From assembly GCF_021310995.1 (NCBI RefSeq), contig NZ_CP054150.1, forward strand, positions 1,736,001 to 1,800,000: a DNA stretch of 64,000 nucleotides, read 5' to 3'. This document shows, piece after piece, positions 1 to 64,000 of this stretch. The translations under genes and the position numbers were made by a program. The stretch comes from Agrobacterium vaccinii (GTDB lineage: Bacteria; Pseudomonadota; Alphaproteobacteria; Rhizobiales; Rhizobiaceae). Under the pieces are notes generated by a model. The model was not told the origin of the DNA. It ran no database searches and saw nothing but the letters and a program-made list of their open reading frames with translations. The first letter of the stretch is position 1; each line of letters starts with the position of its first letter.

Positions 1-219
1 CTGGTTGCGCTGGAAGAGCCCGGCGTATACGTCAGCATTGGGTCGACGCAAGCCGCATCCTGGGCGCTGATCGAAGACTGGCCGGAAGAAGACGGCGAGA
101 AACTCGACCGCGCGCTTCTGGTGTTTGCAGCGGTGGATGCGGGCAAAAAGAAGCCCGAAGATGCGCGTCAGGCCTTTATCGAGGCTGCACTTGAAGCGGG
201 CCTCGACGTAAAGTCATAA
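1..219 (+). CDS. DUF982 domain protein, 3' part
   Basis: Open from the first base of the window in frame 1 to a TAA stop, so the 5' end lies outside. The 72 visible residues contain the pattern W-P...G...A and an alanine-rich ARQAFIEAALEAGLDV tail. These are typical of the small DUF982 proteins that occur in many copies in Rhizobiales. The family's function is unknown. No partner gene is visible upstream. The family call rests on the C-terminal pattern only. Confidence 0.7.
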   Translation: MVALEEPGVYVSIGSTQAASWALIEDWPEEDGEKLDRALLVFAAVDAGKKKPEDARQAFIEAALEAGLDVKS

Positions 220-305
220 TGACGCAGCAGCATTTCCTCTCTTAATATATGCGCCTCGTGCCGCTAAGACCTGAGGAACATCTAAACACCGAGTGACGCA
301 TATCC

Positions 306-392
306 ATGAAGAAATTCGTTTTCATTCTCATTCTGGCCTGCCTTTTCATCAGCATCGTCGGGCACTGGATTTTCGCGCTCGTCGTGATGTGA
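306..392 (+). CDS. possible 28-residue membrane peptide
   Basis: ATG to TGA frame encoding a peptide that starts MKKFVFILILACLFIS and is almost entirely one hydrophobic segment after two lysines. This suits a single-pass inner-membrane small protein or a bare signal-like peptide. No strong ribosome binding site is seen immediately upstream. It lies in a stretch of about 560 bases without a conventional gene. The function is unknown, and it could be a chance frame. Confidence 0.35.
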   Translation: MKKFVFILILACLFISIVGHWIFALVVM

Positions 393-501
393 GCGACCTC
401 CGCAGACATCTGGCCACGAAATCTTCATAATTCACGCCTGTGTCACGGAACTTCGTTAAGTTATGCACGTTCTTCTTCCACAGATAATGGAGGGTAAAGC
501 G

Positions 502-591
502 ATGCGTGACGGTCTCAACAGTCTTCTTGAAGTATCACTGCTCGGTTTCGTGGTTATTACATGCCTTATGATGGTTAACCCCATTATTTAA
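502..591 (+). CDS. possible 29-residue membrane peptide
   Basis: ATG to TAA frame with a strong Shine-Dalgarno sequence (GGAGGG, 489-494) eight bases before the start, better than that of many annotated genes here. The peptide begins MRDGLNSLLEVSLLGFVV and has one hydrophobic segment ending near the C terminus. A perfect terminator hairpin follows at 639-668, so a short transcript unit carrying only this peptide is plausible. I recognise no family. Confidence 0.5.
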   Translation: MRDGLNSLLEVSLLGFVVITCLMMVNPII

Positions 592-638
592 TGGCGATAC
601 ATACTTTTACACTTTGATACGCTACTCAGTTAGCGATA

Positions 639-668
639 ACAAAATGCGGCTTCAGAGCCGCATTTTGT
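639..668 (+). terminator. hairpin terminator
   Basis: Perfect 13-bp stem (639-651 with 656-668), loop TCAG, then TTGTT. It sits after the small peptide frame at 502-591 and before the CinA-like gene. The stem begins ACAAAA and ends TTTTGT, so it could act in both directions. Confidence 0.75.
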
Positions 669-784
669 TTGTTAGCCTGTCTCTTAATCGGCAGTCGCTC
701 CCGCGATTTTTTTCATGAGATGCCTTATTGCATTCGGCGCTCAGCGCGCTAACGTCTGCACAGACCCCACTGCGAGTGACCCCC

Positions 785-1558
785 ATGCCTGCACCCTCCT
801 CCGCCTCGAATGTCGTTTCCGCTGCCATGCTCGCCATTGGCGATGAGCTGCTGTCGGGGCGCACGAAGGACAAGAATATCGGGCATCTGGCAGATGTGAT
901 GACCATGTCGGGCATCGACCTCAAGGAAGTGCGCATTGTGGCAGACGAAGAGCCTGCCATTGTCGAGGCGCTGAACGCGCTGCGCAGCCGCTACGATTAT
1001 GTTTTCACCTCCGGTGGCATCGGCCCCACGCATGACGACATTACCGCCGATGCGGTCTCTGCTGCATTCGGCCTGCCCTGCGAGCACGATGCGGATGCGA
1101 TGCGCCTGCTTGGCGATATGTATCGCACCCGCGAAATGGAATTCACCGATGCGCGCAAACGCATGGCGCGCATGCCACGCGGTGCCAAACATATCGTCAA
1201 CCCCGTCTCGGTCGCGCCCGGTTTCATCGTTGAGAATGTCTACGTCATGGCAGGCGTGCCGCAAGTGTTTCAGGCCATGCTGGACAACGTCATCCCCACG
1301 CTGCGCACAGGCTCGAAAATCCTGTCGCAAGCCGTGCGCTCTCCCTTCGGCGAAGGCGACATCGGCACGTTGCTCAGCGGCGTGCAGAAATCCCATCCAG
1401 ACACCAGCATCGGCTCCTATCCGAAATATGATGGCCAGCGCTTCTCGACCGAGATCGTCGTGCGTGCCCGTGATGCGGATGCGCTCCATGCTGCAGCACA
1501 GGATGTGTCCGCGATGATCGATGCCATCACCCGCGAAAAGGCCGCGCATTCCGCTTGA
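785..1558 (+). CDS. CinA-like molybdopterin-binding domain protein
   Basis: 257 residues, essentially one MoCF/MogA-type domain. The N terminus carries AIGDELLSGRTKDKN, followed by FTSGGIGPTHDDITADAV, the glycine and acidic motif that binds the pterin or nucleotide phosphate in this fold. This matches the N-terminal half of CinA (competence/damage-inducible protein A). The C-terminal amidohydrolase domain that CinA uses to deamidate NMN is absent. The ATG at 785 is preferred over a TTG at 728 because the family motif begins shortly after it. The stop is followed 43 bases later by the stress protein gene on the same strand. The precise substrate is unknown. Confidence 0.8.
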   Translation: MPAPSSASNVVSAAMLAIGDELLSGRTKDKNIGHLADVMTMSGIDLKEVRIVADEEPAIVEALNALRSRYDYVFTSGGIGPTHDDITADAVSAAFGLPCEHDADAMRLLGDMYRTREMEFTDARKRMARMPRGAKHIVNPVSVAPGFIVENVYVMAGVPQVFQAMLDNVIPTLRTGSKILSQAVRSPFGEGDIGTLLSGVQKSHPDTSIGSYPKYDGQRFSTEIVVRARDADALHAAAQDVSAMIDAITREKAAHSA

Positions 1559-1601
1559 GCCGAAGGTGCAAGCACCACTGACCACGATGAGGAGACTGAT
1601 C

Positions 1602-2447
1602 ATGGGTTACAAGACGATACTGGCAGTGATGGACACTGCGGAAAACGCTGGCAAGCTCGGAGATTTCGCCGCGGCGTTGGCCAACACTTTCTCAGCGCAC
1701 GTCGTTGGCCTTCACATGGAAACCTTTGCGACCGTTCCACTCGTGGCACCGATGGAGATGCCCGACCCTGCGACCGTTCAAGCCGTGCAGGAGGTCGCCC
1801 ATCAGGAAACCACCGACATCGCCTCCATTTTCGCCCGCACGATGGCTGCGAAAAATATCTCCAACGAGTGGCGCAGCTTCGTCTCCTCGGTCGGCTACTC
1901 TTCCAACACTGCGATGCAAAGCGCCCGTTGCGCCGATCTCGTCATTGCTCGCCAGTCCACGTCGTCGTCGATTTCCGACAGCCGCGCCGACCTCGATAAT
2001 TTCCTCTATGAAAGCGGACGCCCCATCCTGCTGGTGCCGCATATGCTCGACCAGCCCAAGCCCATCAAGCGCGTGCTCATCGCCTGGAACGGCTCACGCG
2101 AAGCCACCCGCGCTACCTTCGATGCCCTGCCCTTCCTCATCGCCGCAGAAACCGTGGAGATATTTTCGGTGGGTGCCGATGATGACGACAAGGGATCGGC
2201 TACCCTCGCGGGTTCGGAAATCGCCTCGACACTCGCGCGCCACGGCATCAACGTCACGGTGACATCGGAAGAAAAAAGCCACGGCCTGTCTGCTGAAAAA
2301 GCCATCGAAAAACGCCTCTCAGACAACAGCATCGATCTGCTCGTCATGGGCGCTTACGGCCACTCTCGCTGGTGGGAGATGCTGTTCGGCGGCGTCACGC
2401 GCACGCTGCTGGACAAGATGACGGCGCTGACGCTGCTGTCTCGATAG
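1602..2447 (+). CDS. universal stress protein, tandem UspA domains
   Basis: 281 residues with two UspA-like halves. The first starts MGYKTILAVMDTAENAG. The second carries VLIAWNGSREATRAT, and the C-terminal LLVMGAYGHSRWWE is the family's G-x2-G-x(9)-G ATP-loop region in reduced form (GAYGHSR). The ATG at 1602 is preceded by TGAGGAGA at 1587-1594, a good ribosome binding site, so the longer frame from 1521 is not used. Such cytoplasmic proteins accumulate under stress and growth arrest. The partner and signal cannot be read here. It ends convergent with anmK. Confidence 0.85.
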   Translation: MGYKTILAVMDTAENAGKLGDFAAALANTFSAHVVGLHMETFATVPLVAPMEMPDPATVQAVQEVAHQETTDIASIFARTMAAKNISNEWRSFVSSVGYSSNTAMQSARCADLVIARQSTSSSISDSRADLDNFLYESGRPILLVPHMLDQPKPIKRVLIAWNGSREATRATFDALPFLIAAETVEIFSVGADDDDKGSATLAGSEIASTLARHGINVTVTSEEKSHGLSAEKAIEKRLSDNSIDLLVMGAYGHSRWWEMLFGGVTRTLLDKMTALTLLSR

Positions 2448-2509
2448 GCTGACGATTATCGCCAAGGAATGGCGCCGCAGCTTCTACGGACTCCGTCACC
2501 CGGGGCTCA

Positions 2510-3679
2510 TCACGCCCTCGCCAGAACTCCACCCGTCACCGGCTCCTTCACGCCCGTCGTCCCGGGATAGGTCAGTGGCAAACCACGCAACGACCGCACG
2601 GCCAGATACGCCCACGCCTCGGCCTCCATCGCGCCACCATCGAAGCCCGCGGCTTCCGCTGCGATCACGCCAGCGCCGCGTGTTTGCGCCTGATCGGTGA
2701 ACTCCTGCATGATAACAGGGTTCAGCCTGCCGCCTCCGCACACGACATAGGTCTTTGCTGCTTCTGGCAAATAACTGGCAGATTTGAGAATGGCTGCGCC
2801 TGTCACATGGGCCAGCGTCCGCGCACCATCTTCCAGCGAGACCTCACCCTTGGCGGGCGGCAGGAAATCGGAACGGTCCAGCGAACGACGGATATTGGCG
2901 GAAAAAAACGGGCTCTCCATGTAACCCGCGACCAGCGCCGGAGCGACCGCACCCTTCGCCGCCGTCGCACCGCCCTTATCGTAAGCCGCGCCCGTATGCA
3001 CTTCGATCCATTGGTCGATCAGCATGTTTCCGGGCCCGCTATCGAAGGCGGCCGGTGCGCCATCCGCGCCCACGAATGTCAGATTGGAAATGCCGCCGAT
3101 ATTAACGAACACGGCGGGCGTCTCGAACTGTTGCGGCAGGTTGGCGGCAAGCGCCGCGTGGTAGATGGGGATCAGCGGCGCGCCCTGCCCGCCATGCACC
3201 ATGTCATTGGCGCGCATGTCATAGACCACATCGATGCCGGTTTCCTCAGCCAGCAAGGGACCATCGCCGATCTGCACCGTCAACGCGTCATCCGGGCGAT
3301 GCAGCACCGTTTGACCATGAAAACCGATGACGTCGATATCCTGCGCACTCAATCTATGGCGGCGCAGAAAGGATTTGACGGCGGCAGCATGGGCCAGCGT
3401 TAATTTGCGCTCGGCATCGGCAAGATCGTCGGGCCGCTCACCGCGTTGCTGTATGGCTTTGGCGGTGATCAGCGCCCGTTTCCAAGTCTCGCGAAGCTCC
3501 TGATCATAGGGAAAATACTGGCTTGGCCCGTGGTCAACGACAGCTTCTCCATCAGTGCGCAGCAGGGCAATATCGATGCCGTCCATGGACGTGCCGCTCA
3601 TCAGCCCTATCGCCGTTCTGATCTCGCCCATATCAACGCTCCTGCCTGATGGAATCATCTCGTCACTCATTGCCAACAT
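2510..3679 (-). CDS. anmK: anhydro-N-acetylmuramic acid kinase
   Basis: About 389 residues, the usual AnmK length. The start carries [17 protein letters not shown], the ATP-binding signature of the family. [13 protein letters not shown] and [12 protein letters not shown] follow, and [12 protein letters not shown] is the substrate and nucleotide loop. AnmK phosphorylates and opens 1,6-anhydroMurNAc from peptidoglycan turnover to give MurNAc-6-phosphate, in the cytoplasm. ATGs at 3679 and 3670 and a third a few codons later (MGEIRT) are all possible starts. The gene is divergent from tyrS with about 100 bases between them. No murQ etherase is next to it in the window. Confidence 0.93.
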
Positions 3680-3781
3680 TCATGGCGCAAACGGGTGCAC
3701 TTTTCAAAAAACAATGCTAAAGGCGCGGCATTCATTGGGTTTTCCAGTGAGCACGAAGACCCAACCAGAAAGAAAAAGGTT

Positions 3782-5035
3782 ATGTCCAGGTTCAAGTCCG
3801 ATTTCCTCCGCACGCTCGATGAGCGCGGCTTCATTCACCAGATCTCCGATGAGGCAGGTCTCGATGAACTTTTCGCCAAGGAAACCGTGACTGCATATAT
3901 AGGCTTTGACCCAACGGCACCCAGCCTTCACGCTGGCGGTCTGATCCAGATCATGATGCTGCACTGGATGCAGAAAACCGGACACCAGCCGATCTCCCTG
4001 ATGGGCGGCGGCACCGGTATGGTCGGCGATCCCTCGTTCAAGGATGAAGCCCGTCAGTTGATGACGGTCGATACCATCGAAAGCAACATCGCCTCCATCA
4101 AGCGCGTCTTCTCGAACTACCTCGATTACGACGCCGCGACCGCGCCTGCCCTGATGATCAACAACGGTGACTGGCTGCGCGATATCAACTACCTCGAATT
4201 CCTGCGCGACGTGGGCCGTCACTTCTCGGTCAACCGCATGCTGTCGTTTGAAAGCGTTAAGACGCGGCTGGAGCGCGAGCAGTCGCTGTCGTTCCTCGAA
4301 TTCAACTACATGATCCTTCAGGCCTACGACTTCGTGGAGCTGAACAAGCGTACCGGCTGCCGTTTGCAGATGGGCGGTTCGGATCAGTGGGGCAACATCA
4401 TCAACGGCATCGACCTCGGCCACCGCATGGGCACGCCGCAGCTTTACGCACTGACCTCGCCACTTCTGACAACATCGTCGGGTGCCAAGATGGGCAAGTC
4501 GATGAACGGCGCCGTGTGGCTGAACCCGGATATGCTGTCGGCCTATGATTTCTGGCAATACTGGCGCAACACCGAGGACGCCGACGTTTCTCGCTTCCTG
4601 AAGCTCTACACGACGCTGCCGATGGACGAGATCGCACGTCTTTCGGCGCTGGGTGGTTCGGAGATCAATGAGGTCAAGAAAATCCTCGCGACCGAAATCA
4701 CCGCCATGCTGCATGGCCGCGACAATGCCGAGCAGGCTGCCGAAACCGCCCGCAAGACCTTCGAAGAAGGCGCGCTGGCCGACAATCTGCCGTCTATCGA
4801 GGTGCCCAAGGGCGAGCTAGAGGCAGGCCTCGGCCTTTTATCGCTCATCGTCCGCGCCGGTCTTGCGGCGTCCAACGGTGAAGCCCGTCGTCACGTTCAG
4901 GGTGGTGCCGTGAAGATCAATGACAATGCTATCTCGGATGAGCGTCAGGTCATCGGAACTGGTGAGGTCACGGCAGATGGCGTGATCAAGCTTTCGCTGG
5001 GCAAGAAGAAGCACATTCTGGTGCGGCCTGTTTGA
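3782..5035 (+). CDS. tyrS: tyrosyl-tRNA synthetase
   Basis: 417 residues, full length for the bacterial TyrRS type. It is a class I synthetase that charges tRNA-Tyr. The HIGH-like motif is PSLHAGG with His50. The tyrosine pocket includes YMILQAYDF and [10 protein letters not shown], and the KMSKS loop is KMGKS at 236-240. The C terminus is an S4 RNA-binding domain (GGAVKIND). The ATG at 3782 is chosen because the family begins there, with AAAGGT just upstream. The longer reading from 3695 would add an unconserved tail. The gene is monocistronic here, and an IS element lies 84 bases after its stop. Confidence 0.95.
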
Positions 5036-5119
5036 CAATACATCAGGGAGATAGCGCGAGCTTCTACCTGTATTTCTACGAGGGAGAGAACCCCTCCTCC
5101 GTCATGCTCGGGCTTGTCC

Positions 5120-6401
5120 CACTGCTGTCCGGTTTAAATTTGTAGACACGGCGCACGGTGTTGATTCTATTCGTATTCAAGCGTTTGGCGACGATTTGGA
5201 CACGAAAGAGGGGCAACACCGTGCGGCATCACAATAGCGTTTTTCATGATCTTTTGAAGCGCATTTCCTGGTCGACCTTCGAGCGGCTTGTGGATGAGCA
5301 TGGCACCGACAAGCATACCCGGCGATTGTCCACCAAGAGCCAGTTGATCGCCCTGCTGTATGGGCAACTCGCCGGTGCTGTCAGCTTGCGCGAGATCGAA
5401 GGTGGTCTGGAAAGCCATTCGACACGCCTTTATCATCTCGGCGCACGCCCGGCCTCACGTTCGACACTGGCTGATGCCAATGCCAAACGCTCAAGTGCGG
5501 TCTTTACCGGTCTGTTTGCCGAGCTGGTCGCACGAGCCGGGCGCGGGTTGCGACGGTCCGTCGGCGAGGCGACCTATCTGATTGATGCCACGAGCCTTCG
5601 CCTTTCCGGTGCAGGATCGCAATGGGCGCGGTTCTCCCATCAGGCTTGCGGAGCCAAGGTCCACATCGTCTATGATGCGGGCGCAGAGCGACCGATCTAT
5701 GCCGCCGTCACACCCGCCAATGTCAATGACATCACCGCCGCCAAGGCCATGCCGATCGAACCGGGCGCGACCTACGTCTTTGATCTGGGCTATTATGATT
5801 TCTCATGGTGGGCCAGAATGGATCAGGCCGGATGCCGCATCGTCACCCGCTTCAAGTCCCATACACCCCTGACGGTGTTGCATGAGCAGCCGCTGGGGGA
5901 CGCGGATGCAAACGGTGGTCGCATCCTGTCGGATCGCATTGGTCTGCTGCCTGCCCGTCAGGCCGGCAACCGCAAGAACCCGTTCAGCGACCCGGTTCGC
6001 GAGATCACGGTCAGAACCGAAACCGGCAAGGTCCTGCGGATCCTGTCGAACGATCTCGATGCCACTGCGCAAGAGATCGCCGATCTCTACAAGCGCCGCT
6101 GGGCTATCGAACTGTTCTTCAAATGGGTCAAGCAGACCTTGAAGATCAAGCACTTCCTGGGTGTCTCAGAAAACGCCGTGCGCATTCAGATCACTGTGGC
6201 CCTCATCGCTTTCCTGCTTCTGCGCATGGCGCAGGCAGACCAGAAGACCATCAAAAGCCCCTGGATCTTCGCCCGCCTCGTGCGCGCCAACCTCATGCAT
6301 CGAAAAAGAACAGACAGTCTTCTAAAACCACCCAACAGCAGCAGATGCCACAATGACCAGTTGATGCTCCAATGGACGTCGGTTTAAACCGGACAGCAGT
6401 G
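5120..6401 (+). mobile_element. IS4-family insertion sequence, copy 1 (1282 bp)
   Basis: Terminal inverted repeats of 19 bp begin CACTGCTGTCCGGTTTAAA (5120-5138 and 6383-6401). The direct repeat GGCTTGTCC flanks the element at 5111-5119 and 6402-6410, a 9-bp target duplication that fits the IS4 family. One intact transposase frame fills the element, and its stop codon lies inside the right inverted repeat. A near-identical copy occupies 56277-57561 in the same orientation. Confidence 0.93.
5221..6387 (+). CDS. IS4-family transposase, copy 1
   Basis: 388 residues from a GTG at 5221 preceded by GAGGGG. A TTG at 5158 would add 21 residues. The N-terminal helical domain resembles DUF4372. The DDE catalytic core has the first Asp in YLIDATSLRL, the second in YVFDLGYYDF, and the Glu in YKRRWAIELFFKWVK. 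That last segment fits Y-(2)-R-(3)-E-(6)-K exactly, the IS4 YREK signature. All three acidic residues are present and the frame is unbroken, so the protein should be active. It differs from copy 2 at a handful of residues and ends TSV where copy 2 ends TED. Confidence 0.93.
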   Translation: MRHHNSVFHDLLKRISWSTFERLVDEHGTDKHTRRLSTKSQLIALLYGQLAGAVSLREIEGGLESHSTRLYHLGARPASRSTLADANAKRSSAVFTGLFAELVARAGRGLRRSVGEATYLIDATSLRLSGAGSQWARFSHQACGAKVHIVYDAGAERPIYAAVTPANVNDITAAKAMPIEPGATYVFDLGYYDFSWWARMDQAGCRIVTRFKSHTPLTVLHEQPLGDADANGGRILSDRIGLLPARQAGNRKNPFSDPVREITVRTETGKVLRILSNDLDATAQEIADLYKRRWAIELFFKWVKQTLKIKHFLGVSENAVRIQITVALIAFLLLRMAQADQKTIKSPWIFARLVRANLMHRKRTDSLLKPPNSSRCHNDQLMLQWTSV

Positions 6402-6447
6402 GGCTTGTCCCGAGCATCTAACGAACCCCAAGATCAAACGTGGTCAG

Positions 6448-6470
6448 ATCCTCGGGACAAGCCCGAGGAT
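6448..6470. repeat. REP-like palindrome
   Basis: ATCCTCGGG, loop ACAAG, CCCGAGGAT: a perfect 9-bp stem. It lies about 30 bases from the palindrome that holds IS4 copy 1 and is the same motif in the opposite orientation. The two could form a REP pair between tyrS and the ABC exporter gene. Confidence 0.8.
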
Positions 6471-6501
6471 GACGTAGAGTGGGTGAGAACTGCCCCATCC
6501 A

Positions 6502-7263
6502 TCAGTTTCTCAACTTATACCCAGTCTTGAACATCCACGCTACCAGACCCAGGCAGGCGGCGAGGAAGGCTGTGATAATCACGAGGCTGATGACGGGATT
6601 GACGTCGGCGATTTCATAGAAGCTCCAGCGAAAGCCGCTGATCAGATACAGAACCGGATTGAAGTGGCTGACCGTCTGCCAGAAGGGTGGCAGCATGTTG
6701 ATGGAATAGAAGCTGCCGCCGAGGAATGTCAGCGGCGGCACCACCAGCATAGGAATGAGGTTGAGCTGCTCGAAATTCGTGGCCCAGATGCCGATGATGA
6801 AGCCGAACAGGCTGAAACTGATTGCCGTCAGCACGAAGAACAGCACCATCATGAACGGGTGTGCGATCGATATATCAACGAAGAAGGACGCGGTGATGAG
6901 GATGATGGTGCCGATCATCAAACCCTTGGTCGCGGCGGCTCCGACATAACCGATCACGATCTCCGTCATCGCCACGGGAGCCGATAGAATCTCATAGATC
7001 GTACCGGTGAATTTCGGGAAATAAATTCCGAAAGCGCCGTTGCTGATGCACTGCGTCAGCAAGGTCAGCATGATCAGGCCCGGCGTGATGAAGGCACCGT
7101 AGGAAACACCCTCGACCTCCTGAATGCGCGAGCCGATGGCCGTGCCGAAGACGATGAAATAGAGCGATGTGGAAATGACCGGCGACACCACGCTTTGCAG
7201 CAGGGTACGGCGCGTACGGGCCATTTCGAACAGATAGATGGACTTGATAGCCTCGAAGTTCAT
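6502..7263 (-). CDS. ABC-2 type transporter permease
   Basis: 253 residues with six predicted membrane segments. It resembles the YadH/NodJ type of ABC-2 exporter permease: an N-terminal amphipathic stretch ([17 protein letters not shown]), then [10 protein letters not shown] and a conserved [15 protein letters not shown] loop before the last helices. It forms the membrane channel for the ATPase at 7260-8198, whose stop codon overlaps this ATG by four bases (ATGA), so translation is coupled. Exported substrates of such systems include polysaccharides, lipids and drugs, and the sequence does not say which applies. Confidence 0.88.
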
Positions 7264-8198
7264 TTTTGACCTCCCACCAGCGCCACGAAAATGTCTTCGA
7301 GCGAGCTCTGGCGTGTCGAAATATCCTTGAAATGAATGCCTGCAGCGGACAGTGCCGCCAGCACATCGGCGATACGGCCCTGTTCGCCGTTACCCTCATA
7401 TTCGTAGGTCAGGCAACTGCCGCCTTCGGAAAGAGACAGCTGGAATTCGGACAGACTGTCCGGCAGAACCTTTACCGGTTCGGTCAGTTCCAGCATCAGT
7501 TGCTTGCGACCGAGCTTTTGCATCAAGGCCGTCTTGTCCTCCACCAGCAGCAACTCGCCCCCGTTGATGACACCAACACGGTCGGCGATTTCCTCGGCTT
7601 CCTCGATGTAGTGCGTGGTCAGGATAATGGTCACGCCGGTTGCGCGAAGCTCTTCCACCACCTTCCACATGTCCCGGCGCAGCGCGACGTCAACGCCCGC
7701 TGTCGGCTCATCCAGAAACAGAATTTTCGGCTCATGCGCCAGCGCCTTGGCGATCAGCACACGCCGCTTCATGCCGCCGGAAAGCTCCCGCAGCATGTTG
7801 TCCTTCTTGCTGAACAGCGACAGCGATTTCAGGATGCGCTCGATGAGCTGAGGGTTCGGCTTTTGCCCGTGCAGACCACGCGAGAAAGACACCGTGTTCC
7901 AGACCGTCTCGAATTGATCTGTTGTCAGCTCCTGGGGAACGAGGCCGATGAGCTCGCGCGTCTTGCGAAACTCGCTGACGACATCATGCCCGCCTACCAG
8001 AACCCGGCCCTCGCCGGGGTTTACCAGCCCGCAGACAATGGAAATCAGCGTCGTCTTGCCAGCGCCATTGGGGCCCAGCAACGCCAGGATTTCCCCTTGA
8101 TGGATATCGAGAGAGACGCCTTTGAGCGCCTGAAAGCCATTGGCGTAGGATTTCGTCAGATTTTGAATGGAAACGATCGGTTTAGTCGGGGAATTCAT
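7260..8198 (-). CDS. ABC-2 type transporter ATP-binding protein
   Basis: 312 residues from the ATG at 8198. The longer frame to 8243 starts with residues unlike the family. It has Walker [12 protein letters not shown], the ABC signature LSGGMKRR, Walker [13 protein letters not shown] and the switch histidine in [13 protein letters not shown]-terminal region of about 80 residues follows, as in DrrA/YadG-type exporters. It powers the permease encoded directly downstream with a 4-base overlap. The pair forms a two-gene operon reading leftwards. Confidence 0.92.
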
Positions 8199-8310
8199 GA
8201 GAAATCTTTCAACACAATCATGTTCCCAAGGATATAGGTTCAAGATTGCTCAAAAGCCATCCCTTCGGCGAAATCATACTCATTCGCGCGATGAATTTGA
8301 TCGTTCATTC

Positions 8311-9510
8311 TCAATCGCAGTGGCGATAGCCGGATTTGCGCGTGCGCAGATCGAAATGGAAGTGATTCCAATGGTTTGGGTCGCTGCCCGGTCCCAATAC
8401 CGTCGAGAAATATTTGCAACTGTCACTGCGAACGGTTTTCAGAAGTCCTTTTTCGCGGAAAGCGAAGAAGCTCTTCTTGCGAACGTCGATTTCCTTGCCG
8501 TTCTTCAGAGTGATGGTGCCGATATCGATGGCATTGCCACGCGCATGCTCCGACCACGGATTGCTGGAGCGCGAGTTCATCTTGCGGCAGGAATAGCCAC
8601 CCATCGGCGTAATGCGTTCGACGCCCGAGAGGTAGCGGAAGCGCGAGGATGGCACGAGTTCGAATTTGACCCACTTGGCGAAGGCGAGCGTGATCTGACA
8701 GTTCAGCTTGACGGCAGGGCGGATCGCCACACCGCTCGAAAGGCCGCTGAGTTCGATCGGGTAATCGATGCCACAGGTCGGGCCATCGGCAACGCGCGCG
8801 ACATCCCGGAAAGACACGCCGAGCCTGCGCAGTTCGGACCGGCAGGACACTTCGGCTTGCGGCATCATGCCCGGAGGCGTGGACATGCGGCGTTCCTGTG
8901 TCGGATTGTCCGGCATCAGCATCGCCACCTCCTGCACCGGCTGGCGCTGGCGCTGGCCTTCGCCGGGCGGTGGAATGAGGCGGGATTGACTTGCCGACTG
9001 CCTGCGTGGTGCAGGAGACATCGGCATCTGGCTCTCCGCCTCGTTCGCCATGGGCTGGCTGGATTGGGCACCGGAGACCTCCATGTCCTGCTCTTCGGCA
9101 AGACCGCGCACCGGTGCGACGCCCAAGCCGTCGTCCATATTGACGCCGCCCTCCCCCTCCGCCATTTCGCTGGGCATCTGTGGCGCGGTGCCACCACCCA
9201 GCCTCTGCTGCTGGGCATCCAGCGTCGAATATTGCTCGCCCGGACCGGCCTGCAACAACGGATCACGAGACGGCGCCATCTCGGCAGGCATCGGCTGCGA
9301 CAAAGGCGCATAATCGTTGACGGGTTGACTTGGAACGCTTGGCGCCGATGGGGCGCTATAATTCTGCTGATGGCTGGAGCGAATGGAGCTGACACGCGTT
9401 GCGCCGTCGACATCGGCGGGCGGCACGAGCCCTTCTGCCGAACACGAAGCAATCACCGTGGAGATCGTCAGCAACGTCACAAAACGACGCGGAAGGGAAA
9501 CATACGCCAT
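8311..9510 (-). CDS. extensin-like family lipoprotein
   Basis: 399 residues from the ATG at 9510. The N terminus is a signal peptide ending VIASC, a usable lipobox, so the protein is probably lipid-anchored in the envelope. Residues of roughly 30-220 are low-complexity, rich in P, S, Q and M. The C-terminal 180 residues are the extensin-like C domain, with paired cysteines and the motifs SEHARGNAIDIG and HWNHFHFDLR. H-x(6)-D plus H-x-H is the zinc-binding layout of LAS/MD-clan peptidases, so a peptidoglycan hydrolase is possible. That activity is inferred, not shown. Confidence 0.8.
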   Translation of the reverse strand: MAYVSLPRRFVTLLTISTVIASCSAEGLVPPADVDGATRVSSIRSSHQQNYSAPSAPSVPSQPVNDYAPLSQPMPAEMAPSRDPLLQAGPGEQYSTLDAQQQRLGGGTAPQMPSEMAEGEGGVNMDDGLGVAPVRGLAEEQDMEVSGAQSSQPMANEAESQMPMSPAPRRQSASQSRLIPPPGEGQRQRQPVQEVAMLMPDNPTQERRMSTPPGMMPQAEVSCRSELRRLGVSFRDVARVADGPTCGIDYPIELSGLSSGVAIRPAVKLNCQITLAFAKWVKFELVPSSRFRYLSGVERITPMGGYSCRKMNSRSSNPWSEHARGNAIDIGTITLKNGKEIDVRKKSFFAFREKGLLKTVRSDSCKYFSTVLGPGSDPNHWNHFHFDLRTRKSGYRHCD

Positions 9511-9637
9511 ACCAGAACCTGCACCTTCAGCGGCCACAATGCGTGGCAATCAAGCTAAATCTTAAACAAATTTGGTAAACGAACCGTTTTTAAGCGCGCC
9601 GTGGAAATTACAGGCAAAGGTCTGGGTGAAAAACAAA

Positions 9638-9660
9638 CGGGCGCCGCAAATGGGCGCCCG
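9638..9660 (-). terminator. terminator after the chemoreceptor gene
   Basis: CGGGCGCC stem, 7-base loop, GGCGCCCG. Read on the minus strand it is followed by GTTTGTTTTT, a normal intrinsic terminator tail. It lies 20 bases past the stop codon of the gene at 9681-11498. Confidence 0.75.
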
Positions 9661-9680
9661 CTATATCCTCTAGAGAAATG

Positions 9681-11498
9681 TCAGGCTGCGCGGGACTGGC
9701 CTTGGCGCATCGATGCCTGATCTAGCTGGAAGCGGGACAGCAACGTGCGCAACTGACGGCTTTCTTCCGCCAGCGTCTGGCTCGCAGCCGTGGTTTCCTC
9801 CACCATGGCGGCGTTCTGCTGGGTCATCTGGTCCATGTGGTTGACCGAGGTGTTGATCTCGCGAAGACCGGTCGCCTGCTCCCGCGCCGTGGTGGCAATG
9901 GTGTTGACGTGACCATCGACGCGGTTGACCAGCGCCATGATCTCGTCCAGCGCATCCCCGGTGGAACGCACCAGTGACACGCCGCCATTGACCTGTTCGG
10001 CAGAACTGTTGATCAGCGTCTTGATCTCCTTCGCCGCATTGGCGGAACGCTGTGCCAGTTCTCGCACTTCCTGAGCCACGACAGCAAAGCCTCGACCCGC
10101 CTCACCCGCCCGCGCGGCTTCCACACCGGCATTGAGAGCGAGAAGATTGGTCTGGAAGGCAATCTCGTCGATGACGACGATGATCTGGCCGATCTTCTTG
10201 GACGAGTCCTCGATACGGCCCATCGCCTCGACAGCATCGCGAACGATATCGCCAGAGCGACCAGCGCTGGTCTTGGTCTCGCTGACCATGGTGCGCGCCT
10301 CATTGGCACGCTCCGACGCCGTGTGGACGGTGGCGGTGATCTGCTCCAGTGCGGCAGCGGTTTCCTCAAGCGCTGCGGCCTGCTGCTCTGTGCGGCGTGA
10401 AAGGTTGCCGGTTGCCTGGCTGATGTCGCCAGCGCTGTCGTTCACCACATGGCTGGTGTTGGAGATAGCGCCGATGACATTGTGAAGTTCACCAACGGCA
10501 TTGTTGAAATCCGCCCGCAGCTTTGCGTATTCATGGCCGATATCGCCCACCTGCACGGTCAGATCGCCATGCGACAGCCGCTCCAGCGCGCCTGCCAGTT
10601 CCGACATGGCATAGGCCTGCTGGCTGGATGCGGCGCGAAGCGTCTCCTCATTGCCGCGACGTGTGTCTTCAAGCGCTTTCTGCTGCTCGGCTTGGCGGTG
10701 CTGCAACTGGCTGCGCTCATTGACCGAATCGCGCAGCACCACCAGCATCTTCGCCATGGCACCGATTTCGTTGCGGCGATCGGTAAAGGGAACGTCGGCA
10801 TTGCCATCACCATCGGCGATGCGGCCCATGATGTTTCGGATGCTGGTGATCGGTTTCGTCACACCACCAACGACAAAAGCCGCGCCAGCCAGAACGACGA
10901 GCCCGCTGATGGCGCAAATACCGGCGATCCACAGCGCTTCGCCCCAGAAAGCCGCCTTCAGGTCATCCACGTAGACGCCGGTGCCGACAATCCAGCCCCA
11001 GGGCGCAAAACCTGCAACATGCGAGAATTTCTCTACCGGATCAGGCGAGCCGGGCTTTGGCCAATAATAATCGACGAAGCCTTTGCCACTCGCCTTGACC
11101 GTTTTGACGAACTCCACGAACAGCTGCTTGCCATTCGGGTCCTTGTTTGCCGTCAGGTCCGTGCCGTTCATCTCCGGCTTGATGGGATGCATGACCATTT
11201 TCGGACCCATATCGTTGATCCAGAAATAGCCGCTGCCATTTTCATATCGCATGGCGGCAAGCGTGGCTTTCGCCTGTTGCTGCGCCACGTCGCGCGTCAA
11301 CGCACCACTTTGTTCCAGACGATAATATTGATCAAGAATACCGACGCCCGTCTGCGTCATCGATTCCAGTCCTGCTTTGCGCTCCCGCTCCATCCCCTGG
11401 TAACTGCCAAACAGACTGAACGTTAAAGCGCCAGCTAATATTACAAAGAACAATCCAACGAGCGCATATAGACGCATCGAAATCGTAAGATGTTTCAT
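9681..11498 (-). CDS. methyl-accepting chemotaxis protein with Cache sensor
   Basis: 605 residues from the ATG at 11498, which follows GGGGGAG. Order of parts: a membrane helix (residues about 8-30); a periplasmic single-Cache domain ([28 protein letters not shown]); a second helix near 190-215; a HAMP linker; and the long cytoplasmic coiled-coil signalling domain. The hairpin tip, [20 protein letters not shown], is essentially the invariant kinase-control sequence. No C-terminal CheR-binding pentapeptide is seen. The Cache type suggests a small organic acid ligand, which is inference. Monocistronic, with its own terminator. Confidence 0.94.
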
Positions 11499-11731
11499 CC
11501 CGACAAACACTCCCCCACTATTACACACCGTGAAATTGTATTGCGGAAAAATTTATTATTGATAAATCGCAATTATCAGCTGGAAATAGCAATCCGTGCT
11601 CCCGTTTGAAAATACGCTTGCACGTTAACTCGGGCCCGTCGCGTGGATATTGAACATCCAGAGCCGCACAATAAAAACGACAGTAAAAGCCATCTCATTT
11701 TCTTTTTATATTTCAAAAACAAGAGAATGCA

Positions 11732-12115
11732 GTGGACGCTAAAGAAGCGTTAAGGATCGTTTCGTATCGTTATGAAACATATCTCATCATGACGGGGCTC
11801 ATCATGGCCGTGCCCGGCTTCCGCTATACACACTACGATCTGAGACAGCTGCGCGAAGGCGCTATCATCGAGGTATCGTTGAATGCGGTGAACAATGTGC
11901 GGCTGATGACGTCGGGAAATTATCAGCGCTTCACGGAAATGCTGGATTTCAAATATCTCGGCGGCGTCGCCAAGATATCGCCGTTGCGCGTTGTCATCCC
12001 CGAGACATCGCACTGGCATCTGATCGTGGATTGCGAAGGCCATCTCGATCTAGCGGAATCATCGGTCAAGATGATACCGCCGCGCACTGCGACACTCCTT
12101 CGCAAAGCATCCTGA
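11732..12115 (+). CDS. DUF1883 domain protein
   Basis: 127 residues from a GTG at 11732. The region YTHYDLRQLREGAIIEVSL, then NVRLMTSGNYQRF, FKYLGGVAKISPLRVVIP and HWHLIVD, follows the DUF1883 pattern, a small beta-rich fold often associated with TIR or stress proteins. The function is unknown. The 200 bases upstream are AT-rich and carry no other gene, so they probably hold its promoter and that of the divergent chemoreceptor. The gene converges on rarA with 19 bases between the stops. A start a few codons further in is possible. Confidence 0.75.
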   Translation: MDAKEALRIVSYRYETYLIMTGLIMAVPGFRYTHYDLRQLREGAIIEVSLNAVNNVRLMTSGNYQRFTEMLDFKYLGGVAKISPLRVVIPETSHWHLIVDCEGHLDLAESSVKMIPPRTATLLRKAS

Positions 12116-12134
12116 ACGGCATCGACCGGCAAAC

Positions 12135-13451
12135 CTATTTGCCGCCACGCTCGCGCCGAAGCTTCGCCCACCAGTCCAGCCGTTTGCGGATATCACGCTC
12201 GAAGCCCCGGTCCGGCGGGTCATAGAATCTTGTGCGGCCCATTTTTTCGGGGAAATAATCCTGCCCTGAAAAGGCATCGGGCTCGTCGTGGTCATAGCGA
12301 TAACCATCGCCATAGCCCTCGCCCTTCATCAGCTTGGTCGGCGCATTGAGAATATGCTTGGGCGGCAGCAACGAGCCGTTTTCCTTGGCCGCCCGCATCG
12401 CAGACTTGAACGCGGTATAGACGGCGTTGGATTTCGGCGCCGTCGCAAGATAAACGCAGGCCTGCGCCAAAGCGAGTTCACCTTCCGGCGACCCCAGATA
12501 GTCGTACGCGTCCTTGGCAGCGTTGCAGACGACCAGAGCCTGCGGATCGGCAAGGCCGATATCTTCCACTGCCATGCGCACCAACCGCCTGCCCAGGTAA
12601 AGCGGGTCTTCACCCGCATCGAACATGCGTGCCAGATAGTAAAGCGCTGCATCCGGGTCGGACCCGCGCACTGATTTATGCAGCGCCGAAATCAGATTGT
12701 AGTGACCGTCCTGCCCTTTGTCGTAAACCGGTGCCCGGCGCTGGACGATCTGGGTCAGGGCTTCCGTATCGAACATCTCGCCCTTGCGCGCCGCACGCCA
12801 GACCTCTTCCGCCAGCGTCAGCACCGCACGGCCATCACCATCGGCCATGCGGACCATGGACGCACGCGCATCCTCATCGAGCGGTAGCGGTTTGTCCTCC
12901 ACCTGCTCTGCGCGCTTCAGTAGCTCAAGAAGACTTTCTTCGTCATGGCTTTGAAATGTCAGAACCCGCGCCCGCGATAAGAGAGCGGCGTTGAGTTCGA
13001 AGGATGGGTTTTCCGTGGTGGCGCCGACCAGAATGATGGTGCCGTCTTCCATGACCGGCAGGAAACTGTCCTGCTGGGCGCGGTTGAAGCGGTGGATTTC
13101 ATCCACGAACAGCAGTGTCTGCCGCCCGTTCATACGGCGGGTACGAGCACTTTCAAAAACCTTCTTCAGGTCGGCAACGCCGGAGAAAATCGCTGATATC
13201 TGCTCGAACGCCAACCCCGCCTCGCCCGACAGCAGCCGGGCGACCGTGGTCTTCCCAGTACCGGGCGGGCCCCAGAAAATCATGGAGCCCAGCGAGCCGC
13301 TTTCGATCATGCGGCGCAGGACGCCCTCTTCGCCCGTCAGATGCGACTGGCCCGTGACCTCACCGAGCGTCGTCGGGCGCAGCCTATCTGCCAGAGGTCG
13401 CCGGTTGGCGACCTCCGCTGGTATCTGTGGGGCAAAGAGATCGCCGCTCAT
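12135..13451 (-). CDS. rarA: replication-associated recombination protein A (MgsA/RarA AAA+ ATPase)
   Basis: 438 residues, full length. A clamp-loader-like AAA+ ATPase that acts at stalled replication forks. Walker A is WGPPGTGKTT, Walker B LLFVDEIHRF and sensor 1 VGATTENPSF. The C-terminal tetramerisation part includes KSVRGSDPDAALYYLARM and the LPPKHILNAP motif found in RarA/WRNIP1. The ATG overlaps the stop of the upstream protease gene (ATGA at 13448-13451), so the two are translationally coupled. The link between protease and fork repair is a conserved rhizobial gene order rather than an obvious functional one. Confidence 0.95.
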   Translation of the reverse strand: MSGDLFAPQIPAEVANRRPLADRLRPTTLGEVTGQSHLTGEEGVLRRMIESGSLGSMIFWGPPGTGKTTVARLLSGEAGLAFEQISAIFSGVADLKKVFESARTRRMNGRQTLLFVDEIHRFNRAQQDSFLPVMEDGTIILVGATTENPSFELNAALLSRARVLTFQSHDEESLLELLKRAEQVEDKPLPLDEDARASMVRMADGDGRAVLTLAEEVWRAARKGEMFDTEALTQIVQRRAPVYDKGQDGHYNLISALHKSVRGSDPDAALYYLARMFDAGEDPLYLGRRLVRMAVEDIGLADPQALVVCNAAKDAYDYLGSPEGELALAQACVYLATAPKSNAVYTAFKSAMRAAKENGSLLPPKHILNAPTKLMKGEGYGDGYRYDHDEPDAFSGQDYFPEKMGRTRFYDPPDRGFERDIRKRLDWWAKLRRERGGK

Positions 13452-14854
13452 CGCAGGAATTGCCGGATGCGCTGGCCGTCGCGAATGATCTCAAGACGCC
13501 AGAAGCCCGGGTTGTCTTCCAGCGCATGCTCCACATCTGCCGTAGATGCCATATCCGCTCCGTTCAGGGAGACGATGATATCCTTGGGCTGGAAACCGAC
13601 ACGGGCGGCGGGCGAACTGCGTTTGACATCCGTAATGACCACGCCCGTCGTGCTGGTCGACATGCGCAACTCATCGGCAAGCTTCGGCGAAAGATTGGCG
13701 ACAGTCGCACCCGCAAACGGATTGCGGCCTTCCAGCAGGCGCTCGTCACGCGGTGCCGTTTCCGGTGCCGTATCGAGCGCGATGGTAACGGTCTTTTCCT
13801 TGCCCTTGTCGATCAGGCTGATCTTGGCCGATTTGCCGATGCCGGCTGTCGTCAGACGATAGCCGAGCGCATCGGGATGCTCCACCTCGATGCCGTTGAC
13901 CGCGGTAACGACCTGCCCCGGTTCGATACCCGCTTTTTCAGCCGGGCCGTCTTTCACGACGCTGACCACGAGCGCACCACGGGCACGCTTCAGGCCCAGT
14001 GCTTCGGCCACTTCCGATGTCACGGGATCGAATGTCGCCCCGACATAAGGACGCTGGAACGACGTGTCACCTTTTTCGGCAGCAGCCAGAAAGACGCGAA
14101 CCAGATTGGCCGGAATGGCAAAGCCGATGCCGTTCGAGCCGCCACCACGTGAGAAGATGGCCGTGTTGATACCGATCAGCTCACCCGCCATGTTCATCAA
14201 GGCGCCACCGGAGTTACCGGGGTTGATGGAGGCATCCGTCTGAATGAAGAAACCGAAATCACCCTGCGTCACCTGATTTCGCGCCAATGCCGAGACGATA
14301 CCGCTCGTTACCGTCTGGCCGACACCGAAGGGGTTGCCGATAGCCAGAACGAGATCACCGACTTCGGTCGCATCGGAATTGCCGAGCGCCAGAACCGGGA
14401 ACTGTTCCTTGGCATCGATCTGCAACACCGCAAGATCGAGACGGTCATCCTTCAGCAGCACCTTGGACGAAAACTCGCGACCATCGGCAAGTGCGACCTT
14501 GATATCGTCGGCACCGTCGATGACGTGGTTGTTCGTCACCACCAGCCCGCTGGCCGTGGCGATGACACCGGAGCCGAGCGAGGACTGCTTTTCGGTGCGG
14601 TTGGGCGATTGCTGGCCGAAAAACTGCTCGAAGAAGGGATCGCCTGCAAAGGGCGAGGCCCGCTTCTGGACGAGACGTTCGGCGTAGACATTCACCACGG
14701 CACCCGCCGTGCGTTTTACCAGCGGCGCAAAGGACAGCTGCATTTCAGCCGTGCTGGATGGCACGGTCTTGTTGTCCTGCGCCAACAAAGGCGCTGGCAA
14801 AAACAGCAGCGACGCAAGAAGGCCGGTGGTCAGATACTTCACCATGCTTGGCAT
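13448..14854 (-). CDS. degP: DegP/DegQ-type periplasmic serine protease (Do family)
   Basis: 468 residues from the ATG at 14854, chosen because GAGGA lies five bases upstream. Upstream ATGs at 14866 and 14872 are weaker. A signal peptide ends at LLAQ (about residue 26). The trypsin-like domain has the triad His110 (VVTNNHVID), Asp140 (RLDLAVLQI) and Ser215 (NPGNSGGAL). Two PDZ domains follow (about 265-355 and 375-468) with the carboxylate-binding GLKRARGALV and the second-domain LSPKLADEL region. It degrades or refolds misfolded envelope proteins. First gene of an operon with rarA. Confidence 0.94.
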   Translation of the reverse strand: MPSMVKYLTTGLLASLLFLPAPLLAQDNKTVPSSTAEMQLSFAPLVKRTAGAVVNVYAERLVQKRASPFAGDPFFEQFFGQQSPNRTEKQSSLGSGVIATASGLVVTNNHVIDGADDIKVALADGREFSSKVLLKDDRLDLAVLQIDAKEQFPVLALGNSDATEVGDLVLAIGNPFGVGQTVTSGIVSALARNQVTQGDFGFFIQTDASINPGNSGGALMNMAGELIGINTAIFSRGGGSNGIGFAIPANLVRVFLAAAEKGDTSFQRPYVGATFDPVTSEVAEALGLKRARGALVVSVVKDGPAEKAGIEPGQVVTAVNGIEVEHPDALGYRLTTAGIGKSAKISLIDKGKEKTVTIALDTAPETAPRDERLLEGRNPFAGATVANLSPKLADELRMSTSTTGVVITDVKRSSPAARVGFQPKDIIVSLNGADMASTADVEHALEDNPGFWRLEIIRDGQRIRQFLR

Positions 14855-15018
14855 GTGATTCCTCATCCTCATCAATATGATGGAGTTATAACGCTTGAGC
14901 CTATAAATCAAAGGGCGGCAAGATCATGACGGACTGACGTCAAACACGGAAATGGAACAACTTGCCATGATCAAGGCTTTAGACGGCTTATAAGACTGTT
15001 CATGGAAAAGAGATCCAC

Positions 15019-15372
15019 ATGCATTTCAAGAAACATATTCTTGCTGCTCTGATTGTCACCGCATCATACTCCCATGGCTCGCCGGTGGGCGCCGCCAGCT
15101 TCGATTGCGCCAAGACAGATCTCGCCGCCGACGAAAAGACGATATGCGAAAACCTTGCGCTGAACGACCAGGACGTACGCATGGCCACGACCTTCGAAAT
15201 CGTCACGCAACTGATGGCGATGGGCGCGCGCGATGAGTTGAAAACTCAACAGAGCGAATGGCTGAAACATCGCCAGAGCTGCGGTGCAGACGTCGCTTGC
15301 CTGACCACCGCCTATGACGAGCGCATGAAAAAGCTCAGCGAAGCCTTTCAGAACATCAACCGCCCGCTTTAA
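15019..15372 (+). CDS. LprI-like (DUF1311) secreted protein
   Basis: 117 residues with an N-terminal signal peptide of about 26 residues ending GAAS. The mature part has four cysteines in the order SFDCAK, TICEN, QSCGA and ACL, with W-L-K-H-R between them. This matches the lysozyme-inhibitor LprI N-terminal (DUF1311) pattern. The likely location is the periplasm, possibly binding lysozyme-type muramidases, but most family members are uncharacterised. The gene stands alone and runs into the serine hydrolase gene from the other strand, with the two TAA stops overlapping. Confidence 0.8.
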   Translation: MHFKKHILAALIVTASYSHGSPVGAASFDCAKTDLAADEKTICENLALNDQDVRMATTFEIVTQLMAMGARDELKTQQSEWLKHRQSCGADVACLTTAYDERMKKLSEAFQNINRPL

Positions 15373-16361
15373 ACAGCGGTAATGATATCAGCCATCAGCC
15401 CGTGCAACTGGTCCCGATAACCGGTACGGGCGGATGGCGCGTCCTCGCGCGAGGTCATGACGACCGAAAGCCGTTTCGACGGGACGATATAGAGCATCTG
15501 CCCACCATAGCCCCAGGCGTAACACACCATTTCCCCCGCCATCTCCTTGATGAACCAGCAATAGCCGTAACCATCGCCGTTGAAGACGGAATTGGTGCGC
15601 TGAACCCATGATTGCTCGATCCAGCTTTGGGAAATCAACCGCGTGCCATCAACCGTGATACCGCCACGCCGGTACAATTCACCGAAAGCAAGCAAAGACC
15701 GCGATGTCATCGCCATCTGGTTTCCGCCGAGATAAATGCCCTGCGGGTCGCGCTCCCAAGACCCGATCGAAAAACCATCCAGCGGGGAAAACCAGTCTCG
15801 CGCCAGCGCCAGCGTGGATTTGCCAGACGCCTTGGTCAGAACGGCAGACAGCAAATGGGTAGATCCCGTGGAATACAGCATCCCGCCACCCGGCTCTCCG
15901 GCAAAACCGGAACCCAGAGCCATGCGCACCCAATTGCGGCTGGAAACCCAACGGCCGTAGTTCGGCCCCGACATTCGTTCCAGACCAGACTGCATGGATA
16001 GCAGATTGCCGATGGTCACACGCTCGATACGCGGGTCGGGTTTGGCGGGAAAATCCGAACGCAGCACGGATGAGATCGGCTGATCGACGCCATCCAATAT
16101 TTTGCGATCGATCGCGATGCCCACCAGCGACGAAACGATGGATTTGGACGCAGACTTGATATTGGTCGAGCCATTCAGCGACGCGCCGTGATAGGCGCGA
16201 GTGGCAACCTCTTTGCCATCAACGCTGACGATGACTGTTTTCAAACTGTCGAGAGCATCTGCTTTTTCGAGGAGCTTAGGAACACCGTCGCGTACTTGCG
16301 CACGGAGGCTCGAAGCGAGGGGAAGCGTGGCGATGAGGGCAAGTGCGGTGCGTCTTTTCAT
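15369..16361 (-). CDS. serine hydrolase of the beta-lactamase/CubicO family
   Basis: 330 residues from the ATG at 16361, which begins a Sec-type signal (MKRRTALALIATLPLASS). The catalytic S-x-x-K is SASK in NIKSASKSIVSSLVG. A Tyr follows in LYSTGSTHLLSAV, and WGYGGQMLYIVP stands where class C enzymes carry the third motif. The fold acts on D-amino acid peptides or esters, and the substrate is unknown. It is probably periplasmic. Its stop overlaps that of the LprI-like gene in a convergent arrangement. The 145 bases upstream show nothing beyond a probable promoter. Confidence 0.85.
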   Translation of the reverse strand: MKRRTALALIATLPLASSLRAQVRDGVPKLLEKADALDSLKTVIVSVDGKEVATRAYHGASLNGSTNIKSASKSIVSSLVGIAIDRKILDGVDQPISSVLRSDFPAKPDPRIERVTIGNLLSMQSGLERMSGPNYGRWVSSRNWVRMALGSGFAGEPGGGMLYSTGSTHLLSAVLTKASGKSTLALARDWFSPLDGFSIGSWERDPQGIYLGGNQMAMTSRSLLAFGELYRRGGITVDGTRLISQSWIEQSWVQRTNSVFNGDGYGYCWFIKEMAGEMVCYAWGYGGQMLYIVPSKRLSVVMTSREDAPSARTGYRDQLHGLMADIITAV

Positions 16362-16506
16362 GGAGAGTACGTAGTACCTTTCGAGGCAGGCGGTAGCCCT
16401 CTCACCGCTTTGTGACTTCACCTCACGGTGACAAACCGTATTCGAACAAGGGTTTCCATCCTTTTGCTGAATCAGTTTGCCAACGCGTTGAATCATTTTC
16501 GAGTGG

Positions 16507-17184
16507 CTATTCCGCGTAAATCATCTTCTTCGTCATGCCGCCATCCAGCACCATGACCTGCCCGGTCATGAAACCTGCGCTGGCGAGATAGACGACTGCA
16601 TCCGCAATATCTTTCGGGCGACCGACGCGACCGACAGGGTGCTGCATCTGATCTTTCTTCCGCAGGTCGGTATCATCGGTGATCCAACCTGGCGCAATCG
16701 CATTGACGCGAATCTTTGGCCCCAGGCTGACGGCCAGCGCATGGGTCAGCGCCACCAGACCGCCCTTCGATGCCGCGTAAGCCTCGGTTTCCGGCTCAGA
16801 CATGAAGGCACGGGTGGAGACCATATTGACGATGCTGGCACCCTCTCCCATCAAGGGCACCGCCGACCGCGTCATCAGAAACGCGCCGGTCAGATGGCTA
16901 TCCGTCACCCTGCGCCAATCGGCCAGAGGCAATTCATGGATGGGCCCGTTGTTTGGCGAGGCGATACCGGCATTGTTGACGAGAAGCTCAAGCCCGTTCC
17001 AGCCAAGCTGCGCAAACGCCTCTGCGACGGACGCCTCATCACCAACATCACAATGAATGTGCCGCGCTTTCGTAGTGCTTTCCTTGATATCGAACGATGC
17101 CACGGTCCAGCCTTGCTCGAGAAGAAGCTCAATAATGCCTGTTCCGATCAATCCGGCACCACCTGTTACGATTGCGCGTTTCAT
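16507..17184 (-). CDS. SDR family oxidoreductase
   Basis: 225 residues from the ATG at 17184. The Rossmann cofactor loop is TGGAGLIGTG and the NNAG motif is LLVNNAGIA. The catalytic Tyr-x3-Lys is AYAASKGG, with a Ser in NMVST upstream. Near the end GRVGRPKDIADAVVYLAS and MTGQVMVLDGG are typical of classical SDRs. It uses NAD(P)H on an unknown alcohol or ketone. It is divergent from the acetyltransferase gene with 86 bases between their starts, which must contain both promoters. Confidence 0.88.
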   Translation of the reverse strand: MKRAIVTGGAGLIGTGIIELLLEQGWTVASFDIKESTTKARHIHCDVGDEASVAEAFAQLGWNGLELLVNNAGIASPNNGPIHELPLADWRRVTDSHLTGAFLMTRSAVPLMGEGASIVNMVSTRAFMSEPETEAYAASKGGLVALTHALAVSLGPKIRVNAIAPGWITDDTDLRKKDQMQHPVGRVGRPKDIADAVVYLASAGFMTGQVMVLDGGMTKKMIYAE

Positions 17185-17270
17185 GTATTTTCCATTTCTT
17201 ACGTTCACACCTGTCAGCCAACGTGCTGGAGGAACACCAGTTCCGGTGCAAAAAATCGCAGTTGGCATAA

Positions 17271-17786
17271 ATGCCCGTATCGAACATGCTGCGCGCCATG
17301 CGAAAAGTAGACAGCACAGTGCCACGATTGGTGTCGAACCGACTTACGCTCCGGCCTTTCGGCGTGATTGACGCACCTGCGTTGGCGCGCATCACCAACG
17401 ATCCGCTGGTCCTGCACAATCTGCTTCGCACGTCATCTCCCTTCATAGTGGACGACGCCCGAGCGAGGATACTGCGCTTTCGGAAAAACAATCTGCCCGT
17501 TTGGGCCATCGATAACGGCCAACTGATCGGCCTCATCGGCCTTGCCGGAGAATTCGGACTGTGGCTGGCTCGGAATAGATGGGGCAAGGGTTACGGCGAA
17601 GAAGCCAGTCGTCTCATCATCGACCACGCGTTTACGAACATGAAAATGACGACGCTTCACGCCAACCCCATCAGCGATAACAGAGCATCTTGCGATTTGA
17701 TGGAGAAACTTGGGTTCAGGGATGTTGGGAGGACGCAGTCATTTTGCAGGCAGCGGAAGATGGTGGCTTCGCTGCGCCGTTATTAA
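17271..17786 (+). CDS. GNAT family N-acetyltransferase
   Basis: 171 residues. RLTLRPFGVIDAPALARI is the usual start of RimJ/RimL-type GNAT enzymes. The acetyl-CoA loop is RNRWGKGYGEEASRLII (R-x2-G-x-G/A) and the C-terminal N-x2-S...M-x-K-L-G-F appears as NRASCDLMEKLGF. The acceptor could be a protein N terminus or a small amine. ATGs at 17271, 17286 and 17298 compete, and none has a clear ribosome binding site. It ends 35 bases before a large hairpin shared with ilvD. Confidence 0.82.
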   Translation: MPVSNMLRAMRKVDSTVPRLVSNRLTLRPFGVIDAPALARITNDPLVLHNLLRTSSPFIVDDARARILRFRKNNLPVWAIDNGQLIGLIGLAGEFGLWLARNRWGKGYGEEASRLIIDHAFTNMKMTTLHANPISDNRASCDLMEKLGFRDVGRTQSFCRQRKMVASLRRY

Positions 17787-17820
17787 TTAAAAACGTTCGG
17801 TGAAGAAGGCATAACGTCCT

Positions 17821-17861
17821 TTTCACCGTCATCCTCGGGCTTGTCCCGAGGAAGACGGTGA
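17821..17861. repeat. REP-like palindrome with extended outer stem
   Basis: Core TCCTCGGG-CTTGT-CCCGAGGA at 17831-17851, inside a second inverted pair TTCACCGTC (17821-17829) and GACGGTGAA (17853-17861). It lies between the convergent ends of the GNAT gene and ilvD and may stop transcripts from both sides, although no T-run follows. Confidence 0.75.
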
Positions 17862-17870
17862 ATGACATGT

Positions 17871-19706
17871 TTACTCCGGCAAAATCCGAACAGCACCCTT
17901 GTCCGCGCTAGACGCAAACGCCGCATAGGCCTTCAACGCCGTCGTGACATTGCGTTTGCGGTGTTCGGCTGGCTTCCAGCCCAGTTGATCCTGTTCGGCA
18001 CGGCGTGCTGCAAGTTCCGCATCTGGAACCTTGAGGTTGATGGTGCGGTTGGGGATATCGATCTCGATAGGGTCGCCCTGACGCACCAGCCCGATGGCAC
18101 CGCCCTGGGCCGCTTCTGGTGAGGCGTGACCGATGGAAAGGCCTGACGTGCCACCGGAGAAGCGTCCGTCGGTGATCAGAGCGCAAGCTTTGCCCAGCCC
18201 CTTGGATTTCAGATAACTGGTCGGGTACAGCATTTCCTGCATGCCCGGACCGCCCTTGGGGCCTTCGTAGCGGATAACGACGACATCGCCCGCCTTGACT
18301 TCGTTGGACAGAATGCCCTTAACGGCTGCGTCCTGGCTTTCATAGACCACGGCTGTACCGTTGAATTTCAGGATGGATTCGTCCACGCCCGCCGTCTTCA
18401 CGATGCAACCATCCAGCGCGATGTTACCGTAAAGCACGGCCAGACCACCGTCCTTCGAGAAAGGCTTTTCGACCGAGCGGATGACGCCGTTATCGCTGTC
18501 CGTATCCAGCTCATCCCAGCGCGACGACTGGCTGAAGGCCACCTGCGTCGGTACGCCACCGGGTGCTGCCTTGAAGAACTGACGCACATTTTCGCTGTTG
18601 GTGCGGGTGATGTCCCAACGGTTGATGGCATCGCCCAGCGTTGCCTCATGCACGGTATAGCAATCCGTGTTGATCAGACCGCCACGTTCCAACTCTCCCA
18701 GAATGCGCATGATGCCGCCTGCGCGGTGAACGTCTTCCATGTGCACATCACTCTTGGCAGGCGCGACCTTGGACAGGCACGGCACTCGCCGCGACATGCG
18801 GTCGATGTCTTCCATTGTGAAATCGACGCCGCCCTCATGGGCCGCCGCCAGAATATGCAGCACGGTGTTGGTGGAACCGCCCATGGCGATATCCAGTGCA
18901 ATGGCGTTTTCGAAAGCAGCCTTGGTCGCGATAGAGCGTGGCAGAACGGTATAATCATCCTGCTCGTAATGGCGACGGGCCAGATCGACGATCAGATGAC
19001 CCGCCTCAACGAACAGACGCTTGCGATCCGAGTGCGTTGCCAGCGTCGAGCCATTGCCTGGCAGAGCAAGACCCAGCGCTTCCGTCAAACAGTTCATCGA
19101 ATTGGCCGTGAACATGCCGGAGCAGGAACCACAGGTCGGACATGCCGCACGCTCGATGGTATCGACTTCCTCGTCCGTCATCTTGTCATCGGCAGCAGCA
19201 ACCATCGCATCCACGAGGTCGAGCGCGACGGTCTTGCCATGCAAAACGACCTTGCCTGCTTCCATCGGTCCACCGGACACGAAAACGGCAGGAATGTTGA
19301 GACGCATGGCAGCACTCAGCATGCCGGGCGTGATCTTGTCGCAGTTGGAAATGCAAACCATCGCGTCAGCGCAGTGGGCGTTGACCATATACTCGACGCT
19401 ATCGGAAATGATTTCACGCGATGGCAGCGAATAGAGCATGCCATCGTGACCCATGGCGATGCCGTCATCCACGGCAATGGTGTTGAATTCCTTGGCAACA
19501 CCGCCAGCCGCTTCGATTTCGCGCGCAACCAACTGACCGAGGTCCTTGAGGTGGACGTGGCCCGGCACGAACTGCGTGAACGAGTTGACGACGGCGATGA
19601 TCGGCTTGCCGAAATCGCCATCCTTCATACCAGTGGCGCGCCAAAGGCCACGCGCACCGGCCATGTTGCGGCCATGGGTTGTCGTTCTGGAGCGATAAAC
19701 TGGCAT
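17871..19706 (-). CDS. ilvD: dihydroxy-acid dehydratase
   Basis: 611 residues, the normal length. It converts 2,3-dihydroxy-3-methyl acids to 2-keto acids in valine, isoleucine and leucine synthesis, using an iron-sulphur cluster. The cluster and Mg2+ regions are visible as [12 protein letters not shown] and [29 protein letters not shown] and [14 protein letters not shown] carry the catalytic serine area. The ATG at 19706 has GAGGAA seven bases upstream. A repeated CCGTACCG block lies about 135 bases ahead of the start (19841-19853) and is shared with the tetR-ilvC promoter. Confidence 0.96.
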
Positions 19707-19840
19707 GTGCTTATTCCTCGATTTGTCTGTCGCGAAGGCTTTCACCCGCAGAGCAAACTGCCCCAATCTTCGCTTTTGCAAGGCTTTTACTCCAAAGCCG
19801 CGCGCCTGTCACTGTCACCTTGCGGCAAAACAGTACGGTT

Positions 19841-19853
19841 CGGTACGGTACGG
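19841..19853 (-). promoter_or_regulatory. candidate operator upstream of ilvD
   Basis: On the gene's strand the sequence reads AACCGTACCGTACCGAACCG, overlapping CCGTAC repeats. Thirteen bases (AACCGTACCGTAC) are identical, in the same orientation, to the block in front of the tetR gene at 61342. It lies between the LysR stop and the ilvD start. Function is inferred from sharing only. Confidence 0.45.
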
Positions 19854-19854
19854 T

Positions 19855-20823
19855 TTATTCCGCCGCATCTCGCAGGTCAGCCGAATAGCTGGGTGCAATG
19901 TGGGCCAGGAAAGTCTCATGATTAGGGCATTGCGACAGGCGCTGCTCGAACGCATCCACGAGCCACTTCGCCGCTGGTCCGCAGGGCGTGTCCGTCTTGC
20001 GCAAGGCATAAAGTGGGTATTCGCCACCCTCATAGGAATCAAGCTCCAGCGCTTTCAGATCGCCATTGATAATGTCATTGCGCACCACGGATGCCGGAAG
20101 CCCACCCCAACCCAGCCCACCCTTGATGAGCTGATATTTGGTGGCGATATCGCTGACGCGCCATTTCTTGTAGGACAGAACGTTGAAATCCTTGCCCTTG
20201 GTCAGGCCCGACGTGTCTGTCACAACAAGCTGCACCTCTTCGCGCACATCGGCCAGGGTCAGCGGTCTGTTCAGACGCACCAGCGGATGATCCGCCGCTG
20301 CAACCGGGATCATGAAGGAATGGCCGACCTTATCGATGACGAGACCGTCATCCTGATGGAACATGGCCCCGCCGATGCCGATGCCAGCCTTGCGGCTCAG
20401 CACCATCTCCATGACCATTCCGAGTTCACCGACACTGAGGTTTAGCGTTACGGTTGGAAACTGCACGCGAAAATCCCGCAGCACCTCGACCACCGCTTCG
20501 GCAGGCACCATTGTGCTGATGGCGAGCGAAACCTCCGCTTCCAGACCCTGCTTCAAACCCTTGGCCCGGGCGCGCAAATCCTGAAGTCCAGCGACGATGC
20601 GGCGCGCATGCTCCAGCATCGCCACGCCTTCCTGTGTCAGCTTGGGCTGGCGCACGCCGTTGCGCTCGAAAAGCGTCACTTCCAACTGCGCCTCGAGATT
20701 GGCGATAGTATAGCTGACAACCGATTGCGCCCGGTTCAGCGCGCGAGACGCGGCTGAAAAGCTGCCGGTTTCGGCGACGGAAAGAAACACCTGCAATTGG
20801 TCAAGTGTGGGGTTGGCTTCCAT
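19855..20823 (-). CDS. LysR family transcriptional regulator
   Basis: 322 residues from the ATG at 20823; another ATG at 20856 is possible. The winged helix-turn-helix is at residues 5-65: TLDQLQVFLSVAETGSFSAA, then SRALNRAQSVVSYTIANLE. The rest is the two-lobed effector-binding domain. The gene is divergent from the azoreductase gene with about 136 bases between starts, the classical arrangement for a LysR protein that controls its neighbour, probably in response to a quinone or electrophile. That role is inference. It could also affect ilvD downstream, 150 bases after its stop. Confidence 0.9.
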   Translation of the reverse strand: MEANPTLDQLQVFLSVAETGSFSAASRALNRAQSVVSYTIANLEAQLEVTLFERNGVRQPKLTQEGVAMLEHARRIVAGLQDLRARAKGLKQGLEAEVSLAISTMVPAEAVVEVLRDFRVQFPTVTLNLSVGELGMVMEMVLSRKAGIGIGGAMFHQDDGLVIDKVGHSFMIPVAAADHPLVRLNRPLTLADVREEVQLVVTDTSGLTKGKDFNVLSYKKWRVSDIATKYQLIKGGLGWGGLPASVVRNDIINGDLKALELDSYEGGEYPLYALRKTDTPCGPAAKWLVDAFEQRLSQCPNHETFLAHIAPSYSADLRDAAE

Positions 20824-20959
20824 GGTCCATCCAGTTTTTCGATAGGTGACTTCCATATTATCACAGTTTTCTAGATGACAACATTGACCGATACAAGCGG
20901 CAACGATTGGGTTCCCCTGCCCCGTCCGACCTCCGAAATTGAAAACAAGGATATTTCAA

Positions 20960-21574
20960 ATGTCGAAGATTCTTCTCGTAACCTCCAGCCCACGCGGTGG
21001 CGAATCGCTGTCGAACAAATTCGCAGGCGAGCTGGCTGCGAAGCTTCAGACGCAGACGAACGGCTCCATCACGCATGTTGATCTGGGTCAGAACCCGATC
21101 AAGCACCTCGACACCGTAACCACCTCTGCCATCCGCAAGGCTCCCGACCAGCGTACGCCGGACGAAGCATCCGCCGCAGACGATTCCGACAAGCGCGTTG
21201 CCGAATTGCTGGAAGCCGACACGATCGTCATCGGTACCGGCATGATCAACTTCAACATCTATTCCGGCCTCAAATCCTGGATTGATAACGTTGCTCGCGC
21301 AGGTCAGACGTTCACCTACACGGAAAAAGGCCCTATTGGCCTTGCCACCGGCAAGAAGGTTTACATCGTCATCGCTTCCGGCGGCGTCTATTCCGAAGGC
21401 CCGGCTGCTCCTCTCAACCACGCTGTCCCATACCTCAAGACCGTTCTGGGCTTCATGGGTATGACGGACGTTGAAGTTGTTTATGTCGAAGGTCTGGCAT
21501 TCGGCCCAGAAGCTGCCGAAAAGGCAATCGCTTCCGCAACTGCCAAGGTTGAAGAACTGGCCAAGGCTGCCTGA
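20960..21574 (+). CDS. azoR: FMN-dependent NADH-azoreductase / quinone reductase
   Basis: 204 residues, a flavodoxin-like fold of AzoR length. The FMN phosphate loop is TSSPRGGESLSNKFA. The flavin-ring region reads MINFNIYSGLKSWIDNVARAG and ASGGVYSEGPAAPLNHAVPYL, both standard for AzoR. It reduces quinones and azo compounds by two-electron transfer and protects against quinone stress in the cytoplasm. The ATG at 20960 follows AAGGA at nine bases. It is divergent from a LysR gene, its likely regulator, and ends in a perfect terminator. Confidence 0.94.
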   Translation: MSKILLVTSSPRGGESLSNKFAGELAAKLQTQTNGSITHVDLGQNPIKHLDTVTTSAIRKAPDQRTPDEASAADDSDKRVAELLEADTIVIGTGMINFNIYSGLKSWIDNVARAGQTFTYTEKGPIGLATGKKVYIVIASGGVYSEGPAAPLNHAVPYLKTVLGFMGMTDVEVVYVEGLAFGPEAAEKAIASATAKVEELAKAA

Positions 21575-21580
21575 TATAAA

Positions 21581-21606
21581 AAAGCGGCGTTTCGCAACGC
21601 CGCTTT
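21581..21606. terminator. bidirectional terminator
   Basis: Perfect 11-bp stem AAAGCGGCGTT, loop TCGC, AACGCCGCTTT, seven bases after the azoR stop. A-rich on the left and T-rich at the right base. It also lies 38 bases beyond the stop of the convergent HlyU-like gene and can serve both. Confidence 0.85.
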
Positions 21607-21644
21607 CAAGCACTTCCATAACGGCTGCGAGCCTCTCGCGGCCG

Positions 21645-21956
21645 TTATTTTTTGTCGGAAAATAACGACGCACCATTCTGGTCGATGATCAGCTGCGCCT
21701 TGCGCACGGTGCATTCCACGGCATCGTCAAGGCTGGTGAACACATCGGCACGCACGAATTCATGCGTCAACGTTTCCTCTCCCACCTTCTTTTCGATGCG
21801 TCCGGCCAGACGATACTGCCCGCCTTCCTTCATCGGCGTCGCGTAGATGACGCAATCCTTGTACGCATGCGGCTCTGATGTTTCGGCCTTCTTCGGTGCG
21901 TCATCCGATGCTTGAGAGCCGAAGGCGGACAGGATTTTCGAGAAAAACGAAGCCAT
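21645..21956 (-). CDS. HlyU family protein
   Basis: 103 residues. After a short basic start (MASFFSKILSAFG), the body carries YKDCVIYATPMKEGGQYRLAG and RADVFTSLDDAVECTVRKAQLIIDQ. This is the HlyU-type domain found in many alphaproteobacteria, named for a Vibrio haemolysin activator. DNA binding has not been shown for this short form, so a regulatory role is uncertain. The ATG at 21956 follows AAGGAA. It lies immediately downstream of ilvA on the same strand (65 bases) and could share its transcript. Confidence 0.8.
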   Translation of the reverse strand: MASFFSKILSAFGSQASDDAPKKAETSEPHAYKDCVIYATPMKEGGQYRLAGRIEKKVGEETLTHEFVRADVFTSLDDAVECTVRKAQLIIDQNGASLFSDKK

Positions 21957-22021
21957 GGTTACATTCCTTTTTTCTTGCCGCAGGAAGGGACGAGCCCTCC
22001 CTGCCCGGTCATGAATTGCAA

Positions 22022-23296
22022 TCAGATGATCAGATTGGCGAGGATTTCGTTTTCGGTTATGTCCTCATAGCCCAATCCCGCATCTTCGAAGCGCTGGAAC
22101 AGCCCGTTGAAATTCTCCCGGTCCGTCGTTTCGATGCCTATCAGGATCGAGCCGAAGTTGCGGGCGGATTTCTTCAGATATTCAAAACGCGCAACGTCAT
22201 CATCGGGTCCCAGAAGATTGAGGAAATCGCGAAGCGCGCCCGGGCGCTGCGGCAGGCGCAGAATGAAGTATTTCTTCACACCCGTGTAGCGCATAGCGCG
22301 CTCTTTCACGTCCGGCAGACGGTCGAAATCGAAATTGCCACCGGAAACCACACACACGACGCGCTTGCCTTCCAGCCTTTCGCGACCCAGTTTCTCAAGT
22401 GCCGCGATGGACAGCGCACCGGCAGGCTCCAGCACCACGCCTTCCAGATTGAGCATGTCGATGATCGTCACGCAGATCGCATTTTCAGGGATCAACTGAA
22501 CCTGTTCGGCAGAAAAATGCTGCAAGGCTTCGAAGTTAAGGTCGCCAATGCGCGCCACTGCCGCGCCATCCACGAAATTATCGACCTTGGTCAGCGTCAC
22601 GGCCTTGCCCGCTTCAAGGCTTTTCGTCAGACTCGGCGCACCCTCGGGCTCGCAGAAGATGAAGTTGTCGCTGGCAACCTTGCCAGCGAAAAAGCCGGTC
22701 AGGCCAGCCGAAAGTCCACCGCCGCCAACCGGCATCACCAGCAGATCGGGCGGGTTCGAGTCGGGCAACTGGTCGACGATCTCGGCGGCAACGGTCGCCT
22801 GTCCCTCGATGATATCCTTGTGGTCGAAGGGCGGCACCATATAGGCGTCGTTTTCTTCCACATAAGCGCGGGCGGCGGCATAGCATTGGTCGAAAATATC
22901 GCCGATCAGCCTGATCTTGATGAACTCGCCACCAAAGATGCGGGTCTTGTCGATCTTCTGCTGCGGCGTCGTCACCGGCATGAAAACCACACCATGCACG
23001 CCGAAATGGCGGCAGGCAAAAGCAAAGCCCTGCGCGTGGTTACCCGCAGATGCGCAGACGAAAACTTTATTCTTGCCCGTGGTGGACACCGCCTTGCGCA
23101 GAAAGTTGAAGGCACCTCTAATCTTGTAGGAACGAACGGGCGTGAGGTCTTCACGCTTCAGCCAAATCTCGGCACCATAGCGACGGCTGAGATGTTCATT
23201 CAACTGCAACGGCGTTTCGGGAAACAATTCCCGAACTTCCCGCCGTGCGGCCTCTACAAGCAGTTTATCCACGATTTTCAATCCATTGAATTTCAC
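22022..23296 (-). CDS. ilvA: threonine dehydratase (threonine ammonia-lyase)
   Basis: 424 residues from a GTG at 23296; a TTG at 23335 and a TTG further in are alternatives. The PLP lysine is in VRSYKIRGAFNF, the glycine-rich phosphate loop is VMPVGGGGLSAGL, and ASAGNHAQGFA is conserved. The C-terminal 80-90 residues form one ACT-like regulatory domain (FILRLPQRPGALRDFLN), so feedback by isoleucine is expected. It makes 2-oxobutanoate, the first step to isoleucine, with ilvD and ilvC elsewhere in the window. It is divergent from trkH with only about 90 bases between. Confidence 0.93.
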   Translation of the reverse strand: MKFNGLKIVDKLLVEAARREVRELFPETPLQLNEHLSRRYGAEIWLKREDLTPVRSYKIRGAFNFLRKAVSTTGKNKVFVCASAGNHAQGFAFACRHFGVHGVVFMPVTTPQQKIDKTRIFGGEFIKIRLIGDIFDQCYAAARAYVEENDAYMVPPFDHKDIIEGQATVAAEIVDQLPDSNPPDLLVMPVGGGGLSAGLTGFFAGKVASDNFIFCEPEGAPSLTKSLEAGKAVTLTKVDNFVDGAAVARIGDLNFEALQHFSAEQVQLIPENAICVTIIDMLNLEGVVLEPAGALSIAALEKLGRERLEGKRVVCVVSGGNFDFDRLPDVKERAMRYTGVKKYFILRLPQRPGALRDFLNLLGPDDDVARFEYLKKSARNFGSILIGIETTDRENFNGLFQRFEDAGLGYEDITENEILANLII

Positions 23297-23385
23297 GATG
23301 GCACCCGCTATGCCATAGGAAAACGCCTGACACAAAGACTCTTTACGCGCTTTCGGTACGGCTCACTCCATGAAGGTTCCCTTTT

Positions 23386-24846
23386 TTGAACAGCAACCTT
23401 TTGCGCGCAGTCCTTTATATCGCTTCGGTCTTCGGGCTTTACATGGCAACCGCCATGTTTATTCCCGCCATGACAGACCTCTATTACGGCAACAATGACT
23501 GGGCGGTCTTTGCCACCTCCGGCTTCCTATGCGGCGGACTGTCACTGGCCTGCGCGCTAGCCACCCGCGCGCCCATGCCAACCTTCAACAAGCGGTTCGG
23601 TTTCCTGCTGGTCAATGTACTCTGGCTGGTCTTTTCGCTGATCGGCGCCGTTCCGCTCTATCTGTCGGAGCTCAATCTCTCCTTCGGACGCGCTTTGTTC
23701 GAATCCGTTTCCGCCATCACCACCACCGGCTCCACCGCCATTTACGGGTTGGACAAGGCGCCGCAGGGCATTCTCATCTGGCGTTCGCTGCTGTGCTGGC
23801 TGGGTGGTATCGGTATCGTGGCACTTGGCCTTTTCATCCTGCCACTGCTGCGCGTTGGCGGCATGACCTTCTTTCGCATGGAATCCTCAGACACCGCCAA
23901 CGACCGGCCTTTCGCGAGGCTCGCGAGCTTTACCAAGGCTTTCGTCGGCATCTATGTGGTCATGACGCTGGCCTGCACCATCGCATTCGATTTCGCGGGC
24001 ATGACGCATTTCGATGCGCTGAACCACGCCATGTCGACGGTAGCCACCGGCGGTTTCTCCACCCACGACGCATCCTTCGCCTTCTTCGGCAACAATGTTG
24101 CACTGCTGTGGATCGCCACCTTCTTCCTCATCCTCGGAAGCCTGCCCTTTTCCGTGATGATCCTGCTCGCCGTGCGTGGCCGCATGGATATTCTCCACGA
24201 CCCACAAATCCGCGTCTTCATCGGCTATCTCTGCGCCATATCGCTCGCCGTCGGCATCTACCACCACATCACGAACGGCGTTCCGCTCGACATCGCGCTC
24301 AGCCATTCCTTCTTCAACATGACGTCGATCCTGTCCACCGGCGGCTTTGCCAGTGACGACTATACGCTGTGGGGACCCTTCGTGGTCGTCGTCGCCTTCT
24401 TCGCCACCTTCATGGGCGGCTGCTCCGGGTCCACCGCAGGCGGCATCAAGGCCTACCGCTTCGTCATCGTCTACAATGTCGTAAAAACCGGCCTGAAAAA
24501 GCTGCTCTACCCTGACGCGGTCTACACCGTGCGCTATGGCGCCCAGGTCGTGGACGCCGAAACCATCCGCAACGTCTTCCTGTTCCTGAGCTGCTTCATA
24601 GCCCTGTGGATTGGCGGCAGCCTGGTCATGAGTGCCATGGGCTACGACTTCCTGACCGCCACCTCGGCGGTGGCCACCTCCCTCGCCAACGTCGGCCCCG
24701 GCATCGGCCCCACCATCGGCCCCGCCGGAAATTTCTCAACGATCAGCGACCCGGCGCTCTACCTGCTATCACTGATGATGCTGCTGGGACGTCTGGAGAT
24801 TTTGACAGTGCTGGTGCTGCTGATGCCGCTGTTTTGGCGGGGTTGA
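23386..24846 (+). CDS. trkH: TrkH-type potassium uptake protein
   Basis: 486 residues, a polytopic membrane protein with four pore repeats. The selectivity filters are visible as ITTTGSTAIYG, VATGGFSTHDAS, LSTGGFASDDY and LANVGPGIGPTIGP, and the conserved GGCSGSTAGGIKAYR links repeats three and four. It moves K+ across the inner membrane, normally with the TrkA NAD-binding subunit, which is not nearby. The start is a TTG at 23386, with AAGG about ten bases upstream; no in-frame ATG precedes it. After its stop, 270 AT-rich bases hold no gene I can support. Confidence 0.94.
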   Translation: MNSNLLRAVLYIASVFGLYMATAMFIPAMTDLYYGNNDWAVFATSGFLCGGLSLACALATRAPMPTFNKRFGFLLVNVLWLVFSLIGAVPLYLSELNLSFGRALFESVSAITTTGSTAIYGLDKAPQGILIWRSLLCWLGGIGIVALGLFILPLLRVGGMTFFRMESSDTANDRPFARLASFTKAFVGIYVVMTLACTIAFDFAGMTHFDALNHAMSTVATGGFSTHDASFAFFGNNVALLWIATFFLILGSLPFSVMILLAVRGRMDILHDPQIRVFIGYLCAISLAVGIYHHITNGVPLDIALSHSFFNMTSILSTGGFASDDYTLWGPFVVVVAFFATFMGGCSGSTAGGIKAYRFVIVYNVVKTGLKKLLYPDAVYTVRYGAQVVDAETIRNVFLFLSCFIALWIGGSLVMSAMGYDFLTATSAVATSLANVGPGIGPTIGPAGNFSTISDPALYLLSLMMLLGRLEILTVLVLLMPLFWRG

Positions 24847-25118
24847 GTATCAGTTGTCATAATTGGTCCACTCAGCTAATATTTAGGAAAATCTGAATAA
24901 CTTGCGTTTAACGCATTATGAATGCTTTCTCCATTTGCATTTCTAGACAAGCACCCGACCTAAAAACTCCACAAAATATGTAAGTTCAGCTAAACTGATA
25001 ATAATGCTAATTGTTGAACTGCAGTCTTTATTTTATTTGATTCCGTCCAAAATAGATATTATTTAGATTCCATAAAGTTAAACGGCATAAAATTTAAATT
25101 CCGGATTAAAGTTTTTTT

Positions 25119-27110
25119 ATGCATTCTGAATTGAAACATAGTAATTACAGACCCGAAATTGATGGTCTTCGCGCAATAGCTGTGATCGGCGTTGTTATAA
25201 ATCACGCATTTCCTAAGATTTTACCTGGCGGATTTATTGGCGTAGACATATTTTTTGTAATATCAGGATTTTTAATTACTAGGATATTGCTGTCAGATAT
25301 TCAAAATTCTAAATTTTCGATTTTGCAATTCTACTGCTCACGGGCAAAAAGAATATTACCGGCATTGATAACAATGCTCATCATCACAACCATTTTCGTT
25401 GGTGCTTTTTTTTCACCACCTGATTTTCGCTCATATGCGAAGACCTTGATATCGACAGCGACTTTTACTGCGAACTTTCGTTTTCACTCCGATAGCGGTT
25501 ACTTCGAACCGGATGCAAAAGAGTTACCTCTCCTACATATGTGGTCTCTTTCAATCGAAGAGCAATTCTACGTCATATTTCCTGTAGCTCTCTTTATTGC
25601 GTATCGATTTGGCAAAGTCGGTCATTTTCTGTTGTCGTGTGTATTAATTTCAATAGTAGCAACCGAATTTGAACTACATAAGGATCCAGTAACCGCATTT
25701 TATTTTCCCCAATACAGAATCTGGGAGTTTGCCATTGGAGGAATTTTGGCAACGAGAAGTCTAAGGGAATGGAAAATACCTTTTCGTCATGCCGCCTCTT
25801 TGGTTGGCCTTATGATGATTGGTCTAAGCTACATTTTCTTAAACTCTAACACGCCCTTTCCTGGCTTAGCTGCCCTTCCGGCGTGCATGGGGACCGCTTT
25901 ATTGATCTGCGCAGGCACGACATCGAAGGGCGGAAGCCTCGCGTCAACCTATCCCCTAATTCCAATAGGACTGATTTCTTATTCATTATACCTTTGGCAC
26001 TGGCCCATTCTCGCAATATGGTTCTACGCAAAAAGTGGTGATCTTTCGACGTTAGAACGCGCTGCTGCACTTTTGATGGCTTTTGGCGCGGCAGTAGTAT
26101 CTTGGCGGTGGGTCGAACAACCGTTTAGAACGAAAAAAAGTTCTTCCGAGACGAAAAAGACGCTTATTCTCGCTTCATGTTCGTTGACTCTCCTGATCGT
26201 AACAGGCCTGGGGATAAAAGCTGCGCTCGATAGACACTCTCTCGTTGTTGCTTTTTACGGAGAAACAACGGCGAATCTTATGGAAGATACAAAACGGCTG
26301 GTCACATCCAGTAAATGCCAAATCATTGAAAATGCAGTCAGTGTCTCAGACTGCAGAATCGGAAATGCTGCACTAGCACCCGACATAGCAATATGGGGTG
26401 ATTCATATGCTGATGCACTAAAATCAGGTTTTTCTTCAATTCTACAAGAACGATCTGCGATCGGGTTCATCTTGCATTCTTGCCCAGCAATCCTCGACAC
26501 GATTAGAGTGGATGATAGACCGGGTTGGCGAAATTTTGGCCGAAAATGCGAAGAACATAATGCCCGGGTTATGACAGAACTTGCTCAGAATAAAAACATC
26601 AAAACCGTTGTGATTTTTAGTGGACTAGGTAGCGCCATGGCACCATATGGACCTAACGCAAAGCTAATTCCAAAAAATATGGCCAACCTTGCCAAAGAGG
26701 ATGTCAGACAGGCGATAGCGGATCGTGTCATTGAGACAGCTCGCTCAGTAGAGCGGCTGGGCAAGGGCGTCATCCTGATAGGAGGCTTCTACGCTGAAGC
26801 GAGACATGGCGCGATAGATTTGCTCCGCGCCTATAGGAATGACACCTCAGTCCTCGAAAATGCAACATTTGAGAAAGAAGCTTACGATGCCAAGACTGGG
26901 CCTTTGAATTACTACCTCCAGTCTAACAGCCGTGAACGCTTATGGTTCATTGATCCTCAGAGCTTATTCTGTAAATCTGGCTCTGCTGTTTGCACATATT
27001 ATGACAAAAGAGCGCTTCTAAGGGACAGCGGGCACCTCACTGTTGAAGGGGCTCGTAGACTATCTATCATGATAGCAACGGTTCTCGATCAAAACCATAT
27101 CCCCAGATGA
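25119..27110 (+). CDS. OafA/YrhL-type acyltransferase with C-terminal SGNH domain
   Basis: 663 residues. The N-terminal half is an acyltransferase-3 membrane domain of about ten helices, starting YRPEIDGLRAIAVIGVVINH. GGFIGVDIFFVISGFLIT, then SRAKRILPAL and WSLSIEEQFYVIFP, follow. The C-terminal 250 residues are a periplasmic SGNH esterase-like domain with AIWGDSYADALKSGF and DSGHLTVEG. Such fusions acetylate O-antigen, exopolysaccharide or peptidoglycan sugars. The gene and the 270 bases before it are much richer in AT than anything around, with codons such as AAA, ATT and TTA common, and a tRNA-Leu gene follows. It was probably acquired by transfer. Confidence 0.92.
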   Translation: MHSELKHSNYRPEIDGLRAIAVIGVVINHAFPKILPGGFIGVDIFFVISGFLITRILLSDIQNSKFSILQFYCSRAKRILPALITMLIITTIFVGAFFSPPDFRSYAKTLISTATFTANFRFHSDSGYFEPDAKELPLLHMWSLSIEEQFYVIFPVALFIAYRFGKVGHFLLSCVLISIVATEFELHKDPVTAFYFPQYRIWEFAIGGILATRSLREWKIPFRHAASLVGLMMIGLSYIFLNSNTPFPGLAALPACMGTALLICAGTTSKGGSLASTYPLIPIGLISYSLYLWHWPILAIWFYAKSGDLSTLERAAALLMAFGAAVVSWRWVEQPFRTKKSSSETKKTLILASCSLTLLIVTGLGIKAALDRHSLVVAFYGETTANLMEDTKRLVTSSKCQIIENAVSVSDCRIGNAALAPDIAIWGDSYADALKSGFSSILQERSAIGFILHSCPAILDTIRVDDRPGWRNFGRKCEEHNARVMTELAQNKNIKTVVIFSGLGSAMAPYGPNAKLIPKNMANLAKEDVRQAIADRVIETARSVERLGKGVILIGGFYAEARHGAIDLLRAYRNDTSVLENATFEKEAYDAKTGPLNYYLQSNSRERLWFIDPQSLFCKSGSAVCTYYDKRALLRDSGHLTVEGARRLSIMIATVLDQNHIPR

Positions 27111-27191
27111 TCTCGGATTTTTGCAGCGAACACTTGCAATAACGCTAAAGCAAAAAAACTTGCGAAACTTCCGTATTGGGAAAAATAGGCT

Positions 27192-27277
27192 TGGTGCGGA
27201 CGGCGGGACTTGAACCCGCAAGACCAGAGGCCGGCAGATTTTAAGTCTGCTGCGTATACCGATTCCGCCACGTCCGC
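27192..27277 (-). tRNA. tRNA-Leu (anticodon TAA)
   Basis: Read on the minus strand it starts GCGGACGTGGCGGAATCGG and ends with CGTCCGC plus an encoded ACCA. The acceptor stem pairs over 7 bp. The anticodon stem-loop is GCAGA-CTTAAAA-TCTGC, giving anticodon TAA, and a long variable arm is present, as expected for a class II leucine tRNA. It lies just beyond the AT-rich acyltransferase gene, a common place for acquired DNA. Confidence 0.95.
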
Positions 27278-27343
27278 TTGCGGGTTTTATCTACACAGCG
27301 CAGGCGGGTGTGGTCAACGGGGCGTTGAGGGTGCGGGGTGGAT

Positions 27344-28117
27344 TTAACCGCACCAGCTCTGATTTCTCGCGCCAGCCGGGCGAGCCAGCCCTTCGCGAAC
27401 AAGCTGATCGGCAAAGGATACACCTGACCTTGACAGGGTGGATGCGCCGCCAGCAGATGCCACCTGAAAGCCGCCGGAATTCAGCATGTCGCGCAGACGT
27501 ACCTTGGCGGTAAAACCTCGCTGACGCTCCTCCAGGCAGCGGGCCTGATCGGTTTGCGGCACGTCGATGCCGGCCAGCTTCATTTTCTCGCCATTCAGCC
27601 AGAACGTGTTGCCGTCAGCCACGCAATTGTTGAGGCCAGAACGACCACAAAAGGCGAAAGTGCCGGGCTTTGCGGTTAGCGATACCTTTTCCACCGATGG
27701 GCGGGGGGATGGCAGCGTGGCGCTTGCCGTCTGCGTCGAGGCGCCTGCCAAGGGCATGGCGATGCTGCGCGGTGGCACCGGTGCGCCGCTTGCCGGAAGT
27801 GCCACGGTCTGTGTTGCGGCAGGCCTCATGCGCTCGCTCGCTACATCACGCGTCACGGGTTTGGGTGGGGTTGTCGCCGGTCTGGAGACGGCAGCGACGG
27901 TGCCTTTCAAGGCTGGCATCAGGCTGTCGCGGTGCTCATAGACCTGGATGCCGCCGACGGCGACACCGAGCAGCAACAGCCATGACCACATGCCCGAACC
28001 GCCAGATTTGGCAGATGAACGGCGGCGGCTTGTCGGTTTTCTCTTGCTCACGGGGATCACTCCTTGTCCATGCGCATTATCGGCCCAAGGGGTTTCCGAA
28101 AGGTTGGCATTTGACAT
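27344..28117 (-). CDS. staphylococcal nuclease-like domain protein, membrane anchored
   Basis: 257 residues. A basic N-terminal region (SKRKPTSRRRSSAKS) is followed by one membrane helix (WSWLLLLGVAVGG, about 44-58). A proline, alanine and threonine-rich linker of about 90 residues comes next, then a C-terminal SNase-like fold with NCVADGNTFWLNGEKMKLAGIDVPQ and ARCLEERQRGFTAKVRL. In active nucleases the loop reads R-L-x-G-I-D-x-P-E. Here Lys and Gln stand in place of the catalytic Arg and Glu, so nuclease activity is doubtful. Four cysteines near the domain could form disulphides in the periplasm. Confidence 0.72.
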   Translation of the reverse strand: MSNANLSETPWADNAHGQGVIPVSKRKPTSRRRSSAKSGGSGMWSWLLLLGVAVGGIQVYEHRDSLMPALKGTVAAVSRPATTPPKPVTRDVASERMRPAATQTVALPASGAPVPPRSIAMPLAGASTQTASATLPSPRPSVEKVSLTAKPGTFAFCGRSGLNNCVADGNTFWLNGEKMKLAGIDVPQTDQARCLEERQRGFTAKVRLRDMLNSGGFQVASAGGASTLSRSGVSFADQLVREGLARPAGARNQSWCG

Positions 28118-28205
28118 AAATGCGGATCAAAAAATGAATTTATCCACAACTCATGTGCGTCGCCGCACCCTTTAATCCTGCACGTGTCGCACAAACAAGG
28201 AGACG

Positions 28206-28736
28206 TTAGCGCACCTGATCCAGCAGGCGCTTGCATTCCAGAAGGTCGAACAGCGCTTCCTGCAACAGTGCCCGGTCATCCTTGCTGATGCTGGATTTAC
28301 CGATGGAAATCTCCGGTGTGTCGTCTCCAGCACCTCCGAAGCCGAAGAATCGGCCACTTGGTTTGGCCTTGGGACGTCCGACGACTTCGTCTTCCTCTGC
28401 GTTCGTGACACGTGGCTCAACCGTTTCACCGCTGGCCGCCATGATGGCTTCCATCGTTGCCATATCGCCTGAGGCGATAGCCGAGACGAAGCGGTTGCCG
28501 TTGGTCTTCAGCAGCTTCTGCACGCCCTTGATCGTGTAGCCGTGGTCGTAGAGCAGGTGGCGAATGCCCTTCAGCAGATCGACGTCATCGGGGCGATAAT
28601 AGCGGCGGCCGCCGCCGCGCTTCATAGGCTTGATCTGCGGAAAGCGGGTTTCCCAGAAGCGCAGCACGTGCTGCGGCAGGTCCAAATCCTCAGCCACTTC
28701 ACTGATGGTTCGAAAGGCGTCGGGGCTTTTATCCAA
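28206..28736 (-). CDS. MerR family transcriptional regulator
   Basis: 176 residues from a TTG at 28736, chosen because GGGAG lies six bases upstream and the family begins [22 protein letters not shown] at 28772 would add an unconserved stretch. The winged helix-turn-helix occupies residues 8-80 ([31 protein letters not shown]). The rest is a charged linker and a short C-terminal helix without metal-binding cysteines. It lies downstream of ihfA in the conserved plsX-fabH-ihfA-merR order of Rhizobiales. Its target is unknown. Confidence 0.88.
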
Positions 28737-28900
28737 GGTCCACTCCCATCCACACCAGAGGCAGGATTTCAAAACACCATTTAAGCTACGATGCGAATCG
28801 CACTGATTTCAACGGCTTGAAGGTTGAAATTCAACTATGTTCACAGGAGATAAGGAATCCTAGCGTGCAGAAATCAAAGCCCTGCACGATGGCGACTGCG

Positions 28901-29239
28901 TCAGGAGACCGCTTTTTGAGTCTTCTGCTTTGCCTTGCGGGCGGAGTGCGCCTTGAGAATGCGCTGCTTCAAAACGTTGGAGGCCTTGAAGGTCATGACG
29001 CGTCGTGGCGAGATCGGAACCTCTTCGCCGGTCTTGGGATTGCGACCGATACGCTCGTTCTTCTCGCGGATCTGGAACGTCGCGAAGGAGGATAGTTTTA
29101 CAACCTCCCCACGTGTTATCGCGTTGCAGATCTCGTCGATCACGGTTTCAACCAGTTCGGCGGATTCGGTTCGGGACAACCCCACTTTTCGAAACACAGA
29201 CTCGGCTAGATCCGCACGTGTCACTGTTTTCCCGGCCAT
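28901..29239 (-). CDS. ihfA: integration host factor subunit alpha
   Basis: 112 residues from the ATG at 29239. It is a DNA-bending HU/IHF fold: [40 protein letters not shown], then the DNA-contacting beta arm [20 protein letters not shown] with the conserved proline, and a lysine-rich tail. It pairs with IhfB (not in this window) to bend DNA at promoters and recombination sites. It lies between fabH and merR on the same strand, 143 bases after fabH. Confidence 0.94.
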
Positions 29240-29382
29240 ATTTCCCCGCACCGCTCTCTTTTATCTCGTTGAAGCCGTCCAAGATTATTGCCCTTGGGAC
29301 GACCGGTCAAGCAAAGTTTCAGAATCGTTTAGGCATTTCCAGCAATGGTGGCAATGGCTTACACGGCTGCGTAAAGAGAATT

Positions 29383-30354
29383 TTACCAGCGCAGCAGAAC
29401 TGCACCCCAGGTAAAACCGCCACCCATGGCTTCCAGCATGACCAGATCGCCCTTTTTGATGCGGCCATCGGCGGCTGCAACGGCCAGCGCAAGCGGAATG
29501 GATGCGGCAGATGTGTTGCCGTGCTGGTCCACCGTAATGACGACTTTTTCACCGGGAATACCAAGCTTTTTGGCCGAACCGTCGATGATCCGACGGTTTG
29601 CCTGGTGCGGCACCAGCCAGTCCAGATCGTCCGCCGTTGTTCCCGTGGCCTCGAATGCAGCCTCGATGACATCGGTGATCATGCCCACCGCATGCTTGAA
29701 AACCTCGCGGCCTTCCATGCGCAGCTGACCGACCGTACCGGTGGTCGAAGGTCCACCATCGACGTAGAGTTTGTCCTTGTGCGATCCGTCGGAGCGCAGG
29801 TTGGATGTCAGAATGCCACGATCAGACGTCTTGCCCTCGCCCTCGCCCGCCTCGAGCACCACCGCACCCGCACCGTCCCCGAACAGCACGCAGGTCGTGC
29901 GGTCGGTCCAGTCGAGAATACGCGAGAAGGTCTCGGCGCCAATCACCAGCACGCGCTTGGCCATGCCGCCGCGAATGTAGAGATCGGCAGTTGCCATGGC
30001 ATAGACGAAGCCGGAACAGACGGCCTGAACGTCGAATGCAAAGCCACTGGTAATGCCAAGGCGGTTCTGGATGTTGACGGCAGTTGCAGGAAACGTGTTG
30101 TCGGGTGTCGAGGTCGCAACGATGATGAGGTCGATCTCGTCAGGCTGAAGACCGGCGTTTTCAAGAGCTGCACGGGCCGCAGCCTCACCCAGAGACGAGG
30201 TCGTTTCGCCCTCGCCCGCAATATAGCGCTGCTTGATGCCGGTGCGCTGGACGATCCATTCGTCAGTGGTATCGACGATCTTTTCGATGTCCTGGTTCGT
30301 CATGACTTGCTTCGGAAGCGCTGCCCCGAAACCACGTACTACTGAGCGGATCAT
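29383..30354 (-). CDS. fabH: 3-oxoacyl-ACP synthase III
   Basis: 323 residues. It starts each fatty acid chain by condensing acetyl-CoA with malonyl-ACP. Catalytic Cys113 is in DVQAVCSGF, the histidine is in [10 protein letters not shown] (about 250) and the asparagine in QHGNTSAAS (about 280). [13 protein letters not shown] is the CoA-binding N-terminal motif. The ATG at 30354 is three bases after the plsX stop, so the two are co-transcribed. PlsX supplies acyl-phosphate for phospholipids and FabH feeds chain initiation, so the operon couples both. Confidence 0.96.
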
Positions 30355-30357
30355 CCG

Positions 30358-31419
30358 TTATTCCTCATCGACCACGAGAGCTTCCGGCGCCGGTGGCGGC
30401 AGCCGTCTTGCGTGGTATGCTTTCAAATCGTTTTCTATTTTTGCGGTCAGTCCGTTATGGGCCATATCATAGCCCACATCGACCGCGGACGCGAAACCAA
30501 GCGCGTCCGTGCTGCCATGGCTTTTGATGACGATGCCGTTCAGACCGAGGAACACGCCGCCATTGACCTTACGCGGGTCCATCTTCTCGCGCAGCACGTC
30601 GAATGCGCTCTTGGCCAGGATGTAACCGATCTTAGCGATGAAACTGCGGGAAATCGCCTCGCGCAACAGCGTGGTGATCTGCTTTGCCGTACCTTCCGCT
30701 GCTTTGAGCGCGATGTTGCCCGTAAAGCCTTCGGTGACGACAACATCCACGGTGCCCTTGCCGATATCGTCACCTTCCACGAAACCGCGATAATCGATGG
30801 TGCCAAGGTCGGCTTCACGAATGAGGCGACCGGCTTCGCGGACCTCCTCCTGCCCCTTTACTTCCTCGACGCCGACATTCAGCAGTCCAACCGTCGGGCG
30901 GTCGATGTCGAACAGCGCGCGCGCCATGGCGCCGCCCATGATGGCAAAGTCGAGAAGCTGCTGCGAATCCGCACCGATGGTCGCACCGACGTCCAGAACG
31001 ATGCTTTCGCCTTTGAGCGTCGGCCAAATACCGGCGATCGCAGGGCGCTCCACCCGCGCCATGGTGCGCAGGCAAAACTTCGCCATCGCCATCAGCGCGC
31101 CGGTGTTACCGGCAGAAACAGCGACATCCGCTTCGCCAAGCTTCACCGCTTCGATGGCGCGCCACATGCTGGAGACGTAACGCCCGCGGCGTAGCGCCTG
31201 GCTTGGCTTTTCGTCCATGGCAACGGAAACTTCGCAATCGAAAAATTGCGATTTGTCCCGAAGCTTGGGAAATTGCGCCAGAATAGGATCGCATTTGCTC
31301 TTCTGCCCGTAGAGCAGGAAGGTCACATCGTTATGACGGTCCAGCGCCGCAGCAGCGCCAGCGATGGCAACATCAGGGCCAAAATCCCCGCCCATGACGT
31401 CAATTGCTATTCTGATCAC
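30358..31419 (-). CDS. plsX: phosphate acyltransferase PlsX
   Basis: 353 residues from a GTG start. It begins [18 protein letters not shown], the invariant PlsX start, and later has [41 protein letters not shown] and [16 protein letters not shown]. It converts acyl-ACP to acyl-phosphate, the donor for glycerol-3-phosphate acylation, as a peripheral membrane enzyme. It is followed by fabH after three bases and preceded by the DUF177 gene with a 99-base gap. That gene order is standard in bacteria. Confidence 0.96.
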
Positions 31420-31518
31420 TCGTCCCTGATCCTTTTTACCGCCCTGCGGCGAAATTTTGCGCGAAAATACCGTTTCCGCGCCTGCTTACAACTGAATTCT
31501 CGATCGCATGCGATCCGT

Positions 31519-32082
31519 TCAGTCCTTTTTCCAGTCCTTCAATGCTGCAAAAGGCGACGGTTTTTTGTCCTCTTCCGCCTTTGTCTCACCATAACCCGCG
31601 AAATCCACATCCGGTTTGCGCGGATAGGGGTCGATGCCGAGCGCCGCAAACTCCGTCACAACGGCACCGACGTCGATCGTATCGCCGGTGAACTGGTCCG
31701 GTGTATCGGGACCATCGGGGTCCAGCACGATTTCGCCCTGCTCGTTCGTCATCATCCGCGCCAGCTTCGAACCCTCGGGCACGAAGATGTGCTCGAAGGT
31801 CTCGTCCAGAACGCTTTCCACCGGCTCCAGCGTGACGACGCAGGACTGCGTCAACGCCGCCTTCACATCACCGGTAATCTTGACACCATCGCGTTTCCAG
31901 CGTGTGACCTGCAATTCGCTTTTCAGATATTCGACGGACAGCACATTCCACAGCTTCGCCAACGCCTTGAGTTCATCCTCACTGGCGGACAGACGAATCC
32001 TGACGGGATTGGCGGAAATATGACCTACCTTGACGGGGTAGGAAAAAGGAACGTCGTCATTGGCCGCGTTTTGCGAATTCAT
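31519..32082 (-). CDS. DUF177 (YceD-like) protein
   Basis: 187 residues. The core has SQSCVVTLEPVE-type sequence (TQSCVVTLEPVESVLDETF) and ends with IDVGAVVTEFAALGIDPYPR, the standard DUF177 pattern. In E. coli YceD is linked to 23S rRNA processing and sits before rpmF-plsX. Here rpmF is absent from the position. The C-terminal tail (KPSPFAALKDWKKD) is also conserved in alphaproteobacteria. The start codon overlaps the stop of the upstream chaperone gene by one base (TAATG), so translation is coupled. Confidence 0.88.
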   Translation of the reverse strand: MNSQNAANDDVPFSYPVKVGHISANPVRIRLSASEDELKALAKLWNVLSVEYLKSELQVTRWKRDGVKITGDVKAALTQSCVVTLEPVESVLDETFEHIFVPEGSKLARMMTNEQGEIVLDPDGPDTPDQFTGDTIDVGAVVTEFAALGIDPYPRKPDVDFAGYGETKAEEDKKPSPFAALKDWKKD

Positions 32083-32630
32083 TAAAACCTCTTAAACTCC
32101 GGGGCGGGCAGCGTCACATTGCCCGTCGCGATCACGTCTTCCGACTGTGCAGACAGGGCGTCGGACGCCATCATCATCCAGTTGGCAAGGCCGTCCATCG
32201 AAGGGACCGGCGCTTCTGCCTGTGGGTATATATTGCGCGCGAGGGCTGCGGCAAGGGCTTGCGCATCCCCACCATCCAGCGCTGCGGCGTAGGATTCGAG
32301 ACGACCGTAGAACATTCCAGCAAATTTCTTCATGCGTTTGGGCACGCCCTGGTCGCCAATGCCAAGCTCGCGCATGGAGTGGTCCAGATCCTGAAAAAAC
32401 GCGTCGATGATCTCCTGGGCAATCTCCTGTCCACTGGTTTCAGAGGTTTTCGTCCGGCGGAAATACAGAATCATCACGATCGCTAGAAGCTCGAAACGGC
32501 CCATGACGGTATCGGGAACATTGAGGTGCAGATAGAAGTCAGGCTGGCGTGCAGCGCTCGTCAGCGCCGTATATTGCCTGTCAACGATCGCACCATTGCT
32601 GTTTTTCTTCTTGAAGAGACCGAAGACCAT
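32082..32630 (-). CDS. ubiquinol-cytochrome c chaperone family protein
   Basis: 182 residues from the ATG at 32630, which follows GGAAAT. The longer frame to 32813 adds an unconserved extension. It resembles the CBP3/UQCC1 domain: LFKKKNSNGAIVDRQYTALT, DFYLHLNVPDTVMGRFELLAI, FFQDLDHSMRELGIGDQGVPKR and MKKFAGMFYGRLESYAAAL. In mitochondria this family assists cytochrome b of the bc1 complex, and the same role is inferred here. First gene of the run chaperone-DUF177-plsX-fabH-ihfA-merR, and divergent from the lipoprotein gene at 32906. Confidence 0.87.
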   Translation of the reverse strand: MVFGLFKKKNSNGAIVDRQYTALTSAARQPDFYLHLNVPDTVMGRFELLAIVMILYFRRTKTSETSGQEIAQEIIDAFFQDLDHSMRELGIGDQGVPKRMKKFAGMFYGRLESYAAALDGGDAQALAAALARNIYPQAEAPVPSMDGLANWMMMASDALSAQSEDVIATGNVTLPAPEFKRF

Positions 32631-32905
32631 CGAAATTTCCGAATATTGATCGACGAAATCGCGTCTCGTCCATTGCCCTTGTTGCATGATTGCCAAAGCT
32701 GGTTTACCGAAGCATCCGAGAATTGCAATGCCGTTGAGGTCACGTTCATCGTTGGGCTGAAACAGTCGAAGAGAAGCGCCGGAGGAAGCGTCATTTTCAC
32801 GAAGCCATTGCATTCCTTTGTGAAGCGGGGGTTTTGTGTCCCCGGATTGACATAATCATGTGTACAGAAGCGGTACACACGTCAGCATACCGGAAGGTGC
32901 CATTC

Positions 32906-33445
32906 ATGATCGCAGTCGGGGAAACGCAGGTGAGCAAGCAGAAGTCCGCAACGCAGACACGTTTTCTGAGCAAGACTGCCGTGGCAATCGTCATCGCATC
33001 CAGCCTGTTGACGGCCTGCTCCAGCACCACCGACGTCTTCCACAACGGTTATGTCGCCGATGAACAGTCGCTGCAACTGATCCCCGTCGGCTCAAGCCGC
33101 GAACAGGTGTTGCTGACCATGGGCACGCCATCGACCACAGCCACCTTCGGCAACGAAGTTTTCTACTACATCTCCCAGAAGCGCGTGCGTAAGGCAGCCT
33201 TCATGAAGCCAAAGCTGGTCGAGCAGAGCATTCTTGCGATCTACTTCGACAAGAACGGCGTCGTATCGCAAAAGGCGAACTACACGCTTCAGGACGGCAA
33301 GGTCTTCGATACGATTTCGCGCACCACCCCAACAGGCGGCAAGGACCTGACCTTCCTGCAGCAGCTTCTGTCCGGCGGCACGGCAGGCGCTGGTATCGCC
33401 AAGAGCATCCTGGGTCAGTCCAGCGGCAGCAGCGACGGTTTCTGA
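32906..33445 (+). CDS. SmpA/OmlA (BamE-like) outer membrane lipoprotein
   Basis: 179 residues from the ATG at 32906, which has GGAAGG eight bases upstream; a GTG at 32930 would give a cleaner signal peptide. The signal ends LLTAC, a lipobox, so the mature protein starts at that cysteine and is lipid-anchored. The domain has GSSREQVLLTMGTPST, FGNEVFYYISQK and YFDKNGVVSQKANY, the BamE fold that supports outer-membrane protein assembly. A glycine and serine-rich tail follows. A strong terminator lies 22 bases past the stop. Confidence 0.88.
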   Translation: MIAVGETQVSKQKSATQTRFLSKTAVAIVIASSLLTACSSTTDVFHNGYVADEQSLQLIPVGSSREQVLLTMGTPSTTATFGNEVFYYISQKRVRKAAFMKPKLVEQSILAIYFDKNGVVSQKANYTLQDGKVFDTISRTTPTGGKDLTFLQQLLSGGTAGAGIAKSILGQSSGSSDGF

Positions 33446-33466
33446 TCCGGCAGACGGATATGCAAA

Positions 33467-33493
33467 AGGCCCGCGAGATTGTCTCGCGGGCCT
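33467..33493 (+). terminator. intrinsic terminator
   Basis: Perfect 12-bp stem AGGCCCGCGAGA, loop TTG, TCTCGCGGGCCT, followed directly by TTTTTTG. Ends the transcript of the BamE-like lipoprotein gene. Confidence 0.95.
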
Positions 33494-33527
33494 TTTTTTG
33501 TTTGATGTCCTATCTCCCCTATCCATC

Positions 33528-33598
33528 ATACCGGCCTCGAGCCGGTATCCAGTCGCCACGCGTCTACGTGGCAAGAGACCCCGCATCAATTGCGGGGT
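33528..33598. repeat. RIME-like mosaic of three palindromes
   Basis: Three hairpins in a row: ATACCGGC-CTCGA-GCCGGTAT (33528-33548), GCCACG-6-CGTGGC (33555-33572) and ACCCCGCA-TCAAT-TGCGGGGT (33578-33598). The 22 bases from 33547 match those at 45221-45242 at 20 positions. The layout resembles the rhizobial intergenic mosaic elements. It lies between the lipoprotein terminator and the end of hppA. Confidence 0.75.
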
Positions 33599-33651
33599 GA
33601 CGGAGGGTGGGACAGCAAGATCGTCTCGTTACCCCCTCACCTCACGCCATA

Positions 33652-35790
33652 TCAATGCGCCAGCACAGCCAACAACAACAACGCCACGATGTTGGTGATC
33701 TTGATGGCAGGATTGACCGCGGGACCAGCCGTGTCCTTGTAGGGATCACCGACCGTATCCCCGGTCACCGATGCCTTGTGCGCATCCGAACCCTTCATAT
33801 GCGTCACGCCATCCTTGTCGATGAAGCCATCTTCAAAGCTTTTCTTGGCGTTGTCCCACGCGCCACCGCCCGATGTCATGGAGATCGCCACGAACAGACC
33901 GTTGATAATCACACCCAGCAGCGATGCACCAAGGGCAGCGAAAGCCGAGGCTTTCGAACCTGAAATCAGCAGCACACCGAAATAGACAACCAGCGGAGCC
34001 AGAACCGGCAGCAGCGATGGAACGATCATTTCGCGGATCGCCGCCTTCGTCAGCAGATCCACCGCTCTGCCGTAATCCGGCTTTTCCGTGCCCTGCATGA
34101 TGCCCGGCTTTTCGCGGAACTGACGGCGCACTTCCTCCACGATGGCGCCCGCAGCCTTGCCGACAGCCGTCATGGCGATGCCGCCGAAGAGGTAGGGGAT
34201 CATGCCGCCGAACAGCAGGCCTGCGACGACATAGGGGTTGGAGAGGCTGAAGGAAATCTCGCCGATATCCTTGAAGTAGGGATAGAGATCGCCATTAGCG
34301 GCAAAGTAGGCAAGGTCGTTGGAATAGGCCGCAAACAGAACCAGCGCGCCAAGGCCAGCCGAGCCGATAGCGTAACCCTTGGTCACCGCCTTGGTGGTGT
34401 TCCCCACGGCATCCAGCGCATCCGTCGCCTTGCGGACATCCGGGTCGAGACCCGCCATTTCCGCAATTCCACCGGCATTGTCTGTGACAGGGCCGAAGGC
34501 ATCGAGGGCCACAATCATGCCCGCAAGCCCCAACATAGCCGTCACGGCGATACCCGTGCCGAACAGGCCTGCGAGCTGATAGGTCGAGATGATGCCACCG
34601 ACGATGACGATGGCAGGCAGAGCAGTCGACTCGAGCGAGACGGCAAGCCCCTGAATGACGTTGGTGCCGTGCCCCGTGACGGAGGCCTGCGCGATGGAAT
34701 TGACCGGGCGCTTGTTGGTGCCGGTATAGTATTCGGTAATGACCACGATCAGTGCGGTAACCAGAAGCCCCAGAAGGCCGCAGAAGAACAGGTTGGTACC
34801 GGTAATGTCCTGTCCGGCAACCGTACCGATGCTGCCCCAGCCGATGGTGAGCGACGTAGCTGCCGCAAGACCCGCGACGGAAAAGACGCCGGTTGCGATC
34901 AGGCCCTTGTAGAGCGCGCCCATGATGGAATTGTTAGTGCCGAGCTTGACGAAGAATGTCCCCGCAATCGAGGTTAGAATGCACACGCCGCAGATGGCCA
35001 GCGGATAAAGCATCGCGCTTTCCAGCACAGGCGCACCAGCAAAGAAGATCGCAGCGAGAACCATGGTCGCGACGACCGAGACCGCATAGGTCTCGAAAAG
35101 GTCGGCCGCCATGCCAGCGCAATCGCCAACGTTGTCGCCGACATTGTCCGCAATGGTGGCAGGGTTGCGTGGATCATCCTCGGGAATACCCGCCTCGACC
35201 TTGCCGACGAGATCGCCGCCCACATCCGCACCCTTGGTGAAGATACCGCCACCAAGCCGGGCGAAGATGGAGATCAGCGATGCACCGAAGCCAAGCGACA
35301 CCAGCGCATCGATGACTTCACGCGAGCCCGTGGCATGGCCAAGGCCTGCCGTCAGCACCAGATAATAGATGGACACACCCAGGAGCGCGAGACCGGCCAC
35401 CAGCATGCCGGTGATGGCGCCGGATTTGAACGCGATGTCCAGACCTGCGGCCAGGCTGTGGGATGCGGCCTGCGCGGTGCGCAGATTGGCACGCACCGAG
35501 ACATGCATACCGACGAAACCGGCAGCACCTGACAGGACGGCACCGATGATGAAACCGATAGAGGCTTCCTGCGATAGCAGGAACCAGACGGCGATTGCGA
35601 CGATGATACCGACGATTGCAATGGTAAGATATTGACGGGTGAGATACGCCTGCGCGCCCTCGCGGATGTAGCCTGCTATTTCCTGCATGCGCGCGGTGCC
35701 CTGATCGGCATCCAGAACGCTTTTCGTTGCCCAGACCGCGTAAACCACGGACAGGACACCGCATAAAATTACCAATGCAATAACGGTCAT
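33652..35790 (-). CDS. hppA: membrane-bound proton-translocating pyrophosphatase, K+-independent type
   Basis: 712 residues from the ATG at 35790, nine bases after AGGAGGT; a GTG two codons upstream sits too close to that site. About sixteen membrane helices. The pyrophosphate-binding loops are [18 protein letters not shown] and [20 protein letters not shown], and a second acidic loop comes later ([17 protein letters not shown]). The segment [16 protein letters not shown] has Lys where K+-dependent enzymes have Ala, so this should be the K+-independent subclass. It uses PPi to pump H+ out of the cytoplasm or into acidocalcisomes. Monocistronic. Confidence 0.96.
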
Positions 35791-35988
35791 TCGCACTTAC
35801 CTCCTATGTGCCGGGCTCACTCCCTTCCCGGCGGGCGAAACCATGCGCGGCGCGAGAAACCAAGCCCTGACGCCGAGGTAAGCCGCTCGTTCTCCTCCAA
35901 GGACGAACGGCTTGCGCGGCAAAGATGCGTTGGCAAAACCCGCCGCGTCAAGTGCGAAGATGACTGGCGGAAATCTTATCACTCTGAT

Positions 35989-37212
35989 TCAGAGTGGTTT
36001 TCGCTTTTGTTTTAGAAAAAGGAAAAGAATAAGCAGAAGGCATGTGCCTGCGACCGGCCATATCACGAGGTTCATGACCGACCAGCCCCATGTTGTGAAC
36101 ACCTGCCCCGAGGCAAAGGACGACAGCGCGACCGTGCCGAACAGGATGATATCGTGAAAGCCCTGCACCTTGTCCGCTTCGTGCGGGCGATAGCTGGAGG
36201 ACACGATGGATGTCGCGCCGATGAAACCGAAGTTCCAGCCCATGCCTAAAAGAATGAGCGCCGCCCAGAAATTCCAGAGCGCAATGCCCATATGCGCAAC
36301 CACGGCGCAGGCCATCAAAACCAGAAGCCCCGCAGCCACGACCTTTTCCGCGCCGAAACGGGAAATCAGCATGCCGGTGAAGAAACTCGGGCCGAACATG
36401 GCCAGCACGTGCCACTGAATGCCGAGCGTCGCCATTTCGCTGGGAAAGCCGCAGCCGATGACCATGGCCAGCGGCGCGCCGATCATCATGAAGGTCATCA
36501 GCGCATAGGAACCGATGCCGCAGATCATGCCGGTCATGAAACGATGCGTCAGCACGATCTCTTTAAGCGGCCGCGCTGGTTCTGAAATTGTGGATGCGCT
36601 GCGCAATTCGGGAAGTTTGAGAAAGGAAAAAACGGCAGCAGCGATGAGACCCAGAGGAATGAGCGCCATGAAAGCACCGGCAAACAACACGGGCTCGAAT
36701 GCATCCTTGCCGAAAATGGCCAGTTGCGGCCCGAGAATGGCGGAAATCACTCCACCAGCCAAAATCCAGGAAATGGCCTTGGGCTTGTAGAAAGAAGGAG
36801 ATGCGTCCGCCGCGGCAAAGCGGATTTTCTGGGTAAAGCCACCGGCGACACCGATCAACAGCAGGCCGAACGCAAACAGCCAGAAGTCGGCACGAAACAG
36901 CGCGAGTGACGCGAGCCCTCCCCCGGTGGAGCAAAGCAGCGCGCCTAGAATGAAGCCCGTCTTGCGGCCCAGAAAGCGGGCGGCGAAAGCCACCGCGATG
37001 GCGCCAATGGCAACGCCGACGTTGAAACCCGTCAGCGGTGCCGTTGCCAGCGATTTGTCCGCGCCCAGCAATTGATAGCCCGCCAGCGCCCCGACCGAAA
37101 AGCTGAGCGGCCCGGCAGATCCCATGACGGCCTGCGCCATGGTCAAAAGGAAGACATTGCGTTTGGCGTCGTTCAGTTGTTGTTCAAGTCCCGGAACAGA
37201 AACGGCGCTCAT
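35989..37212 (-). CDS. MFS transporter
   Basis: 407 residues with about twelve membrane helices and the first-half loop RFLGRKTGF, an MFS motif A variant between helices 2 and 3. GMGWNFGFIGATSIV near helix 10 is typical of the drug and sugar efflux subgroup. The substrate is not readable. GAGGAAG precedes the ATG at 37212. It follows nusB by 17 bases on the same strand and may be the last gene of the riboflavin operon. A short palindrome (CACTCTGA-T-TCAGAGTG, 35980-35996) spans its stop codon. Confidence 0.88.
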   Translation of the reverse strand: MSAVSVPGLEQQLNDAKRNVFLLTMAQAVMGSAGPLSFSVGALAGYQLLGADKSLATAPLTGFNVGVAIGAIAVAFAARFLGRKTGFILGALLCSTGGGLASLALFRADFWLFAFGLLLIGVAGGFTQKIRFAAADASPSFYKPKAISWILAGGVISAILGPQLAIFGKDAFEPVLFAGAFMALIPLGLIAAAVFSFLKLPELRSASTISEPARPLKEIVLTHRFMTGMICGIGSYALMTFMMIGAPLAMVIGCGFPSEMATLGIQWHVLAMFGPSFFTGMLISRFGAEKVVAAGLLVLMACAVVAHMGIALWNFWAALILLGMGWNFGFIGATSIVSSSYRPHEADKVQGFHDIILFGTVALSSFASGQVFTTWGWSVMNLVIWPVAGTCLLLILFLFLKQKRKPL

Positions 37213-37229
37213 ATCTTCCTCGTGTGTTT

Positions 37230-37727
37230 TTAGCGCTTTACCTCGCCGCGGATCTGCTTGGCAATGCGGTCCAAAACCGCATTTACCAGCTTGGGCTCGT
37301 CATGTTCGAAGAACGCCCGGGCAATCTCGACATATTCGGTCACGATCACGGCGACCGGAACGTCCTTCCGCTCCAGAATTTCGAACGTTCCAGCACGTAA
37401 GATAGCGCGAACGGTGGTGTCGAGACGCGACAGTGGCCAGTCTTCCTGAAGGGCGGAGCGCACCAGCGGGTCGATCTTGGTCTGGTCGCGCACGACGCCC
37501 GCAACGATGGAGCGGAACCAAGATGGATCGGCCTTGAGATAGGTCTCGCCGTCCACTTCCTGACCGAGGCGGTGTGCCTCGTATTCAGCAACCACTTCCA
37601 TCACGCCGGTGCCGCCGACATCCATCTGGTACAGCGCCTGCACGGCAGCAAGCCGCGCAGCACCACGCTGGTTGACGGGCTTCGTGGAAGGCTGACGTGG
37701 CTCGGAACCGTTATCGGTATTGCTCAT
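37230..37727 (-). CDS. nusB: transcription antitermination factor NusB
   Basis: 165 residues from the ATG at 37727. A GTG at 37739 would overlap ribH by eight bases. The all-helical NusB domain shows [19 protein letters not shown], then [23 protein letters not shown] and [12 protein letters not shown], the last two being the RNA-binding and NusE-contact helices. With NusE (S10) it binds boxA RNA in rRNA transcripts. It follows ribH by four bases. The ribH-nusB order is conserved widely. Confidence 0.95.
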
Positions 37728-37731
37728 GCTT

Positions 37732-38178
37732 TCAGCCACCCAGCTTTTTCTTCAGTTCGATCATGGTCAAGGCAGCGCGGGCTGCAAAGCCACCCTTGTC
37801 CTTGTCGGACCGGCGCACGCGCGCCCAGGCCTGATCTTCGTTCTCGACAGTCATGATGCCGTTGCCGATCGCAAGCGATTCACTGACCGCGAGGTCCATA
37901 AGCGCGCGCGAGGATTCATTGGAAACGATGTCGAAATGGTAGGTCTCACCGCGAATGACCATGCCAAGCGCAACGAAACCGTCATATTCCGTGCCTTCAT
38001 CGTCAGCAGCATCGAGCGCCATGGCGATGGCAGGTGGAATTTCCAGCGCGCCGGGAACGGTGATGATGTCATAGGTGGCGCCAGCTTCATCGAGCGCGAA
38101 CTTCGCGCCATCGAGAAGAGCATCGGCCATATCGTCATAAAAACGTGCTTCCACGATGAGAAGATGAGGCTTGGACAT
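37732..38178 (-). CDS. ribH: 6,7-dimethyl-8-ribityllumazine synthase
   Basis: 148 residues. It condenses the pyrimidine from the RibD pathway with dihydroxybutanone phosphate. [11 protein letters not shown] and [22 protein letters not shown] are the substrate loops. The usual C-terminal PI-x-F-G-V-L-T is here [18 protein letters not shown], a shape typical of one of the two rhizobial RibH types. Lumazine synthases assemble as pentamers or capsids. The 148 bases between ribE and this gene contain no FMN-riboswitch-like sequence that I can see. Confidence 0.94.
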
Positions 38179-38326
38179 GGGAATTTCCTGAAAAGCTGCG
38201 CCGGATCATCCCGGCTTTTGGCGCGGTCAAACCATGGCTTGCCACGCTTGGCAAGTATTTTTAATGCAATGCTGCTCACCCGCCGCCCGCGACGGGTGCT
38301 GCAAAAGGCCAGTTGCGCCAGTTACG

Positions 38327-38944
38327 TCAGGCAGATTGGGTCGGAAATTCCGCAAGCCTGGCCGCGTAGCGTGCCATCGTATCGACCTCGAAATTCACGA
38401 AATCACCCGCCTGCCGGTCGCCCCATGTGGTGACGGACAGCGTGTGGCGGATGAGGAGGACATCGAAATCCGTACCGTTGACGGCGTTGACGGTCAGCGA
38501 TGTACCATCAAGCGCGATGGAGCCTTTCGGTGCAACGAATTTCGCAAGATGCTGCGGTGCCCGCAGGCGAATGCGCACGGCCTCGCCTTCCGGTTCGATG
38601 GACAGTATCTCGGCCTTGTCATCCACATGACCTGAAACGATGTGCCCGCCGAGTTCGTCACCGATCTTCAGCGCCCGCTCCAGATTGACGCGGGTGTCCT
38701 TGGTCCAGCTTGCGATGGTGGTCAGACGAAGCGCCTCTTCCCAGGCCTCCACCTCGAACCAGCGCTCGTTGCTTCCCTCTTCCGGCAGCTTCGTGACGGT
38801 CAGGCACACACCGCCATGGGAAATCGATGCGCCGATGTCGATCGTTTTGGGGTCATAGCTCGTCGCAACGCGCAGACGCACACCTTCAGGCAGCGCCTCA
38901 AGCTCGGACACGGTTCCGACGTCGGTGACAATTCCGGTAAACAT
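38327..38944 (-). CDS. ribE: riboflavin synthase alpha subunit
   Basis: 205 residues, two repeated lumazine-binding barrels. The start is MFTGIVTDVGTV, the first-repeat motif. ISHGGVCLTVT and GGHIVSGHVD belong to the first half and active site, and SIALDGTSLTVN is the second-half counterpart. It dismutates two lumazines to riboflavin and the pyrimidine. The ATG shares one base with the ribD stop (TGATG), so it is translationally coupled to ribD. Confidence 0.95.
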   Translation of the reverse strand: MFTGIVTDVGTVSELEALPEGVRLRVATSYDPKTIDIGASISHGGVCLTVTKLPEEGSNERWFEVEAWEEALRLTTIASWTKDTRVNLERALKIGDELGGHIVSGHVDDKAEILSIEPEGEAVRIRLRAPQHLAKFVAPKGSIALDGTSLTVNAVNGTDFDVLLIRHTLSVTTWGDRQAGDFVNFEVDTMARYAARLAEFPTQSA

Positions 38945-40239
38945 CAAAGCGGCCTTTCAAATTCAAAACAGCGATCCGGCCCGTAAGCGGTTTCGCCGAC
39001 AAATGTAAATTCCTCTGGAATATCGGACCGCTTGACCGGGCTTTCAAGCCCGCCCGCGCCGACGATCATGGGGCTTTCGAACAGCAGGATACGGTCTACG
39101 AGGCCGGCTTCAAGGAAGGATTTCGCGACGTGAGCGCCACCTTCGACCAGAAGTTCAGATATTCCGCGGTTGGAGAGCAGGGTTAGGAGAGATTGGAGGG
39201 TTTCGGTTTCGAGGATTTCGACGCCCGAGGCTTCGAGGTGTTGGCGTTTGTGGGTGGCGCTACCCCCCTCTGCCCTGCCGGGCATCTCCCCCACAGGTGG
39301 GGAGATCGACTCGCGGTTGGCTGATCGCTCCACTCCGGAACCTGTATCGGACGCGTCGACCATTGATTCATTTTTAGCGTCTGACCCTGAGGGTGAGGTG
39401 TCCAGCGATGCCAGCGCCCAGCCAATCTCCCCACCTGTGGGGGAGATGTCCGGCAGGACAGAGGGGGGTAGCTCCGCACTCGACCCCAGCCGCGCCACAA
39501 CCACACCCACATCCCCAGCCGTCCGCACCAACGTCGACCCGACCGGCAACTCCAACCGCCGATCCAGCACAATCCGCACCGGCGAGCGGTGCTCAAGCCC
39601 GGCAATCCGCACCGTTAACTCAGGGTCATCGGCAATCGCAGTCCCAATCCCAACCAGAATAGCACCACACCGCGCCCGCAGCTCATGCACGGCGTGCCGC
39701 GATTCAGGACCGGTGATCGCCACCTGCCCTGCCCCAACCCGGCCAATCATACCATCCGCAGAAATTGCAATTTTTAAAATCACATGCGGACGTTTCTTCA
39801 TCTTCCGCGTGAGATATCCGGCCATCAAACGCTCGCCCTCACGGCGCAGCAAGCCGGTTTCAACCGCAATCCCGGCATCCCGCAAAATCTGGTAGCCGCG
39901 CCCGGAAACCCGCTCGTCCGGGTCATCGACGGCGACAACCACGCGAGCCACACCGAAATCCACCAGCGCGTTGGCGCATGGCGGTGTTCTGCCGAAATGG
40001 GAGCAGGGTTCGAGGGTGACATAGGCCGTCGCTCCCCTCGCCGCTTCGCCCGCGATCTCCAGTGCCTGGCGCTCCGCATGCGGGCGTCCGCCAATCGCCG
40101 TCACGGCTTCGGCGATGATCTCGCCATCTTTGACAAGAACACAGCCGACGGAGGGGTTGGTATCTGTGAGGCCTGTATGGCTGCGGGAAATCTCGATTGC
40201 CCGTGCCATGAACCGTTCATCATCGGCGCGGGTCGTCAA
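38944..40239 (-). CDS. ribD: bifunctional riboflavin deaminase/reductase with in-frame repeat insertion
   Basis: 431 residues from a TTG at 40239 (GGAG nine bases upstream); family members are usually near 360-380. The deaminase domain (1-145) has the zinc site His54 and Glu56 in PHAERQALE, and Cys79 and Cys88 in EPCSHFGRTPPC. The reductase domain (150-431) begins RPHVILKIAISADGMIG and ends LLVEGGAHVAKSFL...DRILLF. Residues of about 256-327 are unlike any RibD. They are encoded by the palindromic repeat at 39259-39472 and are rich in S, G, E and P. The frame stays open, so the protein may remain active with a surface loop. Operon with nrdR and ribE. Confidence 0.92.
   Translation of the reverse strand: MTTRADDERFMARAIEISRSHTGLTDTNPSVGCVLVKDGEIIAEAVTAIGGRPHAERQALEIAGEAARGATAYVTLEPCSHFGRTPPCANALVDFGVARVVVAVDDPDERVSGRGYQILRDAGIAVETGLLRREGERLMAGYLTRKMKKRPHVILKIAISADGMIGRVGAGQVAITGPESRHAVHELRARCGAILVGIGTAIADDPELTVRIAGLEHRSPVRIVLDRRLELPVGSTLVRTAGDVGVVVARLGSSAELPPSVLPDISPTGGEIGWALASLDTSPSGSDAKNESMVDASDTGSGVERSANRESISPPVGEMPGRAEGGSATHKRQHLEASGVEILETETLQSLLTLLSNRGISELLVEGGAHVAKSFLEAGLVDRILLFESPMIVGAGGLESPVKRSDIPEEFTFVGETAYGPDRCFEFERPL
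39259..39472. repeat. palindromic repeat element inside ribD
   Basis: Two 48-base arms (39259-39306 and 39425-39472) are inverted copies matching at 46 of 48 positions. They begin GCTACCCCCCTCTG and end GGGGAGAT. The arms enclose 118 bases. Each arm itself holds a smaller CTCCCC...GGGGAG palindrome. The element is read through in the ribD frame without a stop. Its base composition, with runs of C and G, differs from the gene around it. Such elements normally lie between genes in Rhizobiales. Confidence 0.85.
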
Positions 40240-40243
40240 GGTT

Positions 40244-40723
40244 TTACGCTCCAGCGTCCGTATCACGCGCAATCTTGGCGTTGATCTCAGCAATCACGTT
40301 CTCGAAATCTTCCGCATGGCTGAAATCGCGGTAGACGGATGCGTAGCGTACGAATGCCACGTCATCGAGACCTTTCAGAGCTTCAAGCACCTGCAAACCG
40401 ATTTCTTCCGATGGAATTTCCGTCTCACCGGAGCTTTCCAGACGTCGCGCAATGCCGGACACCGCTCGCTCGATGCGATCGCGATCCACCGGGCGCTTGC
40501 GCAGCGCGATCTCGAAGGACCGCACCAGCTTTTCGCGATCGAAGGGCAACTTGCGGCCGCTCTTCTTAATGACCATCAACTCGCGCAACTGCACGCGTTC
40601 ATAGGTCGTAAAGCGACCGCCGCAATCCGGGCAGATGCGCCGCCGGCGGATGGAGGTGTTATCCTCTGCCGGACGCGAGTCCTTGACCTGCGTATCTTCC
40701 GAGCCGCAAAAAGGGCAGCGCAT
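40244..40723 (-). CDS. nrdR: transcriptional repressor NrdR
   Basis: 159 residues. The N-terminal zinc ribbon is [17 protein letters not shown] with [16 protein letters not shown] (C-x2-C...C-x2-C). The ATP-cone follows: [21 protein letters not shown] and [10 protein letters not shown]. It senses ATP/dATP and represses ribonucleotide reductase genes. It lies between glyA and ribD with gaps of 13 and 4 bases, in the usual alphaproteobacterial order, so it is probably co-transcribed with them. Confidence 0.96.
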
Positions 40724-40736
40724 CGCCTAATCCCTC

Positions 40737-42026
40737 TTATAGATATGGGTACATCGGGAACCGGTCCGTCATCGCGACAACCTTCTCCCGGACCGCAGCT
40801 TCAACGCTGGCATTGCCTTCATCGGAGTTGGCAGCCTTGAGGCCATCCAACGTCTCGACGATCAGCTTGCCGATTTCGCGGAATTCCGCTTCCTTGAAGC
40901 CACGTGTCGTACCGGCTGGCGTGCCGAGACGAACGCCTGAGGTGACGAAAGGCTTTTCAGGGTCGAACGGAATGCCGTTCTTGTTGCAGGTGATGTAGGC
41001 GCGACCGAGTGCTGCTTCCGCCCGCTTGCCGGTCGCGTTCTTCTTGCGAAGATCGACCAGCATCAGGTGGTTGTCGGTGCCGCCGGACACCACATCCAGA
41101 CCGCCTTCGACCAGCGTTTCGGCAAGTGCCTTGGCGTTTTTGACGACCTGTGCGGCGTAATCCTTGAACTCCGGCTGAAGCGCTTCACCGAATGCAACGG
41201 CCTTTGCGGCGATGACATGCATCAGCGGGCCGCCCTGAAGGCCGGGGAAAACAGCCGAGTTGAACTTCTTGGCCAGATCCTCGTCATTGGTCAGGATCAT
41301 GCCGCCGCGCGGGCCGCGAAGCGACTTGTGGGTCGTCGTCGTGGCAACGTGGCAATGCGGGAAGGGCGATGGATGCTGGCCACCGGCCACCAGACCGGCA
41401 ATATGCGCCATGTCGACCATCAGGTAGGCGCCGACTTCATCGGCAATCTCGCGGAAACGCTTCCAGTCCCAGACGCGGGAGTAAGCTGTGCCGCCAGCCA
41501 GAATAAGCTTCGGCTTGGTTTCCTTGGCCTTGCGCTCGACTTCGTCCATATCCAGCAGGTTGTCGCCTTCGCGCACGCCATAGGACACGACGTTGAACCA
41601 CTTGCCGGACATGTTGACCGGCGAACCGTGCGTCAGGTGCCCCCCGGAGTTCAGGTCAAGACCCATGAACGTATCGCCCGGCTGAAGCAGCGCGAGGAAC
41701 ACGGCCTGGTTCATCTGCGAACCGGAGTTTGGCTGAACGTTGGCGAAATTGACGCCGAACAGCTTCTTGGCGCGCTCGATGGCCAGCTCCTCGGCAATAT
41801 CCACGAACTGGCAGCCGCCATAATAGCGCTTGCCCGGATAGCCCTCGGCATATTTGTTGGTCATGATCGAACCCTGCGCTTCGAGAACGGCGCGGGAAAC
41901 GATGTTCTCAGAAGCGATCAGCTCGATTTCGTGGCGCTGACGACCCAGCTCCTTCTCGATCGCGCCGAAGATATCGGGATCAGCGTCGGCAAGCGGGCGG
42001 GAGAAGAAGGCATCTGTATTCGTCAT
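40737..42026 (-). CDS. glyA: serine hydroxymethyltransferase
   Basis: 429 residues from the ATG at 42026 with AGGAG nine bases upstream. The PLP lysine is Lys234 in [32 protein letters not shown] and [16 protein letters not shown] are the substrate loops, and [13 protein letters not shown] carries the PLP-contacting Asp and His. It interconverts serine and glycine and makes 5,10-methylene-tetrahydrofolate. First gene of the run glyA-nrdR-ribD-ribE-ribH-nusB reading leftwards. No glycine riboswitch is visible in the 130 bases upstream. Confidence 0.97.
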
Positions 42027-42156
42027 GATGATAGCTCCTGAGACAGTCATGCGATGGCGTCTTAACGCCCTGCCCTTTCAAGAGCAAGACAGCCTGCGAG
42101 ATTTGCCCGTCAAACTGCGACCTTCAGCGGAAATATTCCATCCAAGCCCCAAACAA

Positions 42157-42186
42157 AAAAGCCGCGCTTCGAAAAACGCGGCTTTT
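42157..42186 (-). terminator. intrinsic terminator of the L,D-transpeptidase gene
   Basis: AAAAGCCGCG, 10-base loop, CGCGGCTTTT. On the minus strand it continues TTTTTTGTTTGG. It lies 20 bases past the stop at 42207, between that gene and the glyA promoter. Confidence 0.88.
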
Positions 42187-42206
42187 GACAGGCCTGACGT
42201 GGCAGA

Positions 42207-43538
42207 TCAGTTGCGCGGCAACAGATCGTCATCGATGGAGCCGGAAGGCTGCTCCTGCGTATAGGTGGTGTTCAGCGCCAGCTCGGCATTGCCGTCCTTG
42301 CTGTAGATGTCGTCGCGGAACTGCACGACGCCATCGCGTGTCGACCATGCCGTGATGTAAACGAAATACACCGGAATTTCCTGCGCCAGCTTGATCGGCG
42401 TGTTGACACGGGTCGCGATGACCCGTTCGATTTCCTGACGCGACCAGCCGGGCGTGTCACGCAGCATCCACGATGTCAGGTCGCGAACGTTCTGCACGCG
42501 AACACAGCCCGACGACTCGAAACGCATCAGCTTGTTGAACAGGCCCTGCTGCGGCGTGTCGTGCATGTATTCGTTGTTCGGGTTGTGGAAGTTGATCTTG
42601 GTCGAGGACATGGCGTTGTTCTTGCCCGGATCCTGACGGAACATCAGGTTCGGGGCCTTAGGCGCGTTCCAGTCGATCGTCGTCGGCGACACTTCCTGCC
42701 CACGGCCATCCAGAAGGCGGATGTTGTTGCGCTCCAGATAGGTCGGGTCCTTCTGCATCAAAGGCACGATGTCCTTTTCGATGATCGAGCGCGGCGCCGT
42801 CCAGTAAGGGTTGAGAATGATCTCGTAAATCTTGGAGTTGATGATGTGGGTCGGGCGGGTATCCTTGCCAACGACAGCCGTGTTGCGCAGCACGACGCGG
42901 TTGTTCTCGACCGCTTCGATGGACGCCGCCGGAATATTCACCATCACGTGGCGCGGGCCGAGATCGCCCGACATGGTGTTGATGCGAACAAGGTTGGTCT
43001 GAAGCTGCCCCAGACGAATCTGTGCGGAAACATTCAGCGCCTTCAAGGTGTATTCACCGATAACGCCATCAGCCGGAAGGCCGTGGCGCGCCTGGAAGCG
43101 CTTCAGGGCACCATCGACATAGGAATCGAACGCGCTGGAAATACCGGCTTCACGCGGCAGGTCGCCGGAGATCATCAGACGCTGGCGCAGGGCCTGAATG
43201 GATGGATCGCTGACGCCAATCTGAAGTTTCTGCTGGCTTGGCGGCACTTCCGGCCAGCCACCGTTGGAAACGATCTGCTGATACTGCATCATCGCCTGCT
43301 GCACGAAGCCGGGCGACTCAGGGCTCAGAACCGGGGTGTTGGACGCAACACCGGCAGCGGCGCGCGACGAGTTGGCATCGAACTGATCGTCCCAATTGCC
43401 GCGACGCGACGATCCGATGAGATCGTTGAACGCATCTTGCGCAAATGCGGGCGCGGCAAGAGCCACAGCGCCGAGGGAAACGGCAGAGCGCAACATGGCG
43501 CGCCGTGAAACAACTTCGGGGACGATTTTCTTTGTCAT
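42207..43538 (-). CDS. L,D-transpeptidase with peptidoglycan-binding domain
   Basis: 443 residues. A twin-arginine-like signal (VSRRAMLRSAVSLGAVALA) ends near AFAQ. A peptidoglycan-binding domain (FDSYVDGALKRFQARHGL, DGVIGEYTLKALN) precedes the YkuD catalytic domain with FHNPNNEYMHDTP and RFESSGCVRVQNV; Cys345 is the nucleophile. It forms 3-3 cross-links or anchors proteins in the periplasm. Its size and layout resemble the YcbB/LdtP class. The LdtR-type regulator gene lies 313 bases upstream on the same strand, as in Liberibacter, where LdtR activates ldtP. Confidence 0.93.
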   Translation of the reverse strand: MTKKIVPEVVSRRAMLRSAVSLGAVALAAPAFAQDAFNDLIGSSRRGNWDDQFDANSSRAAAGVASNTPVLSPESPGFVQQAMMQYQQIVSNGGWPEVPPSQQKLQIGVSDPSIQALRQRLMISGDLPREAGISSAFDSYVDGALKRFQARHGLPADGVIGEYTLKALNVSAQIRLGQLQTNLVRINTMSGDLGPRHVMVNIPAASIEAVENNRVVLRNTAVVGKDTRPTHIINSKIYEIILNPYWTAPRSIIEKDIVPLMQKDPTYLERNNIRLLDGRGQEVSPTTIDWNAPKAPNLMFRQDPGKNNAMSSTKINFHNPNNEYMHDTPQQGLFNKLMRFESSGCVRVQNVRDLTSWMLRDTPGWSRQEIERVIATRVNTPIKLAQEIPVYFVYITAWSTRDGVVQFRDDIYSKDGNAELALNTTYTQEQPSGSIDDDLLPRN

Positions 43539-43795
43539 TTTACCTACCAGCCACTTTATCAGGCATCATAAACAACGCCTAAAACAACATCGTTAACAAA
43601 CACGTATGGACGCGCCTGCCGGCAGGAAGAACTCTATGCGAACGATGGATGACGCATGACGCGAACACAGGAGAAACCGCCGGCTCCTAGCATGTGGCGG
43701 TCCCATACCAATATGGCCAATTCGTGTCACCTGATGGCGCCTCACGAACCCGTGTTGCCAGGTGATTTTGCGATTGCAGCGCACAAAAATGCAAC

Positions 43796-43823
43796 AAGCC
43801 GGATGCGCCCCCACATCCGGCTT
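43796..43823 (-). terminator. terminator after ldtR
   Basis: AAGCCGGATG, 8-base loop, CATCCGGCTT. On the minus strand it is followed by GTTGCATTTTTG. It ends the ldtR transcript. The rest of the 313-base gap (43539-43851) holds the probable promoter of the L,D-transpeptidase and no gene I can support. Confidence 0.75.
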
Positions 43824-43851
43824 TGCTTGATGATACGATATTGCCGATCGA

Positions 43852-44364
43852 TTACAGGCGGTAAGCGATCGAGTCGTTCCAGAAACGGTCCAGACGCTGG
43901 AGCATCTTGTTCATTTCTGCGAACTCGCCGGTGCCGATGCCGCCGACTTTTTCGATGGAGCCGATGTGGCGCTCATAGAGGCCTGCAACGGTTTCTGCGA
44001 TGTCCTGGCCCTTTTCGGTCAGGCTGATGCGAACCGAGCGGCGGTCGATGCGGGAACGCTGGTGGTTGATGAAGCCGAGGTCTACCAGCTTCTTGACGTT
44101 GTAGGACACGTTGGAGCCGAGGTAGTAACCACGCGAGCGCAGCTCGCCGGCGGTCAGTTCGGATGTGCCGATGTTGAAAAGCAGGAGCGCCTGAACTGCG
44201 TTGACATCATCGCGACCCTGACGGTCGAACTCGTCCTTGATGACATCGAGAAGGCGGCGGTGGAGGCGCTCGACCAGGTGAAGCGATTCCATGTAGAGAG
44301 AGCGGATGGTTTCGTCCTGAGCGTCGGAAACGATGGCCTGTGGCTTTGCTTTGCTATTGATCAT
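43852..44364 (-). CDS. ldtR: LdtR-type MarR family regulator
   Basis: 170 residues. The winged-helix core reads QALLLFNIGTSELTAGELRSR, YYLGSNVSYNVKKLVDLGFI (recognition helix) and NHQRSRIDRRSVRISLTEKG (wing). Helices at both ends form the dimer. The sequence and the position upstream of an L,D-transpeptidase match LdtR of Liberibacter and Sinorhizobium, which controls cell-wall remodelling and osmotic tolerance and responds to small ligands such as phloretin or benzbromarone. GTTTGTTT repeats lie 20-40 bases upstream of its start and may be its operator. Confidence 0.88.
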   Translation of the reverse strand: MINSKAKPQAIVSDAQDETIRSLYMESLHLVERLHRRLLDVIKDEFDRQGRDDVNAVQALLLFNIGTSELTAGELRSRGYYLGSNVSYNVKKLVDLGFINHQRSRIDRRSVRISLTEKGQDIAETVAGLYERHIGSIEKVGGIGTGEFAEMNKMLQRLDRFWNDSIAYRL

Positions 44365-44593
44365 GACTGCCTCACTGTTTTGTTTGGCGGTGTTTGTTTG
44401 TTTCCCGCCTTGAGACCAAATCTAAGCAATGCGCATAAAATTCTACTTAAAATGCACGATTAATGAAACGTTACTTGCATGTCTCGCTTTTGATGAGTGT
44501 TGTACCGGATTCAAAATCGCCCCGGTCACCGCTATATATTTCAATGACTTATGCCAAAAAATCTGCCAAAAAATGGCCTCAATAGCTTTAATT

Positions 44594-45031
44594 TTATGGT
44601 AAATCAATTCTTGAGCGTTCGTCGTTTTGGCGTGCATCGAGCCAGAAAGCGACCTGGAATAGTATATAAACAGTTGAGATTATGCCGTGCATGATGGGCA
44701 CCATGGTGTTGTGCCCGAATATATTCGGCCACACCCTGTACATGGCGATCTGGGTTCCGGCACCGATGACCCACATGACGGCGCCCCAGGACGCGCCGAG
44801 CCAAAGGCCAAGGGCTGCAACCGGGAAAACGACGGCCAGACTGGTGCCTGCCACGCGCCATGGCATGTTGAGCATATCGAACCGCGCCTGCCCGCCCACC
44901 GAATAGCCCGTCAGCATCGCCCAATATTGCAGGCCGAACCAGAAACACGACAGCGCCACCAGTCTCAGAAAGACGATGTAGAGAATTTCCGCGAAAGGTC
45001 GTTTGGGATGAGGGAGAGAATCAGGTTCCAT
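44594..45031 (-). CDS. small four-helix membrane protein, possibly DUF6163
   Basis: 145 residues from the ATG at 45031. Four hydrophobic segments: about 15-45, 58-80, 83-103 and 115-135. It carries LRLVALSCFWFGLQYWAMLTG and GASWGAVMWVIGAGTQIAMY. Position between ldtR and hemB and the sequence pattern fit a small Rhizobiales family I recall as DUF6163, but this is from memory. The function is unknown. The 229 bases between this gene and ldtR are AT-rich and carry only probable ldtR control DNA. Confidence 0.7.
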   Translation of the reverse strand: MEPDSLPHPKRPFAEILYIVFLRLVALSCFWFGLQYWAMLTGYSVGGQARFDMLNMPWRVAGTSLAVVFPVAALGLWLGASWGAVMWVIGAGTQIAMYRVWPNIFGHNTMVPIMHGIISTVYILFQVAFWLDARQNDERSRIDLP

Positions 45032-45194
45032 GGGGCGAAGATAATGACCTGTTGCGGGCGCGACCAGCAGATATTGCGCTGCGACACGGTGACTGTCAAA
45101 ACCCCGCAACGATCTGCCGCATTCGCATGTGCGTTACATTGTGTTATGGGCCACTCTGAATGAAGCGACGTTTTGGACGCCGTCACATCCGCAC

Positions 45195-45313
45195 CCCTCA
45201 TTCCTGTGCTTGTCACAGGAATCCAGTCGCCGCGCGTCTGCGCTGCGCAGGGACTCTTTTCAGCCCATAGACATGGGCTGGCTGGATTCCTGTGAAAAGC
45301 ACAGGAATGAGGG
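45195..45313. repeat. 119-bp inverted-repeat element upstream of hemB
   Basis: The ends 45195-45226 and 45282-45313 are inverted copies matching at 31 of 32 bases (CCCTCATTCCTGTGCTTGTC...). Each end contains its own hairpin ATTCCTGTG...CACAGGAAT. The centre holds ATCCAGTCGCCGCGCGTCTGCG (split here as 45221-45240 plus CG), which recurs at 33547. It fills much of the 362-base gap between the membrane protein gene and hemB, which otherwise must contain both promoters. Confidence 0.85.
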
Positions 45314-45393
45314 TGAGCAAAGTGACCGCGTCCAGACAGCGGCGTCCCGTACCGTCGGTATGAGTGGTGCCGCATCTGGAAAGGCAAAGGTAT

Positions 45394-46407
45394 ATGAACG
45401 ACAAGACCCATCTGGTAGATCACATTACCGGTCACCGCCGGATGCGCAGAAACCGCAAGGCGGACTGGACGCGCAGGCTGGTGCGCGAGAACCAGTTGAC
45501 GGTGGACGATCTGATCTGGCCGGTCTTCATCGTGCCGGGTACCAACATTGTGGAGCCCATTCCCGCCATGCCGGGCGTCAACCGCATGAGTGTGGACCGC
45601 TTGGTGGAGGCAGCGAAGGAAGCAGCCGATCTCGGCATTCCCGCCATCGCGACCTTCCCCAACATCGAGATGAACCTGCGTGACGAGACAGGATCGCAGT
45701 CGCTGGAGGCCAACAACCTCATCAATCAGGCCACCGTCGCCATCAAAAGGTCCGTCCGCAACATCGGCGTCATCACCGATGTGGCGCTGGACCCTTTCAC
45801 CAGCCACGGCCATGACGGCATTTTGCGCGGTGACGATATCGTCAACGACGAAACCGTGGATCAGGTCGTCAAGGCCTCGATCATGCAGGCGGATGCCGGT
45901 GCCGATATCATTTCCCCCTCTGAAATGATGGATGGCCGCATCGGCGCCATTCGTCGCGGGCTGGATGCTGCCGGCCACCAGAATGTCGGCATCATGGCTT
46001 ATGCCACCAAGTTCTCGTCCGGCTTTTACGGTCCCTACCGCGAGGCGATCTGCACCAGCGGCCTGCTGAAGGGCGACAAGAACAGCTATTACATCAACCC
46101 CGCCAACGGCATGGAAGCGATGCGCGACGCGGCGCTCGATGTGGAAGAAGGCGCCGACATGCTGATGGTCAAGCCGGGCCTGCCCTATCTCGACATCTGT
46201 TGGCGCTTGAAGGAAGCCTTCGGCCTTCCGACCTTTGCCTATCAGGTCTCCGGCGAATACACCCAGATCAAAGCCGCCGCCATGCAGGGCTGGATAGACG
46301 GTGAACGGGTGATGATGGAAACCCTGCTCTGTTTCAAGCGCGCGGGTTGCGATGGCATCCTGACCTACTTCGCGATCGAGGCCGCAAAGAAGCTCGCAAA
46401 GGGTTGA
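45394..46407 (+). CDS. hemB: delta-aminolevulinic acid dehydratase (porphobilinogen synthase)
   Basis: 337 residues from the ATG at 45394, with AAAGG upstream. It condenses two aminolevulinic acids into porphobilinogen for haem. The Schiff-base lysines are Lys206 in YATKFSSGFYGP and Lys260 in LMVKPGLPYLD. The metal loop reads DVALDPFTSHGHDG. The zinc-type cysteines are replaced by Ala and Asp, so this is the Mg2+-type enzyme expected in alphaproteobacteria. A 119-bp repeat lies about 80 bases upstream. An RDD gene follows after 65 bases. Confidence 0.96.
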   Translation: MNDKTHLVDHITGHRRMRRNRKADWTRRLVRENQLTVDDLIWPVFIVPGTNIVEPIPAMPGVNRMSVDRLVEAAKEAADLGIPAIATFPNIEMNLRDETGSQSLEANNLINQATVAIKRSVRNIGVITDVALDPFTSHGHDGILRGDDIVNDETVDQVVKASIMQADAGADIISPSEMMDGRIGAIRRGLDAAGHQNVGIMAYATKFSSGFYGPYREAICTSGLLKGDKNSYYINPANGMEAMRDAALDVEEGADMLMVKPGLPYLDICWRLKEAFGLPTFAYQVSGEYTQIKAAAMQGWIDGERVMMETLLCFKRAGCDGILTYFAIEAAKKLAKG

Positions 46408-46472
46408 GCTACGGCTCATTGCATTGCACGGTTTTCCACACCATATAATTTTGCGAACAGGAGAACCCGTCG

Positions 46473-46931
46473 ATGACACTCGACCCGAATACGACATATG
46501 TACCCACCGAAGACTGGCGCGCCTATAGCGGCGTGCTGAGCCGCCGCGTGTTCGCCTTCATCATCGATTACATCATCGTGGCTCTGCTGTGCATTCCGGC
46601 CGCCGTTATCGTCTTCTTCCTTGGTGTCATCACGCTCGGTCTCGGCTTCGCGCTCTATCCGATCCTCATCTTCGTCGTTGCCGTGCTGTATTTCGGCCTG
46701 ACGCTGGGCAGCTCCGCCCAGGCAACACCCGGCATGCGCGCCATGGGCATTGCAATGGCGCGAACGAACGGTCGGCGAATCGACTTCCTTCTATCTACGA
46801 TGCACATCGCGCTTTTCTGGATCCTGAACTCGGTGCTGACACCATTGATCCTGCTGGCAGGCCTGTTTACGGAACGTTCGCGTCTGCTACACGACTTCCT
46901 GATGGGCACCGTTATGGTCCGAACGACTTGA
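46473..46931 (+). CDS. RDD family membrane protein
   Basis: 152 residues. The R-D-D pattern shows as RRVFAFIIDYIIVALL at the first helix. A second hydrophobic block and the loop GSSAQATPGMRAMGIAMARTNG follow, then a third helix and RSRLLHDFLMGTVMV, all hallmarks of RDD proteins. These are small inner-membrane proteins, some linked to Na+/H+ transport, mostly uncharacterised. AGGAGA lies nine bases before the ATG. It may be co-transcribed with hemB. Confidence 0.88.
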   Translation: MTLDPNTTYVPTEDWRAYSGVLSRRVFAFIIDYIIVALLCIPAAVIVFFLGVITLGLGFALYPILIFVVAVLYFGLTLGSSAQATPGMRAMGIAMARTNGRRIDFLLSTMHIALFWILNSVLTPLILLAGLFTERSRLLHDFLMGTVMVRTT

Positions 46932-47068
46932 TTGACACGCTCATATAAGGAAAGTCACATGGGCTGCCTCAAATTGATGTGCAGCCCCCATCTGCCAGTT
47001 GACGTTTCAGGGCTTTTTGCCATTCTGGTACCAAGGTCTTGACGGGCGAAGGGAGCGATCAGGGTTCG

Positions 47069-47827
47069 ATGAACACGCAGGCGACGCCTTCTCCGCAATT
47101 TTATCTGACAGCTCCGGCCACCTGCCCCTATCTGCCCGGCCAGCTGGAGCGGAAGGTCTTCACGCATCTTGTCGGTCCACGCGCGACCGATATGAACGAC
47201 CTGCTGACCCAGGGCGGCTTCCGTCGCTCCCAGAACATCGCCTATCGCCCGGCCTGCGAAACCTGTCGCGCCTGTGTTTCCGTACGCATTCTGGTGGACC
47301 GTTTCGTGCCCACCAAGTCCATGCGCCGCGTTCTCAGCCATAACAATGACCTCGTGGCCACCGTTCACCAATCTGAACCCTCCACTGAGCAGTTTTCCCT
47401 CTTCCGCCGCTATCTCGACCACCGCCATCAATCCGGTGGCATGTCGGATATGTCGGCGCTGGACTACGCCGTCATGGTGGAAGACACGCACGTCAACACC
47501 CGCATCATCGAGTATCGCAAGCGCGAGCCGGGTGCTGGCATCGATGACAGCAAGCGCGGCGAGCTGATCGCCGTCGCGCTGACGGACACCATGAGCGACG
47601 GCCTGTCCATGGTCTATTCCTTCTTCAACCCCGACTATGAGAAACGCTCGCTCGGCACCTTCCTCATTCTCGATCACATCGCCCGTACTCGCACGCTTGG
47701 CCTGCCGCATGTCTATCTGGGTTACTGGGTCAACGGCTCGGAGAAAATGGGCTACAAGGTGCGCTACCACCCGCAGGAACACCTGACACCGCGCGGCTGG
47801 GAACTCTACGAGCCCGAGCAGGTCTGA
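47069..47827 (+). CDS. bpt: aspartate/glutamate leucyltransferase (N-degron pathway)
   Basis: 252 residues from the ATG at 47069; a TTG at 47039 would add ten. The N-terminal cysteine cluster is CPYLPG with [16 protein letters not shown]. The conserved YMVED-type core appears as [13 protein letters not shown], followed by [20 protein letters not shown] and [15 protein letters not shown], as in Bpt and eukaryotic ATE1. Bpt adds leucine to proteins beginning with Asp or Glu, marking them for ClpS/ClpAP. The DUF922 gene follows after 21 bases and is probably co-transcribed. Confidence 0.93.
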
Positions 47828-47848
47828 ACAGACCGCCTTCCCGATACA

Positions 47849-48481
47849 ATGCCAAAACAGCAGGACGCTTCAGTGCCGAAATCCTTTAAGACAGCTCTGC
47901 TCACCGCCGCGCTGATGACGATAGCCACGCCTTTCGCCCATGCGCAAACGGGCAGATGGAAACCTTCCGAGCAGATCAAAACTTACGCCATCACAGGCAG
48001 TTCCGGCATCGATCTCTACCGTTCCATCGGCGAACGTGGGCCGCAGGCCGGTGTTCAGGCCGTGGCACACACCACTTTCAAGCTGACATGGCGGCGCGAT
48101 TACCGCCCCCAGCCAGACGGTGCCTGCGTGCTGGCAACCGCCCGCCCCAATCTCACTATTATCTACACTTGGCCGAAAGCACCGGCAAAACTGCCACCAG
48201 ATGTCGCCGCAAGCTGGCAACGCTTCATCGCAGGCGTCGAAAAACACGAGCGCGTTCACGGCCAGCACATTCTCGAAATGGTCAAAAAGATCGAAGCCTT
48301 CAGCGTTGGCCTTCGGGCCGAGGACGATCCGAAATGCCAGAAGGTGCGCGTCGTTCTCCAGCAGCGGCTGGGAGAACTCTCAAACGAACAGCGCCAGCGC
48401 GGCCGTGATTTCGACAAGGATGAGCTATCAAACGGCGGTGCGGTGCATCAGTTGATCCTGACGCTGGTCAACGGCCCCTGA
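47849..48481 (+). CDS. DUF922 family predicted zinc protease, secreted
   Basis: 210 residues with a signal peptide ending AHAQ (about residue 33). GTG at 47873 is an alternative start with a better ribosome binding site. The body shows TWRRDYRPQPDGACVLATARPNLTI and the metal-site-like HERVHGQHILEM (H-E-x2-H), consistent with DUF922, a predicted periplasmic Zn-dependent protease. No biochemical function is known. It lies directly after bpt and converges on the J-domain gene with 13 bases between stops. Confidence 0.82.
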   Translation: MPKQQDASVPKSFKTALLTAALMTIATPFAHAQTGRWKPSEQIKTYAITGSSGIDLYRSIGERGPQAGVQAVAHTTFKLTWRRDYRPQPDGACVLATARPNLTIIYTWPKAPAKLPPDVAASWQRFIAGVEKHERVHGQHILEMVKKIEAFSVGLRAEDDPKCQKVRVVLQQRLGELSNEQRQRGRDFDKDELSNGGAVHQLILTLVNGP

Positions 48482-48494
48482 GCCAAAAGGCCCG

Positions 48495-49097
48495 CTACTC
48501 CGCCGCCTCGCCTTTCAAAACCGGCTCTGCCAGAATGGCGATCTCCAGTTCATAGGAATAGCCTTCCAGCATCGTATAGGCCTGCTCGATAACCTCGATC
48601 TGCGTTTCGGCGTTGCGAATGGCATCGGCAATGGACTGGCTGCGTGCCCGCAGCATCGAGCCCAGCACATCCGTTTCCGGCTTGCGGCCCAGACGGTCCA
48701 TATGCTTGCGCACGCGGGCACGGTGACGCTCCAGCTCCAGAATATGAAAACGGCTCTTCAAAATATCGTCCGTCAGCTTGCGCCGCATGGCGGCAACGGG
48801 ATCGAAGCTGCCGGGTTCGCGCTCGTCTAGAATGAACTCGTTGACCAGAGTTTCCAGCATCAGCAAACCCTTGAGGTCCTTGGCATCGGCCAGTTGCGGA
48901 TCATAGCCCGTGTCATCAAACACCCGGCGGCGCACAGGGTCCTTCAGCAACTCATAGGCCAGTTGCAGCTTCGCGAACTGATCGGCATCGCCACCACTGT
49001 CGGGGTGCGCGCTTTTAGCCACCTTGCGATAGGCAGACTTGATCGCCGCCTCATCGGCATCGCGCTCAACACCCAGCAAAACATAAGGATCGATCAC
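48495..49097 (-). CDS. J-domain (DnaJ-like) protein with unknown C-terminal part
   Basis: 200 residues from a GTG at 49097 with AGGTG upstream. The J domain is at residues 1-65: PYVLLGVERDADEAAIKSAY, then RKVAKSAHPDSGGD with the HPD triad that stimulates Hsp70 ATPase, and LAYELLKDPVRRRVFDDTG. No glycine-rich or zinc domain follows. Instead 130 residues of helical, charged sequence (LELERHRARVRKHMDRLGR) may form a coiled coil. It is a class C co-chaperone, probably guiding DnaK to a specific client, which cannot be named. Confidence 0.85.
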   Translation of the reverse strand: MIDPYVLLGVERDADEAAIKSAYRKVAKSAHPDSGGDADQFAKLQLAYELLKDPVRRRVFDDTGYDPQLADAKDLKGLLMLETLVNEFILDEREPGSFDPVAAMRRKLTDDILKSRFHILELERHRARVRKHMDRLGRKPETDVLGSMLRARSQSIADAIRNAETQIEVIEQAYTMLEGYSYELEIAILAEPVLKGEAAE

Positions 49098-49399
49098 CGA
49101 AACACCTGCACTCGCATTCTCGAAAACAGCCCTCACCCACACCAAGCGGCCAGCACCATTACGGGATCATACGCAATTTTAGCCGTCCAAGGCACCCCTT
49201 GCATGAGGTTTTGAACGTAAAACAACATCACCCGCCAGCATTCACCAGCCGCGCTACGCCATTGCCCGCAAATTTGTCCAGCGCATGGCAGAACCAAAAA
49301 ACCGCTCGCCATACACCATCCAGGCAGGCCTTTCGGATTATAGCGCAGCCCATAAAACCGGTGTAGATTAGCGTAAACTTCTGGAGGGAGGATCACGCC
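49098..49399. other. 302-base intergenic stretch
   Basis: It lies between the start of the J-domain gene and the start of the NTF2-like gene and must contain both promoters. GGAGGGAGGA just before 49400 is a very strong ribosome binding site for the right-hand gene. Several short frames cross it, but none has a recognisable product or codon pattern. Confidence 0.6.
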
Positions 49400-49753
49400 A
49401 TGGCAGAAACCATTACCCAAACGGTAACCGACTACGTGCAGGCCATGAGCTACGGCGATGCCAGCCTGCTGCGCGAAGTCTTCGACCCGCGCGCCAGCAT
49501 CGTCGGCAATTACGAAGGCGCCACCGAGTGGCTATCGCTGGAAGACTTCATCCACCAGATCCGCTCCGCAGGCAGCGGTTTGCAGGAACACCAGCCGGAC
49601 CACGAAATCCACGGAATAGACCGCACCGGCGACACCGCCTCCGTCAAACTCACCAACCGCTTCGCAGGCATGCATTTTTCCGAATACCTCTGCCTGCTGG
49701 AACGCGACAAAAACTGGACCATCATCCACAAACTCTACGCCCTCCTGGAATAA
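49400..49753 (+). CDS. NTF2-like fold protein (lumazine-binding-like family)
   Basis: 117 residues. The pattern VTDYVQAMSYGDASLLREVFDP, then EWLSLEDFIHQIR, HEIHGIDRTGDTASVKLTNRF and FSEYLCLLERDKNWTIIHKL is that of SnoaL/NTF2-like cone folds, close to the Pfam family called putative lumazine-binding. Members act as small enzymes or ligand-binding proteins, and no ligand can be assigned. GGAGGGAGGA upstream suggests high expression. Monocistronic, followed by tRNA-Thr. Confidence 0.8.
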   Translation: MAETITQTVTDYVQAMSYGDASLLREVFDPRASIVGNYEGATEWLSLEDFIHQIRSAGSGLQEHQPDHEIHGIDRTGDTASVKLTNRFAGMHFSEYLCLLERDKNWTIIHKLYALLE

Positions 49754-49845
49754 CCCAACCACCCCACCCCCAACTTTTTTCACGCGGAGACAAAATTTCT
49801 GCTTTACACCACCAGAGAATCTGATAATTCCACCCGCACTGGAAT

Positions 49846-49921
<76 letters not shown>

Positions 49922-50045
49922 GTTTCTTTCCCAAAGAAATAAATCGGCGTTCTGGTGCGTAGTTGCGCACCACTTTCTAATAAGCTGTCCATCCAATGAT
50001 GGTCGAAAACACGCCTTGCTTTTGGTAAGACTAATTTTTCCTGAT

Positions 50046-50384
50046 CTAAACGGACCAGACGGAAAAGATTCCGTAGGCCGCGCCTACCGGAAATCCTATG
50101 TAAAAACTATAGCGACGCCACCAAGGATATTCTTTAGGCAGCGGCTCAGGCTCATCCTCTGGTATTTTCTTAAAAAAACTCATTATGAACAATGACATAC
50201 GAGACAGGCCCGCTTCAAACAGAAATTGAATCAAAAGAAACGGCAGCATCAGGAGCAGAACTATCCAAAAGCCGCGAACGACCACGACTCCCAGCGTGGC
50301 CACCATCAACCCGACGATTGCTCCGAAAGCCAGCGTCGCAGCTGCCCACGCTAAATCGGATGGTCTGATTTTCTTTCCGCCCAT
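50046..50384 (-). CDS. small membrane protein of unknown family
   Basis: 112 residues from the ATG at 50384; a TTG at 50390 also fits. Two long hydrophobic regions (about 12-36 and 38-60) and a weaker one at the end (YSFYIGFPVGAAYGIFSVW), with an acidic-proline loop (KKIPEDEPEPLPKEYPWW) between. Codon use is slightly more AT-rich than in the neighbours. I recognise no family. It stands alone between tRNA-Thr and the nuclease-fold gene. Confidence 0.6.
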   Translation of the reverse strand: MGGKKIRPSDLAWAAATLAFGAIVGLMVATLGVVVVRGFWIVLLLMLPFLLIQFLFEAGLSRMSLFIMSFFKKIPEDEPEPLPKEYPWWRRYSFYIGFPVGAAYGIFSVWSV

Positions 50385-50429
50385 TTCCAAGAAATGCTCC
50401 GATGCTATCGAAAATAAATCGAGTCCATA

Positions 50430-51539
50430 TCACCCCAAATCCAGCGTCATCACCACCGGGCAATGATCCGAAGCCTTGGGCCGGTCCCAACCCGTCCGTG
50501 GATAGCGCTCAACCTCCTGCCCCGGCGGAAAGATGGTGCGATAAGGCTGACCACCGCGGATGATTTCAGGCGCGCTTTTGGCGCTGATCTCCGCCAGATG
50601 CGGAGAGAGCCAGATGTAGTCGAGTTGGCAGAGATGCTGTTCCTGCGGGCCACGGGAGTGGTAGAGGGTCCAGCGGTCCATCTCGTCGCGGCGTTGCATG
50701 GGGTTTATCGCAAAGCCGTCCTTGCTGAGAATATCGAGCGCGCTGCGCTCCTCTTTCACCGGCGTGAAGCTGTAGCCGGTACGGCGGTTGCCGGAAATGA
50801 TGACGCGCTCCTGATAGTCGTTCATGTCGCCGCAGATGGCGAAATTCATGGAGCGGGACTTGTCTGCTCCGAAACGGTTTTCGATGATGCGGCGGATGGC
50901 CCGTACCTCCGCTTCGCGCACCGGCATGGTGGAAAGCCGGGCATCACCCGCTTCCCTCGCATTGGTCATAGACTTCAGATGCGTCACATACAGCGTGAAC
51001 GGTTTGCCGCCGATGCGCAGATTGAGTTCGAGGCAATCGCGTTTGAAAATCTTGTCGTCTATGCGGTTGGTGAGTGCCAGTTCAGGCGTGAAGAGTTCAA
51101 GCTCGCGATAGGTCAGCGTCGCATGACTTTTGATCTCGACAAGCTCGATCTTTTCGCCATCCAGCGTTTCGTCGCGCATGATGACGGCGACATCGATGCC
51201 GCGGCTGTCATTGCCTTCCACCAGATATTTCTGGCGATAGCCATTGCCCACCATGCGGTAGAGATAGCCGTATTCGAAGGCCTGCAAGGCGGCCATGTTA
51301 TCGACTTCCTGAAGGCAGAGAATGTCGGCATCCGCATCGGCAATGGCCAGAGCCGAAAGCTGGCGGGTATCATCGGTCGATGCCAGCATGCGCGCGCTTT
51401 CAAGCGCCTGGTAGGTCGCCTCGTCGCGCACATCGAAAAGCTGCATGGCCCGGTCGCGCCGCGTCTGGTTGCGAAAGCCGGTATAATCGAAACGCGTCAT
51501 CAGGTTTTCGATGTTGAACGTGGCAAGCCGCAGCGACAT
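50430..51539 (-). CDS. endonuclease/exonuclease/phosphatase family protein
   Basis: 369 residues. MSLRLATFNIENL is the first EEP motif. DILCLQEVDN holds the metal-binding Glu, FTLYVTHLKS the His-side strand, ICGDMND the catalytic Asp/Asn, LDYIWLS the Asp-x-Ile strand, and KASDHCPVVM the terminal Asp-His pair. All catalytic elements are present, so it should hydrolyse phosphodiesters or phosphomonoesters with Mg2+. No signal peptide is seen, so it is cytoplasmic. It lies 57 bases after the ABC ATPase gene and may be the last gene of that operon, which would be odd. Confidence 0.88.
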   Translation of the reverse strand: MSLRLATFNIENLMTRFDYTGFRNQTRRDRAMQLFDVRDEATYQALESARMLASTDDTRQLSALAIADADADILCLQEVDNMAALQAFEYGYLYRMVGNGYRQKYLVEGNDSRGIDVAVIMRDETLDGEKIELVEIKSHATLTYRELELFTPELALTNRIDDKIFKRDCLELNLRIGGKPFTLYVTHLKSMTNAREAGDARLSTMPVREAEVRAIRRIIENRFGADKSRSMNFAICGDMNDYQERVIISGNRRTGYSFTPVKEERSALDILSKDGFAINPMQRRDEMDRWTLYHSRGPQEQHLCQLDYIWLSPHLAEISAKSAPEIIRGGQPYRTIFPPGQEVERYPRTGWDRPKASDHCPVVMTLDLG

Positions 51540-51596
51540 GAATCATTCCCGGTTGGTCTCAGGTCAGACTAGCCGTTAATCCTGTCACGGCAAGCA

Positions 51597-52625
51597 TTAC
51601 AGCCGCCATGCAGACCTGATGATAATGGGAAGGAGCGAGCCGATGGCAGCAGGTTCGCGAGAATAGGCGCGCAACGCCTGCCCGTCCGGTAGCGTCAACC
51701 GCAGGGAATAGCGCTCGCCCTCGTAGAGAATGTTGGCAACCCGGCACGGTATGCCATTGCCATCCTGTATCACATCCTGCGGGCGGACTAGAATATCACC
51801 GTGCGGTGATAACGAGCGTTCCGTCATCATCAGCGGCTTCAACAGGCTCCAGTCCAGAGACCGTGGCGCGCTTTCAGGCAGGACCAAGGACAGGATAGCA
51901 CCCTGCCCCACCAGCCCACCGACGAGCCTGCCTTCCGGCCTTGCATAAAGTTCCGCCGGTGCTGCCATCTGCAATAATTTGCCTTCGGACATCACGGCGA
52001 CATCCGTGGCCAGCGCCATGGCTTCGGCCTGATCGTGGGTGACGTAGATCATCGTTGCGCCTGAGGTGGCATGGAATTCGCGGAAGGTTTCTTCCATTTC
52101 CTGGCGCAGATGCCGGTCGAGATTGGCGAGCGGTTCGTCCAGCAGAACGACGTCCGGCTCCGTCACGAGGCAACGGGCCAGCGCCACGCGCTGCCGCTGG
52201 CCGCCCGATAATTCGGATGGGCGGCGGTTGGCATAGGCCTCCAGCCGCACGGTGGCGAGCGCGTGTGCCACCTTGCGCTTGTAGGTCTCCCCGGAAATGC
52301 CGCGCACTTTCAGCGGATATCCTGCATTGTCGGCCACCGTCATATGCGGCCACAGCGCGTAGGACTGGAAGACCATCGCCATGTTGCGGCGTTCCGGTGG
52401 CACCATGCTGCCGGCATCGGCCAGCACGCGTTCGCCCAGCAGAATGGAGCCATCGGTCGGTTGCTCGAAACCGGCAATCATGCGCAGCACCGTCGTCTTG
52501 CCGCAGCCGGATGGGCCCAGCAGCGCCAGAAATCCCCCATCCCGAATGGTGATGGAGACATCATCCACCGCTGGTTTTCCGGTGCCAAAACGCTTGGACA
52601 GGCGGTTGAGGATCAGTTTCGCCAC
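51597..52625 (-). CDS. ABC importer ATP-binding protein (iron/phosphonate/polyamine-like)
   Basis: 342 residues from a GTG. Walker A LLGPSGCGKTT, Q-loop MVFQSYALWPHM, signature LSGGQRQRVALARCL, Walker B VVLLDEPLANLD, and H-loop YVTHDQAEAMA. After about residue 240 a TOBE-like domain follows (DILVRPQDVI). This is the CysA/PotA/FbpC clade that serves substrates such as Fe3+, 2-aminoethylphosphonate and polyamines. The start overlaps the permease stop by 13 bases. Last import gene of the SBP-permease-ATPase operon. Confidence 0.92.
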   Translation of the reverse strand: MAKLILNRLSKRFGTGKPAVDDVSITIRDGGFLALLGPSGCGKTTVLRMIAGFEQPTDGSILLGERVLADAGSMVPPERRNMAMVFQSYALWPHMTVADNAGYPLKVRGISGETYKRKVAHALATVRLEAYANRRPSELSGGQRQRVALARCLVTEPDVVLLDEPLANLDRHLRQEMEETFREFHATSGATMIYVTHDQAEAMALATDVAVMSEGKLLQMAAPAELYARPEGRLVGGLVGQGAILSLVLPESAPRSLDWSLLKPLMMTERSLSPHGDILVRPQDVIQDGNGIPCRVANILYEGERYSLRLTLPDGQALRAYSREPAAIGSLLPIIIRSAWRL

Positions 52626-54307
52626 GGCACAACTCCCTTCGGCAGCCTGGCGCCGAGAAGTTCGAGAAGCAGCATCAGCACCACCACCATGATCACTACC
52701 AGCACGGACAGTGCGGAGGCCAGATTGAAGCTGCCGCTATCATCGAGATTATAGATCACTACGCCCAGCGTCTGCGTGCCCGCCGACCAGAGCAGCGCCG
52801 AAACGGTCAGTTCGTTGCAGGCGATGAGAAAGACCAGAATGACCGATGCACCCGCAGCAGGCCCGACCAGCGGCAAGATGATATCGAACATCCGCCGCCA
52901 GAAGCCAGCCCCGGCCAGCCGTGCAGCCTCCTCCAGCGCCGGGTCGAACTGCGTGAAGGCACTGACCATGGGCTTCAGGCTGACGGCGAAGAAGGAGGAG
53001 AAATAGGCCAGCAGAATGATCCAAAGCGTGCCGTAAAGCGTCACGCCCAGCAGCGGAATAGGTGCCGCAAACAGTAGCACGTAGGATACGGAAATGACGA
53101 CGCCCGGCAGCGCATAGGGAATGTCCACCAGCGCCGACAGCAGGAACATGAAACGGCTTTTGCCGCGCACGAGGAAATAGGCCGTCAATACTGTCACCAC
53201 AAGGAGACAAAGCGATGTCGCTGTGGCCAGAAACAACGAGTTGGCGAAGGCCGTTCGCGTCACCGCCTGCCGAAACAGAATCTCCTCATAGGCATGCAAG
53301 CTCGCGGTTTTGAGACTGAGTGGGACGCCATAGGCGGGTGCCAGCGAACTCGAGACCAGCGCCATCAGCGGCGCGACCAGCATGAAGAATATGCCGAGCC
53401 AGAGTGCTGTTTCCACCAGCCCCCGCCATGGCCCCAGCGTGAAGGTCGCCGCCTTGCCGGATAGGCCGATGATGCGATAATCGCGCCCCTTCATTGCCCG
53501 TTCCTGAATGGCAAGGCCCAGCACCGAGATGATGGCGATCATGCCGGAGAGCATGGCTATATCGCCAAAGGTGCTGCTGCCAAAGCTTGAAAAACGACTG
53601 TAGATCAGCGTCGGCAAGGTGAAGATGGAGGCGGGAATACCGAGTATGGCCGGAATGCCGAAATTGCCAACACCTGAGACGAAGGAGATGGCAGCACCCG
53701 CAATCAGCCCCGGCACGGCCAGCGGCAGGATAATGTGTTTCAGCACCTGCCAGGAAGATGCGCCGGAGAGCTTGGCCGCCTCGATGCCATCCTGCGGCAA
53801 GGCCAGAAGCCCCGCACGAAGCGAGAGATAGACCAGCGGCGCATGCTGCACGCCCAGCAGCAAGGCAATGCCAGCAATGGAATACAGCGGCTGCGGCGAG
53901 CCCAGAGGCGGCGCAAGGCCGATGGCTTTCAGCAGCGTGCTGGATGGCCCCGTCATGCCGATCCACGACAAGGCAGTCACCTGCGGCGGGATCATCATCG
54001 GCAGCATAAACAGAAAGCTTAAGATCGATTTCCCGCGGATATTGCACAGCGTCAGCGCTAGCGCGAAACCGGCGCCAATGGCAAGCGAGATCACCATGCC
54101 GAAGAAGGATGTGGACAGCGTGTTCAGCACGGCGTCCCACAGCGCCGGATCGCTCAGCAGCGGCCACATGTCACCTTTGAGTGACGAGATGACACCGGTA
54201 TAGGCCAGCCGCCCGAGCGGCAGCGCGCTCAGCATGAAAACGACTGAAACCACAAAGGGAAACAGCCAGCGCGGCTGGCTGTTTCCACTGTTCGAACGTG
54301 CGGGCAT
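52613..54307 (-). CDS. ABC importer permease, fused double-domain type
   Basis: 564 residues with about twelve membrane helices in two halves. Each half carries an EAA loop: GIEAAKLSGASSWQVLKHIILP in the first and ALEEAARLAGAGFWRRMFDI in the second. Two-half permeases of this size are found in FbpB/ThiP iron and thiamine importers and in putative 2-aminoethylphosphonate importers. It acts with the SBP encoded nine bases upstream and the ATPase overlapping downstream. The substrate is uncertain. Confidence 0.92.
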   Translation of the reverse strand: MPARSNSGNSQPRWLFPFVVSVVFMLSALPLGRLAYTGVISSLKGDMWPLLSDPALWDAVLNTLSTSFFGMVISLAIGAGFALALTLCNIRGKSILSFLFMLPMMIPPQVTALSWIGMTGPSSTLLKAIGLAPPLGSPQPLYSIAGIALLLGVQHAPLVYLSLRAGLLALPQDGIEAAKLSGASSWQVLKHIILPLAVPGLIAGAAISFVSGVGNFGIPAILGIPASIFTLPTLIYSRFSSFGSSTFGDIAMLSGMIAIISVLGLAIQERAMKGRDYRIIGLSGKAATFTLGPWRGLVETALWLGIFFMLVAPLMALVSSSLAPAYGVPLSLKTASLHAYEEILFRQAVTRTAFANSLFLATATSLCLLVVTVLTAYFLVRGKSRFMFLLSALVDIPYALPGVVISVSYVLLFAAPIPLLGVTLYGTLWIILLAYFSSFFAVSLKPMVSAFTQFDPALEEAARLAGAGFWRRMFDIILPLVGPAAGASVILVFLIACNELTVSALLWSAGTQTLGVVIYNLDDSGSFNLASALSVLVVIMVVVLMLLLELLGARLPKGVVPWRN

Positions 54308-54316
54308 GAAGGTGGA

Positions 54317-55300
54317 TCAGCCCTTGGAGTCGAAGATATCGGAGAAGGTTTTCAGGTCCTTCTCGGAATTCTTCAACGCTTCGGACGCGTTGATCGGCAG
54401 CACCTTGATCTTGTCGCGCGCAGGAAAACCTTCCGGCAGGGCAACGTCGTTGCGGGCCGGGATATAACCGAGCTTGACGAAGCCTTCCTGTCCCTTCGCG
54501 GACAGGACATAATCCACGAACTTCTTGGCGGCATCGGCATGTTTGGTGTTGGCCAGAATGCCGACTGGCTCGGTCACGGCAGAAACGCCCTCTTCCGGAA
54601 ACACGAACTCAACCGGGGCGCCCTTGGCCTTTTCGCGGATCGGCATGTAATCCACCACAACGCCATAGGCCTTTTCGCCAGATGCAACAGACTTCAACAC
54701 CGCGCCATTGCCGCCAGCAGCAATCGCGCCGTTGGTTTTCAGGGCTTTGTAGTAATCCCAACTCAGGCTATCGACACCAACCAGCGTCTGCGCGTGAATG
54801 AGGGCCGCACCAGAGGTCAGTGGGCTTGGCATGGCAACCAGCCCCTTGGCGTCCGGCTTTGCCAGATCCGCCCAGCTCGTAGGCTTCATCGCGGCCTGCG
54901 TGTTGTACATGATGCCGGTCGTGATGAGCTTGGTGGAGTAGTAATAGCCATCAGCATCATAAAGCGTCGCATCGTAATGGGCTGCTTCCGGCGACTTGTA
55001 GGCCAGCAATTGCTTGGCCTGCTTCATGCGCTCCAGCGTCACGGTATCGGCAATCAGCAGAACGTCGGCAACCGGGTTGCCCGCTTCGATCTCGGCCATC
55101 AGCTTGGCCATGATCTTCGGCGTTCCATCCCGCACCCACTGAATGTCGATGTCGGGATTGGCCGCCTTGAAGCCATCGACGGTCGCCTGCGCATCCTCGT
55201 TCGGCTGGCTGGTGTAGAGCACCAGATCAGCCGCCTGGGCGCTGCCCATGAGAATGCCGAGCGATACGATGGCCGTGAAGGCGGAAAGAAGCGTTTTCAT
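54317..55300 (-). CDS. periplasmic substrate-binding protein of ABC importer
   Basis: 327 residues with a signal peptide ending AQAA (about residue 23). It is a type II binding protein: ADLVLYTSQPNEDAQATVDGF at the start, NPVADVLLIADTVTLERM, GYYYSTKLITTGIMYNT, and WADLAKPDAKGLVAMPSPLTSG. This is the Fe3+/AfuA/2-aminoethylphosphonate group. The YYY could contribute iron-binding tyrosines, but other importers share it, so I leave the substrate open. First gene of the operon. A palindrome ACACACAT-7-ATGTGTGT lies 36-58 bases upstream of its start. Confidence 0.88.
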   Translation of the reverse strand: MKTLLSAFTAIVSLGILMGSAQAADLVLYTSQPNEDAQATVDGFKAANPDIDIQWVRDGTPKIMAKLMAEIEAGNPVADVLLIADTVTLERMKQAKQLLAYKSPEAAHYDATLYDADGYYYSTKLITTGIMYNTQAAMKPTSWADLAKPDAKGLVAMPSPLTSGAALIHAQTLVGVDSLSWDYYKALKTNGAIAAGGNGAVLKSVASGEKAYGVVVDYMPIREKAKGAPVEFVFPEEGVSAVTEPVGILANTKHADAAKKFVDYVLSAKGQEGFVKLGYIPARNDVALPEGFPARDKIKVLPINASEALKNSEKDLKTFSDIFDSKG

Positions 55301-55335
55301 GAATGCGGTTCCAGTTGCGATCTGGCACCGCTAAA

Positions 55336-55358
55336 ACACACATCCATAACATGTGTGT
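55336..55358. promoter_or_regulatory. palindrome in the SBP promoter region
   Basis: ACACACAT (55336-55343), 7-base spacer, ATGTGTGT (55351-55358): perfect 8-bp arms. It lies between the start of the SBP gene at 55300 and the end of the PhzF gene, so it is well placed as an operator. The cognate regulator is not known. Confidence 0.5.
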
Positions 55359-55381
55359 GACAGGCAGGTTTTAAGCGCCCA

Positions 55382-56215
55382 TCACAACGTAACAGTACCC
55401 TCTATCAACACCGTCACCGCACCACCGATCCAGATATCGTCGCCGATCTTGTCGACACTCACGCGCCCGGCCCGGCCCAGAACCGTACCCTGACTTGCCA
55501 CATAATGTTGTGGCGCAATGCCCTGCCCGATCAGCCATTGCGCGATGCCCGCATTCAGGCTGCCTGTGACTGGGTCTTCGTAACCATCCGCAAAGGCTCT
55601 CAGCTCGAAATCCGCCTCGATAGCATCATCCGTACCGCAAGGCGCCGCCACGCCAACCTTCAGCCCGCCGAGAACGGGATAATTCGGCTTGATGTTCAAC
55701 ACATCTTGGCGAGTGCGCAGCAGCAGCGAAATCCAGCCGGGACCGTTATCCGTCCAATTCGCATCGACAACGGTGTCCTTGGCAAGACCAAGACCCGCGA
55801 TGACCGCCTCAAACGTATCGGCCTCCACCGGACCGGATTTGCGTAAAGGCGGTGCCGCAAAGGCAAGCTTGCCATCCGAAACTTTGACCCTGACGAGACC
55901 CGCCTCACACTCCTGCACGACCTCGCTCTTATCTGTTTTACCCTGACGCGAAAGCCAGACGTGGCATGTGCCAAGCGTCGGATGACCGGCGAAGGGCAGC
56001 TCACCATGCGGCGTAAATATCCGCACTCGGTAATCGGCATCCGGCGATGTGGGTTTTAGAATGAATGTCGTTTCGCTGAGGTTCGTCCAGTTGGCAAAAG
56101 CCGCCATCTGCGCGTCGGAAAGGCCGTCCGCATCGAAGACAACGGCGAGAGGATTGCCCTTGAGTGGCTGCGACGAGAAGACATCCACTTGCTGGAAAGC
56201 GTGCTGGCTGGTCAT
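55382..56215 (-). CDS. PhzF family isomerase
   Basis: 277 residues from the ATG at 56215, with AAAGGA seven bases upstream. FQQVDVFSSQPLKGNPLAVVF is the N-terminal hallmark. The catalytic glutamate is in WTNLSETTFIL. FTPHGELPFAGHPTLGT and EDPVTGSLNAGIAQWL are the two substrate loops. The diaminopimelate-epimerase-like fold is shared with PhzF of phenazine synthesis, but no other phenazine gene is near, so the substrate is unknown. An IS4 copy lies 61 bases upstream of its start and may have displaced its promoter. Confidence 0.88.
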   Translation of the reverse strand: MTSQHAFQQVDVFSSQPLKGNPLAVVFDADGLSDAQMAAFANWTNLSETTFILKPTSPDADYRVRIFTPHGELPFAGHPTLGTCHVWLSRQGKTDKSEVVQECEAGLVRVKVSDGKLAFAAPPLRKSGPVEADTFEAVIAGLGLAKDTVVDANWTDNGPGWISLLLRTRQDVLNIKPNYPVLGGLKVGVAAPCGTDDAIEADFELRAFADGYEDPVTGSLNAGIAQWLIGQGIAPQHYVASQGTVLGRAGRVSVDKIGDDIWIGGAVTVLIEGTVTL

Positions 56216-56276
56216 GGGCAAATCCTTTTGTTGGGATGGCACAAAGCAAGATTATTCGTCACCCTCGGGCTTGTCC

Positions 56277-57561
56277 CACTGCTGTCCGGTTTAAATTTGT
56301 AGACACGGCGCACGGTGTTGATTCTATTCGTATTCAAGCGTTTGGCGACGATTTGGACACGAAAGAGAGGCAACACCGTGCGGCATCACAATAGCGTTTT
56401 TCGTGATCTTTTGAAGCGCATTTCCTGGTCGACCTTCGAGCGGCTTGTGGATGAGCATGGCACCGATAAGCATATCCGGCGATTGTCCACCAAGAGCCAG
56501 TTGATCGCCCTGCTGTATGGGCAACTGGCCGGTGCTGTCAGCTTGCACGAGATCGAAGGCGGTCTGGAAAGCCATTCGACACGCCTTTATCATCTCGGCG
56601 CACGCCCGGCCTCACGTTCGACGCTGGCTGATGCCAATGCCAAACGCTCAAGTGCGGTCTTTACCGGTCTGTTTGCCGAGCTGGTCACACGAGCTGGGCG
56701 CGGGTTGCGACGGGCCGTCGGCGAGGCGACCTATCTGATCGATGCCACGAGCCTTCGCCTTTCCGGTGCAGGATCGCAATGGGCGCGGTTCTCCCATAAG
56801 GCGTGCGGAGCCAAGGTCCACATCGTCTATGATGCGGGCGCAGAGCGACCGATCTATGCCGCCGTTACACCCGCCAATGTCAATGACATCACCGCGGCCA
56901 AGGCCATGCCGATCGAACCGGGCGCGACCTACGTCTTTGATCTGGGCTATTATGATTTCTCATGGTGGGCCAGAATGGATCAGGCCGGATGCCGCATCGT
57001 CACCCGCTTCAAGTCCCATACACCCCTGACGGTGTTGCATGAGCAGCCGCTGGGGGACGCGGATGCAAACGGTGGTCGCATCCTGTCGGATCGCATTGGT
57101 CTGCTGCCTGCCCGTCAGGCCGGCAACCGCAAGAACCCGTTCAGCGACCCGGTTCGCGAGATCACGGTGCAAAGCGATACCGGCAAGGTCCTGCGGATCC
57201 TGTCGAACGATCTCGATGCCACTGCGCAAGAGATCGCCGATCTCTACAAGCGTCGCTGGGCTATCGAGCTGTTCTTCAAATGGGTCAAGCAGACCTTGAA
57301 GATCAAGCACTTCCTGGGCGTCTCAGAAAACGCCGTGCGCATTCAGATCACCGTGGCCCTCATCGCTTTCCTGCTTCTGCGCATGGCGCAGGCAGACCAG
57401 AAGACCATCAAAAGCCCCTGGATCTTCGCCCGCCTCGTGCGGGCCAACCTCATGCATCGAAAAAGAACAGACAGTCTTCTCAAACCACCCAACAGCAGCA
57501 GATGCCACAATGACCAGCTGATGCTCCAATGGACGGAGGATTAATAAACCGGACAGCAGTG
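56277..57561 (+). mobile_element. IS4-family insertion sequence, copy 2 (1285 bp)
   Basis: Same element as at 5120-6401. Ends CACTGCTGTCCGGTTTA on both sides; the inner bases of the right repeat differ from copy 1 and add three bases. The direct repeat GGCTTGTCC is at 56268-56276 and 57562-57570. The transposase frame is intact. Both copies point the same way. Confidence 0.92.
56378..57544 (+). CDS. IS4-family transposase, copy 2
   Basis: 388 residues from a GTG at 56378, with GAGAGG upstream; a TTG at 56315 is an alternative. All catalytic residues of copy 1 are conserved: Asp in LIDATSLRL, Asp in VFDLGYYDF, Glu in YKRRWAIELFFKW. It differs from copy 1 by about ten substitutions (for example HIRRL for HTRRL and VQSDTGK for VRTETGK), so the two have diverged slightly or arrived separately. 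Confidence 0.93.
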   Translation: MRHHNSVFRDLLKRISWSTFERLVDEHGTDKHIRRLSTKSQLIALLYGQLAGAVSLHEIEGGLESHSTRLYHLGARPASRSTLADANAKRSSAVFTGLFAELVTRAGRGLRRAVGEATYLIDATSLRLSGAGSQWARFSHKACGAKVHIVYDAGAERPIYAAVTPANVNDITAAKAMPIEPGATYVFDLGYYDFSWWARMDQAGCRIVTRFKSHTPLTVLHEQPLGDADANGGRILSDRIGLLPARQAGNRKNPFSDPVREITVQSDTGKVLRILSNDLDATAQEIADLYKRRWAIELFFKWVKQTLKIKHFLGVSENAVRIQITVALIAFLLLRMAQADQKTIKSPWIFARLVRANLMHRKRTDSLLKPPNSSRCHNDQLMLQWTED

Positions 57562-57599
57562 GGCTTGTCCCGAGGGTCTAATCACGTTCGATGTTGGGG

Positions 57600-57637
57600 T
57601 GCGTCAGTCCCTCGGACGAGCCCGAGGAACTGACGCA
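57600..57637. repeat. REP-like hairpin, imperfect
   Basis: TGCGTCAGTCCCTCGG and CCGAGGAACTGACGCA are inverted copies with one mismatch over 16 bp, with a 6-base loop. It belongs to the same CTCGG/CCGAG family, with extended arms. It sits between IS4 copy 2 and the end of the aminotransferase gene. No T-run follows on the minus strand, so it is not a clear terminator. Confidence 0.7.
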
Positions 57638-57650
57638 AAAAGACGACCGC

Positions 57651-58895
57651 TTAGACCAGCGGCATCGTCGCAGTCGATTTCGTTTCCGCACCGGCAATCA
57701 AACGGCCAAGGCGCTTGATGCCTTCCTCGATCATCTGCTCGTTGGCACAGGAAAAGCTGATGCGCAGCGTGTTGGCGCCGGAGCCATCCGCAAAGAAGGC
57801 CTTGCCGGGAACAAAGGCCACGCGTTCGGTGGAAAGCGATTGCGCCAGCAGTTCCGCGCCATCGAGGCCTTCCGGCAGCGTGACCCAGACGAACATGCCG
57901 CCTTCCGGCTTCGTCCAGCGGGCAGATTTCGGCATGTACTTGTCCAACGCAGCCAGCATCGCATCGCGGCGAGCACTGTAGGCTGCCTTGATCTTGGCGA
58001 CCTGTTTGTCGAAACCGCGCGACGCAACATGCTCGACGGCCATCTGGTTGATGGTCGAGGAATGCAGGTCCGCAGCCTGCTTCATCAGCACCAGCTTGCG
58101 GATGACCGGCATGGACGCAACCACGAAGCCGACCCGAAGACCCGGCGCCAGCGTCTTGGAGAAGCTGCCGGAATAGATCGTGCGGGTCTTTTCGATGCCA
58201 CCGCTGCGGGCGATATCCAGCGCCATGATCGGCGTGACCGGCTCGCCATCAAAACGCAGGTTCTGATAGGCACCGTCTTCGATAACGGCGATATCCAGCT
58301 CATCCGCCAGTTCCAGCAGCTTGTGGCGACCGGCCAGATCGACGGTTTCGCCCGTCGGGTTTGAGAAATCCGCCGAAAGATAGGCAAACTTCACCGCACC
58401 GCCAGTCTTCGCCGCCGTGTCACGGTAAGCCTGCGGCGTGCGGTTACCGTTCGGGTTCAGCTGATCGTAGGTCGGCTCATAGGCGTTGAACGCCGAGAGA
58501 GCGCCGAGATAGGTCGGCCATGTCACCAGCGCGGTGTCGTTGGGTGAAATGAACAGCTTGCCGAGATAATCCAGCGCCTGCTGCGAACCCGAGGTGATGA
58601 AAACGTTATCGACGGCGCAGTCGATGCCGATCTTCGCCATGTCCTTGACGATCCATTCGCGCAGCGGCTTGTAGCCTTCGCTGACGGAATATTGCAGAGC
58701 CGAATTCACCTGCGGACCAGAGAAAATATCCGCGTAAGCCTGCTTGAATTCCTCATCGGGAAACAGCGCCGGGTCAGGAATACCGCCCGCAAAGGAAATG
58801 ATGTCAGGCTGGTCCAGAAGCTTCAGAAGCTCGCGGATTTCAGAGGCTTTCATCCGCGATGAGCGCGTGGCGAAAATTTGTTCCCAATCAAGCAT
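57651..58895 (-). CDS. PLP-dependent aminotransferase (class I, LysN/MocR-like)
   Basis: 414 residues. ISFAGGIPDPALFP is the start motif of the 2-aminoadipate/MocR-type subgroup. FITSGSQQALDYLGKL binds PLP phosphate, DFSNPTGETVDLAGR follows, and VIEDGAYQNLRF carries the PLP Asp-Tyr pair. The Schiff-base lysine is in YSGSFSKTLAPGLRVGF. TLRISFSCA near the end holds the carboxylate Arg. There is no helix-turn-helix fusion. The substrate is probably an aromatic, branched or alpha-aminoadipate amino acid. A 15-bp palindrome lies about 60 bases upstream of the ATG. Confidence 0.9.
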   Translation of the reverse strand: MLDWEQIFATRSSRMKASEIRELLKLLDQPDIISFAGGIPDPALFPDEEFKQAYADIFSGPQVNSALQYSVSEGYKPLREWIVKDMAKIGIDCAVDNVFITSGSQQALDYLGKLFISPNDTALVTWPTYLGALSAFNAYEPTYDQLNPNGNRTPQAYRDTAAKTGGAVKFAYLSADFSNPTGETVDLAGRHKLLELADELDIAVIEDGAYQNLRFDGEPVTPIMALDIARSGGIEKTRTIYSGSFSKTLAPGLRVGFVVASMPVIRKLVLMKQAADLHSSTINQMAVEHVASRGFDKQVAKIKAAYSARRDAMLAALDKYMPKSARWTKPEGGMFVWVTLPEGLDGAELLAQSLSTERVAFVPGKAFFADGSGANTLRISFSCANEQMIEEGIKRLGRLIAGAETKSTATMPLV

Positions 58896-58952
58896 AGGGT
58901 GGTTTCCTCATATTTCGTTTTCTTGCGCAAATATGTACAGAAATCACGATAG

Positions 58953-58967
58953 GTCAGCAATGCTGAC
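58953..58967 (-). promoter_or_regulatory. candidate operator before the aminotransferase gene
   Basis: GTCAGCA-A-TGCTGAC, a perfect 7-bp inverted repeat with one central base. On the gene's strand TTGCTG inside it is followed, 17 bases on, by TACATA, a plausible -35/-10 pair. A repressor bound here would cover the -35 region. CCGTACCG also occurs 12 bases further upstream. Confidence 0.5.
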
Positions 58968-59135
58968 TTATCGGTTTTCGGTACGGTTTTTCAGATTTTT
59001 TGCGCCTGCTCCCAAATTGCCGATACCAAATACAATCTCTCCGCAGACTTCACAATCTGCTTCACGATGGATTGACGACAGGGCATTTTCCGGCTCGATT
59101 GCGGGCCGATTGATTTGATCGCAGGAGGAGACGAC

Positions 59136-59588
59136 ATGCTCAAGAATATCGACCCGGCGCTGAATGCCGATGTGCTGCACGCGCTGCGCGCCATGGGCCA
59201 TGGCGACACGCTCGTCGTCACCGACACCAACTTCCCCTCCGACAGCGTCGCCCAGTCGACCAATGTCGGGCAGGTGCTGCGCATGGAAAACATTTCCGCT
59301 GCCCGCGCCATGAAGGCCATCCTCTCCGTCTTCCCTCTCGACACCCCCCTCCAGCCCTCCGTCGGCCGCATGGAAGTCATGGGCGCGCCTGACCAGATCG
59401 AACCGGTGCAGGCCGAGGTGCAAGCGGAAATTGACGCCGCCGAAGGCAAGCCCGCGCCGATGTACGGCATCGAGCGTTTTGCATTCTACGAACAGGCGAA
59501 AGATGCATACTGCGTAATTACGACGGGCGAGACGCGGTTTTACGGGTGTTTTATTCTGACGAAGGGTGTGATTGCGCCGGGAAATTGA
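59136..59588 (+). CDS. RbsD/FucU family mutarotase
   Basis: 150 residues from the ATG at 59136, with AGGAGG upstream. It begins MLKNIDPALNADVLHALRAMGHGD. The histidine in MGHGD and the following D-T-N-F-P-x-D-S pattern (VTDTNFPSDSVAQ) are typical of FucU/RbsD proteins, which interconvert sugar anomers. YGIERFAFYEQAKDAYCVI and ETRFYGCFILTKGVI complete the fold. The sugar could be fucose or another. No sugar operon is nearby. Confidence 0.88.
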   Translation: MLKNIDPALNADVLHALRAMGHGDTLVVTDTNFPSDSVAQSTNVGQVLRMENISAARAMKAILSVFPLDTPLQPSVGRMEVMGAPDQIEPVQAEVQAEIDAAEGKPAPMYGIERFAFYEQAKDAYCVITTGETRFYGCFILTKGVIAPGN

Positions 59589-59633
59589 GTTCGCCTCTCA
59601 ACATGTTGTTATGTGAGCGAGGAATTTAATACA

Positions 59634-59666
59634 CCTTCATTCCTGTGCTTGTGACAGGAATGAAGG
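59634..59666. repeat. hairpin related to the element at 45195
   Basis: CCTTCATTCCTGT, 7-base loop GCTTGTG, ACAGGAATGAAGG: a perfect 13-bp stem. The inner ATTCCTGTGCTTGT...ACAGGAAT is the same as in the end repeats at 45195-45226. It lies 45 bases after the FucU-like gene and may serve as its transcript end. Confidence 0.75.
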
Positions 59667-59726
59667 AAGGCACATCCAGCTTAAACTCTAAGCTTCGGTC
59701 GGAACGCGCTCGATCACGTTAGCCCA

Positions 59727-60113
59727 TCACCGAATCGGCGTCCCTTGATGAAACCGCAGCACCCAATCGTCACCATTCCGGCTCCAGATCGAAGATCGGT
59801 TGGCACGCTCGGTTCCGCTTGAATAGACGACTTCGCTGACATAGGTGACCTGCACGATGTCTTCCGACAAATGCCTGGCGTGGAAACTGGGGAATGGCAA
59901 AGTACACTCAATCACCGTGGCCTTGCTAGGATCAAAGACCATTTCCGCTCTGGCATAAGTCCGGCCCGAACGTCCGAACTCAAAGAAATCCTTCGCGAAT
60001 ATTTTCTCGATAAACGCGGGATCGAACCGCGTTTCGCTGATCCACAGGATCTCTTCCAGACGGCGGATCGTATCGAAATCCTCATCTGACAGCTGCGTGT
60101 CCGATTCATGCAT
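59727..60113 (-). CDS. DUF4440 / NTF2-like protein
   Basis: 128 residues from the ATG at 60113, with GAGG seven bases upstream. The frame continues to 60320 but has no conserved residues there. The pattern TIRRLEEILWISETRFDPAFIEKIFAKDFFEFGRSG-like (split: TIRRLEEILWISETRF, then IEKIFAKDFFEFGRSG), followed by VQVTYVSEVV and RSSIWSRNGDDWVLRFHQGTP, fits DUF4440. The function is unknown; some members are toxins or enzymes of small metabolites. It is downstream of ilvC on the same strand but separated by a strong hairpin. Confidence 0.8.
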   Translation of the reverse strand: MHESDTQLSDEDFDTIRRLEEILWISETRFDPAFIEKIFAKDFFEFGRSGRTYARAEMVFDPSKATVIECTLPFPSFHARHLSEDIVQVTYVSEVVYSSGTERANRSSIWSRNGDDWVLRFHQGTPIR

Positions 60114-60175
60114 GACATACCTCACTGGTTGTGTCTTGGCACTATCACAGCACGTGTTTACCAGGCTGGCAATAA

Positions 60176-60206
60176 AATGCCCGCGAAAAGCATTTTCGCG
60201 GGCATT
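60176..60206 (-). terminator. terminator after ilvC
   Basis: Perfect 14-bp stem (60176-60189 with 60193-60206) with a 3-base loop. On the minus strand it is followed by TTATTG. It lies 72 bases past the ilvC stop and isolates ilvC from the DUF4440 gene. Confidence 0.8.
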
Positions 60207-60277
60207 CTTGATGAGTTCATGCATTTGCCTGACGATCAGATTTCCAAGGAAACCTGAGCCATCCGTCATCGAAAGGC

Positions 60278-62004
<1,727 letters not shown>

Positions 62005-62021
62005 TCCATCTCGAATATTAT

Positions 62022-62037
62022 GTACCGTACGGTACGG
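62022..62037 (-). promoter_or_regulatory. candidate TetR operator
   Basis: GTACCGTACGGTAC (62022-62035) is a perfect palindrome, followed by GG. On the gene strand the area reads AACCGTACCGTACGGTAC, and TAATAT lies just downstream, so it overlaps a possible -10. Its first 13 bases (AACCGTACCGTAC) also occur ahead of ilvD. Confidence 0.6.
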
Positions 62038-62144
62038 TTCGAGTGTTGTTTAAGGGGAGCCACGTGCAGGGTCAAGAACTTTTTTGAAAGAGACGCGCGA
62101 TTTGACGCGACGCAACATGAGCGCTTTCACAAGTGTATGAAGCA

Positions 62145-62552
62145 TCAGGTATCCGCTTCGAAGCGCTGCCGCGCAACCTTGACGGCATCGTGGTTTTCCA
62201 GTGCCCAGTTGATCACCTCCGACAGGGGCCGGTACAGCGAGCGACCCAGCGGCGTCATGCTATATTCCACGCTGGGAGGCTTGGTGGGAAACACTTCGCG
62301 ATGAATGTAACCGTCGCGCTGAAGATCGCGCAATGTCTGTGTCAGCATGCGCTGCGAAATATCCGGCACCATGCGGCGCAATTCCCCAAAGCGATAAGGC
62401 TTTTCCGACAAGGCCTGCAGCAACAATGTCGACCACTTACCGCCGATTTGGTTGAGAAGGTCGCGCACCGGGCAATTGTCGAAATCCAGATTGGCAAAAT
62501 CTGGCGATGGCGCAGATGCCTTCGGCTTCAATCTGGAAATCGTCGCAGTCAT
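62145..62552 (-). CDS. HxlR family transcriptional regulator
   Basis: 135 residues from the ATG at 62552, with AAGGAA upstream. [20 protein letters not shown] is the HxlR N-terminal signature with the redox-sensitive cysteine. The winged helix includes [21 protein letters not shown] and [21 protein letters not shown]. It is divergent from the NAD(P)-binding quinone-reductase-like gene, 111 bases away, as ytfH is from qorB in E. coli, and probably represses it under normal conditions and releases it after thiol oxidation. Confidence 0.9.
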
Positions 62553-62663
62553 GGTGGTTCCTTTTTGGTAACGTACAGCGGAAAACATGCCTTCTTTACA
62601 GATGCACCGTAATTCCTATTTTAGCCTTACTCTCTTTTTGAGACCACCGCAAAGGAAACAGTC

Positions 62664-63548
62664 ATGAGCAAGATTCTCGTCACGGGCGCTTCTGGTCAAC
62701 TCGGTCAGGCCATCATCCGCCACATCATCGAAACATACCACGTGCCCGCCTCCAGCATCGTGGCTGCCAGCCGTGACACTGCGAAACTATCAGACCTCGC
62801 CGCCAAGGGCATCGAGACGCGCGCGGCGGATTTCGACGATGCCGCATCGCTGGAAAAGGCCTTCACCGGCATCGATACACTGCTGGTGATTTCCACAGAC
62901 GCCCTCGCCGTTCCCGGCCAGCGCCTGGCACAGCACAGGGCAGCGGTTGAGGCCGCGAAGAAGGCTGGCGTGAAGCATCTCGCCTATACCTCCATGCCCA
63001 ACCCGGGCAAATCGCTGGTCTCCTTCGCGCCGGATCATCTGGGCACCGAACAGGCCATCAAGGCAAGCGGCCTGCCCTACACCATCATCCGCAACGCCTG
63101 GTACTTCGACAACTATCTGCATTCGGCGCCGCATAATCTGTCCACCGGCCAATGGTTCACCGCCACGCAAAACGGCAAGGTCTCCAACATCAGCCGCGAT
63201 GACTGCGCTCGCGCCGCAGCCGCCGTGCTGGCCAAGGGCAAGGCCGAAAACAAGACCTACACCATCACCGGATCACAGGCTGAGACCACCGAAAAGATCG
63301 CGGAGACCATCTCGCAAGCTGCGGGCAAGCCGCTCGCCGTGGTGCAGGTATCCCCCGCCGATCTGAAAAAAGGCATCGAAGGTGCAGGCCTCCCCGGCTT
63401 CGTGGCGGACATGCTGGTCTCATCGGAAGAAAACGTCGCAGCTGGTAATTTTGATATCGTGACGACGGATTACGAGACACTGACCGGTGAGAAGCCGCAG
63501 ACAGCAACGGCATTTTTCGAGGCGCATAAGGCTGCGCTGGCAGGGTAA
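62664..63548 (+). CDS. QorB-like NAD(P)H-binding reductase
   Basis: 294 residues, an NmrA-like atypical short-chain dehydrogenase. The cofactor loop is ILVTGASGQLGQAII. LAYTSMPNPGKS and YTIIRNAWYFDNYL follow the QorB/YtfG layout, which reduces quinones with NADPH. The Y-x3-K triad of classical SDRs is absent, as in QorB. It is divergent from the HxlR regulator. AAAGGAAACAGTC precedes the ATG. Confidence 0.88.
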   Translation: MSKILVTGASGQLGQAIIRHIIETYHVPASSIVAASRDTAKLSDLAAKGIETRAADFDDAASLEKAFTGIDTLLVISTDALAVPGQRLAQHRAAVEAAKKAGVKHLAYTSMPNPGKSLVSFAPDHLGTEQAIKASGLPYTIIRNAWYFDNYLHSAPHNLSTGQWFTATQNGKVSNISRDDCARAAAAVLAKGKAENKTYTITGSQAETTEKIAETISQAAGKPLAVVQVSPADLKKGIEGAGLPGFVADMLVSSEENVAAGNFDIVTTDYETLTGEKPQTATAFFEAHKAALAG

Positions 63549-63599
63549 GGGTTGGCGGAAACGCTACAACTGTCTGAACAAACGGCACCCACGTTCGTC

Positions 63600-63622
63600 A
63601 TCCTCGGGCTCGTCCCGAGGAT
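63600..63622. repeat. REP-like palindrome beside IS630
   Basis: ATCCTCGGG, loop CTCGT, CCCGAGGAT: a perfect 9-bp stem of the same family as 6448-6470. It ends three bases before the presumed boundary of the IS630 element. Confidence 0.8.
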
Positions 63623-63625
63623 CTA

Positions 63626-64000
63626 GAGCGCTTCACCTTTTGACGGAACCATATCCTGCATTTCTGATGTAGTTTGCGCATTCGTCGGGTCGGATCGTTT
63701 CGACCAGCCCGCCAATATGCCGCCAGGTATCTTCGATGCTGCGCTTCTGTGCGTGGCGCATCCAGTGCTTTATCTTCGAGAAGGCCTGTTCGATTGGATT
63801 GAGGTCCGGCGAGTAGGGTGGCAGGAACCATAGCCGAGCACCGGCAGCCGTGATCGCCTGACGGACTGCCGCGGATTTGTGGCTGCCAAGATTGTCCATG
63901 ACGACGATGTCGCCTGGCTTGAGAACCGGAACCAACTGCTGTTCGACATAGGCACGAAAGCACTGACCGTTGATCGGTCCGTCGAAGACACAAGGTGCTG
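63626..64000 (-). mobile_element. IS630-family element, truncated by the window edge
   Basis: Starts just after a TA dinucleotide (63624-63625), the target base pair IS630 duplicates, with GAGCGCTTCACC as the probable terminal sequence. Its transposase runs off the right edge, so the other end is not visible. Confidence 0.7.
63633..64000 (-). CDS. IS630-family transposase, C-terminal part
   Basis: About 121 residues are readable up to the edge. The frame begins upstream with AFDGPIN-type sequence ([19 protein letters not shown]). It contains [12 protein letters not shown] with the second catalytic Asp, [20 protein letters not shown] with the catalytic Glu, and a C-terminal [16 protein letters not shown]. 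The first Asp would be just outside the window. The protein is intact as far as it can be seen. Confidence 0.9.

Follow-up and report, generated by a model that had tools for sequence, protein, structure and literature searches.

A dispersed palindromic repeat is read in frame within ribD of Agrobacterium, and its spacer is inverted between species

Can a palindromic repeat of the kind scattered between genes become part of a core biosynthetic enzyme, and what happens to its sequence there? The ribD gene of Agrobacterium vaccinii raises this question in the window, by which we mean the whole stretch of 64,000 nucleotides that was analysed. Most known cases of palindromic repeats that code for protein come from Rickettsia. 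The original prediction, made from the letters of the sequence, had described two 48-base inverted arms around a gap of 118 bases in the reductase half of RibD, and this geometry proved exact: the arms match at 46 of 48 positions, 118 bases apart, whereas single-base shuffling of the 2 kb around them, repeated 500 times, gave at most 21/48 at the same place. A repeat search could extend the arms to 66 nt at 86% identity (39256-39321 and 39410-39475), and the inner 23-nt motif is found within the window in these two arms only, with 0 expected. The ribD frame crosses the insert without encountering a stop, as had also been proposed, and the residue range given for the insert at that time, 256-327, fits the numbering of the 431-residue form of the protein. 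The transcript of the element could form a very stable hairpin, with a predicted energy of -154 kcal/mol. The features are collected in Table 1.

Table 1. Features of the ribD region and of the palindromic element, in window coordinates
Feature	Position	Strand	Remarks
ribD	38944..40293	-	TTG start at 40293 (449 aa) or at 40239 (431 aa)
nrdR	40244..40723	-	neighbour upstream of ribD
ribE	38327..38947	-	riboflavin synthase
ribH	37732..38178	-	lumazine synthase
nusB	37230..37739	-	
In-frame palindromic element (RIME-like)	39259..39472	-	214 bp, read as ~71 residues
Arm 1 (coding order)	39425..39472	-	read as ...ELPPSVLPDISPTGGEI
Arm 2 (coding order)	39259..39306	-	read as ISPPVGEMPGRAEGGS
Inner palindrome of arm 1	39425..39447	.	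23 nt, ATCTCCCC-7-GGGGAGAT
Inner palindrome of arm 2	39284..39306	.	23 nt
Spacer	39307..39424	-	118 nt; inverted relative to L033, L034 and L035; direction as in L032
GANTC site (GACTC)	39308..39312	.	adjoins an arm; mark of family polarity

The protein was identified as RibD with the TIGR00326 profile (299.7 bits, for a cut-off of 156.35), and its NCBIfam and Pfam matches are split into two stretches. The neighbouring nrdR, ribE, ribH and nusB genes are all on the same strand as ribD. A search of the whole genome returned one full ribD match only. The closest named relatives of the source genome are Agrobacterium rubi, Rhizobium sp. Leaf262 and A. rosae.

Palindromic repeats of the same family as the ribD element are dispersed through its own genome. 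The arm core, ATCTCCCC-7-GGGGAGAT, is present there in 90 copies at two mismatches or fewer, the reversed control giving 0, and there are at least 155 matches to the ribD arms; the arm search thus bore out the reading of the insert as a palindromic repeat with many other copies. We took 43 stretches around family copies from this genome, 40 of which harbour paired arms and could be aligned with the ribD element. The arms are 88-91 bases apart in 36 of these paired elements and further apart, by 119-140 bases, in the other four, and the corresponding spacing in the ribD copy is 141. GANTC sites are found in 29/40 paired elements (4.65 vs 1.18 per kb in the stretches taken). Arms are also present in 33 of 39 genomes of the genus and in Rhizobium loci. 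RIME elements comprise two large palindromes, and a multi-copy presence in Rhizobiaceae with palindromic arms, as expected of RIME, is what we observed; the dispersed family apparently corresponds to the repeats called RIME. The name RIME goes with papers that cite Osteras 1995. An Rfam search yielded nothing above cut-off. Nearly all the family copies are on contig C1 of the genome, with one paired copy on C2 among the matches listed.

The insert itself was sought in the 39 genomes of the genus. One match runs through it in 25 of them, including G027, in which it contains three stops, and 13 others yield a two-piece match; in the last one, A. rubi G019, the match ends at a contig end inside the insert. 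The six genomes devoid of any arm all fall among the 13 two-piece ones, the remaining seven of which have 1 to 31 arms. G079 was left uncounted, as it aligns across the insert region, yet its locus L185 has no arms. Beyond the genus, the insert is found at the identical place and in the same frame in eight RibD proteins of Rhizobium or Rhizobiales, which have the frame pattern PPSxLPxISP...GEMPGRAEGG in common with those of Agrobacterium, and two further loci carrying the insert with its arms are in G210 and G256, under another genus code. Each of the 32 intact inserts that we measured has an arm spacing divisible by 3 (84, 108, 111, 120, 129 or 141 bases), whereas the usual intergenic spacing, 89, is not. 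The ribD frame appears broken in the insert region of L055/L075 (Agrobacterium genomosp. 13), and only a remnant of the insert is left in L074. In contrast to the picture drawn by the original prediction, the insertion is not peculiar to its own genome and occurs in much of Agrobacterium and part of Rhizobium. It had also set its reading against two outcomes, a segment common among RibD orthologues with no repeat relatives elsewhere, or a second functional ribD beside a silent one: the insert is indeed common in the genus, yet its repeat relatives are abundant elsewhere and the full ribD match is single.

We compared the spacers of the ribD inserts both directly and as reverse complements, and found them to be inverted between species, an unexpected result that lay outside the picture drawn by that prediction. 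In the window's clade, the window's own locus (L031) and one other have the spacer in one direction, and three have it in the opposite direction (Table 1); among the loci of the A. tumefaciens complex, eight carry the plus type and 11 the minus type. The same DNA stretch is read as protein from either strand in different species. The non-coding strand of the window's insert aligns with the coding strand of L063 over nearly its full length, whereas the good match between the two coding strands is confined to the arms, and the peptide encoded by the window's insert matches the strand opposite ribD in G031. As reverse complements, the spacers of L033 and L034 are 86.5% and 78.8% identical to that of the window, respectively, with 82-86% identity for the ribD flanks. 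The window's spacer scores 148 against the inverted spacer of L034 and at most 43 against the 40 other elements of its own genome; since it is thus specific to ribD, the flip was made in place. Against spacers of the tumefaciens complex it scores no more than 31, so that the flips in the two clades were separate events. In L031, L033 and L034, the flank-side bases of the arms (T/A in arm 1, C/G in arm 2) are identical regardless of spacer direction, and since they keep their side, the breakpoints are placed inside the arms. We regard the ribD insert as a new form of protein-coding palindromic repeat, with a spacer inverted between species.

The reading that we consider highly probable is that a RIME-like repeat was inserted long ago into a loop of RibD and tolerated in frame, and that its spacer was flipped in place, after which alleles were exchanged. 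By a single ancient insertion, the two-armed element would have entered the reductase domain, in a loop that connects a beta strand to an alpha helix, and would have stayed because it could be read in frame as a flexible, surface-type loop tolerated by the enzyme. As the arms are near-perfect inverted copies, recombination between them, or template switching, could turn the segment in between and leave flanks and frame untouched; those flips that leave the frame open would survive. From the sequence comparisons, in-place flips of the spacer appear to have occurred in both clades, one or more in that of A. rubi and A. rosae, to which the window belongs, and one or more among the members of the A. 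tumefaciens complex. Among the latter, both orientations may later have been exchanged between species by ordinary recombination of ribD alleles.

The number of flips was estimated on trees. On a tree of the flanks and of ribD minus the insert (29 loci), orientation requires 9 changes, no fewer than with shuffled labels, whereas on a tree of the spacers set in the same direction (19 loci of the complex) it requires two (bootstrap 1-3), against 6.4 in shuffles. We read the difference between the two counts as few old flips followed by allele exchange between species, and frequent, recent flipping in the A. tumefaciens complex is unsupported. The spacer of L054 is 94% like that of L037, though the flanks of L054 are nearest to those of L043. 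In the window's clade, two changes is the best count, and one change is not rejected (AU p 0.30). We also assigned orientation labels to 82 of the 121 proteins collected, 45 of them minus and 37 plus. For pairs of a plus and a minus protein, 0.80 of positions are compatible with a common inverted DNA, as against 0.595 for pairs of the same direction. The nine closest plus-minus pairs fit at 0.794, no better than distant pairs (0.804), so that neither these labelled proteins nor the spacer tree gave any sign of recent flipping.

These results bear on whether the segment might be an intragenic inverton that still switches in living populations, yielding two RibD isoforms, or ON and OFF states where the inverted frame has a stop. 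Such switching would accommodate the presence of both directions among close relatives and in proteins whose identity outside the insert reaches 99.1% (P0028, P0062), as well as the inverted frame being open in the window and in 18/30 inserts, and interrupted by a stop in 8/8 plus-type inserts of the A. tumefaciens complex. Nevertheless, 18 open frames in 30 is what chance gives (19.0 expected by codon shuffle, 23.2 by synonymous resampling), which led us to reject selection for openness in both directions; together with the few flips on the spacer tree and the unimproved fit of the closest pairs, it makes ongoing switching quite unlikely. A related proposal, which we likewise hold to be unlikely, is that in the window's clade, whose inverted frame is open as well, living populations continue to flip the spacer, each cell line having two RibD loops that alternate, and that other coding copies in Rhizobiaceae, among which a cobN copy is reversed between two strains, are likewise small protein-altering inversions. 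If this were true, the switching arms would constitute a genome-wide set of such inversions in Rhizobiaceae.

Rather than in-place inversion, the two orientations might reflect separate insertions, or the replacement of the ribD element by other copies of the genome. Intergenic spacers do turn over fast, and their orthologues are often not the best match. As an intergenic control, we used 22 orthologous copies of two sister genomes, found by their flanks (7 of 68 loci, which lacked paired arms, were not used). Polarity is reversed at 10 of them, the same at 10 and undecided at two, and in 16 of the 22 pairs a spacer from another, non-orthologous copy is the better match. Intergenic flips are thus indistinguishable from replacement; ectopic spacer replacement is likely at these copies, and their polarity reversals were dropped as proof of inversion. 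By contrast, the spacers in ribD are distinctive in both length and sequence, as the scores of 148 and at most 43 given above illustrate, and the arm bases next to the flanks stay on their side in either spacer orientation, which renders replacement quite improbable at this locus. ribD is the site where in-place inversion can be shown.

Returning to the old insertion with in-place flips, its tolerance by the enzyme was addressed through selection and structure. RibD is under strong purifying selection upstream of the insert, with a dN/dS of 0.05 in both orientation groups, and the dN/dS values of the spacer are 0.42 and 0.58 in the two groups. Downstream of the insert, the value of 0.55 for the minus group, against 0.14 for the plus group, came from rows that had not been realigned, and was set aside. 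The sense frame is open in 30/30 inserts tested, with L055, L183 and L035 left out. An AlphaFold2 model built with 40 sequences has a mean pLDDT of 81.8, and values below 50 are found only at residues 254-325, between a strand (246-251) and a helix (328-337), all in the 431-aa numbering. The model superimposes on the solved RibD structure 3zpc with a TM-score of 0.87 by target. This combination of pLDDT pattern and normal RibD fold suggests that the insert is a flexible linker on an otherwise ordinary enzyme, and the surface loop first proposed for it is modelled here as a flexible or disordered loop. RibD with the insert is probably active, to judge by the dN/dS values and the fold model.

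It is very unlikely that ribD is decaying while riboflavin is supplied otherwise. A broken frame in L055 and a reductase-only paralogue on contig C2 might be taken as signs of decay, but dN/dS is 0.05 in insert-bearing ribD genes, the genome has a single full RibD match, and the frame is kept in all 30 inserts tested, a set from which L055 had been excluded in advance. The C2 paralogue (L285:1427-2260) is a protein of 277 aa with a RibD_C domain and no deaminase domain, scoring below the NCBIfam cut-offs, and it might cover part of RibD function; by eye, the genes beside it resemble glycosyltransferase and methyltransferase genes. Lastly, the length of the loop at the insert position also varies among arm-less RibD proteins, but an ordinary low-complexity loop that is palindromic by chance, not a mobile repeat, is extremely unlikely and already refuted, since the arms recur as a repeat family in many other places in the genome, and the genomes of the genus without the family are without the insert.

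Family copies are read in frame in other genes as well. A second in-frame copy in the window's genome (L141/L273, C1:188892-190595) is located between a probable signal peptide and a di-haem oxidoreductase (DHOR) domain (PF06537). Among 10 long open reading frames spanning other copies of this genome, the DHOR frame is the only one with a Pfam domain match and coding sequence on both sides; a DUF559 match in another of them is downstream of its repeat copy. The DHOR copy is common to this genome, G018, G022 and G031, and in the other 35 of the 39 genomes the alignment starts at residue 65 or beyond. In this region, undetermined bases in G030 are bordered by both ends of the element, and the G019 sequence stops at a contig end. 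The four DHOR copies are in one direction, with no flip in six pairs. In A. rubi G019 (L056/L104, L278), two contigs end inside repeat copies, one in ribD and one beside the di-haem oxidoreductase gene.

In other Rhizobiaceae, domain-bearing frames read through copies in the N-terminal part of FtsY (L108, L109, L111 and L137, from Rhizobium and relatives), through two in-frame copies in cobN of L114, and through an in-frame copy in an aminotransferase class IV gene of Shinella fusca (L128). For ftsY, no flip was observed in the four pairs that align clearly, and the L111 pairs were undecided. Between the cobN genes of L114 and L122, whose flanks are 92-93% identical, the polarity of copy 1 is reversed and that of copy 2 is the same; we did not take copy 1 as proof of in-place inversion, as the comparison consists of two orthologous copies only. 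L112, L119 and L122 resemble the ftsY, cobN and aminotransferase loci, and the domain runs covered the latter only.

The ribD element shares traits with several known systems. Intragenic inversion has reportedly been followed within genomes and populations by Chanin and colleagues (Nature 2024). In intragenic invertons, a segment within a gene, between inverted repeats, is found in both directions (cited in PMC11868660). The ribD segment likewise lies inside an open reading frame, between inverted repeats, and occurs in both directions among close relatives, but its inversion is seen between species only and its arms stem from a dispersed repeat family. As for Rickettsia palindromic elements (RPE; Ogata and colleagues 2000, 2002), copies of these short repeats are found between genes and in frame in conserved protein genes, where they are thought to occupy tolerated places in proteins, and inversion is unmentioned in the passages on them in these sources (PMC10969869, PMC2229807). 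The ribD element similarly keeps the reading frame of a conserved protein gene. It differs from RPE, to which we liken it by description and not by sequence, in its host group, in its architecture of two arms and a central spacer, in the inversion of this spacer between species and in being common to much of a genus.

Rhizobium-specific intergenic mosaic elements (RIME; Osteras, Stanley and Finan 1995) are described among the dispersed repeats and palindromes of rhizobial intergenic regions (PMC2573895, PMC2245857). The ribD family is also dispersed in Rhizobiaceae, and it was assigned to RIME by description and not by the published RIME1 or RIME2 sequences; RIME were named and treated as intergenic, whereas the ribD copy is inside a gene. 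The CIR elements of alphaproteobacteria (Chen and Shapiro 2003) have two inverted-repeat arms, a linker and a GANTC site, and are portrayed as not found inside genes and as having stops in all six frames (PMC2229807). The ribD family, compared with CIR by description and not by sequence, is also two-armed and mostly has GANTC sites, but its ribD copy is inside a gene with an open sense frame. In Nematomorpha, inverted repeats with both arms coding occur in protein-coding genes, which in that case are animal mitochondrial genes, and the parts of the source seen contain no statement on a dispersed family or a flipped spacer (PMC6649704). In the open literature searched, to which our claim of novelty is limited, no earlier report of a coding palindromic repeat in ribD with an inverted spacer was found.

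Here a family named for its intergenic sites is maintained in frame, within a core biosynthetic enzyme, over much of the genus Agrobacterium. As the arms are inverted copies of each other, the intervening segment remains readable after being turned round, and one DNA stretch has thus provided two unrelated peptides for one enzyme. The locus represents a natural experiment on the origin of new protein sequence and on the tolerance of enzyme loops.

Elsewhere on contig C1 of the window's genome, four family copies (L163, L167, L172 and L180) are joined at the same base to a common flank, which encodes a transposase of the IS110 family (PF01548 and PF02371, the domains having been tested in L163). 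The family palindrome seems to be targeted by IS110 elements.
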